Shown here: piece after piece, positions 1 to 41,711 of the stretch | Layout: each line of letters starts with the position of its first letter | Position numbering within the stretch: the first letter of the stretch is position 1 | Assembly (NCBI GenBank): GCA_001773135.1 | Contig: MEVX01000012.1 | Coordinates: 1 to 41,711, forward strand | DNA length: 41,711 nucleotides | Origin: a candidate division WWE3 bacterium RIFOXYB1_FULL_43_24 | GTDB taxonomy: Bacteria; Patescibacteriota; WWE3; UBA101185; UBA10185 | Direction of reading: 5' to 3' | Notes under the pieces: generated by a model | What the model was told of the DNA's origin: nothing | The model's input: only the letters and a program-made list of their open reading frames with translations | The model's database searches: none | Translations under genes and position numbers: made by a program

Positions 1-228
1 GGGGTGGGATTGCCCGTTTCACCCTGTTTCATGGCAAAGCTTTAGAAACAGGCTCGTCTCTGTTGCTCTCGGAGCGCGTTCTCGCCCTCCGTTCTTTTGC
101 CCTTTCGGGCTAAGACACCAGAACTTACGTTTCGGAGATTGCCCTCCGTCCCCCTGCTCTGTACAGTCTGGACTTTCCTGGCCATAGGCCCGGTTCGCCT
201 GCTTCCCGTGGCCGTATTTTACCACCTT
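1..228 (-). ncRNA. rnpB: RNase P RNA (bacterial), 3' part truncated by window edge
   Basis: Minus strand reads GGCCAGGAAAGTCCAGAC...GAGAGCAACAGAGACGAGCC...CAGGGTGAAACGGGCAATCCCACCCC, matching conserved RNase P RNA blocks (GGAAAGTCCGGGC, GCAACAGAGAGCAAACC, AGGGTGAAA). 5' boundary approximate. Confidence 0.87.
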
Positions 229-453
229 TTCCTTTATCGGTAATGTTTTCAGCGCACGGAAAAATGTATCAACCGGCCAACCTTACGTGTCTGGAATCTA
301 TCTACTCAGAGTGGTTGCCGATGAGCAACACCCACGCTGACTATGATGAGATAACCTTTTGTACCAGATAAAAGTGTTGCGAACAGACAACTTCTGAGTA
401 CTCGAGGCTGTTGTCCTGTGAGCAACACACCCGACCTATGATATTATTACCCC

Positions 454-1524
454 ATGACCGAGCCACTCGATCCAAACAAATATCACGTGTTAACTCCGGC
501 GGGTAAAAAGAGAATTATATTTGCCGGGCTTTTTTTCGTACTTATTGTGTTGCCTTTTTTATTGCGCGCATATTACCGTGTGGCAATAAATAGACCCTCA
601 CAATCCGGAAAGGAAGTAAGTGTTGAGATTATGAAAGGCGAGGGGGTCGCCGACATTGCGCGTAACCTTGTGGATAAGGGAGCTATTAATTCTGATTTTC
701 TATTCAACGTTTATGTTTACACAGGAAATCTCGGTACCAAGATACAGGCGGGAACTTATAAAATACCTGCAGGATCAAATTTAAAGCAAGTAGTAGAAAT
801 AATTCAGCACGGCACAAACGACCTTCAACTTACTTTTCTCGAGGGTTGGCGTACCGAAGAATTTGCCCGTCTGGCTACAAACAATCTCGATAACATTGAT
901 TTTGAGGAATTTGTAAGTTTGGCCAAAGACAGCGAAGGATTCCTCTTTCCGGACACATACAGCATAAACAAAGACATCCAGGAAAAAGAGTTGCTAAGTA
1001 TCTTTACATCTACTTTCACCGAAAAAACCAAAGACATTTTAACCGAAGATAAGTTGTCAAAAGCAGGGCTGACCAAAGAGCAGGTAGTAATTTTTGCTTC
1101 AATGCTCGAGCGCGAAATACACTCGGAAGAAGATAGACCTGTTGTCGCCGGAATTATTATCAAAAGATGGAGAGAGGAAATGAAGCTGGATGTAGATGCA
1201 ACCACACAATATGTTGCAGCATGGCAGGATATATGCGGTGCCCCCGAGAGATGCATCCCCGCTTTTGAGGAGGTAGTAAACTTTGACTGGTGGCCGACAA
1301 TTCTTACGCAGGATGATTTGGAGTTGGAAAGTCCCTACAACACTAGAAAAAACTTAGGATTACCTCCTGCGCCGATTTCCAACCCGGGCTTAAGTGCAAT
1401 AGAAGCGGTATTAAATGCTCAGCAAAGCCCGTACTACTTTTACCTTACGGATAGTGAAGGCGTTGCCCACTACGCTGTTACTCTAGACCAGCATAATTTC
1501 AACACCGCAAAATATCTTAATTAA
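454..1524 (+). CDS. mltG: Endolytic transglycosylase MltG (YceG-like)
   Basis: N-terminal TM, LEGWRTEEFA, FPDTY, SMLEREIHSEEDRPVVAGIIIKRW, LGLPPAPISNPGLSAIEAVLNA motifs. Confidence 0.92.
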   Translation: MTEPLDPNKYHVLTPAGKKRIIFAGLFFVLIVLPFLLRAYYRVAINRPSQSGKEVSVEIMKGEGVADIARNLVDKGAINSDFLFNVYVYTGNLGTKIQAGTYKIPAGSNLKQVVEIIQHGTNDLQLTFLEGWRTEEFARLATNNLDNIDFEEFVSLAKDSEGFLFPDTYSINKDIQEKELLSIFTSTFTEKTKDILTEDKLSKAGLTKEQVVIFASMLEREIHSEEDRPVVAGIIIKRWREEMKLDVDATTQYVAAWQDICGAPERCIPAFEEVVNFDWWPTILTQDDLELESPYNTRKNLGLPPAPISNPGLSAIEAVLNAQQSPYYFYLTDSEGVAHYAVTLDQHNFNTAKYLN

Positions 1525-1928
1525 TTTTGTGGGCAATTATTAATAGCACTTTCTATCATTTCTTTTGTTACTAAGAAACCCAGGTCTCTGATTATTTTTT
1601 CATCCAGAAGAATTGGAATGCCCAGCATGTTACAGATTTTAAATGCGGCAAGAGGCGGCATATTTATGTCAGTATACTTGCCCTCTTGATTTAAAGTCAG
1701 GTATGCATAAAAAACGTCGTCCTGAAATTTGTATATTTTTGAAGAAACAACTTCTGTTTTTAGAGTTGTAAGAACATGCCGGAAAATTGTAAAAAGGTCG
1801 GGGTACGCAAAGTTAGATGTATCCTTTAACTCCATGGGTACCAACACCTTGGGGTTTTTACATAGAAAGTAAGCTGTTTTTTTATCATTACCGGGTATGG
1901 TAGTAATGTACTTCGCTTCCTTATACAT
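1521..1928 (-). CDS. Bifunctional nuclease (BFN/DUF151)-like domain protein
   Basis: PDLFTIFRHVLTTLKTEVVSSKIYKFQDDVFYAYLTL...DINMPPLAAFKICNMLGIPILLDEKII matches the BFN domain layout. Confidence 0.6.
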   Translation of the reverse strand: MYKEAKYITTIPGNDKKTAYFLCKNPKVLVPMELKDTSNFAYPDLFTIFRHVLTTLKTEVVSSKIYKFQDDVFYAYLTLNQEGKYTDINMPPLAAFKICNMLGIPILLDEKIIRDLGFLVTKEMIESAINNCPQN

Positions 1929-1969
1929 TTTCCCGATGTTAGAATATAGCTGTATAATTTAATTACTTT

Positions 1970-2395
1970 ATGCAACTGCTCAAAGATATCTATAATAGCG
2001 TTGAGGTTCTCAAGGGGCGCAGGCTTGTAATCCTGACCCTGGTGCTTTCTATAGCCTTCCTCGGGGTAGGTATCTTTATCGGGTATCTTAACAACCTCAT
2101 ATTAAAACAAGGTGAAATTTCAACAGAAACAGCACTTCCTCCTCCGATAATAGACCCATCGGTAATTCTTGAAGGTCGCGTAGCTTACACCAATCCCGAG
2201 TATTACCCGGGTGATGAGATTTCTTATGTTTTGACAGATACATCCGGGAAAGAGCTTTATTTGCTTAAGGCGGAAGATGACAAGTTAGCTTTGGCCGAGG
2301 GTCTAAATGTTAAAGTAAGGGGTGTCAAGATGACCACTCAGGCAGGAACCGAGTATTTATTGGTCAGGGAGGTTATTATAAATGCCGCAAATTGA
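1970..2395 (+). CDS. Hypothetical single-TM anchored protein upstream of ftsE
   Basis: N-terminal TM helix; ORF overlaps ftsE start by 14 nt; TATAAT at 1953-1958. Confidence 0.5.
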   Translation: MQLLKDIYNSVEVLKGRRLVILTLVLSIAFLGVGIFIGYLNNLILKQGEISTETALPPPIIDPSVILEGRVAYTNPEYYPGDEISYVLTDTSGKELYLLKAEDDKLALAEGLNVKVRGVKMTTQAGTEYLLVREVIINAAN

Positions 2396-3068
2396 GTTTA
2401 TTAACGTTTCCAAAGAGTACGAACCCGGTAAAAAGGTATTGGACGATGTTACCTTTAAAGTCGAACCCGGGGAATTCATGTTTGTTGTAGGTCCTTCCGG
2501 GGCGGGGAAATCGACAATCATTAAATTACTCACAAAAGAAGAGATGCCGGAAGGCGGGGACATCCTGTTCAACGGAGAAAGTGTTTTGAATATCTCAAAA
2601 GACTCAGTTCCGGGATTAAGAAGAAAGATAGGCGTGGTCTTTCAGGATTTTAGGCTTTTGGAATCAAAAACCGTCTTTGATAATGTTGCTGTAGCGCTTG
2701 AGGTTGCTGATTCGAACCTGGAAGAAATAAGAAGTATCGTACCCAATGTGTTAAATATGGTCGGTCTGACAGACAAGATGTTTAAATACCCGAAGCAGTT
2801 ATCCGGAGGAGAAAAGCAAAAAGTTGCTATTGCCCGGGCCTTAGCGCACGAGCCGGACGTTATTTTGGCTGACGAACCAACGGGAATGATAGATCCGGAT
2901 TCGGTTGATGATGTACTGGAGGTTTTGGAAAAAATAAACTCTTTGGGGACTACCATACTTATGGCTACACACGACCAGGAAATTGTAAATGCAATGAAGA
3001 AAAGAGTCCTCCGCATCGAGAGGGGACAGGTAGTTTCAGATAAGAAGGGAGGCAAATACCGTGCCTAA
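2382..3068 (+). CDS. ftsE: Cell division ATP-binding protein FtsE
   Basis: Walker A GPSGAGKST, LSGGEKQKVAIARAL signature, Walker B ILADEPTG; overlaps ftsX. Confidence 0.93.
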   Translation: MPQIEFINVSKEYEPGKKVLDDVTFKVEPGEFMFVVGPSGAGKSTIIKLLTKEEMPEGGDILFNGESVLNISKDSVPGLRRKIGVVFQDFRLLESKTVFDNVAVALEVADSNLEEIRSIVPNVLNMVGLTDKMFKYPKQLSGGEKQKVAIARALAHEPDVILADEPTGMIDPDSVDDVLEVLEKINSLGTTILMATHDQEIVNAMKKRVLRIERGQVVSDKKGGKYRA

Positions 3069-3948
3069 AAATTGGTCTATTTTCATGTCTAATATAAAGA
3101 AGGAAAAGTTACTGAGTGTTTCTAACATATTGATAATGACTGTCACGTTTGTTTTACTTGGACTTCTGATAAATGTTGTTGTTTTTTCACAGACCGCACT
3201 TAGATACCTTGAGGATCAGGCGCAAGTCACGGTTTTTTTCAAAGACGACTTTAATGAAGCTAAAATAAACGAATTAAAAGACAGTTTATCTAAAGATAAG
3301 AGAGTTTCGGAGTTGGTATATGTCTCAAAAGAGGATGCATTAAGAATATTCAGAGAGATAAATAAGGATGAGCCCGTATTACTGGAGTCCGTTTCGGCCA
3401 GTATACTTCCGGCCAGTCTGGAAGTTCGTGCGGGTAAGATTTCTAATCTAAAACCTTTGGCGGAAGAATTAAAGATAATAGACGGCGTAGAAGAGGTGAG
3501 ATATTTTGAGGACGTGGTGTCCAGATTTAAATTTTGGAGCACTGTTGTTTACATTATAGGTACGCTACTGGTATTGGTATTTTTGGTCGTTTCCTATTCT
3601 GTAGTCATAGCAGCATTGAGAGCCACTATAAATTCCAAAGGTGTTGAGTTCGAGATAATGAAGATTGTCGGGGCATCGGACGATTATGTTAAGGTACCTC
3701 TTATACACCACGGTGTATTTTTTGGATTATTCTCGTCGTTTATCGCATCGGTATTGATGATAATTTTAGGCGTAGTAATTACTCTTACGAACGTTTTCCC
3801 GAGAGGTCTGGGTATAGGATTTTTGCCGGGAGTTTTTGTGGCACCGTGGGTTTTTTCAATAATCCTCACTTTCATTTTACTTCTATCGGGTTTCCTTTTG
3901 GGTTACCTCGGGAGCTCGGCGGCAATAAAGAAATACCTGAATTATTAG
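3061..3948 (+). CDS. ftsX: Cell division protein FtsX (permease-like)
   Basis: Four-TM FtsX topology; VTVFFKDDF extracellular domain; MKIVGASDDYVKVPLIHHGVFFG motif; coupled to ftsE. Confidence 0.92.
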   Translation: MPKNWSIFMSNIKKEKLLSVSNILIMTVTFVLLGLLINVVVFSQTALRYLEDQAQVTVFFKDDFNEAKINELKDSLSKDKRVSELVYVSKEDALRIFREINKDEPVLLESVSASILPASLEVRAGKISNLKPLAEELKIIDGVEEVRYFEDVVSRFKFWSTVVYIIGTLLVLVFLVVSYSVVIAALRATINSKGVEFEIMKIVGASDDYVKVPLIHHGVFFGLFSSFIASVLMIILGVVITLTNVFPRGLGIGFLPGVFVAPWVFSIILTFILLLSGFLLGYLGSSAAIKKYLNY

Positions 3949-3954
3949 TCAGTT

Positions 3955-5196
3955 ATGTTAAATAAAAAAAACTGTGTTTGGGCTCTACTGCCTTTAATAT
4001 TCTTTCTGATTCCCTTGGTGACGGTGCTGGGACAGGACACCATAAATAAAGATGAAGTTGAGGAATTGGAAGAGAAAATCGAAAAATATGAAGAAAAGAT
4101 AGACGAATTGCAGGGGAGAGCAAAAACACTAGCTAACGAGATAGAGTATATGAACAGTCAGATAAGCCTGACTGAACTGAAAATCCAAAATTCCGTTGCT
4201 AAGATAAGAAAAACCGAGGAAGAAATCAGGAAACTGGCCGGTGACATCGAAGACTTAAAAGTACGGATTTTAAAACTGGAGAAATCTATTGATTACCAAA
4301 AAGAGGTTTTGTCAGCAAGGATCCGGGAAAGATATAAGTCCCGGGATGAAAACGCAATGGTTGTGTTGTTCGGGTCGGCTACATTGGACACCATGGTTCA
4401 AAAAGTAGAATACCTGAAGGCAATGGAAAGATATGATAACAAGCTACTGGTGGAAATGGGTGACACAAAGACCAGGTACGACATGCAGAAAAATCTTTTT
4501 GAGCAGAAAAAGGACGAGGAAGAGAAACTTAAAATCCAGCTTTTAAATGAAAAAGCCAATCTGGATACATACAAAGGTAATCTTGTCGGTCAGCAGGAGG
4601 AGAAAAAAAGATTATTAGAAGTTACACAGAACGACGAGACTAAATATCAGAGTTTGTTGAGCGAAGCTCAGCGCGAGTTAAATCAAATCGTGGGTGCTGC
4701 CGGCGCCCTGTTGAACACAGAGTCACGGGAGGTAAAAAAAGGAGAAATGATAGGCATCCAGGGTAACACAGGGTATTCGTTCGGTGCCCACCTCCACTTT
4801 GGAGTTTACAGATACTCATCGTTGGAAGAAATAAACGGCTGGAATTGGTACTACTCAGACTACGTCGACCCGTTAAAGAAACTTAAATCCAAGTCCGTTT
4901 ATTGGAACACAGGTTGTGAGTCTGCAGGGACCAGAAAAGTTGGAAATGGAGATTGGGATTGGCCCATGTCCAGCCCGACAATATCCCAGGGCTTCGGTGT
5001 TACCTGCTGGTCATCCTCTCTATATGGAGGCAAACCTCACCCCGCACTTGATATGTACGGTCCCTCTAATTCTCCAGTATATGCGGCGGATGATGGGGAC
5101 GCTTATTTCTGCAGGAATTGTCTCGGTGACGGCGGTAACGGAGTATTCATTTTCCATGACAACGACTATATGACTGTTTATTGGCATTTGAAGTGA
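3955..5196 (+). CDS. Coiled-coil M23 peptidase (EnvC/PcsB-like), catalytic domain halves in permuted order
   Basis: Signal peptide, long coiled coil, then VKKGEMIGIQGNTGYSFGAHLHFGVY (M23 C-half) followed by WPMSSPTISQGFG...HPALDMYGPSNSPVYAADDGDAY...GNGVFIFHDNDYMTVYWHLK (M23 N-half). Directly after ftsX. Confidence 0.85.
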   Translation: MLNKKNCVWALLPLIFFLIPLVTVLGQDTINKDEVEELEEKIEKYEEKIDELQGRAKTLANEIEYMNSQISLTELKIQNSVAKIRKTEEEIRKLAGDIEDLKVRILKLEKSIDYQKEVLSARIRERYKSRDENAMVVLFGSATLDTMVQKVEYLKAMERYDNKLLVEMGDTKTRYDMQKNLFEQKKDEEEKLKIQLLNEKANLDTYKGNLVGQQEEKKRLLEVTQNDETKYQSLLSEAQRELNQIVGAAGALLNTESREVKKGEMIGIQGNTGYSFGAHLHFGVYRYSSLEEINGWNWYYSDYVDPLKKLKSKSVYWNTGCESAGTRKVGNGDWDWPMSSPTISQGFGVTCWSSSLYGGKPHPALDMYGPSNSPVYAADDGDAYFCRNCLGDGGNGVFIFHDNDYMTVYWHLK

Positions 5197-5262
5197 TTTT
5201 TAGCTAAGCCGAACGTTTTCTAATATAGATAGATTTTCTCCCGACACTATTAATTCATTAAA

Positions 5263-5850
5263 GTGCATATTATTCATGTGAAGATCTACTATTTTTTGAT
5301 GATTGTGTTGGTAATACTACTCCTAGGAAAGGGCGTAAACGCGGGTTCTATTTATTCTGGCCGTTGTGTATACCCGGGAGGGATTTTCAAAATTAACCTA
5401 TCCGGCGGATTTACAGATACCAAAAATTACACAGCGGTAATAAAAAACGAACACGCTACATTAGAGTTTTATGATAATGGGGGTGAAAACGCAGAGATTT
5501 TGATGTTGGGGAATGGCGGGAGATTTCCGTTATACAAATTAAACTATGTGAAAGCTAAGGCTATAAGCGGACCGTACCTCACCTTAAGTTTTGATATTTA
5601 TGATGGGGCGGGAAGCCTTGTTTCGTTTATAGATTCCGGGAAAATATGCAATCTTGCTTGGTTTCGCGAAAAGCACGGAAAATTTGAGCGTTACTACCTT
5701 GAAAAAGACCCTCCTGCAACCAACGAAGCCATCATACCCCCGGATTATAAAGAGAAAGAAAAAAACATGAAAGCCGCAGTATTCTGTTTTGTGAGTTTCA
5801 CGTTAGGAGGTCTTATGGGTTTTAGAACGGCGAAAATGATAGAATACTGA
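5263..5850 (+). CDS. Hypothetical secreted/membrane protein
   Basis: N-terminal signal-like helix and C-terminal TM; start codon uncertain (GTG 5263 or ATG 5299). Confidence 0.45.
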   Translation: MHIIHVKIYYFLMIVLVILLLGKGVNAGSIYSGRCVYPGGIFKINLSGGFTDTKNYTAVIKNEHATLEFYDNGGENAEILMLGNGGRFPLYKLNYVKAKAISGPYLTLSFDIYDGAGSLVSFIDSGKICNLAWFREKHGKFERYYLEKDPPATNEAIIPPDYKEKEKNMKAAVFCFVSFTLGGLMGFRTAKMIEY

Positions 5851-5851
5851 G

Positions 5852-6235
5852 GTGTCAAAAGGTCTGAAGAGCTATAAAAAATGGATACCTGCAGTAATAG
5901 TAATGGGTGTCATTTCGATTCTTTCGTCAATAAAAGGTCCCTATATCGACGCTGTTGGTTTGGGTAAAGAAAGTTATCATATAAACGCTCACTTCTTTCT
6001 TTTTGTTGCCCTGTGCATTTCTTATTATTATGCTACAGGAAAAGTGGCTTTGTCGGTGGTTCTTACTATAATATTCGGAATATTTGACGAACTTCACCAG
6101 ATTTTTACCCCATTCAGGAATGCCAGCCTGTTTGATATTCAGGTGGACAGTTTAGGGGCGGTTATCGGAGGAATTATTTCATGGAAATTTTGGCCAAAAA
6201 TCCAGAACAAACTCAAAAATTTGCAGAAAAAATAG
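5852..6235 (+). CDS. VanZ-like family membrane protein
   Basis: NAHFFLFVALCISYYYA...FDELHQIFTPFRNASLFDIQVDSLGAVIGG is VanZ-like (DExHQxF..R..s..D...n..G). Confidence 0.8.
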   Translation: MSKGLKSYKKWIPAVIVMGVISILSSIKGPYIDAVGLGKESYHINAHFFLFVALCISYYYATGKVALSVVLTIIFGIFDELHQIFTPFRNASLFDIQVDSLGAVIGGIISWKFWPKIQNKLKNLQKK

Positions 6236-6618
6236 CTGCACAACTAAAACCGGGAGACGTGGTGGCTTTATACGGAGACTTGGGTGCGGGTAAAACAACT
6301 TTTGTTTCAATGGCCGCTAAAGCATTGGATTTTTCCGATAGAGTTCAAAGCCCGACCTTTGTTGTTTCAAGAATATATAGTGGGGGCGGTTCATCTTCTG
6401 AAATAAAATATGTACATCATCTGGATCTCTACAGAATGCAAGATTCCACAGATGTTAAAGAATTGGGAATGGAAGATTATCTAGAGCAACCCGATTCCGT
6501 TACATTTATTGAATGGCCCGAAGTAGCTGAAAATTACTTACCGGAAAAAACAATCAGGATCTTTTTTGAAATTCTGTCCAAAAACGAAAGGAAAATACAT
6601 GTTCAAAATTTACATTGA
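6181..6618 (+). CDS. tsaE: tRNA threonylcarbamoyladenosine biosynthesis ATPase TsaE
   Basis: LYGDLGAGKTTFV, VQSPTFVVSRIY, HLDLYR, FIEWPE motifs. Overlaps VanZ ORF by 55 nt. Confidence 0.92.
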   Translation: MEILAKNPEQTQKFAEKIAAQLKPGDVVALYGDLGAGKTTFVSMAAKALDFSDRVQSPTFVVSRIYSGGGSSSEIKYVHHLDLYRMQDSTDVKELGMEDYLEQPDSVTFIEWPEVAENYLPEKTIRIFFEILSKNERKIHVQNLH

Positions 6619-6952
6619 TTCGAGGCTAAGAAAACAAACAACAGCGTCCCTTTTTAAGAGGACCCTTTTTTTCTGGTTCAAAAAGGATAGTTTAACTTTG
6701 GAAGCAGATCCTGCAGATGCCCTTGCTGAAATATTACGAAAAAACAATTTGTCGCTGGAGCAGATCGATTCCTTCGAGACATATCCGGGGCCGGGATCCT
6801 ACACAGGCTTAAAAATGGGCCACGCAGTTGTTAATGTTTTGAATTGGGTCTACAAGGGTGTGCCGACAGTTAAATTGCCCTTACCAAAATATGGTTCGGA
6901 ACCTAATATCACTCCCCCAAAGACCAAAAAGAAGGCCAAAAATGAGGTATAA
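6599..6952 (+). CDS. Short TsaB-like protein
   Basis: GPGSYTGLKMGHAVVNVLNWVYKGVP matches TsaB GPGSFTGLRIG; ~117 aa, C-terminal half missing. Start at ATG 6599 preferred over 6566. Confidence 0.68.
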   Translation: MFKIYIDSRLRKQTTASLFKRTLFFWFKKDSLTLEADPADALAEILRKNNLSLEQIDSFETYPGPGSYTGLKMGHAVVNVLNWVYKGVPTVKLPLPKYGSEPNITPPKTKKKAKNEV

Positions 6953-6960
6953 TGACCAAT

Positions 6961-7917
6961 ATGAAAATATTAGTAACAGGAGCCGCGGGCTTTATTGGAT
7001 CGCATCTTTCTGAGAGATTAAAATCTCTCGATCACGATGTTGTCGGTATCGACAACTTTAATACTTATTACTCTCCCGAGCTTAAGAAATTGAACGCCGA
7101 GGATCTTGAGAAAAAGGGCATAACGGTTGAAATGAGAGATTTGACCACGGATGACCTAACCGATGTTTTGAAGGACGTAGAAATAGTTTTTCACCTTGCT
7201 GCACAACCGGGAATTTCCTCAGCAACCGCTTTTGACACCTACTTAAGAAATAATATTGTAGCAACCCATAACTTATTAGAAGCCGTACAGAAAATAGATC
7301 TCAAAATGTTTATAAATGTATCGACGTCTTCAGTATACGGAATGCACGCTACGGAGGATGAAACTACTTCTCCTAAGCCGACATCGTATTACGGCGTAAC
7401 TAAACTTGCGGCTGAGCAGCTCGCTCTTTCTTATCACAGAGATAAAAAAATGCCCGTTGCTTCGGCGAGACTGTTTTCAGTTTACGGTGAGCGTGAACGC
7501 CCTGAAAAACTATTTCCTAAACTCATATATTCAATCCTCAAAGGAGAGCCTTTCCCTTTGCACAGAGGGTCTCAGAAGCATGCGAGAAGCTACACTTATG
7601 TGGGAGATATTGTGGACGGACTCGTGCTTATTATGGACAAGTTTGATGTGTGCAACGGTGAAATATTCAATTTGGGAATAGATCAATCAATGACTACGGG
7701 GGATGCGATTAAAATCGTTGAGAAAATTCTGGGTAAAAAAGCTATTTTTGAAAATAAACCAAAACGGCCGGGAGACCAAAAAGAGACCTATGCTGACATA
7801 AGCAAAGCTATAAGGGTTTTGGGTTACCACCCGCTTACAAACCCTCAGCAAGGTTTGGAGAAAGAGGTTAAATGGTTTAAGGAGAAAATATGGAAAAAGA
7901 TAGAGCTGTACCAGTAG
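6961..7917 (+). CDS. NAD-dependent epimerase/dehydratase (SDR; GalE/UDP-glucuronate epimerase-like)
   Basis: MKILVTGAAGFIGSHL Rossmann motif, SYYGVTK active-site YxxxK, GDIVDG. Start chosen at 6961 (TATAAT at 6948-6953); ORF also open from 6952. Confidence 0.9.
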   Translation: MKILVTGAAGFIGSHLSERLKSLDHDVVGIDNFNTYYSPELKKLNAEDLEKKGITVEMRDLTTDDLTDVLKDVEIVFHLAAQPGISSATAFDTYLRNNIVATHNLLEAVQKIDLKMFINVSTSSVYGMHATEDETTSPKPTSYYGVTKLAAEQLALSYHRDKKMPVASARLFSVYGERERPEKLFPKLIYSILKGEPFPLHRGSQKHARSYTYVGDIVDGLVLIMDKFDVCNGEIFNLGIDQSMTTGDAIKIVEKILGKKAIFENKPKRPGDQKETYADISKAIRVLGYHPLTNPQQGLEKEVKWFKEKIWKKIELYQ

Positions 7918-8909
7918 GAGGAACAATTTCAGCGGCAAGAACCGTTTCAATTGTTATTCCCTGCTACAACGAAGAAAAAAATATAAATAGGACAATTGAA
8001 GGTTTGCTGGAACTTGAGCGGGATTCGGGAGAAACCTTCGAAATAATTGCCGTCAACGACGGAAGCAAAGATGGAACATGGGGAGTAATTGAAGAGTACT
8101 CTGAAAAATATCACAACGTAATCGGTGTAAATATGATGTGCAATTTTGGGCAAAGCGCTGCTTACATGGCGGGGTTTGATATTTCGACAGGAGATTATGT
8201 TGTTACAGTATCAGCGGATTTGGAAACACCCTTAGAGAATATTTCTGAGGTAATAAAATATTTGGATGAAGGTTATGATTTCGTAAATACTCACAGGGTA
8301 GGAAGATGGGGAGCTGAAAAAGCAGGGCGTCAGGCAAAAAGCGGGTTAGCCAACAAAATAATTACAAAAATATCCGGCGTTCACATGCAAGATAGAGGCT
8401 CGGGTATGAAAGGATTCAGACGGGTGTTGATAGAAAACCTTCGTTTATACGGAGAAATGCACAGGTTTATTCCCGACTATGTAAAAGTATACGGTGCAAA
8501 AATGACCGAATTCGAAGTAGAGTTTAAGGACCGCGAGTTTGGAGAGTCCTACTATAAAGGTCACAAAAGGACTATTAAAGTTTTGCTGGATCTGGTCACT
8601 TTGTTTTTTATGCTTTATTTTTCTACAAAACCTTTTAAAGCAATGCCGGGTAGGTTGTTCGGTTTTGCAGGTGCGTTAATCGCCGGCTTGGGAGGTTTGG
8701 GAGCAGTTTATCTTACGATATTGAAACTCATGGGACAGAGCATAGGGGACAGACCGCTGCTTATCCTATCGGTCTTATTAATAATTGTGGGTGTTCAGTC
8801 GATGATGACAGGAATGATAGGTGAGTTAGGCATGAGAACTTACTTTGAATCTTCAGGTAGAAAGACCTACATTGTTCGGCAGCTAGCCAAAAAAGGCAGG
8901 CAAGACTAA
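7890..8909 (+). CDS. Family 2 glycosyltransferase, DPM1/GtrB-like with C-terminal TM helices
   Basis: VSIVIPCYNEEKNI, AVNDGSKDGTW, SADLETPLENI, DRGSGMKGFRR; two C-terminal TMs. Confidence 0.9.
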   Translation: MEKDRAVPVGGTISAARTVSIVIPCYNEEKNINRTIEGLLELERDSGETFEIIAVNDGSKDGTWGVIEEYSEKYHNVIGVNMMCNFGQSAAYMAGFDISTGDYVVTVSADLETPLENISEVIKYLDEGYDFVNTHRVGRWGAEKAGRQAKSGLANKIITKISGVHMQDRGSGMKGFRRVLIENLRLYGEMHRFIPDYVKVYGAKMTEFEVEFKDREFGESYYKGHKRTIKVLLDLVTLFFMLYFSTKPFKAMPGRLFGFAGALIAGLGGLGAVYLTILKLMGQSIGDRPLLILSVLLIIVGVQSMMTGMIGELGMRTYFESSGRKTYIVRQLAKKGRQD

Positions 8910-8999
8910 GCCGTTTCCGGGTTTTTATGTGAAGGTTGCATGTGTCCCGCCCCTTATGTAATATAGATGGATATAAATTTGTTTTGATAGGAGGTGTTT

Positions 9000-9737
9000 A
9001 TGGAAAATTCTAAAAACTCAAACATTGTTCAGTTAGTGCTTGTTGCCGCGCTTGTAGGAGCCGCTTTTTATATTGGTAGTTTGTCTTCTAAAGTAGGAAA
9101 ATTGGAAGAGGCGAACAAGGGCACAGGAGTGCCTACCCAGGCTGCAGGGGAACCCGCCACATTTGATTCTGTGGCATTAGCGTCCTCTTTAGGTTTAGAC
9201 TCAGGTGCTTTCAAGACTTGCGTTGATAACCGCGATACTAAAGCTAGGGTTGAGGAAGAAGAAAAAGGTGGCCAGAGTGCGGGTGTGCAGGGAACTCCCG
9301 GTATAATCATGTTCGATACTCAGACCGGAAATTCCGTAGTTATTCCCGGAGCCGTCGATCCTACCACTATGCAGCTTTTCCTTGATAACTTATTAGCAGG
9401 AAAAGACACGACACTTGGGACACAGACAATCAAACTAGGAAAAGTTGAGAACTTGATAGCTCTAAACGATGCAGATTACGTCAGGGGTGACAAATCAGCC
9501 CGTGTATTGTTATTTGAGTACTCCGACTACGACTGTCCTTTCTGCAAGCAAGTTCATCCTACGTTACAGACTTTGTTAGATGACAACGCAGGGAAAGTTG
9601 CCTGGATATATAGGCAATTTCCGTTAGATCAATTGCACCCGACCGCCAGATCCAAATCCGAAGCTGCGCTCTGCGCAGGTAAAATCGGAGGAAACGATGC
9701 CTTCTGGGCATTTTCCGACGCTTTGGCGACACTGTAA
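9000..9737 (+). CDS. Membrane-anchored DsbA-like thioredoxin, domain halves in permuted order
   Basis: SD AGGAGG just upstream of ATG 9000. TM anchor; ASSLGLDSGAFKTC...GVQGTPGIIMFD...IPGAVDPTTMQLFLDNLL precedes VRGDKSARVLLFEYSDYDCPFCKQVHP...FPLDQLHPTARSKSEAALCAGKIGGNDAFWAFSDAL. Confidence 0.87.
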   Translation: MENSKNSNIVQLVLVAALVGAAFYIGSLSSKVGKLEEANKGTGVPTQAAGEPATFDSVALASSLGLDSGAFKTCVDNRDTKARVEEEEKGGQSAGVQGTPGIIMFDTQTGNSVVIPGAVDPTTMQLFLDNLLAGKDTTLGTQTIKLGKVENLIALNDADYVRGDKSARVLLFEYSDYDCPFCKQVHPTLQTLLDDNAGKVAWIYRQFPLDQLHPTARSKSEAALCAGKIGGNDAFWAFSDALATL

Positions 9738-9751
9738 AAATATCGCTTTTC

Positions 9752-9771
9752 GCGGGGGTGAAAACCCCCGC
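9752..9771. other. Perfect 8-bp hairpin with GAAA loop between dsbA-like and VKOR genes
   Basis: GCGGGGGT-GAAA-ACCCCCGC; 14-nt after dsbA stop, 8 nt before the next ATG; no U-tract. Confidence 0.8.
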
Positions 9772-9779
9772 CCGTTAAA

Positions 9780-10214
9780 ATGACCACATCAAAATACTTA
9801 TTTATTGCGAAGATTTTAGCCGCGTTGGGTATAGGGTTGGCGTTGTACCTTTATGTGAGTTATATTACCCAGCCTGTGTACAGAATTTGCACAATAAGTG
9901 ACACAATAAACTGCGATGCGGTTATCAGCGGAGAAGTATCAAAGACTTTGGGGATGCCCACAGCTTTATACGGACTCATCGGGTACACGGTAATATTGGT
10001 AGCGGCTTTTCTTGGTAAGAAAAAACTAATGTTGGGAACAGCTATTTTCGGCACCCTCTTTTGTTTGCGTATAACCTACATTGAGATTTTCCAGCTTCAA
10101 GTGATTTGCCCGGTATGTTTGCTGTGCCAGATAGATATGTTGGCATTATTAGCGGTTTCGATTTCAGTTCTTAAGAAAAAGGTTCAGGTTACTTCCGTGG
10201 CGGAACCTGTATAG
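9780..10214 (+). CDS. Vitamin K epoxide reductase (VKOR) family protein
   Basis: NCDAVISGEVSKTLGMPTALYGLIGY and CPVCLLCQ (CxxC) in a multi-TM protein. Confidence 0.9.
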   Translation: MTTSKYLFIAKILAALGIGLALYLYVSYITQPVYRICTISDTINCDAVISGEVSKTLGMPTALYGLIGYTVILVAAFLGKKKLMLGTAIFGTLFCLRITYIEIFQLQVICPVCLLCQIDMLALLAVSISVLKKKVQVTSVAEPV

Positions 10215-10244
10215 TAATCCCTCTTCAATTTGTATAATAGGCAT

Positions 10245-11843
10245 ATGTTCGGAAATTATCCTGTAAACGACGACTGGGTGTTTTTTTGGCAGGTAAAGGC
10301 TTTTTCGTTGGGAATTTTTAATATAAACGCCGAGCTTGATCCGTCTTTTATTGCGCAGGGTTTTTTGGGTTTACTGTGGTCAAAAATATTCGGGTTGGAT
10401 TACATTTCACTTCAAGTTCTGACATTTCTAATTTCGTTGGGAACAGCTTTTTTCGTATATAAAACTTTGCGGTTGCTCGGTTCCAGGAAGATTTTTGCCA
10501 TAGCGGGAGCGCTGACTTTATTTTTTAATCCATTGTTCTTTGTTTCTTCTTTCACTTTTATGACGGACAATTACCTTCTGTTTTTTCTGTCAGGTGCTAC
10601 CTACTTTTTTATCCGTTATTTCACAGCAGCTTCATACAGGAATTTAATAGCGGGGTCTTTCTTCGCTATGCTGGCAGCAGCGACGCGCCAAAATGGAACC
10701 CTTATATTTTTGCCGGCAACAGTATTGTGTGCAGTGCCTTTTCAAAAAGAAAAATTAAAGAAACTGTTAATACCGGTGTTTTTCTTCCTCCTTTCAATTG
10801 CTGTAGCATTTTTTTGGCCGAGGTTTGGGGCGAACAAAAGATTTTTGGAAACGGAGGATTTTGCCGGGCGTTTACAAACATTTTTATACGTTCCGCAATA
10901 TTTACTTATATTTCTTTCACCGGTTTTTCTTGGAATCAGAGGACAGTTGAATGGTCTTTGGAGAAAGGCTGTGGTCTTTGTAATAGCAGTTCCGGTTGCT
11001 TACCTTTTGTTTAAGACCGATCTTTTTCCAATGGGCAACATGCTTTACATAGAGGAGCTTTATGCTAAATCGGATTTCAGGGCGAATTTTAGTCTTTTCG
11101 ATAATATTTTTACGAAATTGTTTCTAGCGTTTGTTTGGGGATTGGGGTTTTCGAAAATTCTATTTTACTTATTGCCTAGATTTAGAAAAATTGCGGACAG
11201 GGGAAATTTGCGGAAACCGGAAGTATTTATTCTTTTTGCCGCAGCTTTAAATTTTGGCGTTTTACTGTTCTCTTCCGATATGTATGACCGATATTTACTT
11301 CCGGGGTTTCTATTTTCACTTTTATTTGTGTTTGGCAGACTTGGGGCCGGCTATCAACTTAATAAATATTGTGTTTATTTGTCTATTTTGCTACTTATGG
11401 TCATTTCGGTTGCTTTGCAGTGGGATTTTTCGGCGCGTAACAGGTTAATGTGGAAACAATTGGAGAATCTTAGGCAAAAGACAGGTATGAGTACACAGAT
11501 AGATTTTAACGATACATATATAAATCACATAACTGTGAGAGAGTCCGGCGATTTTACAGGACTTGAGTCAAGACGCGGTAGTTTTGACCCCCTGTGTTTT
11601 ATTCAGGATTACACGCTGGACAGCAGCTTCCCGTTTTCAAAGAAGGTAGAAAGCTTGGGGCGGGTTATTTCGTCTAAGGGTTTGGAAAATCCCAAACCTT
11701 TGGGTGTGCGAAAAAAGACACTCCCCAGAATTAAAAATAATTTGGACAGTTTGACGTTTAATGAGGAATATCCGTCTGTTTTGTACGGATTGGTAGGGAA
11801 GAAAGCCTATGTTGGAAGTTTCTGTGTTGAGAGCGCCGATTGA
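10245..11843 (+). CDS. Multi-pass membrane glycosyltransferase-like protein (GT39/ArnT/PMT superfamily)
   Basis: NDDWVFFWQVKAF near N-terminus followed by many TM helices; TATAAT at 10233-10238, ATG 10245. Confidence 0.65.
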   Translation: MFGNYPVNDDWVFFWQVKAFSLGIFNINAELDPSFIAQGFLGLLWSKIFGLDYISLQVLTFLISLGTAFFVYKTLRLLGSRKIFAIAGALTLFFNPLFFVSSFTFMTDNYLLFFLSGATYFFIRYFTAASYRNLIAGSFFAMLAAATRQNGTLIFLPATVLCAVPFQKEKLKKLLIPVFFFLLSIAVAFFWPRFGANKRFLETEDFAGRLQTFLYVPQYLLIFLSPVFLGIRGQLNGLWRKAVVFVIAVPVAYLLFKTDLFPMGNMLYIEELYAKSDFRANFSLFDNIFTKLFLAFVWGLGFSKILFYLLPRFRKIADRGNLRKPEVFILFAAALNFGVLLFSSDMYDRYLLPGFLFSLLFVFGRLGAGYQLNKYCVYLSILLLMVISVALQWDFSARNRLMWKQLENLRQKTGMSTQIDFNDTYINHITVRESGDFTGLESRRGSFDPLCFIQDYTLDSSFPFSKKVESLGRVISSKGLENPKPLGVRKKTLPRIKNNLDSLTFNEEYPSVLYGLVGKKAYVGSFCVESAD

Positions 11844-11873
11844 TTATTTAAGGACGGCACTGTTCGTGGGTCA

Positions 11874-11894
11874 AATTTTCTATGGTTGGGGTGA
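11874..11894. repeat. Extra copy of tRNA-Pro 3' end plus flank (20/21 match to 12071-12091)
   Basis: aattttctatggttggggtga versus aattttctatggtcggggtga. Confidence 0.85.
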
Positions 11895-11931
11895 ATTCGC
11901 TTCGCGAAGCACTAACTTGAGAAGTGAGTGG

Positions 11932-12020
11932 AAGGACTCGGTCACCGGTTCGCGTCTGCTGACGCGCCCGTCGACCCCCTCTCGCTCGCCTTCGCTCGCT
12001 GCGAATCATTCTCGTCCTGC
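11932..12020 (-). repeat. Structured repeat element A (tRNA-Pro associated)
   Basis: Minus strand: GAATGATTCGCAGCGAGCGAAGGCGAGCGAGAGGGGGTCGACGGGCGCGTCAGCAGACGCGAACCGGTGACCGAGTCCT; shares GCGAGCGAAGGCGAGCGAG, GGTCGA, TCAGCAGA loop and GTGACCGA with elements B/C. Confidence 0.75.
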
Positions 12021-12027
12021 CACGAAT

Positions 12028-12076
12028 AAAAAATTCCCGCCAGCTCGTCGCTTTGCTCCGAACTAACGGGAATTTT
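12028..12076 (-). terminator. Probable terminator hairpin downstream of tRNA-Pro
   Basis: Minus strand AAAATTCCCGTTAGTTC-loop-GAGCTGGCGGGAATTTTTT, long stem with G-U pairs and U-tract. Confidence 0.65.
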
Positions 12077-12079
12077 CTA

Positions 12080-12156
12080 TGGTCGGGGTGACAGGACTCG
12101 AACCTGCGGCCTTTCGCACCCCATGCGAACGCGCTAGCCAACTGCGCCACACCCCG
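12080..12156 (-). tRNA. tRNA-Pro (anticodon GGG), encoded CCA
   Basis: CGGGGTGTGGCGCAGTTGGCTAGCGCGTTCGCATGGGGTGCGAAAGGCCGCAGGTTCGAGTCCTGTCACCCCGACCA; 7-bp acceptor, TTCGC/GCGAA anticodon stem. Confidence 0.95.
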
Positions 12157-12259
12157 ATACCTACGAGTCAAAATTTACCATTATTCAGACCAAAAATCCA
12201 ACATTTTAAGTAACGAAACCCCGCCTGTTAAAGAAAAAAGTAAAGGCGGCAAAACATCT

Positions 12260-12583
12260 TTAGGATTTGCCGCCTAGGGTTGTGCCGAAACGTTTCTTAA
12301 GTTCTTCAAACGCCTTGGGTTTATCCGAGGGAGTGTAAGTGGGATTTCTCTTTGGCTTTGCCAGCTTCGATTTTGAGAGAAATCCCCAGTTAATGACGAC
12401 GTTATCGGCTGTTAGTTTGTGCAACAAACGTGTCGGGTTCTTGTCCGAAGTGAAAGCGTAGTCCATATCGGTTAAGGAACCCGTGTCAACAGTTTTTGCA
12501 CCCCACCGCAGTATATGCTCGTAGGTCGAATTAACCTCGCTGCGGGTAGCCTGACTACTTAGTCTGACCCACCACCTGTACAT
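12260..12583 (-). CDS. Hypothetical protein
   Basis: ORF overlapping the upstream ORF by 29 nt on the same strand. Confidence 0.45.
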   Translation of the reverse strand: MYRWWVRLSSQATRSEVNSTYEHILRWGAKTVDTGSLTDMDYAFTSDKNPTRLLHKLTADNVVINWGFLSKSKLAKPKRNPTYTPSDKPKAFEELKKRFGTTLGGKS

Positions 12584-12797
12584 CGAACTTACTCCATTTC
12601 CGTCCGCCGAGGCGGTACTTTGAATTCACTAAGTTCTGGAGAGCTTTGTACACCTCTTTGGGTTTTTCAATCTCCGAGATGGTCACGTGGCCATCGTCTT
12701 CCAGAGTAACGAGCGCTTTTTTATCGACAGCCCACACATAAAGCGCAAGTCTTTTAACAACGGGAACAGACAAAGGTGGCCCTTTCATTTCAATCAT
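12555..12797 (-). CDS. Hypothetical protein
   Basis: ORF with strong SD (GAGGAGGAG) upstream of ATG 12797. Confidence 0.55.
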   Translation of the reverse strand: MIEMKGPPLSVPVVKRLALYVWAVDKKALVTLEDDGHVTISEIEKPKEVYKALQNLVNSKYRLGGRKWSKFDVQVVGQTK

Positions 12798-12866
12798 TTC
12801 TCCTCCTCTCTTCTATTTTTCGATTCTTGAACTCGAATACTACACGATAAAAGGTGGAAAATAAAA

Positions 12867-13514
12867 TCAGAGACTCTTTTTTAGTCTTAGCCGATATATT
12901 TGGCGCGGTCTTCCGAATGCCAGTTTTTTTGCCCAATTAGAGCCAATATCGGTGAGTTTCTCCTTAGGAAAAAGCTCACATTTTTCCAGTTTCAGGGTTC
13001 CCGAAAGCGTCTCAAATGCCCGTACGACGACATTTTCAATATATTCTTGGGTAAGTTCGGGAAGTTCCAGCCTGTCCGATTCGGAAGGCTCCAAATCGGG
13101 TGAATAACCGAGTATTAGTTCCAGCTCTCCGGAAACCTTTAACAGCGCCGTAATCTTGTTAATAGCTTCTTTAGACGGGTTCACTATCTGGCCTAAAAGC
13201 GACCCCCAGGGGAGGATAACGCTTACTTTATCTGCGATTTCCGTCATGGTAATAGGCAGATTTTCCAGCGAGGACGCTAGGAACACAGTATTTTCAAGCT
13301 TTTTTCTCACTGATTTTACAGAATATTCGCGGAGTTGCTTTTCTACCGGGTCGGCTCCTATATACAGCGTATTCGGGTCACGAAGGGCCGATTCATACAC
13401 AAATCTTCCATCACCCGTACCTAAGTCAATGTGCACAAACGCGTATTTGGCGGCCATTCCCCTTAGGTTTTCCACCGAAATATCAACTGTCTTATTACCT
13501 TTTACCGACTTCAT
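12867..13514 (-). CDS. KamB/NpmA-family 16S rRNA (adenine-1408-N1)-methyltransferase-like
   Basis: VHIDLGTGDGRFVYESALRDPNTLYIGADP (SAM motif I) and VILPWGSLLGQIV (hallmark PWGSLL). Start taken at ATG 13514. Confidence 0.75.
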   Translation of the reverse strand: MKSVKGNKTVDISVENLRGMAAKYAFVHIDLGTGDGRFVYESALRDPNTLYIGADPVEKQLREYSVKSVRKKLENTVFLASSLENLPITMTEIADKVSVILPWGSLLGQIVNPSKEAINKITALLKVSGELELILGYSPDLEPSESDRLELPELTQEYIENVVVRAFETLSGTLKLEKCELFPKEKLTDIGSNWAKKLAFGRPRQIYRLRLKKSL

Positions 13515-13536
13515 GCGGTAATGATAGAATAAGGCC

Positions 13537-14346
13537 GTGCATAAAGCAAAAAATAACATTTTAGCTGTTTGGCAGCCTGTCGGAATATCGACAAATCGCC
13601 TATCCCAGATAGTAGGTGAGCACTACGGCACACTTTCAAGCCACACAGGTACTTTGGATCCTATGGCGGAGGGAGTGGTAATAATTTTATTGGGGGACAC
13701 CCGTCTTAAAAAGTACGAATACGCGCACTGGCACAAAACCTACGAGTTTGAAATTATTTTCGGCATGTCCACGGATTCTTATGACGCGATGGGTTTTATT
13801 ACCGGAAAAAATAATCTCGTACCTTCTAAAAAGGAAATAGAAAAAATTCTACCCAACTTTAACGGACCCTATTCCCAAAATGTTCCAATGTACTCCGCGG
13901 TAAAAGTAAAAGGGAAAAAACTTTTCGAAAGGGCGCACGCCGGTGAGATTCTAGAAAACACCCCGATTAAAAAAGGAGAAATTTTAAGCATACGTTTAAA
14001 AAGATACAGTGAGGTTTCCCTTAGTAATTGCGTTGAAAATATCTTAAGAAGATTAAACTCAGTCAAAGGAAACTTCAGGCAGGAGCCGATTATTTCGCAA
14101 TGGAAAAAATTTGTGGACTCCGACTGCAAAGTTATAAAAGCAAAGTTCGAAGTAGAGATGTCGAAAGGATTGTACGTGCGTTCTTTATCTCAGGATATTA
14201 GCAGCAAGCTCGGTTGCCTGGGGTTTACACACTCAATTGTCAGAACAAGAAACGGTAATTATGGAAAAAAGGGGGCGGTAAACGTAGAGAAGTTATTTGG
14301 CTCCCGGCGCAATTTCGACAACCTTATTGCGGGAGTTAAATCCTGA
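13537..14346 (+). CDS. truB: tRNA pseudouridine(55) synthase TruB
   Basis: WQPVGISTNRLSQIVGEH, SHTGTLDPMAEGVVIILLGDTRL, KTYEFEIIFGMSTDSYDAMG; GTG start. Confidence 0.87.
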   Translation: MHKAKNNILAVWQPVGISTNRLSQIVGEHYGTLSSHTGTLDPMAEGVVIILLGDTRLKKYEYAHWHKTYEFEIIFGMSTDSYDAMGFITGKNNLVPSKKEIEKILPNFNGPYSQNVPMYSAVKVKGKKLFERAHAGEILENTPIKKGEILSIRLKRYSEVSLSNCVENILRRLNSVKGNFRQEPIISQWKKFVDSDCKVIKAKFEVEMSKGLYVRSLSQDISSKLGCLGFTHSIVRTRNGNYGKKGAVNVEKLFGSRRNFDNLIAGVKS

Positions 14347-14520
14347 CACAATGCTTATCCTGCTCTTGGCAATTCCGAAGTAATCGGACAGGGCGTTTAC
14401 CAACTCGTTATTAGCCTCGTTTTCTTTTGCTATAGCTTTTACCGAGATCCTGAAAATTCCGTTAGATTGTTCGATTTTCGGCTCTTTAGCTCCCGGCTTT
14501 AAAAGTACATGAATTCTCAT
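14293..14520 (-). CDS. DUF167 (YggU) family protein
   Basis: LKPGAKEPKIEQ...VKAIAKENEANNELVNALSDYFGIAKSRISIVSGFNSRNKVVEI. Confidence 0.8.
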   Translation of the reverse strand: MRIHVLLKPGAKEPKIEQSNGIFRISVKAIAKENEANNELVNALSDYFGIAKSRISIVSGFNSRNKVVEIAPGAK

Positions 14521-14587
14521 ACGTCTATTTATGATAATATATTTTGGCGTTCTTTTTTAGTTGCTGTTTATTTAATCGGAGGAATTT

Positions 14588-14950
14588 ATGAATTTAGACA
14601 TAGTTACAAAAAGACTTAAAATTATTTCGGATTTGCAGGAAGAGCTGAACGGTGTAAGAGCCGCCTATCAGGAATCGCTTGAAAATGACCCCGCTTACCA
14701 GGAATTGCAGGAAGAGGCGTCCAAGTTCAGAGAAAGCTCCAAAGATAAAAAAATTCAGGTAACTTCCAATCAGACAATGAAAGCCATGGCTGATCAGATG
14801 AAAGAGCTTAAAACAGAGATAACCGAGAATAAGGACATTTTGGGCCAGGAATTGGCTGATTACTACAAAGAGAGTGGTTCCATGGAAATTACTGATGAGG
14901 ATGGGAACGTAAAAAGGATTGTTTTTTCAGTGAAGCTCATAAACGGGTAA
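14588..14950 (+). CDS. Hypothetical coiled-coil protein
   Basis: SD-like GGAGG upstream of ATG; Glu/Lys-rich helical sequence. Confidence 0.55.
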   Translation: MNLDIVTKRLKIISDLQEELNGVRAAYQESLENDPAYQELQEEASKFRESSKDKKIQVTSNQTMKAMADQMKELKTEITENKDILGQELADYYKESGSMEITDEDGNVKRIVFSVKLING

Positions 14951-15007
14951 TAGAGGGATAGCAAAACCTATTGCCAAACCGCCCTTTTATGAGAGAATAG
15001 CAATGTT

Positions 15008-15091
15008 ATGAGCATTAGAAAAAAGAAAAAAGACGCACAAAAGAATAAAATGATCCGAAAACATAGAAAGAAGTTCCGAAGGGTCAGCTAA
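15008..15091 (+). CDS. 27-aa very basic microprotein (MSIRKKKKDAQKNKMIRKHRKKFRRVS)
   Basis: Not in supplied ORF track; ATG..TAA read directly; composition resembles small ribosome-associated bS22/COX24-type peptides. Confidence 0.5.
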   Translation: MSIRKKKKDAQKNKMIRKHRKKFRRVS

Positions 15092-15868
15092 TCACTTTTT
15101 TACTGTATTCCCGCCAAATCTTCTATCCCTGGTGTTGAAATCCTGTATGGCTTTCATTAACTCTTTTTCATCGAAATCCGGCATATGTACGTCGGCAAAG
15201 TATATCTCACTGTAAGCCGCCTGCCAGGGCAAAAAGCCGCTTAAACGTTTCTCCCCGGAGGTTCTTATTAAAAGGTCGGGATAAGGGTAAAGCTGTTCTT
15301 TAGTGTCAAAGTAGTTTTTAAGCATGTATAAGGGATATTTGTCGGCGTATTTGGCGGTGACGTTTTTGAGATCTTCTGTCTTAACCTCGCCGCTTTCTAC
15401 ATCTCCCACTACTTTCTCAACTACCCTTAAAATCTCGTCCTGACCGCCGTAGTCTATTGCCATATTAAGATCGTAGTTTGTGTAATTTTTTGTTTCCTCC
15501 TCAGCTTGTACCAGCTTATTTCTCAAAAATTCCGGGATTCTGTCTTTTCTTCCTAAATGATAAATTCTAACCCCGTATTTGTGGGCATCTTTTAAGTTTC
15601 CGCTAATGTAGCTCTCGAAGATTTTCATTAAGTAGGACACCTCTTCTTCGGAGCGGTTCCAGTTCTCAGTTGAAAACCCCCAAAAGGTTAGTGTGTGTAC
15701 GCCGAGTTCTCTGGACTTGTGCATGATATTCTTAACGGCCTCAAAACCCCGTCTATGGCCTTCGAATGGGGGCAACCCGTGTTCTTTAGCCCATCTGCGG
15801 TTACCGTCAGGGATTATAGCTATGTGGTTGGGAATATTAAGTTGTTGGACGGTTTCTTCTTTATTCAT
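15092..15868 (-). CDS. uppS: Isoprenyl transferase / undecaprenyl diphosphate synthase
   Basis: HIAIIPDGNRRWAKEHGLPPFEGHRRGFEAV, LTFWGFSTENWNRS, PDLLIRTSGEKRLSGFLPWQAAYSEIYF. Confidence 0.95.
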   Translation of the reverse strand: MNKEETVQQLNIPNHIAIIPDGNRRWAKEHGLPPFEGHRRGFEAVKNIMHKSRELGVHTLTFWGFSTENWNRSEEEVSYLMKIFESYISGNLKDAHKYGVRIYHLGRKDRIPEFLRNKLVQAEEETKNYTNYDLNMAIDYGGQDEILRVVEKVVGDVESGEVKTEDLKNVTAKYADKYPLYMLKNYFDTKEQLYPYPDLLIRTSGEKRLSGFLPWQAAYSEIYFADVHMPDFDEKELMKAIQDFNTRDRRFGGNTVKK

Positions 15869-15903
15869 ATCGGTTCAAAAGCTGCCGCAATCCGTCCATT
15901 TTA

Positions 15904-16386
15904 CTATATCAGTGCCTGTATGTCCCGTAGGACTTCTTCCGCATGTTCCGCAGGTTTTACGTTTTCGTATATTTTAGCTATTTTGCCGTCAGGGTCTATT
16001 AGGAAAGAGGTGCGGTGTGTTCCTAAGAAACTCTTACCCATGAAACTTTTTGTTTTCCAAACGCCGTAATCTTGAACCATCTTTTTGTCCGTGTCCGAGA
16101 GAAGTGTGAAGGGTAGGGAATGTTTCTCTCCGAACTTTTTGTGACTTTCCACGGAGTCGGTACTAACTCCGACTACAGCGGCTCCGGTTTTCTTAAATTC
16201 TCCCCAGGTATCTCTTATAACACAGGCTTCTGTAGTGCAGCCGGGTGTATTGTCCCTCGGGTAAAAATATATTAGAAGCCATTTTCCTGAGAACCCACTC
16301 AAAGTTTTGGTGTCACCGTTTTGATCAGGCAGGGAAAATTGTGGAGCCACATCACTAACATTTAATTTTTTATTTTCCTGAGTCAT
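15904..16386 (-). CDS. bcp: Peroxiredoxin (Bcp/PrxQ-like)
   Basis: LIYFYPRDNTPGCTTEACVIRD with resolving-Cys spacing of PrxQ. Confidence 0.92.
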   Translation of the reverse strand: MTQENKKLNVSDVAPQFSLPDQNGDTKTLSGFSGKWLLIYFYPRDNTPGCTTEACVIRDTWGEFKKTGAAVVGVSTDSVESHKKFGEKHSLPFTLLSDTDKKMVQDYGVWKTKSFMGKSFLGTHRTSFLIDPDGKIAKIYENVKPAEHAEEVLRDIQALI

Positions 16387-16406
16387 GTTTTTGCGTCTGC
16401 TGGATA

Positions 16407-16775
16407 TTAAAGATCCAGGTCATCCAAATCGGTTTCTTTGATGAGTGCGTCCATTTCTTCAATATCGATGTTGTCAATTTCTTCGATTTGTTCCTCAGAG
16501 GTTTTTTCGACTACAACTTCTTCCTTCTTTACCTCTTCTGTTACCGGCTGTCTCTGTATTTGCTGTTCGGGTGTTTTACCTTTTACAACGGTTTGATAAA
16601 TGAATAAGGCAATTGCTGCCAGTATTACCAGAAACCCGACAACTAAAAATATTTTTAGTCCCTTAGCTGTACTATATCTATTCAGTTCGTCTTCAACCGG
16701 TTTGGGTGTGTTCCAATCAGGCATTTGTTCTGCCTGTGGTGTCTGTTCTATTGGTGTACTAGTTTGTTCTTCCAT
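16407..16775 (-). CDS. Hypothetical acidic single-TM protein
   Basis: One TM helix, Glu/Asp-rich C-terminus. Confidence 0.5.
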   Translation of the reverse strand: MEEQTSTPIEQTPQAEQMPDWNTPKPVEDELNRYSTAKGLKIFLVVGFLVILAAIALFIYQTVVKGKTPEQQIQRQPVTEEVKKEEVVVEKTSEEQIEEIDNIDIEEMDALIKETDLDDLDL

Positions 16776-16795
16776 ATTTTTCCTCCTTAATTAAA

Positions 16796-17458
16796 TTATT
16801 CCTGCTCCTCTTCGGTGTCTTCATCTTCAGTTTCTGTTTCATTTTCCTGCTGCTGGTTAAGTTTTTCTGTTCTTATTTCTTCTCTCATTGCTGCCAAGTC
16901 AATTTTTATATCTGTAAGGTAGAAGTCCTTAATCGCCACCATACTCACGTGAGTTGCTTCCAAATCTTCTCTGGCAGTTTTCAGAGCCTGTACGAAATTG
17001 ACATCTGAGGCTTCACAAGAAGCCGTTTTTAGCTCCTCGAGTTTGGCCAAGTAGTTGGCGTAATTAATTTTCGTTTCGGCGGTAAGCCTGTTTAGTTCGA
17101 CAATGTCTGCTTCCAAAGCGGCGATATTATCTCCACTGTAACCGTCCTCTTTCAACCTGTTTACGAGGTTTTCAAGTTTGTTTTCGAGACCCAGATATAC
17201 ACCCTGATGTCTTTTTTCTAGATTTTTATACTGTGTTATTTTCTCTGCAATTCTCTGAGTAACAAGCTCGCATCGTCTTTCCTGATTTTCTGCTCTGTTT
17301 AATTGCGCACGCGGGGTGTCCACTTTAGGAAGGGTTTCATTTTGAAGATTTTTACCCTCGTTAGCAGGCAGTACGTTTTGAGCTGCTGCGGTAATTAAAA
17401 AAGGAGAAATAAATATCAACGGAGCAATTAATAGCTTTGCTGAATTTTTAATTTTCAT
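16796..17458 (-). CDS. Hypothetical secreted coiled-coil protein
   Basis: Signal peptide from MKIKNSAKLLIAPLIFISPFLITAAA; coiled coil; start at 17458 preferred over 17494. Confidence 0.55.
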   Translation of the reverse strand: MKIKNSAKLLIAPLIFISPFLITAAAQNVLPANEGKNLQNETLPKVDTPRAQLNRAENQERRCELVTQRIAEKITQYKNLEKRHQGVYLGLENKLENLVNRLKEDGYSGDNIAALEADIVELNRLTAETKINYANYLAKLEELKTASCEASDVNFVQALKTAREDLEATHVSMVAIKDFYLTDIKIDLAAMREEIRTEKLNQQQENETETEDEDTEEEQE

Positions 17459-17465
17459 AGGGTCA

Positions 17466-18050
17466 TTATATGGATAGTTTAGCCATTTTTGCAAACTCGG
17501 ACGCTGTCATAAACTCCGGTGTAGGGTGGTCTGTGTAGTTCGGATTCGGTTCTATATCTGCCGTTCCGTTATTTTTTACTAAGTAGAATGCCATTCCGTG
17601 GAGTTCCTCTATTTGTTCATAGTCTGCCGGCGTGTGGCCATGTGTCCAATTGTCGAGGGTAATCAAAGGCTCGTTTCCTATGTTGCTCAGGGAGTGTCCC
17701 CATTCTTGAGTTATTATCGCTTCGTCCCCCGGTAATACGCTTACGATAACGAACTGGTCTACTTTATCAGGAGTCCACGACCCGTTCTCAAAATGTTTTT
17801 TTTGTAGCAAAAGAATTCCCTTTCCATTTACTACGCGGTATGTTTCTTCATGAGAATCGTTATGGTAGTGACCGAATGTTTTAACAAATTCCTGACCGTA
17901 AGTTCCGGGAGAAAGGACGGTCATATTTTCCCATTTGTTTCCCTGCGTCACGCCTGAGAATACCCAGTAAGCGAAATCGGGCCCTTTTTCTTCGGGGCTC
18001 AACAACACAGGAGCCAATTCTTCTTTTGTCCTTACTGTCTTTATTTGCAC
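17466..18050 (-). CDS. Cupin-type (archaeal-type) glucose-6-phosphate isomerase
   Basis: LSPGTYGQEFVKTFGHYHNDSHEETYRVVNGKGILLLQ...WGHSLSNIGNEPLITLDNWTH. Confidence 0.82.
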   Translation of the reverse strand: MQIKTVRTKEELAPVLLSPEEKGPDFAYWVFSGVTQGNKWENMTVLSPGTYGQEFVKTFGHYHNDSHEETYRVVNGKGILLLQKKHFENGSWTPDKVDQFVIVSVLPGDEAIITQEWGHSLSNIGNEPLITLDNWTHGHTPADYEQIEELHGMAFYLVKNNGTADIEPNPNYTDHPTPEFMTASEFAKMAKLSI

Positions 18051-18059
18051 GGGCAGCGA

Positions 18060-18752
18060 TTAGTAGTTGACTATAACATTAACATTGCCGGTTGTTCTTA
18101 GCTCTTCTATATAACTAACGTATAGTTGACTCAACTTGTTCTGTTTGAGGCTTTCTTTTACCAACGAACGGCCTTGTGCGTCATCGGTAATTTCAGGAAA
18201 GCTTTCTTTATTTTCTTCGATGTAAGCAGTTATTTCTTCTTCTGTTACTGTGACTTTATCCTCCATCAACTTTTCTATGAGAGCTATATGTTTGACCTGA
18301 TCCCTAAATTCGGTTTCGGTCATCCCGTTCTGCACAAGAAATTGATCTAAAGTCTGTCCGCCCTGGAGAATTCCATCTTCGATTGTTTTGATCTTAATAT
18401 TTACTTCGTCGTCGGATACAACAATGTTTTTAGATGCGGCCTCGTTAGCGATTAACTTCTTTTCAATCAGGTTATTTAAAGCTTGTTCTCCCAGTTGGGA
18501 CTCAAGTACTTTGATGACTTCCCACCTGTATACGGGTTTTCCCTGAACTGTTGCTGCTATAAAAAGGGATTTATAGTTATAAATAAGGGCGCCAAGACCA
18601 AGAACCAAAAGAGCTATAACAAGCCCTTTATTTTTCTTTAATTCTTGTCCTATAAAATTTGTAGCCTCCCTGAATTTTACCGGCTCAGTATTACCGGACG
18701 TTGTCAGTACTTTTTCTTCTTCATGACTTTGTATTTTTTCTTTTTTATCCAT
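18060..18752 (-). CDS. SurA-N-like periplasmic chaperone / PPIase-related membrane-anchored protein
   Basis: TM anchor then SurA_N-like region (VLESQLGEQALNNLIEKKLIANEAASKNIVVSDDEV...MTETEFRDQVKHIALIEKLM). Start ATG 18752 with TATACT 6 nt upstream. Confidence 0.7.
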   Translation of the reverse strand: MDKKEKIQSHEEEKVLTTSGNTEPVKFREATNFIGQELKKNKGLVIALLVLGLGALIYNYKSLFIAATVQGKPVYRWEVIKVLESQLGEQALNNLIEKKLIANEAASKNIVVSDDEVNIKIKTIEDGILQGGQTLDQFLVQNGMTETEFRDQVKHIALIEKLMEDKVTVTEEEITAYIEENKESFPEITDDAQGRSLVKESLKQNKLSQLYVSYIEELRTTGNVNVIVNY

Positions 18753-18786
18753 TGCGAAAGTATAGCACAAAAATATGTGCTTATAG

Positions 18787-19245
18787 TTAATTTAATACTA
18801 CTATGCTTAGATTAAGGATTGCGGCAAAACCAACCCACACTATGTACGGAATGAGTAGCCTCGCTGCTACTGTGGATATTTTTTTGAAGCTGTACGCTGT
18901 TAATATGATTGTTATTTCAAGTAATATTATTTCGGGCAAAGCTAGGGCAGGCGCTTTCATACCGAAAAAAATTACGGACCATAGTGTGTTTAGGGTTAAC
19001 TGTATAGCGTAAAGTATTACCGCCTTTGTTTTTTCTTGCCGTGCAAACTCTTTTTTCCACACCAAATAGAGAGCTACTGCCATCAGTATATATAAAACGC
19101 TCCACATCGGACCGAAAATCCAATTCGGGGGATTAAAGAAAGGTTTATTTAAACTCGCGTACCACGTGGCGATGTTGGGTGTTGTGAAATACGAACCTAT
19201 CCCCGCAGCAGCGAAAGTAACTATTAAAGATATTACTAGTTTCAT
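18787..19245 (-). CDS. TspO/MBR family protein
   Basis: WYASLNKPFFNPPNWIFGPMWSVLYILMAVALYLVWK, LNTLWSVIFFG. Confidence 0.93.
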   Translation of the reverse strand: MKLVISLIVTFAAAGIGSYFTTPNIATWYASLNKPFFNPPNWIFGPMWSVLYILMAVALYLVWKKEFARQEKTKAVILYAIQLTLNTLWSVIFFGMKAPALALPEIILLEITIILTAYSFKKISTVAARLLIPYIVWVGFAAILNLSIVVLN

Positions 19246-19327
19246 TTATGTCCGTCCGATATAAATATTTTGGCCTGTATTAATTATACATTTTTGAAGC
19301 TTTGTTATCCGTTATATAATCAACAGG

Positions 19328-20068
19328 ATGAAGTTTATTAAATTTGCTCTGCCCGCCGGGATAATAATTTTATATTTATATCTGGCTTACGCGGGTTTTT
19401 ACAACACAATGAAGGAGATAAATTTGCAAAGTCCTTATAGCGAAAACCTTATGGTATTTGGAAGTTCCGACACAAGTGGCTCGGTGAAGTATGTTGCTTT
19501 AGGGGACAGTTTAAGTGCGGGAGTCGGAAGCGACAACATAAAAGAAACTATAGTTTATCAATTCGCCTTTAACCTATTTAAGAAGTACGGAAAGGTGAGC
19601 GCTCTTAACCTGGCTCTACCCGGAGGAACTACGGAAGACGTAATTAAAGATCAACTGCCGATTGCTATTAGCGAAAATCCTGCCTACGTTACACTTTTAA
19701 TTGGAATAAACGACATTCACAACAAATTTACTGACGGGCAATATACGGAAAATTATTCTCACATACTAAACGAATTGCTAACAAAAACGGATGCAAAAAT
19801 CATCGTGATAAATTTACCTTATCTGGGATCGCCTAAAGCTGTACGTTTTCCTTACAATTGGATGCTAAATTCCAGGACGAAAGAGTTTAACAGTAAGATT
19901 TACGGGTTAATTTCAGAGATTGACCACAACGACCGTATAAGACAAGTAGATTTATACGGAAAAACGTACAAAACTTTCAATAAAGACCCGAAAAATTATT
20001 CATCCGATCTTTTTCATCCATCAGGCCAAGGCTATTTGCTGTGGAGCCGGATTATAAATGAGGATTAA
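19328..20068 (+). CDS. SGNH/GDSL-type lipase/esterase
   Basis: YVALGDSLSAGVGSDN (block I), LLIGINDIH, DLFHPSGQGY (block V). Confidence 0.87.
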   Translation: MKFIKFALPAGIIILYLYLAYAGFYNTMKEINLQSPYSENLMVFGSSDTSGSVKYVALGDSLSAGVGSDNIKETIVYQFAFNLFKKYGKVSALNLALPGGTTEDVIKDQLPIAISENPAYVTLLIGINDIHNKFTDGQYTENYSHILNELLTKTDAKIIVINLPYLGSPKAVRFPYNWMLNSRTKEFNSKIYGLISEIDHNDRIRQVDLYGKTYKTFNKDPKNYSSDLFHPSGQGYLLWSRIINED

Positions 20069-20636
20069 TATCGCGGATCCTGTTTTTCAGACAGTTCTTT
20101 TTACTATTTTTTTCGTTCTATCTGTAATGGCGACTCTTAAAAAGGACACCAAACCTTATGAGATGGACCACGCGCACACCGATGAATTGAAGGGAGTTGC
20201 GATTTTAATGGTAGTTTTTTCTCACATCGGGTACTTTCTTTTTACCGACACCAGGTTTTTGTTCCCTTTGTCGATTGCGGCTGGGGTGGGGGTTAATATT
20301 TTTTTGTTTTTGTCGGGATTTGGGCTTACAAGCTCGGAGCTTAAGACTAAAAAAACGTGGAAAGAATTTTATGGTAAACGGTTGAAGACTATTTTTATTC
20401 CTATGTGGGTTGCGCTGATTGTTATTTTGGCCCTGGATTATTTTTTGTTAGGGAAGACTTATGACTCACTGATTATTATTAAGAGTTTCCTAGGATATTT
20501 TCCTGTTGCTGATATATACACTTCCATAAATTCCGCGCTTTGGTATTTTACCTTCATCCTTTTCTACTATCTGTTGTTTCCTATTGTTTTCCGTAGGAGT
20601 CAGCTTTTGTTATGTTACTACTGGGATATTTGGTGA
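20058..20636 (+). CDS. Acyltransferase-3 family protein, N-terminal part (interrupted)
   Basis: DELKGVAILMVVFSHIGYF...AAGVGVNIFLFLSGFGLTSSELKTKKTWKEFYGKRLKTIFIPMW. Confidence 0.75.
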   Translation: MRINIADPVFQTVLFTIFFVLSVMATLKKDTKPYEMDHAHTDELKGVAILMVVFSHIGYFLFTDTRFLFPLSIAAGVGVNIFLFLSGFGLTSSELKTKKTWKEFYGKRLKTIFIPMWVALIVILALDYFLLGKTYDSLIIIKSFLGYFPVADIYTSINSALWYFTFILFYYLLFPIVFRRSQLLLCYYWDIW

Positions 20637-21142
20637 CCAGACTTGCTTTGCCCGTAACCAAGGATTTACTAAAGCTTTACCAACTTCACATACTGTTGTT
20701 CCCGTTGGGAATGGTCTTTGCTTGGTTGAACGAGAAGAAGCCCGGGGTTTGGTTTCAGGGGGTTTTATTAAAAGTTTTTCATAAGTCGTTATTGGCGGGA
20801 GTTGTGCGTTATCTTATCGCGGCAGGATTACTTTTTGTATTCGGTTACTCAGCTGTACATTCAGGAGTCGGAAAGGGAGTAATGGCAGAACAGCTGTCGA
20901 GTATTGTAACTATGTTAGCTTTAATCGCGGCTTTCTTACTCAAGAATGTTCATTCGAACCTACTGGTTATTTTAGGTAAATATTCTTATGAAATTTATTT
21001 ACTGCACTGGCCGATTATGTACAGACACGATTTTATTTATAAATATTTGCCGGCTTCCTGGGGAACGTTACTTTACTTGTTATTTTTCATTGTGGTTGGA
21101 TATGTTCTGAACAGGTTTGTGAAGAGGTTGGTTCGCAGGTAG
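20612..21142 (+). CDS. Acyltransferase-3 family protein, C-terminal part in another frame
   Basis: Continues the TM pattern; ILGKYSYEIYLLHWPIMYRHDF is the typical C-terminal acyltransferase motif. Confidence 0.7.
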   Translation: MLLLGYLVTRLALPVTKDLLKLYQLHILLFPLGMVFAWLNEKKPGVWFQGVLLKVFHKSLLAGVVRYLIAAGLLFVFGYSAVHSGVGKGVMAEQLSSIVTMLALIAAFLLKNVHSNLLVILGKYSYEIYLLHWPIMYRHDFIYKYLPASWGTLLYLLFFIVVGYVLNRFVKRLVRR

Positions 21143-21186
21143 AGCTGGCACATAACTAAGTATTAATTTACAGGTATAATAAACAT

Positions 21187-21699
21187 ATGAAAAAAACAAA
21201 AAACATACTCATCTTAGGGTTATTAATCTTATTTTTGGCGGGTGGGTACTACATAGTGTCAAACTACACTTCTAAAAACGAGTCTAATTCTATAAATAAT
21301 GAAATAAATATAACAAAACTTAATCTGGAGTCGCCCGACAGACCGGCAGAAATAAACGGAAGCGTTGTTTCAGTAGAGGGTAATGTATTAATCATTGCTA
21401 ATGAAGTGGGCGTAGAACAACTAACTGAAGAAGAAAGAGCAGAAAGAAAAGTTGAAATGCAGAACTTGTCTCAGGAAGAAAGACAAGCCCTAAGACAGCA
21501 AGAACTGGAGAATACAGAAACAGAAGAAGTAGAAATTATTATTCCCGTAGGTGTGACGATTTTGAAAGGCAGCGGAGATGCTTCAGGTGATGTTGTTTCA
21601 GTTGAGATATCCGAAATCACAAAAGGTACTTATGTATCAATTTGGGTAACCGAGAATAAAGTTCCGGAATTTATTAAAATCAAAGGTTTAACTCAGTAG
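21187..21699 (+). CDS. Hypothetical membrane-anchored protein preceding MacAB-like genes
   Basis: N-terminal TM; TATAAT 21175-21180 six nt before ATG; directly upstream of adaptor gene. Confidence 0.55.
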   Translation: MKKTKNILILGLLILFLAGGYYIVSNYTSKNESNSINNEINITKLNLESPDRPAEINGSVVSVEGNVLIIANEVGVEQLTEEERAERKVEMQNLSQEERQALRQQELENTETEEVEIIIPVGVTILKGSGDASGDVVSVEISEITKGTYVSIWVTENKVPEFIKIKGLTQ

Positions 21700-21703
21700 A
21701 ACA

Positions 21704-22729
21704 ATGAAGAAATATCTAAAATATATACTCATAGCTGCACTGGTAGCTGTCGGGGCATATCTATTATTTTTTAGAGGTTCTGATAGTAAGTCGTCGGAAG
21801 TTGCAATCAGCGAATATAAAGTTAAAAAAGGCGATATTATTGTTGGTTTTGAATCAGAAGGCACTTTTGTTACTGATATTGTGGAGCCTTCGTTCGTGAG
21901 TTCAGGAAAAATTAATTCTATTAATGTAAGCATAGGTGACGAGGTCAAAAGCGGAGATTTGTTAGCCACATTAGAAAGTTCGGAAGATTATTACTCGATG
22001 TTAAGTGCAAAAGCTATCTATGAAAAAGCTGTTGCTGCGCATCACGCTTTTGAGGCCACATACAATAAACTGGACAAGTCAGGTTTTGAGTATGAGGATG
22101 TTAAAAATTACGAGGAGCAAGAAAACCAACTTCGGGAAGCGAGCAAATCAGCAGAGTCTTTATATAACAAATCAATAAACGCCCTTCGTAAAAATAGCCT
22201 ATACTGCCCAATCGAAGGTACTGTTATAGACATTTACTTTAACGAGGGGGAGAGTGTACAAAACCAAAATCAATCAAACCCTATAATGGCAATATTACCC
22301 AAAGAAAAAACCGTATATGTGGAAAGCTATGTAGAAGATTTAGACATCTCAAAAGTCAAAAAAGATATGAACGCAAAATTTATTCCGGATGCTATTGATA
22401 AAGAATATAGCGGAAAAGTTGTATTTATCAGTCCCAAGAGCGTTACAGATAATAATGGTCTGGTTACATACAAAGTAAGAATCGCATTAGATGGTACTGC
22501 GGAACTTTACGACGGTTTCATTGGTAGTGTCCAGTTTTTATCAAAATCAGCAGAAAATGTTTTAGTAATTCCAAATAAAGCAGTAAGAATGATTGAGGGA
22601 ACCCAGTACGTTTTTGAATACCCCGATACTACAAAGAAAATCAAAGTTGTTACAGGATTAACAGATGGAACTAATGTTGAAGTCGTCGAAGGTTTAAATG
22701 AAAATGACACCATTGCAATCACCGAATAG
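21704..22729 (+). CDS. HlyD/MacA-like periplasmic adaptor
   Basis: GKINSINVSIGDEVKSGDLLATLES lipoyl-like hairpin, coiled coil, CPIEGTVIDIYFNEGESV, VVEGLNENDTIAI. Confidence 0.85.
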   Translation: MKKYLKYILIAALVAVGAYLLFFRGSDSKSSEVAISEYKVKKGDIIVGFESEGTFVTDIVEPSFVSSGKINSINVSIGDEVKSGDLLATLESSEDYYSMLSAKAIYEKAVAAHHAFEATYNKLDKSGFEYEDVKNYEEQENQLREASKSAESLYNKSINALRKNSLYCPIEGTVIDIYFNEGESVQNQNQSNPIMAILPKEKTVYVESYVEDLDISKVKKDMNAKFIPDAIDKEYSGKVVFISPKSVTDNNGLVTYKVRIALDGTAELYDGFIGSVQFLSKSAENVLVIPNKAVRMIEGTQYVFEYPDTTKKIKVVTGLTDGTNVEVVEGLNENDTIAITE

Positions 22730-23396
22730 CTCAATTATCAAAATCAAAGATATAAAAAGGTCTTTCAGGCTGGGTACCCAAACTATAGATGTTCTCAAAG
22801 GCATAAGCTTGGATATCAAGAAAGGTGAGTTCGTGGCATTGATGGGTCCTTCAGGTTCAGGCAAATCTACGTTATTAAATATATTAGGTCTTTTGGATGT
22901 GCCGACATCGGGCTCCTATATGCTGGATGAAGAAAATGTTGAAAAATTAAGTTCAGATAATCTTGCGGACATAAGAAATAAAAAACTTGGTTTCATATTT
23001 CAAAGTTTCAATCTAATTCCCAAGGTCTCTGCTTTAGATAATGTTGTGTTACCTTCAATATTTTATGTTAAGGAGGAAACTGACAAGGCCGTACAATTGC
23101 TAACTAAGCTTGGTCTTGAAGATAGATTGGACCACCTACCCAACGAACTTTCAGGAGGTCAAAAGCAAAAAGTGGCAATTGCAAGATCATTAATAAACTC
23201 TCCCGAAATATTATTTGCAGACGAACCGACAGGTAACCTCGATTCAAAATCCGGCGATGAGGTACTGGAAATAATTCTTAATTTAAATAAAAAAGATGGA
23301 AAAACAATAGTTATGGTTACTCATGACGACAGTATTTCTGCAATGGCAGATAGGGTAGTGCATATAAAAGATGGATATTTAGTGAACGGATTATGA
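22698..23396 (+). CDS. MacB/LolD-type ABC transporter ATPase
   Basis: GPSGSGKSTLLNILG, LSGGQKQKVAIARSL, ILFADEPTGNLD. Confidence 0.93.
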   Translation: MKMTPLQSPNSSIIKIKDIKRSFRLGTQTIDVLKGISLDIKKGEFVALMGPSGSGKSTLLNILGLLDVPTSGSYMLDEENVEKLSSDNLADIRNKKLGFIFQSFNLIPKVSALDNVVLPSIFYVKEETDKAVQLLTKLGLEDRLDHLPNELSGGQKQKVAIARSLINSPEILFADEPTGNLDSKSGDEVLEIILNLNKKDGKTIVMVTHDDSISAMADRVVHIKDGYLVNGL

Positions 23397-24598
23397 AAAA
23401 CTTGAATCTGTATAAAAAATTGACAAAAAGGTCTTTAGAATCTCTTAAAAAAGCGGGCTTAAAATCATTTCTAACACTCTTAGGGATATTTATAGGATCC
23501 GCCACAGTAGTTTTAGTATACGAGCTGGGAAGAGGAGCGCAGGCAAGTATAGAACAACAGTACTCGAACATGAGTGTTAATACAATTATAATTAATGCCC
23601 CATCAACAGATGGAGAAAAATCTAAGCTCGGGATTGACGATATACCCGAACTTATGGAGATAGATGTAATAGAGAATGTGGCACCTCAACTAACGGGTAG
23701 GTTGCCCGTCACCTACTCAACAAATACGGTTTCACTTAATATTTTTGGAACGACCGCGAGCATTAAAGATATTGTAAATCTTGAGTTACTGCAGGGTAAT
23801 TTTTACACGGACGACGCAGGAAAAAACAAAGATAAAGTTGTAGTTCTAGGATACGAATCAACTCAGGAGTTATTTGGAGATAACTTTGGAAATGTTGTTG
23901 GAGAAAACATAATAATCAACAGAAAAAACTACGAAATTGTCGGGGTACTAGCGTATAAAGGAGGTTCCTTCGGCCCGGTAACTATTGATGATAGTGTTTT
24001 TGTTCCGTATGAGGTATCCGAGAGGTATATTCTTGGTAGTAACGGGAAGTTTAATCTCAATTTAATTGTGGATGACTTTGATAATATTTCGTACGCGCAG
24101 GAACTAATTGCGGAGAAATTAAGAGATCTTCATGGAATAAGAGGTAGTACTCCCGAAGATTTTAGAATACGGGATATGGGGTCGGTCGTACAATCTGCTC
24201 AAGAGTCCGCCCGGACAATGTCTATTCTTTTATGGTCTGTAGGTCTAATCGTTCTAGTTGTGGGAGGCATAGGTATCATGAACATCATGTATACCTCGGT
24301 TCTTGAGAGAACCAAAGAAATAGGCATATTGAAAGCCTTGGGCGCAAGAGATAATTACATACTTTACATCTTCTTATCAGAGGCAGTAATACTAAGTTTT
24401 ATCGGGTTTGTAGTAGGGTCGATTTTAAGTCTTCTTATATATTTTGGAGTTGCACAAACCGGATTTACAATAAGTTTCGAACCTGTTGCGTACTTAATCT
24501 CTTTTGTTTCTACCATGACCATCGGTACGGTATTTGGATATTATCCTGCAAAGAAAGCAGCCGGTTTGAATCCTGTAGATGCCTTGAGATACGAATAG
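23393..24598 (+). CDS. MacB-type ABC transporter permease
   Basis: MacB periplasmic core plus FtsX domain: GGIGIMNIMYTSVLERTKEIGILKALGARDNYIL. Confidence 0.92.
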   Translation: MKNLNLYKKLTKRSLESLKKAGLKSFLTLLGIFIGSATVVLVYELGRGAQASIEQQYSNMSVNTIIINAPSTDGEKSKLGIDDIPELMEIDVIENVAPQLTGRLPVTYSTNTVSLNIFGTTASIKDIVNLELLQGNFYTDDAGKNKDKVVVLGYESTQELFGDNFGNVVGENIIINRKNYEIVGVLAYKGGSFGPVTIDDSVFVPYEVSERYILGSNGKFNLNLIVDDFDNISYAQELIAEKLRDLHGIRGSTPEDFRIRDMGSVVQSAQESARTMSILLWSVGLIVLVVGGIGIMNIMYTSVLERTKEIGILKALGARDNYILYIFLSEAVILSFIGFVVGSILSLLIYFGVAQTGFTISFEPVAYLISFVSTMTIGTVFGYYPAKKAAGLNPVDALRYE

Positions 24599-24619
24599 TT
24601 TTGCTTAAAGATTGCTTAT

Positions 24620-24648
24620 TTGACAAACTCCCCCCGCCCTACTATTAT
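24620..24648 (+). promoter_or_regulatory. Consensus-like sigma-70 promoter
   Basis: TTGACA (24620-24625) - 17 nt - TATTAT (24643-24648), upstream of the DUF5320 gene. Confidence 0.75.
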
Positions 24649-24682
24649 GAATATGTATTCATTATTAAATTATTGGTAGGGG

Positions 24683-24943
24683 GTGATGAAAATGCCGTAT
24701 TTTGATAGAACAGGTCCTCAAGGACAGGGTCCCATGACCGGAAGAGGAATGGGTCCTTGCGGTGGAGATATGGGATTTGGTAGAAGAGGCTTTGGCAGAG
24801 GGTATGGAAGAGGTCTTAGATCCTGGTTTGCCTCTCCAACAAAGGCTCAGATAAAAGAAGGTCTTGCCCAGTATAGAAAAGATCTGGAAAATGAGCTAGA
24901 ACAGGTTAAAGCCGAACAAAAAGGACTTGAGGAGGAAAAATGA
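24683..24943 (+). CDS. DUF5320-like Gly/Met-rich protein
   Basis: MPYFDRTGPQGQGPMTGRGMGPCGGDMGFGRRGFGRGYGRG. Confidence 0.75.
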   Translation: MMKMPYFDRTGPQGQGPMTGRGMGPCGGDMGFGRRGFGRGYGRGLRSWFASPTKAQIKEGLAQYRKDLENELEQVKAEQKGLEEEK

Positions 24944-24948
24944 AAGCG

Positions 24949-24983
24949 AATCCCCACCTGCGACTTAAAAACGCAGGCGGGGT
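24949..24983. other. Imperfect stem-loop between DUF5320 and DUF134 genes
   Basis: AATCCCCACCTGCG-acttaaaa-CGCAGGCGGGGTT; no clear U-tract. Confidence 0.7.
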
Positions 24984-25015
24984 TCACCCGTAGTACTAAT
25001 TTTATCAGAAAGTCT

Positions 25016-25309
25016 ATGACAAGACCAAGAATAAGACGTTTTCTAAAATTTAATCCGGATGTTGACTATTTTAAACCAAGGGGAATTCCTCTTAGGGATC
25101 TTGAAGAAGTTGAGCTTTTAGCTGATGAAATTGAAGCTATCAAGCTGTATCTGGTTGATGGTTTAGACCAAACACAGTCTGCTGCAAAGATGGGTATATC
25201 CCAGCCCACTTTTGCGAGAACCTTTGATTCTGCATGTAAGAAGGTTGCGGAAGCTCTAATTAAAGGTAAAGCAATAAAAATAAATAAAATAGATGAGTAC
25301 TCTGAATGA
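25016..25309 (+). CDS. DUF134 family HTH protein
   Basis: RPRIRRFLKFNPDVDYFKPRGIPLRDLEEVELLADEIEAIKLYLVDGLDQTQSAAKMGISQPTFARTF. Confidence 0.88.
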   Translation: MTRPRIRRFLKFNPDVDYFKPRGIPLRDLEEVELLADEIEAIKLYLVDGLDQTQSAAKMGISQPTFARTFDSACKKVAEALIKGKAIKINKIDEYSE

Positions 25310-25391
25310 AAACAGCAAGGCTGTTAAATCTTTTAGCTGCTTATAAATAACCAGAAATGCTGATGTTTAGTTAAAGTGATAGTATATATAT

Positions 25392-26015
25392 ATGCCTAAA
25401 AAAATAATCCCCCTACTTATAGTTCCCTTACTAATTTTTGTGGTTTCCTCAAATAATGCCCGTGCAGCAGGCTATCCCGTAGCCGGACATAAAGTAATAA
25501 TCGACGCCGGACACGGCGGAACCGACCCGGGAACTACCCAATGCCCGGATCTTTATGAAAAAGACGCCAATCTTACAATAGCCAATAAGTTAAAGACATT
25601 GCTTGAGAGGGCAGGAGCAACCGTTTACATGACCCGAACCGATGACTCTACCTTAAGCAATGAGGATAGATACTCGTACGCTAATAAAACTAACGGTGAG
25701 GTATTGGTTTCCATCCATCTAAATGGTTCGCTGGATCACTCAGTAAACGGCACTAAAGGACTTTATGCCAAACCCAAAAAAGATAAGGCTTTTACTACAG
25801 TTATGCATAATCAATTAGCTTCAGAACTTGGTGTTAAAAATCTTGGAATAACCAATTTTATGAGCGGTGTGATACTTAAATTTGTCAGACCGGCAACAAT
25901 TCAGGAGTCAGTTTATCTCTCAAATACACAGGAATGTGAAATGTTCAAAACAGGCAACAGAGCTGATCAGGTCGCGCAGTCTTTATTTAATGGACTAAAT
26001 ACTTGGTTTAAATAA
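25392..26015 (+). CDS. N-acetylmuramoyl-L-alanine amidase (Amidase_3)
   Basis: VIIDAGHGGTDPGTT, TRTDDSTLSNEDRYSYANK, VSIHLNGSLDHSVNGTKGLY, QESVYLSN. Confidence 0.9.
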   Translation: MPKKIIPLLIVPLLIFVVSSNNARAAGYPVAGHKVIIDAGHGGTDPGTTQCPDLYEKDANLTIANKLKTLLERAGATVYMTRTDDSTLSNEDRYSYANKTNGEVLVSIHLNGSLDHSVNGTKGLYAKPKKDKAFTTVMHNQLASELGVKNLGITNFMSGVILKFVRPATIQESVYLSNTQECEMFKTGNRADQVAQSLFNGLNTWFK

Positions 26016-26046
26016 TTTAAGTTTATAAGGAGGTGCAAGAAAAAAT

Positions 26047-26757
26047 ATGAAAAATTTTTATACTATTTTTTTGTCGATTACGTTGATAACGGTGCTAACT
26101 GCAACTGTTTACGCTGCAAATAATCAGGGAACGGGTTCACAAGGTACGGGACAGGACACGGGTACGGGAACCGGAATTGGTCAAGGTACTCAGGGTACCG
26201 GTGCAATGCAACCTGTACAGAATCAAAACCAAGTCCAGACACAAAATATGGGAGAAGAACAGCAACTTCAAGTAAAAACGCAAGAGCAGCAGGGAACAGA
26301 AACAGGAGCTAACGGTAACGCACAGGGAGCAAAGAAGGGGCTTTCTGAAACTAGAAGTTCGGTTGCGCAGCAAATCCAAGAACTTCTCGGGACACAATCT
26401 GCGGCCGGGGGTATTGGAGACCAGGTAAGATTGTGGGCTAAAGCCCAACAGGAGTCAGAACTTAAGGTTCAGGAGCACTTAACAAATATAGAGAGCAAGA
26501 CGGGGCTAACAAGATCACTTTTTGGACCTAACTACAGGTCATTGAATGCTCTAAAGCAGGAAGTGAATCAAAATAGAGTAAGAGTTCAGCAACTTGAGCA
26601 ACTGGAATTAAAGCTAACCAACCAGGAAGACATAACCAATGTTCAGGAGATGATTGAATTACTTAATCAAGAAAACATCGCCTTGCAGGAGAAGATAGAT
26701 CTTGAGGAGGCAGACGACGGTGTCTTGGGATGGTTAGTGAAACTTTTTGCTAAGTAA
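26047..26757 (+). CDS. Hypothetical secreted Gly/Gln/Thr-rich protein
   Basis: Signal peptide, low-complexity GTGSQGTGQDTGTGTGIGQGTQGTG, helical C-terminus. Confidence 0.55.
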   Translation: MKNFYTIFLSITLITVLTATVYAANNQGTGSQGTGQDTGTGTGIGQGTQGTGAMQPVQNQNQVQTQNMGEEQQLQVKTQEQQGTETGANGNAQGAKKGLSETRSSVAQQIQELLGTQSAAGGIGDQVRLWAKAQQESELKVQEHLTNIESKTGLTRSLFGPNYRSLNALKQEVNQNRVRVQQLEQLELKLTNQEDITNVQEMIELLNQENIALQEKIDLEEADDGVLGWLVKLFAK

Positions 26758-26786
26758 AATAACAGTTTCATACGATACTGTTGTTC

Positions 26787-26815
26787 AAAAAGGCCGTTTA
26801 AAAACGGCCTTTTTG
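26787..26815 (+). terminator. Rho-independent-like terminator
   Basis: AAAAAGGCCGTTT-AAA-AACGGCCTTTTT; can act on both strands. Confidence 0.85.
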
Positions 26816-26905
26816 TTTGTTCATACCTTATTTTTTAAAAGATGAAGAACTTGGTGCGGTGCCGAAAAACTTTTGATATTTTACTTCAATGGATCGTACG
26901 GTCTG

Positions 26906-27008
26906 ATTGGCTGGGGGACAGGGATTCGGTCACGCATAAAATTCTGCTGAATTTTTGCTCGACCCCGCCTCGCTCGCCTTCGCTCGCTCCGGCATTCGAA
27001 TCCTCCAA
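26906..27008 (-). repeat. Structured repeat element B ending in tRNA-Gln 3' end
   Basis: Minus strand GGATTCGAATGCCGGAGCGAGCGAAGGCGAGCGAGGCGGGGTCGAGCAAAAATTCAGCAGAATTTTATGCGTGACCGAATCCCTGTCCCCCAGCCA; 26906-26967 identical to 28304-28365. Confidence 0.9.
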
Positions 27009-27131
27009 ATCACAACAATAAAAAATGTCCGCAAATCCTGCGGACTTCCGGCCATTTTTCATGGCTGAGCACACGGATCTAGAACCTTAGTCTTTCTCCG
27101 AGATGATTATATATAGTTTTAATAATTAAGG

Positions 27132-28058
27132 TTAACGATTTTCCTGTAAATAGGCTTCAATTAGTTTTATATCATTCAAGTCTTTTTCTCTACCTAAAGC
27201 TTTTTTAAATAATTTTAGCGTAGACAGCTGCACATAGGGATGTCCATCAAGGATCTCAGCTTCTTTTACCTGTGTCTCAACCGGGCAAATGTTTGGATTT
27301 GTGAAATGCGATCCCTCACCTAGAATTGTTACGTTTCCTATTTGAATTGTTTCAAATCTTTCGCTTATGACAGGGTATTTGACTTTATACCTATCCCAAA
27401 CACTAGGTAAAACAATAATATCCAGATCATGTGGTTCTCTTAGGTTTCTTACGGCTAGTGGGCCGGAACCTGTTATTGCATATTCTCCAACTAATAAACC
27501 AATTTGGTCTAACTCTTTGAGGAGATTAGTTAGTATCCCCTGTTTCTCCTCAATTAAAAACTCTGAAAACGTATTCGGATATGGATATTCATGGTCATTT
27601 CTATGCATAGATATAACACTTATTTCGTTATCAATTTTATGAAGAAAGTCGCACACATTTTTGTATGACCCATGATTATCGTTTTCGTTCTGAATAAATA
27701 ACATTTTATTTTTAGGAATACTTTTGAGTATCGAGTAGTGTTCGCAGTCTTCAGAGGATAGATCTTCCAGAGGTATACCGTTAAGAATTATTTTATTTGT
27801 TAATGAAGATTCTTTTTCTAACAATTTAATTGTTACATAGGTTCCAATGGATTTTGCGAGGATATTTATTTTCTGGTTTTTATATTTTTCGCTAACTCCA
27901 TCCGCGGTTTTTTCGATCCAATTTTTGGTTGCAACACCTGTTTTCCAGTGATCCCAATATATTACTTCGGAATCAACATCCGGAGAAAGTTCCTTGCTTA
28001 TATGTTCCGCCCAATCTTTATTTTTTATTGAAAATCCGGGAAGAATTAGTGTTTTCAT
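27132..28058 (-). CDS. Alpha/beta-hydrolase-like domain fused to nucleotidyltransferase-like domain
   Basis: N-term LILPGFSIKNKDWAEHISKEL, NILAKSIGTYVTIKLL, IQNENDNHGS; C-term YAITGSGPLAVRNLREPHDLDIIVLP and ALGREKDLNDIKLIEAYL (NTase/AbiEii-like). TATAAT 6 nt upstream of ATG. Confidence 0.65.
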   Translation of the reverse strand: MKTLILPGFSIKNKDWAEHISKELSPDVDSEVIYWDHWKTGVATKNWIEKTADGVSEKYKNQKINILAKSIGTYVTIKLLEKESSLTNKIILNGIPLEDLSSEDCEHYSILKSIPKNKMLFIQNENDNHGSYKNVCDFLHKIDNEISVISMHRNDHEYPYPNTFSEFLIEEKQGILTNLLKELDQIGLLVGEYAITGSGPLAVRNLREPHDLDIIVLPSVWDRYKVKYPVISERFETIQIGNVTILGEGSHFTNPNICPVETQVKEAEILDGHPYVQLSTLKLFKKALGREKDLNDIKLIEAYLQENR

Positions 28059-28196
28059 AATTCAATTATACAGTGAGTTTTATATAAAAAGACCCTTCGG
28101 ATCTAGAATTTCATAAAAGGATATTTACTAGCCCTAAAAGGCTATTCGAGGCTTCATGGTCACTTGCATGCCCACTCTGGCCAGCAGTATTGTATG

Positions 28197-28286
28197 TTAT
28201 CTGAAGAATATTGCCCAAATTAGGGCAATAAATAAAACTATTAATAATCCTATAGCTCTTCCAACAAAAAACTTTTTAGGTGTCAT
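28197..28286 (-). CDS. 29-aa single-TM microprotein (MTPKKFFVGRAIGLLIVLFIALIWAIFFR)
   Basis: Read directly; not in ORF track. TATAAT (28293-28298 on minus) six nt upstream of ATG. Confidence 0.5.
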   Translation of the reverse strand: MTPKKFFVGRAIGLLIVLFIALIWAIFFR

Positions 28287-28303
28287 GGAGTTATTATACA
28301 TTT

Positions 28304-28402
28304 ATTGGCTGGGGGACAGGGATTCGGTCACGCATAAAATTCTGCTGAATTTTTGCTCGACCCCGGCTCGGCACCGTCGTGCCTGCGCCATTCGAATCTT
28401 TC
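28304..28402 (-). repeat. Structured repeat element C ending in tRNA-Gln 3' end
   Basis: First 62 bp identical to element B; different first arm with WC hairpin GGCAC-GACG-GTGCC. Confidence 0.9.
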
Positions 28403-28506
28403 CGCCTTCAACAAGTAATTTGTCAACCAACCCTGCGGGCTGCTTGCCAAATCACTGGCTGGCGGTTTTGCACGCTATTTGAATTTTGTAGTTATAATAT
28501 TGTTAT

Positions 28507-28968
28507 ATGAGTCTTACTTCAAAAGAATTGATTAATGGATTTAAGAAATCCTATTATCGTACTAAAGATGCGAAAAACTCGGAAGAAATATTAGAAGTGT
28601 ATTACTCCCTGTTCGAGACACTAAACTGGGTTGTGGCGATCGATTACAAACTATGCGCAGAAAAAAATGACAATAAATGGTTTTCAAAACTAGGTTCCGA
28701 TGGTGATTATATAAATGCGCTGAGATTTGCAAGGAACAGGACTTACCATCAGTGGTTTACTATATTTAAATTAGATCGAAATGATACTTTTCCTGCAATA
28801 TTTCCTATGCTTCTTTCTACATGGAAATGGTGCCCTTTATCAGATATACCTTCTGAAAGAGGTCAAAAAGAGGACCCAAACGATGAAAAACTCTACGTAA
28901 AACTTTTGGCAAACAGACCCGTAAAAGATGCTTTAGTGATTATTGATAAAATATTTTCTATTACCTGA
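28507..28968 (+). CDS. Hypothetical protein, possible HEPN-like fold
   Basis: Helical; ALRFARNRTYHQW contains R-x4-H (RNRTYH). TATAAT 28493-28498 upstream. Confidence 0.5.
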   Translation: MSLTSKELINGFKKSYYRTKDAKNSEEILEVYYSLFETLNWVVAIDYKLCAEKNDNKWFSKLGSDGDYINALRFARNRTYHQWFTIFKLDRNDTFPAIFPMLLSTWKWCPLSDIPSERGQKEDPNDEKLYVKLLANRPVKDALVIIDKIFSIT

Positions 28969-29041
28969 ATTATTTTAGTGGCCGTTTTGTAAGCTATTTA
29001 AACTGTTATTTTACAACGTACTGTGGTATAGAGTAATAAAG

Positions 29042-29380
29042 ATGGAGATTCATAGAAAAACAAAAGAAAGATATGGCTCTTTTTTTGAAGATAGGATTTG
29101 GCTAGCATGGGCAGAAGGCTGGTTTAAGATTCTCGAATGGTTAACCCTGATAGCTTTATTCGAGTATGTTTCAGTTACGACCGGTAGTAAAATACTAAGT
29201 TTTATAGTAACCATCTCATACACACTACTGTTTTATTATCTATATAACAAACTTTTTAATACTTGTTGGTTTAGATATAGACTGTCGAAGCTTTGGTCTA
29301 CGATCAGCTCTCTTATAATAACAGTTTCTGCATTTGCATTAGTAACAAAAATAGTAGAACAAATTACAGGAAAATATTAG
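29042..29380 (+). CDS. Hypothetical small membrane protein
   Basis: 2-3 predicted TM helices (LTLIALFEYV, ILSFIVTISYTLLFYYLY, SLIITVSAFALV). Confidence 0.5.
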   Translation: MEIHRKTKERYGSFFEDRIWLAWAEGWFKILEWLTLIALFEYVSVTTGSKILSFIVTISYTLLFYYLYNKLFNTCWFRYRLSKLWSTISSLIITVSAFALVTKIVEQITGKY

Positions 29381-29524
29381 TATTAGACGATAACAATAGA
29401 AACCAATTATCATTTCGCTGGGTATACGGCATAAATACTCATATGTATTTAGTAATACCAGAGCTGAAAGTTAGCGGATGTTGTTGGCACAATCTTGATT
29501 TTGAAAGACTTGACCGCATTTTTA

Positions 29525-30115
29525 TTAATAACCATTGAAAACATTTCCACAATAGGGACATTTTTCTCCAACTTTTACATTTTCGTTAATACAGTAAGGG
29601 CAAAACATAGGATTATCCTGATCTTCTATATATTCAGGTGAGGGTGAAGGAGAAGGAGATACGGAGACAGCACTTGCAAGACCCGAAGCAGTACTCACTG
29701 CAGTGCCTGCTGTCATTTGATCAATCACATTGTTAGTCACTTTTTTTAGCATCGATTTTAGATCGATAAGACCTTGTGCTTGATTAAGGGATAAAGCTTC
29801 AACCTTGGAATTAAGTTCTTTTAATAGGTCAAAATCAACATCCTTTTGAGCATACATAGCTGCTACTTTTTTATACCACCAATCTCTCATTTGCGTTATT
29901 TCTCTACGTTTTTCAGGGTTAGCACCAAACCAAGTATGGCAATTAGGACATAGCGGAGCTGCGTTATCAAATGTATCCTCTCCTTGTTCTTTTTGCGGTA
30001 TTATATGGTGCGCTTCAATTCCAATATTCTGACACCTACAACACCTGAATGCCGATTTTTCCTTAACGTTATTAATAATTGCTTCACTAAAAGCCATATA
30101 ATCGGGTTGTAGCAT
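29525..30115 (-). CDS. HNH endonuclease-like protein with C-terminal zinc ribbon
   Basis: AFRCCRCQNIGIEAHHIIPQKEQGEDTFDNAAPLCPNCHTWFG (HNH) and CPYCINENVKVGEKCPYCGNVF (Zn ribbon); TAATG overlap with upstream gene. Confidence 0.8.
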   Translation of the reverse strand: MLQPDYMAFSEAIINNVKEKSAFRCCRCQNIGIEAHHIIPQKEQGEDTFDNAAPLCPNCHTWFGANPEKRREITQMRDWWYKKVAAMYAQKDVDFDLLKELNSKVEALSLNQAQGLIDLKSMLKKVTNNVIDQMTAGTAVSTASGLASAVSVSPSPSPSPEYIEDQDNPMFCPYCINENVKVGEKCPYCGNVFNGY

Positions 30116-30783
30116 TAAGCTCTAGACCAACCCCCTTCAATAAGTTCTCTTGTTAATTTGGCTTTTTGAGGGTGTATATATAGATTTCTTATGATATCTT
30201 CAATAACATCAATACAGAGAGACAGATCATCTTTATGATGCTTTTTGATTTCATGAGTAGCTAAATTGCCAATATCTTTAACAAGCATGAGCAATACTGC
30301 ACCATCTCTTGTAATAATATTTTTATGAACCATCTCATCTATTTTTGTGTTTATCCCCTGAACCTTTATGTCTTGTTGAATTGATATTGCCTCAATAGTG
30401 GTTCGTACTCCTATTGCTGTAAGAATTAGCATCCCTGCGTTAAAGGATTTTATTGTTTCTTCATAAATTGTACGTACATCTTTAGGTATGCTGAAATAAC
30501 CGTTTACTAATTCCCTATCACTTCTAAAGGGCGTTGGATGTACACTTTCTGTGATGTCAGGATCGCCAGTTTGCGGGTCTACATCTTCACTGCTAACATA
30601 TCTGATCAATAAACAAATGTTATCACAACCTAAACATCGCAAAGTAAGAAAAGTTGTACTGTCCCATATATCACCATCATCGCTAGTTCCAAATTTTTCA
30701 TACTCATTGATTACATTGTGCCAAGTTTCTTGCTGGCAAGCTTTACACATTATTTTACTTTTATATTTTTTTGACACATTCAT
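30115..30783 (-). CDS. DUF4145-like domain protein
   Basis: N-terminal CxxC pairs (CKAC..., CLGC) and AIGVRTTIEAI...MVHKNIITRDGAVLLMLVKDIGNLATHE. Confidence 0.75.
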   Translation of the reverse strand: MNVSKKYKSKIMCKACQQETWHNVINEYEKFGTSDDGDIWDSTTFLTLRCLGCDNICLLIRYVSSEDVDPQTGDPDITESVHPTPFRSDRELVNGYFSIPKDVRTIYEETIKSFNAGMLILTAIGVRTTIEAISIQQDIKVQGINTKIDEMVHKNIITRDGAVLLMLVKDIGNLATHEIKKHHKDDLSLCIDVIEDIIRNLYIHPQKAKLTRELIEGGWSRA

Positions 30784-30806
30784 AGATTTGGTTCAGCCAA
30801 TATTAT

Positions 30807-31718
30807 TTAAGTTTTATCCTCTGAAATTAATTGACTATATGCGGCCTTAAATACTTGCCAGCAAATATGGGCCGTATTTTCATCGGGGTTAAATGCTTGT
30901 GCAACCTGTTCATGTGGATGAATAAAATTTCTAAAATCTCTTAGAGCATGACTAAATTTCTTCACGTCTAGCTTAAGACGCTTCGTTGAATATGAAACAT
31001 CAATCAAATCTGATAATGTCCAATCATATATCTTTTTAATATATCCGTTTTTATCTTTGGGCGCAGAGTTGTTAGTCATGAATTCTTTTTGGTTTTTTAA
31101 AGCTACTCCAAGCAATATACCTTCCAGCGTACTCCCTAACTGAAAGATAAGACTTAAATTAAGGTCACTTTCTAAGCAACGTCGCGCTTCATTAACTCTA
31201 TCTGTAAGTACCTGTGTAATAACAGAATCTAGATTTAATTTATTAATATCAATCTCATCGCTATAATCCTTTTTTAAAAACTGATTAATTTCATTATCTG
31301 AAGATGCGTTATTTGAAAGTTTATCTCCATCTATATTAATTGATTGAATTCGTTTAAGAGTAGGGGTTGCTCCAATATACTCAATTTTCATTGCTTCCAT
31401 GCCAAGTAACTCATTCATTGCTTTGTACGCCATGGCTAGAAGTTTTTGATCGCCTTTGTATTCTTTCGGGTCAACTAACCTTAGTAGCACCTTTTCGAAT
31501 TCAGTAGGTATTAGTCTGTTTAAAGTTTCTAATACCCACCATTTACGGGTAGATCCGTCATGTGCAACGTTAATTCCTATATTTTGAAAAAATCTAGTTA
31601 GATATGATGAAGATCTGTAAACTGGGTAACGTTCCTTTATATCTCCGCAAATGAAATCAGCTATTGTTTCTACAACGGCAGGGTCAGGTAATTGTCCAAA
31701 GTGTAAACTATTGTCCAC
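30807..31718 (-). CDS. Abortive-infection (AbiJ/Abi_C)-like protein with HEPN-like C-terminus
   Basis: C-terminal KFSHALRDFRNFIHPHEQ (RNxxxH); N-terminal YLTRFFQNIGINVAHDGSTRKWWVLETLNRL. GTG start, TATAAT 6 nt upstream. Confidence 0.65.
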   Translation of the reverse strand: MDNSLHFGQLPDPAVVETIADFICGDIKERYPVYRSSSYLTRFFQNIGINVAHDGSTRKWWVLETLNRLIPTEFEKVLLRLVDPKEYKGDQKLLAMAYKAMNELLGMEAMKIEYIGATPTLKRIQSINIDGDKLSNNASSDNEINQFLKKDYSDEIDINKLNLDSVITQVLTDRVNEARRCLESDLNLSLIFQLGSTLEGILLGVALKNQKEFMTNNSAPKDKNGYIKKIYDWTLSDLIDVSYSTKRLKLDVKKFSHALRDFRNFIHPHEQVAQAFNPDENTAHICWQVFKAAYSQLISEDKT

Positions 31719-32013
31719 ATAAGAATTATAACACTCGATGGTTGCAACCGCGGCCTTTAATATTTAGACTTCGCTTATACTCAACAATATCTACAAGTTG
31801 ACTATTTCTACATAAAATGCTACCCACCTATACGCTAATAATGGTTTGGGATATAACTTTTCTAAGGCTTATTCTTTACTCTACAAGGCGGTTGAGATTA
31901 CTAATAGTTCGGAAATCAAAAATATTAAGGAATTTCGGGATTATATTTCCGAACCTGACGAATTAGTTGCTAGTAAAATGAAAACTGACTCTTTTCGAGC
32001 CATTCGTTCCTCT

Positions 32014-32087
32014 TGGCTGGGGGACAGGGATTCGAACCCCAATTTTTGCATCCAGAGTGCAAAGTCCTACCATTAGACGATCCCCCA
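32014..32087 (-). tRNA. tRNA-Gln (anticodon CUG), encoded CCA
   Basis: TGGGGGATCGTCTAATGGTAGGACTTTGCACTCTGGATGCAAAAATTGGGGTTCGAATCCCTGTCCCCCAGCCA; 7-bp acceptor. Confidence 0.95.
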
Positions 32088-32257
32088 ATAGAGCGGTTAT
32101 TGCCTGAAACCGCAGTGTGATTTTACCACTCAAATAGCCATTATTGAAACATAAGCCCGTCAGGGCGCTACCTCTGGCTAACCTAATAATACCCAAACCG
32201 TCCCCTCCCAGAAATCTCTCCGTTGTCGTATTGACCGCAATGAGATAAAATCAACCC

Positions 32258-32827
32258 ATGATAAGCACGCAGCATAAGGAACAAAGAGTAGCGGTATTCG
32301 TAGATGTCCAGAATATGTACTATTCAGCCAAGAATTTGTACGGAGCAAAAGTCGATTTTAGCAAAGTTTTAAGTGTAGGCGTAGGACCCAGGCGTTTAGT
32401 TAGAGCTTTTACCTATGTCATTAGAGCTGATGTTGGTGCCGAACGCGAATTTTTCGAAGCTCTCCATAAGATCGGTTACGAAGTAAGAGAAAAAGAACTC
32501 CAGATATTTTTCGGAGGCTCTAAAAAGGGCGATTGGGACGTCGGACTCTGTATGGACGCCGTCAGATTAATTCCTAAAATAGACGCGATGGTTTTGGTTT
32601 CAGGTGACGGAGATTACACTGACCTTTTGGAATACGCGAGAAGCCAGGGTGTCCGTACCGAAGTGATTGCATTTAGCAAGACAGGATCGAGCAGACTGTT
32701 CGGGACTGCCGATCAAACTACGGATATGTGTGAGGCTCCCGAGAAATTTTTAATCGGAAAATCCAAGTTCACTCTGTTGAATGGATTTAACTCACCTGCA
32801 AATGCCAACACTCCTGCAAAAAATTAA
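32258..32827 (+). CDS. NYN domain (LabA/PIN-like) protein
   Basis: VAVFVDVQNMYYSAKN, KGDWDVGLCMDAVRLIPKIDAMVLVSGDGDYTDLLEYARSQGVRTEVIAF. Confidence 0.9.
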   Translation: MISTQHKEQRVAVFVDVQNMYYSAKNLYGAKVDFSKVLSVGVGPRRLVRAFTYVIRADVGAEREFFEALHKIGYEVREKELQIFFGGSKKGDWDVGLCMDAVRLIPKIDAMVLVSGDGDYTDLLEYARSQGVRTEVIAFSKTGSSRLFGTADQTTDMCEAPEKFLIGKSKFTLLNGFNSPANANTPAKN

Positions 32828-34559
32828 AAATCTGGCGTTTTCACCGGTATCCAGGAAAATCCTTTTCTTTGTGTATTTTCTGTTGCTTTTGGCGACCCTT
32901 TACCATGTTTATTACGCAAAAAGAATTGTTCCGGGTGTAACAGTTGGAAACGTGTCTTTAGGCGGGAAAAATTTAGATCAAGCCCGCAGTACGTTAGAAG
33001 CCCACGAAAAAACTTTGGATAAAAAAGTAACGTTAAAGTTCGATGGAAAGGAGTACGCAGTTAAGGCTGAGGACATCGATCTTACTTATGATTGGGAGGG
33101 TACTGCTTTACGCGCGTTTGAAATAGGACGAACGGGGGATGTTCTACGTGACACAAAAGATAAAATAGCGGGATTAGTTAAAAACTTAAGCATCCCCGCT
33201 TTCCACGATCACAGCGATGAGAAATTAAGCAGTGTTCTTTCCGAGGCGAAGAGTTTATTTAATATTGTTGCCCAAAACGCCGGTGTAAAAATGGAAAAAG
33301 GAAAGTTGGTTGTGACTCCGGAAAGTGAGGGTAAAAAGGTTTTGGACGATGCGTTACATTCCACTGTGGTAAAAGCTTTTGATAATTTAAGTTTTGGTGA
33401 CAAAGAACTTCCCGGAAAGAAAATAGTACCGAAAATTACCGCTGTTGAAGTCACCGCCCTTCTGCCTCAGGCCGAAAAAATTATAAACAACGAAATTACC
33501 GTGAAAGATGGAACCAGGACATGGAAATTAACATCGGAACAACTTCTGGGATATATGACTTTTCAGCGAGACAAAGAAAGAAATCACGTCGAAATTGATT
33601 TGTCGGGGCCGCGGCTAGAAGCTTTTGCCGAAGAATTAGAACATGAGGTTAACGAGCTTCCCCGTGGCCAGGTTACGGGCATGGATGGTAAAAAAGTGAC
33701 CGGATTTAAGTTAAGCAAAGAGGGAAGCGAGTTAGATAAAGACAAATTTATTATTGCCTTCCGCGATGCTTATTTTAATTCGAAAAACAGCTTAGAGATC
33801 CCTAAACTTGCTGTTTCCGGGCCTCTAGACAAAGATACGTATGGAATCCTTGAATTATTAGGGGAAGGAAAGTCAACTTACAAAGGTTCTGCGTCAGGTC
33901 GTATACACAATTTAACTTTGGCAGCTGAAAGAGCGAGCGGAGTCTTGGTAGCTCCCGGAGCAACGTACTCTTTGAACAATTCTGTAGGCGAAATTGATTC
34001 AAAAACAGGATACGACATTGCTTACATTATCAAAGACGGAAGAACTGTTTTAGGTTCGGGCGGGGGAGTTTGCCAAACTTCTACCACTTTGTTCAGAGCG
34101 GTTTTAAATTCAGGATTACCTATTGTGATGCGGTACCCACATGCGTATCGCGTTAGTTACTACGAGCAGGATCAGCCGGTCGGATTCGACGCGGCAATAT
34201 ACCAACCTTCGTGGGATCTCAGATTTAAAAATGACACCGAGAATTACATTCTGGTGCAGGCGGAAGCTGATGTAGAGAATTACGCATTGAAGTTTCAAAT
34301 ATTCGGTACACCCGACGGCAGGAAAGTGGCAATAACAGAGCCGGTAGTAACCAACCAAAGTCCTCCTCCTCCGGCTTTATACCAGGATGATCCAACGCTA
34401 GCTAAGGGTGTTACAAAACAAGTTGATTTTCCCGCGTGGGGGGCGAAGGTGACCTATTCCAGAACTGTAACCAGGGGAGAAGAAGAGTTGTTCGTGGATA
34501 AATTCGAGAGTAGGTACCAGCCTTGGCGTGCGGTGTACCTGGTGGGAACGAAAGAATAA
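32802..34559 (+). CDS. VanW family / peptidoglycan-binding (YoaR-like) protein
   Basis: ASGRIHNLTLAAERASGVLVAPGATYSLNNSVGEIDSKTGYDIAYIIKDGRTVLGSGGGVCQTSTTLFRAVLNSGLPIVMRYPHAYRVSYYEQ. Start uncertain (32781 or 32802). Confidence 0.9.
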   Translation: MPTLLQKIKNLAFSPVSRKILFFVYFLLLLATLYHVYYAKRIVPGVTVGNVSLGGKNLDQARSTLEAHEKTLDKKVTLKFDGKEYAVKAEDIDLTYDWEGTALRAFEIGRTGDVLRDTKDKIAGLVKNLSIPAFHDHSDEKLSSVLSEAKSLFNIVAQNAGVKMEKGKLVVTPESEGKKVLDDALHSTVVKAFDNLSFGDKELPGKKIVPKITAVEVTALLPQAEKIINNEITVKDGTRTWKLTSEQLLGYMTFQRDKERNHVEIDLSGPRLEAFAEELEHEVNELPRGQVTGMDGKKVTGFKLSKEGSELDKDKFIIAFRDAYFNSKNSLEIPKLAVSGPLDKDTYGILELLGEGKSTYKGSASGRIHNLTLAAERASGVLVAPGATYSLNNSVGEIDSKTGYDIAYIIKDGRTVLGSGGGVCQTSTTLFRAVLNSGLPIVMRYPHAYRVSYYEQDQPVGFDAAIYQPSWDLRFKNDTENYILVQAEADVENYALKFQIFGTPDGRKVAITEPVVTNQSPPPPALYQDDPTLAKGVTKQVDFPAWGAKVTYSRTVTRGEEELFVDKFESRYQPWRAVYLVGTKE

Positions 34560-34560
34560 T

Positions 34561-34977
34561 TTAACGCCGTGCCATTTTCAAACTAACAATCGTATATTCA
34601 TCATCGGGCTGCCTTGTTACTGTTATGGTGGCTATTAGATCTTGGTCGTTGTAAGTTGTAACGTAAATTCCATTTTCTCTTTTATCTGATTCCGGCGTCC
34701 AATTTTTATCACTAAAAACATTTTGGTAAAACGTCATGACTTCTTCGGGAGATTTTTTTGTTTGAAAAGTTGTCTGGTGAGAATCAAGAGTTCTGCTTGA
34801 GCATATTTTTTCCGAGCTTATGGGCATGGGAAGTTCTGCTTCTTGTGAAACTTGCGCACCTTTTACATCGCCGTTTTGAATTTTGGGATTATATTGCGTG
34901 AAACTAGCGTAACTCCCGGCAAAGGCAAGTATTAGAACTAAAAGTATTGGTATCAACTTTTTAAAATCTCCGGGCAT
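34561..34977 (-). CDS. Hypothetical membrane-anchored protein
   Basis: N-terminal TM; convergent with VanW gene. Confidence 0.55.
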   Translation of the reverse strand: MPGDFKKLIPILLVLILAFAGSYASFTQYNPKIQNGDVKGAQVSQEAELPMPISSEKICSSRTLDSHQTTFQTKKSPEEVMTFYQNVFSDKNWTPESDKRENGIYVTTYNDQDLIATITVTRQPDDEYTIVSLKMARR

Positions 34978-35093
34978 TTTGTAAACTTATTATACACGAT
35001 TACAAATGACAATTTGCGCAAGGTGTTAGTCAAAAAGCGGATTTGTTGGTAGAATTTGTGGGATTTATGCCGGGCGTTGCCTAAAGGATGCTT

Positions 35094-35168
35094 GGCCCCA
35101 TCGTCTAACGGCTAGGACGGCGGATTCTCATTCCGTAAATCGGGGTTCGATTCCCCGTGGGGTCACCA
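35094..35168 (+). tRNA. tRNA-Glu (anticodon CUC), encoded CCA
   Basis: GGCCCCATCGTCTAACGGCTAGGACGGCGGATTCTCATTCCGTAAATCGGGGTTCGATTCCCCGTGGGGTCACCA. Confidence 0.95.
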
Positions 35169-35298
35169 TGAACAGGTTCTTCACCGAGTATACGAGGTGG
35201 AGGTTCTGTTTATGTGATTCTCGCAAGGGAGCGGACTAACTTTAGTTATGTTCGACCATTGCGTAATGAAATGAAGCAATCGCTTTGATGGAGTCAAA

Positions 35299-35317
35299 AT
35301 TCCCCGTGGGGTCACCA
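35299..35317 (+). repeat. 19-bp exact second copy of tRNA-Glu 3' end
   Basis: attccccgtggggtcacca at 35150-35168 and 35299-35317. Confidence 0.92.
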
Positions 35318-35380
35318 GAAAAGCGGGTATCACTTTGTGGTAGCCACTTTTTTATGTTCGGTTAGTTTTTTATTCATACC

Positions 35381-36013
35381 TCATTCATTATCCGGAACAA
35401 GATCCGATATTCCCAGAAGTTTTTTCTGCTCTTCTTCCCGTTCATACTGTTCCCTCTCTAATTTTGCCGTCCAGCTCTCTTTAGGTGTACGTTTGATTCT
35501 AGTTTTCTTTGGTGTTACCTCCGGTTCTACTTTCGGTGTCCCGTGAAGAATTAAATCCAAAACTTCAGCAGGGTATTTTTCTTTGGCTGCAAGATACTGC
35601 TCGTATGTTGCAAGCATGGCGTCTTCCGTTTTTATTTTATCCGGAGGATGCGCCATGATAGTCGTGTCTTCCAGCCATTTTTTAGTAGCCCTCGTTGCTA
35701 CATCCATATGGCTAAACGGTTCTTCGTTTGACTCATCTTCGAGCTCTTTCTCAGCCTGCAAAACGTATTTTGCTCTTACATTGTTAATTCTTGGAAGTGG
35801 CTCTGTTGGCGCTGCCTCTGGAGCTACATCTGCAATAGAAGCTATCTCCTCTTTAGGTGTGGTGTCTTCCGGTTCTTCCGGAAACGCATCTAATTGTGTC
35901 CAATTTTCGTTCACAGAGTTTGAGTTGGTTTCGATCGTTTGCGCATTATCTTTTTGATAATTTTGAATACTACGACCGCCCCTAAAATTATCGGCAAGTA
36001 CACAGCAAACCAA
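35381..36013 (-). CDS. Hypothetical acidic protein
   Basis: Long ORF downstream of DUF4349 gene; true start uncertain because ORF overlaps upstream gene by ~100 nt. Confidence 0.45.
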   Translation of the reverse strand: MVCCVLADNFRGGRSIQNYQKDNAQTIETNSNSVNENWTQLDAFPEEPEDTTPKEEIASIADVAPEAAPTEPLPRINNVRAKYVLQAEKELEDESNEEPFSHMDVATRATKKWLEDTTIMAHPPDKIKTEDAMLATYEQYLAAKEKYPAEVLDLILHGTPKVEPEVTPKKTRIKRTPKESWTAKLEREQYEREEEQKKLLGISDLVPDNE

Positions 36014-36831
36014 ATTGCGAATGAACCGATGTCCTGGAGTGTTCCTAACATAGACCTAACCGCCTGTTTGAATATAACTTCAGGTCTCCACGGTTGCGCG
36101 GGGGTGTAAGGCAGACCAAGTTCGTCAGTTGAAATATAGATAGTAAGTTTACTGGTCTTGGTCGTCCCATCCATATACTGTAACTTTCCCTTATAGGAAT
36201 CTATTTGGTTTTGTATCTGATCTAAGGCTTGTTGAACGGATAGCATTTCGTTTACTGTGGTAGCTTTGTCCAGTATCGCGAGCATTCTAGTTCTTTGAGC
36301 TTCGAGATCGCCCAAGCGTCTTTCAATATCTACGTATTGATCCGTAATATCGCGCCCGTCTACGTTCTCAGAAACGACTTTGATCGCAACACTTCTGAGA
36401 TATTTTGACATTTCCTCGATCTTTTCAGACGGAACTCTAATTTGAAGGACGGCATTTTCTCCGTACTCTGTTCTACTGATGTTAGTGTTTACCATATACC
36501 CGCCCATAAGAAGGGTCTTCTCTTTTATCATTTCTACAGTTGGTGTTACGTCTTTCACCAACAAAGAAAAGTTCGATTCAACGACAACTTTTCTATCCGT
36601 AATGTCGGGTTGGGGAGCTGCCTCGCGGCCGTATTTATAGGCACCATTACTTAATCCCATCATTGGCGCGGTACCGTATGAATCAACTGCGTAACTTTCT
36701 TCAGTAGACATTCTCGTACTTCCACTTAACAAGGTTCTGGGAATTGAATTTAACACCCACCAACCTGCAACAATCAGAAGCAGGGTAAGCAATTTGTTTC
36801 TTTTTATCCAGTCAATAATTTTATTTATCAT
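35911..36831 (-). CDS. DUF4349 domain-containing membrane protein
   Basis: DRKVVVESNFSLLVKDVTPTVEMIKEKTLLMGGYMVNTNISR...LQIRVPSEKIEEMSKYLRSVAIKVVSENVDGRDITDQYVDIERRLGDLEAQRTRMLAIL. Confidence 0.85.
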   Translation of the reverse strand: MINKIIDWIKRNKLLTLLLIVAGWWVLNSIPRTLLSGSTRMSTEESYAVDSYGTAPMMGLSNGAYKYGREAAPQPDITDRKVVVESNFSLLVKDVTPTVEMIKEKTLLMGGYMVNTNISRTEYGENAVLQIRVPSEKIEEMSKYLRSVAIKVVSENVDGRDITDQYVDIERRLGDLEAQRTRMLAILDKATTVNEMLSVQQALDQIQNQIDSYKGKLQYMDGTTKTSKLTIYISTDELGLPYTPAQPWRPEVIFKQAVRSMLGTLQDIGSFAIWFAVYLPIILGAVVVFKIIKKIMRKRSKPTQTL

Positions 36832-36872
36832 GGATTAATATTCGTACGTTGGGGATTTTGTGTCAAGGAAGC

Positions 36873-37166
36873 TCAAAGCCACTTTTTCTTGGGAAAATCT
36901 TTTACCTTTTCGACGGGTTTGGATTTTATTTTTTTAATAATTTTTTTCTCAGGTTTTTTGGTCAGGTGCTCTATTTCTTTTAATGTAGCGAAAATTCTAG
37001 CTGTAATGAGCTGCTCCTGTGAGACCCAATAATCATACGCAAAATTTTCCCTGAGATCTTTGTTTTCTTCGGCCGCTAAACCTTTTTCAAAAGTGGCTCC
37101 CTCGAGTTTTTTGCGTTGTTCTGATAGGCGCTCTCTCAGCCGTTCGACTTTTTCTTCAACGTTCAT
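36873..37166 (-). CDS. Hypothetical basic coiled-coil protein
   Basis: ORF with TAAAAT 7 nt upstream of ATG 37166. Confidence 0.5.
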   Translation of the reverse strand: MNVEEKVERLRERLSEQRKKLEGATFEKGLAAEENKDLRENFAYDYWVSQEQLITARIFATLKEIEHLTKKPEKKIIKKIKSKPVEKVKDFPKKKWL

Positions 37167-37203
37167 AAAGGGAATTTTATCATGTAGTAAGCGGGCGGAA
37201 AGA

Positions 37204-37929
37204 TTAAATTAGTTTAAAACTGTGCAGGACGATTCCTACCGCAATGCTTAGGTTCAATGAGTCTACATCTTTAGAAAAGTTTATTTTTACGTTTTCACCA
37301 AGCGCCAGTTCTTTTGCCGAAAAACCTGAGGATTCGCTTCCGAAAACGAAAGAGCTTTTTTCAGGAGAGTTTAGTTTTTTTTGCGTAAGTTCCTCTAACG
37401 TGATGTTGCCTTTGGGGGTGAGTAAGAACAGCTCCCTTCCAAATTTCGTGGTGTAATCTGTCAGTTTATCGAAGTATTCAAAATTAACGGTAAACACACT
37501 TCCCATAGATGCCCTTATAACTTTTGGATCAAAAATATCTACGGCGGGACGGATGAGCGCTAGATTTTTGTATCCAAATGCGTGCAAAGTCCTTATTATT
37601 GTACCCAAATTACCCATATTTTCAGGATTTACCAGGACAACGTGGGGTTTGTCAGTTAACAACGGGGCTGAGTATTTTGAGAAACGAGCTCCTGCATAAA
37701 CATTTTCTTTTCCGGAAAGTCTCATCAAAACCTTTTGTCCCTCCTCGACCCTTACGTTGTGTTTGTTAGCAAGTTTGGTAATTTCTTTGACTCCGGAATT
37801 GTTTTGTCCTTTTGGGTTTATGAAAACCTCGATAATACTTTCGGGCTTGTACTTAAACAGTTCGATAGTAGGATAAACGCCCAGGCAATAAGAATTCGAT
37901 TGGTTTTTATCGTAATTTCTTAATTTCAC
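37204..37929 (-). CDS. TrmH/SpoU-family RNA methyltransferase
   Basis: VVLVNPENMGNLGTIIRTLHAFGYKNLALI, IRASMGSVFTVNFEYF, FVFGSESSGFSAKEL, VDSLNLSIAVGIVLHSF. Confidence 0.88.
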   Translation of the reverse strand: MKLRNYDKNQSNSYCLGVYPTIELFKYKPESIIEVFINPKGQNNSGVKEITKLANKHNVRVEEGQKVLMRLSGKENVYAGARFSKYSAPLLTDKPHVVLVNPENMGNLGTIIRTLHAFGYKNLALIRPAVDIFDPKVIRASMGSVFTVNFEYFDKLTDYTTKFGRELFLLTPKGNITLEELTQKKLNSPEKSSFVFGSESSGFSAKELALGENVKINFSKDVDSLNLSIAVGIVLHSFKLI

Positions 37930-39116
37930 TGCCTGAACTTAATAGAATTTAGTATGTTGTTTACGGTTGTTTTAAACTCGGCGCTGCCTTCTTTTACACC
38001 TACTACCACCAGTTCAGCTCCCTTCGGGCCCTCTGTGTTTACAAATATATAATAGGCGTCTTTCCAGCTATACCCCGTAACCTTTACCGCAGCTTCGCCG
38101 TTAAACGTGAAGTTTTCCTGGCTTCCATTTGGAGGGTATCCTTTAGCAGCGAAGAAGTCGTCGGACATCTTATTTATCTCGGTTTGTAAAAGACCGTCAA
38201 AAGTTGCTCCTCTTTGCACCGGTGTTACTGATATAACTACCCCGGCATCTTTTTGTGTTTCCTCACATACAGAAAGTATCACTCTGTACCGGGTATCTGT
38301 GGGCATCGGTACCAGGCAGTCATTTACGAGGTACGAAGGGTACTCAAATTTTACACCGCTTTGAACGTCTGACACCGATTTAAGGAACTCTGTAACTTCA
38401 AATCTTTGCGGGAGTAAGGTTATCGACTTGATTATCTCTTCAGTAATAATATCGTACTGCTGTCTAAACCCAACGTCTCCTTTGTAAAATTTAGAGACTT
38501 CAAAAAATTTACCACCGAAGTCTATATAGTGGTTTCTATAATAACCGTTACAATAGTCTATCTGGTAGTAAAGAGTATCGTACTCTCCCATCTTTCCGTC
38601 TGTTATTCCTGAGTAAATTGTTGATTCAGGGCACGTGGTTCTCATCGCTTCTAATCTAGTAGAAGCAAATTGATTCAGATCTCTTATTCTGGTCGAGAAG
38701 ACAGTAATTGTTACTTTGTATCCTTCTAAAAATTCCAGGTTGTTATCTTTCGAATAAAGTACCTCAACCTTACCCTCACCTTTTTCTGTGTCGAAGGATT
38801 CCGTCAGGTTTGCTTCGACTGGATATTTGAAAGAAATTTGTAAAGTTGTGTTGGAATACTCTTTTTCTTTCTCCAAATTTTCCTCGGGCGTAATCATAAC
38901 CGGGGTCTCCGCAGGAGGGTTAGAAACGAATCTCACACGGTCCTGTATCATTTCTTTGCGTATTTTTAAGGCGAAGACTGTTAGCGCTATAAGCGCAGAG
39001 ATCGCCACTACAGCAATGGCGGCCTTCTTGATAAAATTTCTTTTATGGTGAAGAATAATTTCTTCTTTTTGCTGGATGCTAAGATTTTCAAACTCGGGGC
39101 TGTTTATTTTTTCCAT
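37926..39116 (-). CDS. Hypothetical membrane-anchored protein
   Basis: N-terminal TM, large extracytoplasmic region; overlaps TrmH gene by 4 nt. Confidence 0.55.
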   Translation of the reverse strand: MEKINSPEFENLSIQQKEEIILHHKRNFIKKAAIAVVAISALIALTVFALKIRKEMIQDRVRFVSNPPAETPVMITPEENLEKEKEYSNTTLQISFKYPVEANLTESFDTEKGEGKVEVLYSKDNNLEFLEGYKVTITVFSTRIRDLNQFASTRLEAMRTTCPESTIYSGITDGKMGEYDTLYYQIDYCNGYYRNHYIDFGGKFFEVSKFYKGDVGFRQQYDIITEEIIKSITLLPQRFEVTEFLKSVSDVQSGVKFEYPSYLVNDCLVPMPTDTRYRVILSVCEETQKDAGVVISVTPVQRGATFDGLLQTEINKMSDDFFAAKGYPPNGSQENFTFNGEAAVKVTGYSWKDAYYIFVNTEGPKGAELVVVGVKEGSAEFKTTVNNILNSIKFRQ

Positions 39117-39242
39117 GATATGTAAATGATATCACTTCATGAATTGTCATTGTAAATGTTGACAAATGTCTTAAATAAATATGTAATTAAAGTGTAATGA
39201 ATGGAAATAAATTTATTTCTGTCCAATAATTATTTTTCTTTA

Positions 39243-39264
39243 GAACACACTCTGAAGTGTGTTC
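39243..39264 (+). promoter_or_regulatory. Leader hairpin followed by T-run (attenuator-like) before Lys-rich ORF
   Basis: GAACACACT-CTGA-AGTGTGTTC then gcatttttt. Confidence 0.6.
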
Positions 39265-39290
39265 GCATTTTTTGTAGGAGGTGATCTTTG

Positions 39291-39395
39291 ATGCCAGTAA
39301 AGAAAAAAGCAAAGAAAGTTGCAAAGAAAGTAGTAAAGAAAAAAGCAAAGAAAACCGTTAAGAGAAAAGCTAAGAAATCTTCCAAGAAGAAGTAA
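39291..39395 (+). CDS. 34-aa Lys/Ala-rich histone-H1-like protein (MPVKKKAKKVAKKVVKKKAKKTVKRKAKKSSKKK)
   Basis: Near-perfect SD AGGAGGTGATC upstream of ATG; not in ORF track on this strand. Confidence 0.7.
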   Translation: MPVKKKAKKVAKKVVKKKAKKTVKRKAKKSSKKK

Positions 39396-39479
39396 CAGTC
39401 TTCCGATAGGAAGCGATATCTTAGGAGGGAGCTTTCATTTGAAAGCAAACTGCCTTCAATTAACGATTAGTTACTTTCG

Positions 39480-39515
39480 GAAAGTGGTCTCACGAAAAGG
39501 GGCCACTTTCTTTTT
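39480..39515 (+). terminator. Rho-independent terminator
   Basis: GAAAGTGG-loop-CCACTTTC followed by TTTTT. Confidence 0.8.
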
Positions 39516-39541
39516 GTCTCTTAAATTTTTATTTGAAAATT

Positions 39542-40129
39542 TTAAAGCCCTAACATTCCGGAATTTTTTTTCATTGAGTTGAGGGTCATCGATACAAAAT
39601 CATTCAGGTTTATTCCGAGCTTCTGTTCACATTGAGAAATTTGTTCGCGGTCAACTTGTTTCGCAAATTCTTTTTGCTTAAATTTCTTTAAGACCGAATC
39701 AACCGTAACTTGTTCAAGTTTCTTTTCGGGCATGACTAATGCTACAGCTACAATAAAACCTGTGAGTTCATCACAGCACTCTAAAGTCCATTCAAGACGG
39801 GTTTCCGGGAAACGCAATTTTGTTATTTTTGAATTATGCGAACGGAACACATCTAAAAGTTCTGGTTCGACCTCATAACTTTCAAGCCACTCGAGAAGTT
39901 CAATCGTGTGTCTTTCCGGGTTGTCTTTTGTTATTTCCCAGTCGGCGTCGTGAAGTATGCCTGCAATTTCCCAGTGATCCTTGGTAAGATTTCCAGAAGC
40001 TGGGAAAAAATCATAGAAATCAGCTAGTACCTTTCCTACGGCATAACAATGTCTTCTCAAATTTTCATTTTTCATTTTTTTGTGAAGAAGGTCTAACGCC
40101 GTATTTTTATCCAGCCTACTCTTGTCCAT
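39542..40129 (-). CDS. HD-domain family protein
   Basis: LRRHCYAVGKVLADF...WEIAGILHDADWEITKDNPERHTIELLEWL. Start at ATG 40129, overlapping lysS. Confidence 0.78.
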   Translation of the reverse strand: MDKSRLDKNTALDLLHKKMKNENLRRHCYAVGKVLADFYDFFPASGNLTKDHWEIAGILHDADWEITKDNPERHTIELLEWLESYEVEPELLDVFRSHNSKITKLRFPETRLEWTLECCDELTGFIVAVALVMPEKKLEQVTVDSVLKKFKQKEFAKQVDREQISQCEQKLGINLNDFVSMTLNSMKKNSGMLGL

Positions 40130-40134
40130 ACTTT

Positions 40135-41637
40135 TTACTTCAGCCCGTAGATACCTTTTGTAACCGAATCTATCTCGTGCCTCAATTGGGGAAAGGGAAC
40201 TCCTTCTTTTGCCGGTACATTTTCTAAAAACCAAAACACTCTTTCCGAATGTCCGTAACCTAAGGTCGGCGGCATTCCGTATTCAAGCATCTCTACAAAA
40301 TCTATATCCAAAAATTGAGCTTCGGCGTCTCCGCTATCTCTGAGTGACTGTTGTTCCTTAAATCTTTCATATTGATCGACAGGATCGTTCAGCTCGGAAA
40401 ATCCGTTTCCAAGTTCTCCTCCGGCAACAATCGGGTGAAATCTCATCGCATACATAGGATTGGCCGGGTTGGCTTTAGCCAAAGGAGACAGGAATTTTGG
40501 CTCATTTACAACAAAAGCGGGACCCTGAATGTCTTTCCTGATGGTTTTCCATAGACTATCCACGCCGCGCCCAAAGTTCATGTTTTTGTCTATTTTTATG
40601 TGTTTTTTTTCAAGGATTTTTTTGACATCGTCGAAATCGGAATTAAAAATGTCGAGACCAAATTTTTCTTTGAAGATTTCGGAGTAATCGATTATTTCCC
40701 ACTCTTTTCCAAAATCAACTTTGAATCCTTTAATCTCAAACTTTTGAGTTCCATAAACTTCTTCCGCGACGTAGCGGAAAAGATTTGTTATAAACTTCAT
40801 TCCGTCGTTCCAGTCGGCGTATGCCCAGTAGAATTCCATGGCAATGTGTTCCGGTAGATGTTCGTCGGAAATTCCTTCGTTTCTGAAGCGCGGACCTATC
40901 TCGTACACTTTTTCGTAGCCCCCGCCGATTAAACGTTTTAAATAAAGTTCCTGGGAAATTCTTAAATAAAAATCCTGATCAAGAACATCCATGTGTGTAA
41001 CAAATGGGTTGGCATCTGCACCGCCGGGCGTTGTTTCTAAAACCGGAATGTTCATCTCAAGGAACCCTTGTTTCTTAAAAAAATCACGGTGGGCTTCCCA
41101 AAATTTTGATCTTCTTATAAATCTTTGGTAAACGTCGGGGTTTATATTTGTATCAATGTAACGTCTTCGCAGTCTGGTTTCCTTGTCCTTTAATCCGTCC
41201 CACATGTCAGGAAGAGGGCGGAGCGACTTTGTGAGAATTCTTATGGAAGTTACCTCTACGGATACTTCGCCTCTCTGGGTCTTGGTAAGAATGCCTTTAC
41301 CTTCAGCAAAATCACCCGAATCGAGAAGATTAAGCTCTTCAAATCCTACTTCACTTTTTGTGTGGTCGGGATTAAGAAGCGCGTCGTCTTTTATATATAA
41401 TTGTATTTTTCCGGTGGCGTCTTTGAGATCGATAAAAGCAAGTTTTCCGTGTTTTCTAATTGAGACGATTCTTCCGGATGCAACTACTTCGTTACCCTCG
41501 AGCTTTTCAAAGGATTCGTGGAAAACATTATTAGAGTGTGATTTGTATGAAGTAGGGGGAAACGGATCTACACCGAGAGTTTTAAGTTTTTCCAACTTTT
41601 CTATTCTGACTTGTCTGAGCTCTGATAAGGTTGCCAT
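40135..41637 (-). CDS. lysS: Lysyl-tRNA synthetase, class II
   Basis: RRRYIDTNINPDVYQRFIRRSKFWEAHRDFF, ETTPGGADANPFVTH, YEIGPRFRNEGISDEHLPEHIAMEFYWAYAD, GGELGNGFSELNDPVDQYERF, PPTLGYGHSERV. Confidence 0.96.
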   Translation of the reverse strand: MATLSELRQVRIEKLEKLKTLGVDPFPPTSYKSHSNNVFHESFEKLEGNEVVASGRIVSIRKHGKLAFIDLKDATGKIQLYIKDDALLNPDHTKSEVGFEELNLLDSGDFAEGKGILTKTQRGEVSVEVTSIRILTKSLRPLPDMWDGLKDKETRLRRRYIDTNINPDVYQRFIRRSKFWEAHRDFFKKQGFLEMNIPVLETTPGGADANPFVTHMDVLDQDFYLRISQELYLKRLIGGGYEKVYEIGPRFRNEGISDEHLPEHIAMEFYWAYADWNDGMKFITNLFRYVAEEVYGTQKFEIKGFKVDFGKEWEIIDYSEIFKEKFGLDIFNSDFDDVKKILEKKHIKIDKNMNFGRGVDSLWKTIRKDIQGPAFVVNEPKFLSPLAKANPANPMYAMRFHPIVAGGELGNGFSELNDPVDQYERFKEQQSLRDSGDAEAQFLDIDFVEMLEYGMPPTLGYGHSERVFWFLENVPAKEGVPFPQLRHEIDSVTKGIYGLK

Positions 41638-41711
41638 TAACTTATTCAATCAGAAACGGCTTTAATAATCAATCTTAAGAATAGTGTAGGTAAGCTTTCC
41701 CATGGGAGCTT

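Follow-up and report, generated by a model that had tools for sequence, protein, structure and literature searches.

The tRNA-Gln locus described here carries two copies, B and C, of a previously undescribed, hairpin-forming element of ~145 bp that duplicates the end of the adjoining tRNA and recurs across the CPR, and its accessory genes are, judging by the sequence of their joints, cassettes of large serine recombinases (LSRs) attached at CCA ends, whose recombinase has since decayed. We consider it probable that the locus was assembled in two steps, element copies first and LSR insertions afterwards, and that the element is a folded-DNA recombination site, most likely of an attC-like kind.

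The window, a stretch of 41,711 nucleotides from the candidate division WWE3 bacterium RIFOXYB1_FULL_43_24 (contig MEVX01000012.1), contains the 22-nt 3' end of tRNA-Gln, TTGGCTGGGGGACAGGGATTCG, as three exact matches on the + strand (26907-26928, 28305-28326 and 32013-32034), just as the first-pass annotation had it, where 0 occurrences are expected in shuffled sequence. Elements B and C (Table 1) have 67 nt in common with one mismatch, and share their flanks in part; the 62-bp repeat noted earlier is thus real but slightly longer than had been thought. As single strands, both form better folds than shuffled sequences do (z of -2.1 and -2.9 for B and C, respectively), in keeping with the earlier description of a structured element beside the tRNA-end copies. 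What had been read as a microprotein, a 62-aa ORF at 26886-27074, falls within element B and probably does not represent a gene. In the element near tRNA-Pro(GGG) the tRNA-end copy has decayed beyond GAGTCC, and in the relatives G002 and G003 the element C block directly adjoins tRNA-Gln.

Table 1. Features of the tRNA-Gln locus and the additional element copy in the window
Feature	Position	Strand	Basis
Third copy of the element, downstream of tRNA-Pro(GGG) 12080-12156	11932..12019	-	Model match
Element B: tRNA-Gln 3'-end copy 26908-26928, folded core 26920-27005, left arm, terminator-like hairpin H_B 27027-27045	26908..27061	-	Covariance model
Second-type LSR attR TGGCTGAGCACACGGATCTAGAACC, abutting hairpin H_B	27062..27089	+	Matching half-site pair joined in G002 at L108:7238
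Cassette c: one ORF 27132-28058, possible hydrolase + nucleotidyltransferase-like fusion	27090..28147	-	Homologous fragment in G002 tRNA-Gln(TTG) cassette array
Second-type LSR half-site GGCTTCATGGTCACTTGCATGCCCACTC	28148..28177	+	Near-identical copy abuts tRNA-Gln beside LSR in G007; also in G002
Element C: tRNA-Gln 3'-end copy 28306-28326, folded core, left arm, non-conserved hairpin H_C	28306..28455	-	Covariance-model match 28318-28401
LSR attR: TGGCTGG (part of the tRNA-Gln end) followed by CGGTTTTGCACGCTATTTGAA, directly beside hairpin H_C	28456..28483	+	Half-site matching
Short cassette b, one ORF 28507-28968	28484..28978	+	LSR half-site at either end
LSR attR-like half-site TGGCCGTTTTGTAAGCTATTTAAA	28979..29002	+	Chance expectation 0.01; motif twice in G002 tRNA-Gln island
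Cassette a cargo: DUF4145, HNH, membrane ORF, others; between LSR remnant and next att-like joint	29003..31830	.	ORFs, Pfam, joints
LSR gene 3'-end remnant that reads convergently into tRNA-Gln (...SFRAIRSSWLGDRDSNPN)	31831..32013	+	89% nt identity to G002 LSR
tRNA-Gln(CTG), target gene	32014..32087	-	ARAGORN; Rfam RF00005 58.7 bits

The element consists, in order, of a left arm, hairpin 1, hairpin 2 and a copy of the tRNA 3' end running from the T-loop to CCA, the left arm being complementary to the T-stem of its own tRNA. Its core adjoins tRNAs for Gln, Pro, Gly, Arg, Leu, Ala, Lys, Ser, Ile and Val, as well as tmRNA, and is followed each time by the 3' end of that same tRNA or tmRNA; the boundary between element and tRNA copy reads GTGACC/GANTCC in nearly all copies. 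The element always lies downstream of the tRNA and on its strand, usually ~85-90 nt away across a spacer that usually contains a hairpin, and in relatives it is usually solitary and without cargo. There are 12 copies in the source genome, and the element occurs in 52 of 389 CPR genomes, belonging to many CPR families. It had no match in phage and plasmid collections, and no description of it was found in the literature searched.

Occupancy differs among orthologous tRNAs: tRNA-Ala(GGC), for example, is filled in G000 and G002 and empty in G003 and G005. Nearly all copies whose context could be read lie at a tRNA or tmRNA; both observations agree with what the first-pass annotation expected of a mobile sequence. 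Tandem copies without cargo occur at tRNA-Gly in G000 and at tRNA-Leu in G002. One may also consider an explanation in which nothing moved, namely that the tRNA end and its flank were duplicated in tandem long ago, with inverted repeats kept perfect by template switching. Such switching at quasi-palindromes could be a selection-free source of matching left arms, and exact tandem units (at L278), vertical inheritance at some tRNAs (including a second family at tRNA-Glu, present in 5/5 genomes checked) and the lack of visible homogenisation within lineages all fit this scenario. However, an identical 25-nt hairpin 2 stands beside several different tRNAs in several genera, orthologous sites are both filled and empty, and the element is spread over many CPR families, and we consider an immobile origin rather unlikely. 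A recent burst within one genome was rejected, since hairpin-2 identity is 0.66 both within and between genomes.

The hairpins of the element show covariation of 0.457, compared with 0.147 in shuffled and at most 0.082 in slid alignments. A second set, with members mostly from other CPR families, gave 0.615 versus 0.174, although aligning these sequences to the structure model biases them towards pairing. At position 3 of the left arm, pairing with the tRNA copy is seen in 96% of cases, versus 47% when the copies are permuted. In the element stems we counted 5 G-T and 6 A-C pairs, whereas the tRNA stems of the same genomes have 57 and 3, respectively. Because hairpin covariation is strong and G-T pairs are almost lacking, these observations point to folded DNA rather than RNA. 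An element working as RNA, co-transcribed with the tRNA and serving as a riboregulator, a processing signal or a tRNA-like RNA, would account for its constant strand and downstream position, its CCA-bearing tRNA-like 3' end, its conserved loops and the covariation itself. Nevertheless, G-T pairs as rare as A-C pairs are at odds with such a role, a terminator-like hairpin (e.g. H_B) often separates the tRNA from the core, and Rfam yielded no match even at permissive thresholds, all of which makes an RNA function distinctly unlikely.

As for the accessory genes, the region 31831-32089 matches, with 89% nucleotide identity, the terminal part of an intact LSR gene at tRNA-Gln in the relative G002; the full-length product of that gene has both the Resolvase (PF00239) and the Recombinase (PF07508) domain. 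Only the 3' end of the gene, the last ~60 codons, is retained in the window. This remnant abuts tRNA-Gln, so the earlier statement that no integrase is visible does not hold. Throughout the CPR, intact homologues directly border tRNA 3' ends, and in about 20 CPR loci LSRs overlap such ends; a tyrosine integrase was rejected as the cargo's recombinase, phmmer having found none in the islands examined. The half-site at the CCA end of the cargo joints reads TGGC.GGT.TTG.ACGC.ATTTGAA, and the attP predicted for the G002 LSR is CTCTTTTCGAGC..TTCCTCT joined to TGGCGGTNTTGTACGCNATTTGAA. The tRNA-Gln gene is intact and half-sites recur at 28456, 28979 and 27062, i.e. the target end was restored and att half-sites were left at the junctions. 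The proposal of tandem cassettes joined at tRNA-end copies is thereby upheld, and so is that of variable cargo, for the G002 tRNA-Gln locus has different cargo between conserved flanking genes. The identities first assigned to the cargo fared unevenly: Pfam supports HNH (PF01844) and DUF4145 (PF13643), the hydrolase match (PF06821) reaches 16.3 bits and so stays below its cut-off of 22, and the HEPN-like and Abi-like calls have no Pfam match. PADLOC gave weak resemblances only, to type-IV restriction and PD-T7-4.

In the first-pass annotation the accessory cassettes were mobilised in trans, with the structured B/C site itself as their att site. Cargo does lie between the copies, the array of cassettes is real, and B and C stand at cassette ends in the window, but at the cargo joints there are LSR half-sites located at the CCA end, distinct from the element's own joint in the T-loop, and most elements have no cargo, so that we regard this reading as very unlikely. 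The second tRNA end might instead be a decoy that draws LSR insertion, sparing the real tRNA and its terminator, and that is kept because it protects. An LSR in G001 indeed abuts the copy in a tRNA-Lys element rather than the tRNA itself, and cassette c is located on the tRNA copy in C. Yet an LSR or its remnant abuts or adjoins the real gene in cassette a of the window, at tRNA-Pro in G012 and at a Berkelbacteria tmRNA, and a decoy leaves the conserved hairpins unexplained; we find it fairly improbable.

Under the two-step history that we prefer, the order of events we infer begins with tRNA-Gln, which would have gained two tandem copies, C and then B, of the small non-autonomous element. The element would act as DNA, folded as a single strand or as a cruciform, with a basal stem that mimics the T-arm of its own tRNA. 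Most likely it would serve as a recombination site comparable to the attC of integrons, directed at tRNA T-loops and served by a recombinase supplied in trans; an attC-like single-stranded site is our leading guess for its mode of movement. LSR elements would then have inserted at the real CCA end of tRNA-Gln (cassettes a and b), parting the tRNA from C, while cassette c would have entered at the CCA end of the tRNA copy in C, parting C from B. Finally, the LSR gene would have been deleted save for the end seen today.

Like attC, the element is short, covaries as a folded single strand and has a basal stem ending at the exchange point, and as in integron arrays cassettes gather beside a fixed target, here a tRNA. 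It differs in that its joint lies in the T-loop, at GTGACC/GANTCC, instead of in an R'/R'' core (GTTRRRY), in forming a three-way junction with two conserved hairpins, and in that most copies bear no cassette. Moreover, the genome has no IntI: the only two tyrosine recombinases of G000 (PF00589) are XerD-like, score 128.8 and 43.5 bits with TIGR02249, under the integron-integrase cut-off of 265, and are both common to relatives without the element. No recombinase proved to be confined to element carriers, and no excised circle of the element was seen. REP/RAYT and IS200-like hairpin elements are likewise short, dispersed, hairpin-forming and non-autonomous, but the present element is strictly tRNA-associated and has target-specific arms, and a Y1 transposase (PF01797) was rejected as its machinery, being absent from the six same-genus genomes G000-G005. 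Genomic islands integrated at tRNAs also duplicate the tRNA 3' end and leave the tRNA intact, whereas the insert here is gene-free and only ~145 bp, with a single conserved fold and many different tRNAs as targets. The cassettes, for their part, resemble LSR islands and SCC-like tandem accretion, with the LSR target-proximal, attR-like repeats between cassettes and the newest cassette beside the target; G009 has three consecutive LSRs at tRNA-Asn, and also at tRNA-Ser. Unlike in SCC-like islands, the targets here are tRNA 3' ends into which the LSR gene reads, and some cassettes consist of a single gene without a recombinase.

The genomes of CPR bacteria are very small, and gene acquisition in these organisms is poorly understood. 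One conserved DNA element, with arms adapted to each tRNA, marks tRNA ends in ~1/8 of the CPR genomes sampled, and its positions coincide with sites where LSR cassettes accumulate. Described by model R1, it provides a searchable signature of mobile DNA in these uncultured bacteria. Tentatively, and with more doubt than for the locus itself, one may envisage a CPR-wide integron-like system in which tRNA T-arms would be universal attachment sites and a tRNA-matched, folded ssDNA hairpin would be the mobile site. The element raises the question, which is testable, of whether the tRNA T-arm may serve as a single-stranded recombination site.

The first-pass annotation claimed that 22 nt from the 3' end of tRNA-Gln are found three times, exactly and in one orientation, and we could confirm this (26907, 28305 and 32013; the gene is tRNA-Gln(CTG)). 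The two extra copies are part of 67-nt repeats with one mismatch, and the regions containing them, B and C, both fold better than shuffled sequence; an Rfam search matched no family to either. Among relatives, two genomes of the same genus have the B/C block directly adjoining tRNA-Gln, without intervening cargo.

B and C are copies of a hairpin element that a loose core pattern (GGGGTCGA-N-GTGACC) places at 11 sites in the window's genome (none for the reversed pattern, used as a control), and a covariance model at 12. In the window's family, every element whose context is readable stands on the strand of a tRNA or tmRNA gene and downstream of it; the tRNAs for Gln, Pro, Gly, Arg, Leu, Ala, Lys, Ser, Ile and Val are among the targets, and so is tmRNA. 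Nearly every time, the element leads into a copy of the 3' end of the adjoining gene itself, running from the T-loop through CCA. A decoy role for this copied end is possible. The usual distance from the tRNA end is 82-95 nt to the GGGGTCGA box and 141-154 nt to the end of the copy, some units being 110-115 nt long and lacking the spacer hairpin.

Features of the window at tRNA genes
Feature	Position	Strand
Hairpin element B	~26908-27061	-
Single-ORF cassette c	27090-28147	
Hairpin element C	~28306-28455	-
tRNA-Gln(CTG)	32014-32087	-
tRNA-Pro(GGG) and the third hairpin-element copy after it; tRNA-end copy decayed	11932-12156	-
tRNA-Glu(CTC) and a different insert (~149 nt) after it, ending in a copy of the tRNA-Glu 3' end	35094-35317	+

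The insert family at tRNA-Glu is also present at tRNA-Glu in four compared genomes (G001, G003, G005 and G028). As for the hairpin element, its unit at tRNA-Ala(GGC) is found in the window's genome and in G002 while G003 and G005 have an empty site, and in the window's genome the sequence beyond the copy resembles the flank of that empty site. Unit presence also varies at tRNA-Arg(TCG), tRNA-Pro(GGG), tRNA-Gly(CCC), tRNA-Leu(TAA) and tRNA-Gln(CTG).

A strict pattern matched assemblies of WWE3 and Berkelbacteria and a handful from elsewhere in the CPR; two actinobacterial matches were rejected as unrelated by genomic context. The covariance model found the element across the phylum, in 52 of 389 CPR genomes (43 of 321 genera), all compared genomes being drafts. 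Most loci examined again adjoin tRNAs or tmRNA, some with islands separating gene from element, and three or four from other families resemble interrupted tRNA copies next to an intact tRNA. At L271:9260, L276:5395 and L274:16433 the element lies within apparent T-loop-interrupted tRNA copies. Immediately downstream of each copy comes an intact tRNA of matching kind, and the left module CTTGAGCGRGTGGARCGCGAAAG is common to two of the three. Elsewhere, two identical 157-bp units stand in tandem after a tRNA-Val that lacks an encoded CCA (L278:5004-5255), and a contig labelled Moranbacteria (PFVN01000016.1), possibly mis-binned, carries a WWE3-like element adjoining tRNA-Arg.

The proposed three-way fold, examined in 36 diverse copies, has 88.3% of its cells paired (72.4% after shuffling), two-sided changes in 20 pairs and a covariation score of 0.457 (0.147 shuffled; at most 0.082 for slid versions). 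Another 28 matches, most of them belonging to other CPR families, were aligned by fitting to the model and score 0.615 against 0.174. Left arm and tRNA copy pair with each other; at the variable T-loop position they do so in 96% of cases, versus 47% after permuting arms against copies. Wobble is nearly absent from the element's internal stems (five G-T, six A-C), whereas the tRNA stems of those same genomes contain 57 G-T and three A-C (for the scarcity of G-T, Fisher p is about 4e-9). In RNA, G-U would be much better tolerated than A-C, so it is probably in the DNA that complementarity is maintained. Passive maintenance of the element by template switching is a possible alternative.

The cargo belongs to a second layer, cassettes of large serine recombinases (LSRs). 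G002 has an intact LSR gene that reads into tRNA-Gln(TTG) and encodes Resolvase and Recombinase domains, and window positions 31831-32089 match its end at 89% identity. Throughout the CPR relatives, LSR genes run head-on into the 3' ends of tRNAs and overlap them. The window has the attR-like half-site TGGCGGTNTTGTACGCNATTTGAA at 28460 and 28979, and G002 has it at two cassette joints (chance about 0). At 28456 this half-site touches C's spacer hairpin, which places the insertion of the first island between the tRNA and C. B's spacer hairpin is abutted at 27062 by a half-site of a second type, so another cassette entered between C's copy and B. Two tandem units without cargo occur at tRNA-Gly in the window's genome and at tRNA-Leu(TAA) in G002, and we infer that tRNA-Gln likewise bore two before the cassettes arrived. 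At tRNA-Gln(CTG), G002 keeps the window's flanking genes around different cargo; the locus is therefore truly variable, with the presence/absence variation that the first-pass annotation called for. The G002 tRNA-Gln(TTG) array holds single-gene cassettes as well as a fragment that shows homology with cassette c. In another genome, G009, three tandem LSRs lie at tRNA-Asn and three at tRNA-Ser (L288-L290), accretion on a large scale.

This second layer is probably a known kind of process, in which serine recombinases join elements at a tRNA end and accrete in tandem. A G2P-like (PF05144) rolling-circle replication protein is encoded in the G002 tRNA-Gln(TTG) island (L189:9190-10272, +), which suggests a single-stranded DNA stage. 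The window's genome has only two tyrosine recombinases, both XerD-like, and a search for Y1 transposases (PF01797) in G000-G005, which include the window's genome, found none. Integron core sites and SCC elements serve as the comparison. It is the hairpin element that is unusual: the T-loop is the joint common to element and target, the element's own stem imitates the T-arm, and conservation of the fold is probably at the DNA level. The simplest candidate mechanism combining these features is an attC-like single-stranded site.

Follow-up and report, generated by a model that had tools for sequence, protein, structure and literature searches.

Folded elements behind tRNA genes of Patescibacteria: candidate attachment sites of mobile cassettes

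In the Patescibacteria a family of folded elements lies downstream of tRNA and tmRNA genes; and we interpret these elements, with a probability of roughly 0.6 and on the strength of sequence comparisons, as structured attachment sites through which mobile cassettes enter the 3' ends of those genes, in the manner of the attC sites of integrons but with a tRNA gene as the partner. The stretch of DNA that we analysed (41,711 nt; hereafter, the window) comes from a WWE3 bacterium (Patescibacteria), whose genome of 777 kb, here labelled G000, includes it as contig C12 and carries 12 copies of the element at 10 of its approximately 40 tRNA and tmRNA genes. A preliminary description of the window had pointed to three such elements, A, B, and C; and all the motifs claimed for them are indeed present, all on the minus strand, with the pairings GGATTC/GAATCC, GGTC/GACC, AAAATTC-AGCA-GAATTTT (in B and C), and CGCGTC-AGCA-GACGCG (in A) being correct, along with the distinction between an arm 1 with tandem G.A mismatches in A and B and a Watson–Crick version in C. 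The loop TCAGCAGA, considered invariant, proved to be nearly but not strictly so, the variants TCACCAGA, CCAGCAGG, CTAGTAAG, and CCTCCAGG being found as well; whereas the element does not end at GAATCC, as had been assumed, but continues into an exact copy of a tRNA 3' end (tRNA-Gln in B and C, tRNA-Pro in A). The observation is real and extends well beyond A, B, and C; the key feature that the earlier reading missed is the tRNA or tmRNA gene upstream of the element together with the copy of that gene's 3' end after it.

The arrangement is most fully displayed at the tRNA-Gln(CTG) gene of the window (32014–32087, minus strand; identified by ARAGORN, Rfam, and the exact repeat D4), whose last 21 nt (32014–32034, minus strand; repeat D4) constitute the tail that becomes copied. 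A first cassette follows with about 3.6 kb of cargo (28403–32013), including genes, all on the minus strand, for a 303-aa protein of no family (30807–31718; ORF list and Pfam), a 222-aa DUF4145 protein (30115–30783; Pfam), and a 196-aa HNH endonuclease related to type IV restriction enzymes (29525–30115; Pfam and PADLOC). At the syntenic tRNA-Gln site of the relative G002 this cargo is absent, and a C-like element lies 58 nt after the tRNA. Element C itself (28320–28399, minus strand; covariance-model match of 81.8 bits, E = 4e-21) combines an outer stem with arm 2 and the Watson–Crick version of arm 1; next to it comes the tRNA-Gln tail copy, from C56 to A76 (28306–28326, minus strand; repeat D4), the first 7 nt of which are within the fold. 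The second cassette (cargo at 27023–28305; ORF list and Pfam) contains an open reading frame for a 308-aa protein (27132–28058, minus strand) with a weak Pfam match, below the cut-off, to Ser_hydrolase; and directly upstream of B the sequence forms a terminator-like hairpin (27022–27060, minus strand), of the kind that occupies the spacer of about 50 nt in many copies. Element B (26922–27003, minus strand; 102.4 bits, E = 3e-27) has the tandem-G.A arm 1 and an arm 2 identical to that of C, and its tRNA-Gln tail copy is at 26908–26928 (minus strand; repeat D4); both of the copies, after B and after C, are exact over 21–22 nt. Element A (11934–12017, minus strand; 91.4 bits) begins 62 nt after its target gene, tRNA-Pro(GGG) (12080–12156, minus strand; ARAGORN and Rfam), and the tRNA-Pro tail copy that follows (11875–11933, minus strand; repeat D14) is split after GAGTCCT by some 40 nt, its 3' part, CACCCCAACCATAGAAAATT, resuming at 11894. 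That interruption (11894–11933) holds an inner palindrome (GCTTCGCGAAGC). Elsewhere in the window, at 39296–39391, six 12-nt in-frame repeats of the GCAAAGAAARYN type probably encode a lysine-rich protein tail.

Each element is a three-way junction made up of an outer stem, arm 1, and arm 2, with the shared layout 5' arm, GAAT, arm 1 (GSC GSA, hairpin, GA GSC), GG, arm 2 (GGTCG[A/C] ... GTGACC), and tail. In the ten aligned G000 copies, double changes were found in 15 of the 26 pairs, giving a score of 0.49 as against 0.15 upon shuffling (0 of 500 shuffles) and at most 0.08 when the partner strand was slid, while 96.1% of the cells were paired versus 79.3% in the shuffled alignments and no more than 38% with the partner slid by one base. 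When 68 copies, from WWE3 and its relatives, were aligned, the double changes reached 23 of the 26 pairs, with a score of 0.508 as opposed to 0.163 in shuffles (0 of 500) and at most 0.06 upon sliding; because this larger alignment had been fitted to the covariance model, the ten-copy result with its slid control is the cleaner evidence. The covariation of the elements is not a chance occurrence. In the distant genome G072, moreover, some of the copies have GCCC/GGGC at the base of arm 2 instead of GGTC/GACC.

Among the cells that are not Watson–Crick pairs, G.A or A.G was present in 103 versus C.T or T.C in only 3, and G.T in 32 versus A.C in 17; these asymmetries show that selection for folding acts on the strand which reads as the tRNA. 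Within the outer stem, tandem G.A often replaces T-A and C-G (as in GGATGA/GAATCC). The calculated DNA folding energies, of −16.4 versus −13.2 and −20.5 versus −17.2 kcal/mol for sense versus antisense, favour the sense strand only modestly. A strand preference and the folding of an imperfect palindrome, two of the properties of an attC site, are present in the element; and the earlier proposal of selection on a folded strand, attC-like in concept, is supported by the covariation, by the mismatch asymmetry, and by the tRNA-tail copies.

Those copies extend from C56 in the T-loop to the end of the gene, usually over 21 nt where CCA is encoded and about 19 where it is not. In 56 of the 68 copies a stretch of at least 15 nt reproduced exactly the tail of a same-strand tRNA at that locus, 28 gene types including tmRNA being involved and the tRNA being left intact next to a direct repeat of its 3' end; this frequency answers largely in the affirmative the question raised earlier as to whether such a tRNA copy always accompanies the element; most of the other 12 were at contig ends or had decayed tails. 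The identity begins at C56 in 57 of the 65 copies at CCA-encoding tRNAs and stops at the gene end, and with genes not encoding CCA the copy stops about two bases sooner, at the end of that gene. A repeat ending where the gene ends, with or without CCA, fits a restoration of the gene rather than a target duplication of fixed length. At a tRNA-Met gene of G072 (L271:4237–4317) the duplicated tail runs at least 12 nt past the tRNA end, unlike the other copies.

The outer stem differs from target to target because it pairs with the tail copy. The complementarity of the 5' arm and the spacer end to the element's own tail had a mean score of 6.63, compared to 4.79 ± 0.13 after permutation of the targets (0 of 2000 permutations), and attained 11 nt at a tRNA-Gln(TTG) gene (L114). 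At loci where the live tail and its copy are unequal, the 5' arm more often favours the live tail than the copy; there are two opposite cases, at Gln in G002 and at Gly in G005, where the distal copy gives the arm a better fit than the live tRNA does. At the Lys(CTT) site of the relative G001, the distal copy keeps the sequence of the empty genes of G000 and G002, and the live tail differs from that copy and fits the 5' arm better (8.5 versus 6.0); in this single case the pattern is the one expected if the live tail had arrived with the cassette, though an ordinary evolution of that tRNA is possible instead, the 5' strand of its T-stem having also changed. Arm 2 is 91% identical between copies at the same target in congeneric genomes versus 62% between copies at different targets within one genome; arm 2 identity tracks the target, and the elements therefore constitute target-specific lineages. 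A suspected within-genome homogenisation of the arms was not supported, since arm 2 follows the target and not the genome. The types of arm 1 and arm 2 nevertheless reassort, as seen in B and C, which share the latter and differ in the former.

The element begins 16–63 nt after the tRNA in 44 of 56 cases, the spacer often being a terminator-like hairpin, and tandem units are found at tRNA-Gly (×2), tRNA-Leu (×2), and tRNA-Tyr (×3). Many units measure only about 150 bp, and some hold 1 to 10 kb of cargo; cargo cassettes are those at the tRNA-Gln of the window and at the loci L057, L058, L122, L123, and L135. Outside the window, L057 has a reverse transcriptase among its cargo and L135 a GmrSD-HNH protein; glyoxalases and, at L058 and L123, large serine recombinases (LSRs) are also carried. 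The reverse transcriptase (337 aa; L057:2404–3417) is located between two tRNA-Gly tail copies. A comparison of G000 with the congeneric genomes G001 and G002 revealed occupied and empty versions of syntenic tRNA sites, the cleanest being tRNA-Leu(GAG), occupied in G000 and empty in the other two, where the downstream gene begins shortly after the tRNA; Arg(TCG) was occupied in G000 and G002 and empty in G001, Lys(CTT) was occupied in G001 alone, and the tmRNA site was occupied in G000 and empty in G001. Some of the flanks of the occupied sites were too diverged for a base-exact empty site to be defined, and in this material neither an excised circle nor a de novo insertion was observed.

The main rival of the attachment-site reading is a role as RNA, in which transcription of the element together with the tRNA, or downstream of it, would yield a molecule that serves in tRNA maturation, termination, or regulation, with the tail copy forming part of it. 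Such a function would produce an identical covariation and sense-strand bias; the RNA folding z-scores of −4.0 for B and −4.9 for C (the latter scoring −4.3 as single-stranded DNA), the near-constant position at 16–63 nt after the tRNA, and the many units devoid of cargo would all be in keeping with it. An RNA function is nevertheless difficult to reconcile with the patchy presence of the elements among close relatives, with tandem and cargo-bearing copies kilobases away from the tRNA, with the terminator-like hairpin that in many copies intervenes between tRNA and element, and with the 28 unrelated targets plus tmRNA; nor would it need an exact tail copy. Rfam, moreover, searched in both the gathering and the E-value modes, contained no family for the element, only tRNA and tmRNA exceeding the gathering score and the best sub-threshold matches around B being at chance level. 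We consider a role as RNA improbable.

Quite improbable, in our estimation, is a non-autonomous transposon of the MITE or SINE kind, which a transposase, a reverse transcriptase, or Cas1 would have inserted at tRNA 3' ends, duplicating about 20 bp of the target site, with the fold serving as the binding site of the enzyme. In favour of it are the small size and repetition of the units, their constant position in numerous tRNA genes, and the short direct repeat on either side of them; and some casposons do insert into tRNA genes and generate target duplications (PMC6563490). In a search that covered Cas1, the Y1 transposase, and reverse transcriptase, however, Cas1 was found in 0 of 18 element-bearing genomes, and the Y1 transposase and reverse transcriptase were each missing from 10 of 16, including G000, G072, and G129, which absences rule out IS200/605, reverse transcriptase, and Cas1 as the general enzyme; furthermore, the repeat length tracks the end of the tRNA gene instead of being constant, and the 5' arm of the insert matches its own target. 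The analogy with IS200/IS605 ends put forward in the preliminary description finds no support, given the same lack of a Y1 transposase and the duplication of 19–21 nt of tRNA tail, which IS200/605 is not known to make.

With respect to the enzyme that would act on sites integrating in this way, most units contain no integrase. G000 possesses two tyrosine recombinases, both XerC/D-like and neither an IntI, their matches to the integron-integrase model (NCBIfam TIGR02249) being 43.5 and 128.8 bits as against a cut-off of 265, and both matching XerD better. Exactly one tyrosine recombinase, XerC/D-like, was present in at least 12 of 17 distant element-bearing genomes, including G129, which bears seven elements, and G072, which bears six. 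A second XerC/D-like recombinase of 291 aa (about 290 aa at L018:1450–2325, minus strand, and G000:C15:62673–63545) was found in 45 of 58 relatives irrespective of the presence of elements, nearly always beside the usual one; two element-bearing WWE3 genomes, G007 and G012, are without it, so that this protein is dispensable for the presence of the elements. A dedicated tyrosine integrase was also sought: throughout the 58 relatives and 17 distant genomes, no extra one was common to those bearing elements. Among the enzymes tested (tyrosine and serine recombinases, Y1 transposase, reverse transcriptase, and Cas1), only the universal XerC/D-like protein would account for all the cases; that protein is universal for another reason, the resolution of chromosome dimers, and its link to the elements is by elimination, because no other tested enzyme fits every case.

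At two loci, L058 (tRNA-Lys; LSR of 602 aa) and L123 (tRNA-His; LSR of 553 aa), an LSR gene adjoins the tRNA, with the folded site and the tail copy at the opposite end; these are the only LSRs met as cassette cargo, and in no other unit was one found at the attachment end. The frames of both (L058:13382–15190 and L123:13459–15120) reach the tRNA on the opposite strand or continue through it, as if the gene end had been swapped upon integration. In L063 the 3' end of an LSR gene adjoins the distal tail copy; and in L115, L119, and L129 the LSR gene 3' ends adjoin tRNA 3' ends (with His, Arg, and Lys among the targets). These last four loci, mostly with no folded site nearby, point to WWE3 elements targeting tRNAs that form a set of their own or one related to the present family. 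That the elements might all be ordinary attL/attR scars of LSR elements at tRNA 3' ends, the LSR being the integrase everywhere and the small units deletion derivatives, is the least probable of the alternatives: the LSRs at L058, L123, L063, L115, L119, and L129 speak for it, but G072 (reported as 100% complete, with six elements) contained no LSR by a hidden Markov model built from nine such proteins, the single LSR of G000 is N-terminally incomplete and 12 kb from the nearest element copy, and no LSR site is known to need a folded partner. A serine recombinase, present in two cargo cassettes yet absent by that model from G072, is improbable as a general answer.

In the mechanism that we propose for the attachment sites, a cassette would consist of a tRNA tail from C56 to the gene end, a spacer often with a terminator hairpin, an optional cargo, and the folded site. 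Integration would take place in the T-loop of the chromosomal tRNA, roughly between C56 and position 57, by joining the tail of the cassette there, so that the tRNA would stay intact and the original tail would be displaced beyond the folded site, giving the order tRNA, cargo, folded site, and tail copy, while repeated insertion would build the tandem arrays. In the single-stranded tRNA-sense strand, the 5' arm would pair with the tail and arm 2 would stack upon it, thereby rebuilding a duplex around the crossover point, in a process that may be likened to the folding that creates the recombinase-binding boxes in an integron attC. The recombinase would act in trans, as either the host XerC/D-like tyrosine recombinase or, in some lineages, an LSR borne by the cassette. 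The covarying fold, the tRNA-specific tail copy, the target-matched 5' arm, the strand bias, the empty versus occupied sites, and the cargo cassettes are features read directly from the genomes and argue for this scheme; what we infer from them is that the cassettes move as circles, that a folded single strand recombines, where exactly the crossover lies, and which enzyme acts.

The search suggested by the preliminary description, with a covariance model in Patescibacteria, did yield further homologs with compensatory changes, 21 of 197 sampled Patescibacteria genomes being positive. A pattern scan of 85,488 GTDB species combined with the covariance model located the family in WWE3, Peregrinibacteria, Kaiser-, Yonath-, Yanofsky-, Zambryski-, Falkow-, Moran-, Doudna-, and Levybacteria, among others, mostly with tails. 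The pattern matches outside the Patescibacteria (in Streptomyces, Rhizobiales, and others) were rejected as chance, having no tRNA tail and low or no covariance-model scores, and the phage and plasmid records gave no match to element B. A 1.2-kb contig (L162; JAKPPP010000140.1) of a MAG labelled 'Bacteroidota' carries two WWE3-type elements in tandem and was probably mis-binned. Two matches of 24–32 bits in G037 were dropped for want of a tRNA tail; a pair of related structured repeats of 68 nt in that genome (L032 and L043), with low scores against the model and likewise no tRNA tail, belongs to a different repeat family.

Of the known systems, the integron attC would be, by analogy, the nearest working model. 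An attC site, imperfectly palindromic, recombines in the form of a folded strand, and its structure decides which strand is used (PMC8946536). In both systems the cassettes are short, usually with the cargo preceding the imperfect palindrome, one strand folds with conserved irregularities, the sequence of the site varies with its structure kept, and arrays are possible. The elements differ in that attI is replaced as the partner by one among many tRNA genes, in the lack of IntI and, by inspection, of GTTRRRY/RYYYAAC boxes, the aligned ends being of the GACC-GAATCC type and tRNA-derived, in the branched three-way fold, and in the many units without genes. The 3' ends of tRNAs are a known class of attachment site, with the tRNA being rebuilt on integration (PMC8371274), and, as in the phages, islands, and tycheposons that use them, the 3' end is duplicated here from the T-loop on and the tRNA is kept functional; unlike those elements, however, the present units go down to about 150 bp and mostly lack an integrase, and the attachment half at their far end is a conserved, covarying fold, with a 5' arm that complements the respective target, within one family having 28 targets. 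IS200/IS605 ends and REP/RAYT repeats likewise have conserved hairpins, which are recognised as single-stranded DNA, but G000 and most of the genomes tested are without a Y1 transposase, and the tRNA-tail duplication and the three-arm fold are peculiar to the present elements. Certain casposons resemble them by inserting into tRNA genes with short direct repeats, whereas here Cas1 was missing in 18 of 18 genomes, no terminal inverted repeats were seen, and the repeat length was not constant. By the tests made (for IntI, R boxes, Cas1, Y1, and reverse transcriptase), neither an integron, a casposon, an IS200/605 element, nor a reverse-transcriptase element fits. IMEX such as the CTX phage are integrase-less DNAs that exploit the host Xer recombinase, in the case of CTX by means of a folded single strand; these provide a plausible model for an integrase-less DNA using XerC/D, although the targets here are tRNA genes and not dif, and the use of Xer is deduced solely from the absence of other tyrosine recombinases.

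The literature search, which most subscription papers lay outside, returned no description of such elements, and relative to that literature the combination of a tRNA-targeted site with a folded-strand half is new. In the Patescibacteria, a very large and mostly uncultured group with reduced genomes, in which gene acquisition is poorly known, the elements look like an undescribed way of capturing DNA, integron-like, with many tRNA genes as docks and no dedicated integrase in most of the genomes. We advance only tentatively, as a rather doubtful extension, a phylum-wide integron-like capture without an integrase of its own, where the cassettes would end in a folded single-strand site, an arm of each site would be complementary to one tRNA, much of the tRNA gene set would serve as docks, and the single Xer of the host would act, possibly on single strands arriving by transformation. 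The sites mark the entry points of mobile DNA and its cargo (restriction-type nucleases, reverse transcriptase, glyoxalases, and recombinases), may be found in any genome by means of the covariance model, and offer a defined test of the host Xer enzyme on folded sites other than dif. If the folded strand were the recombining form, the elements would represent, besides the integron, a second and independent structure-guided capture of cassettes, targeted through the complementarity between an arm of the site and a tRNA tail.
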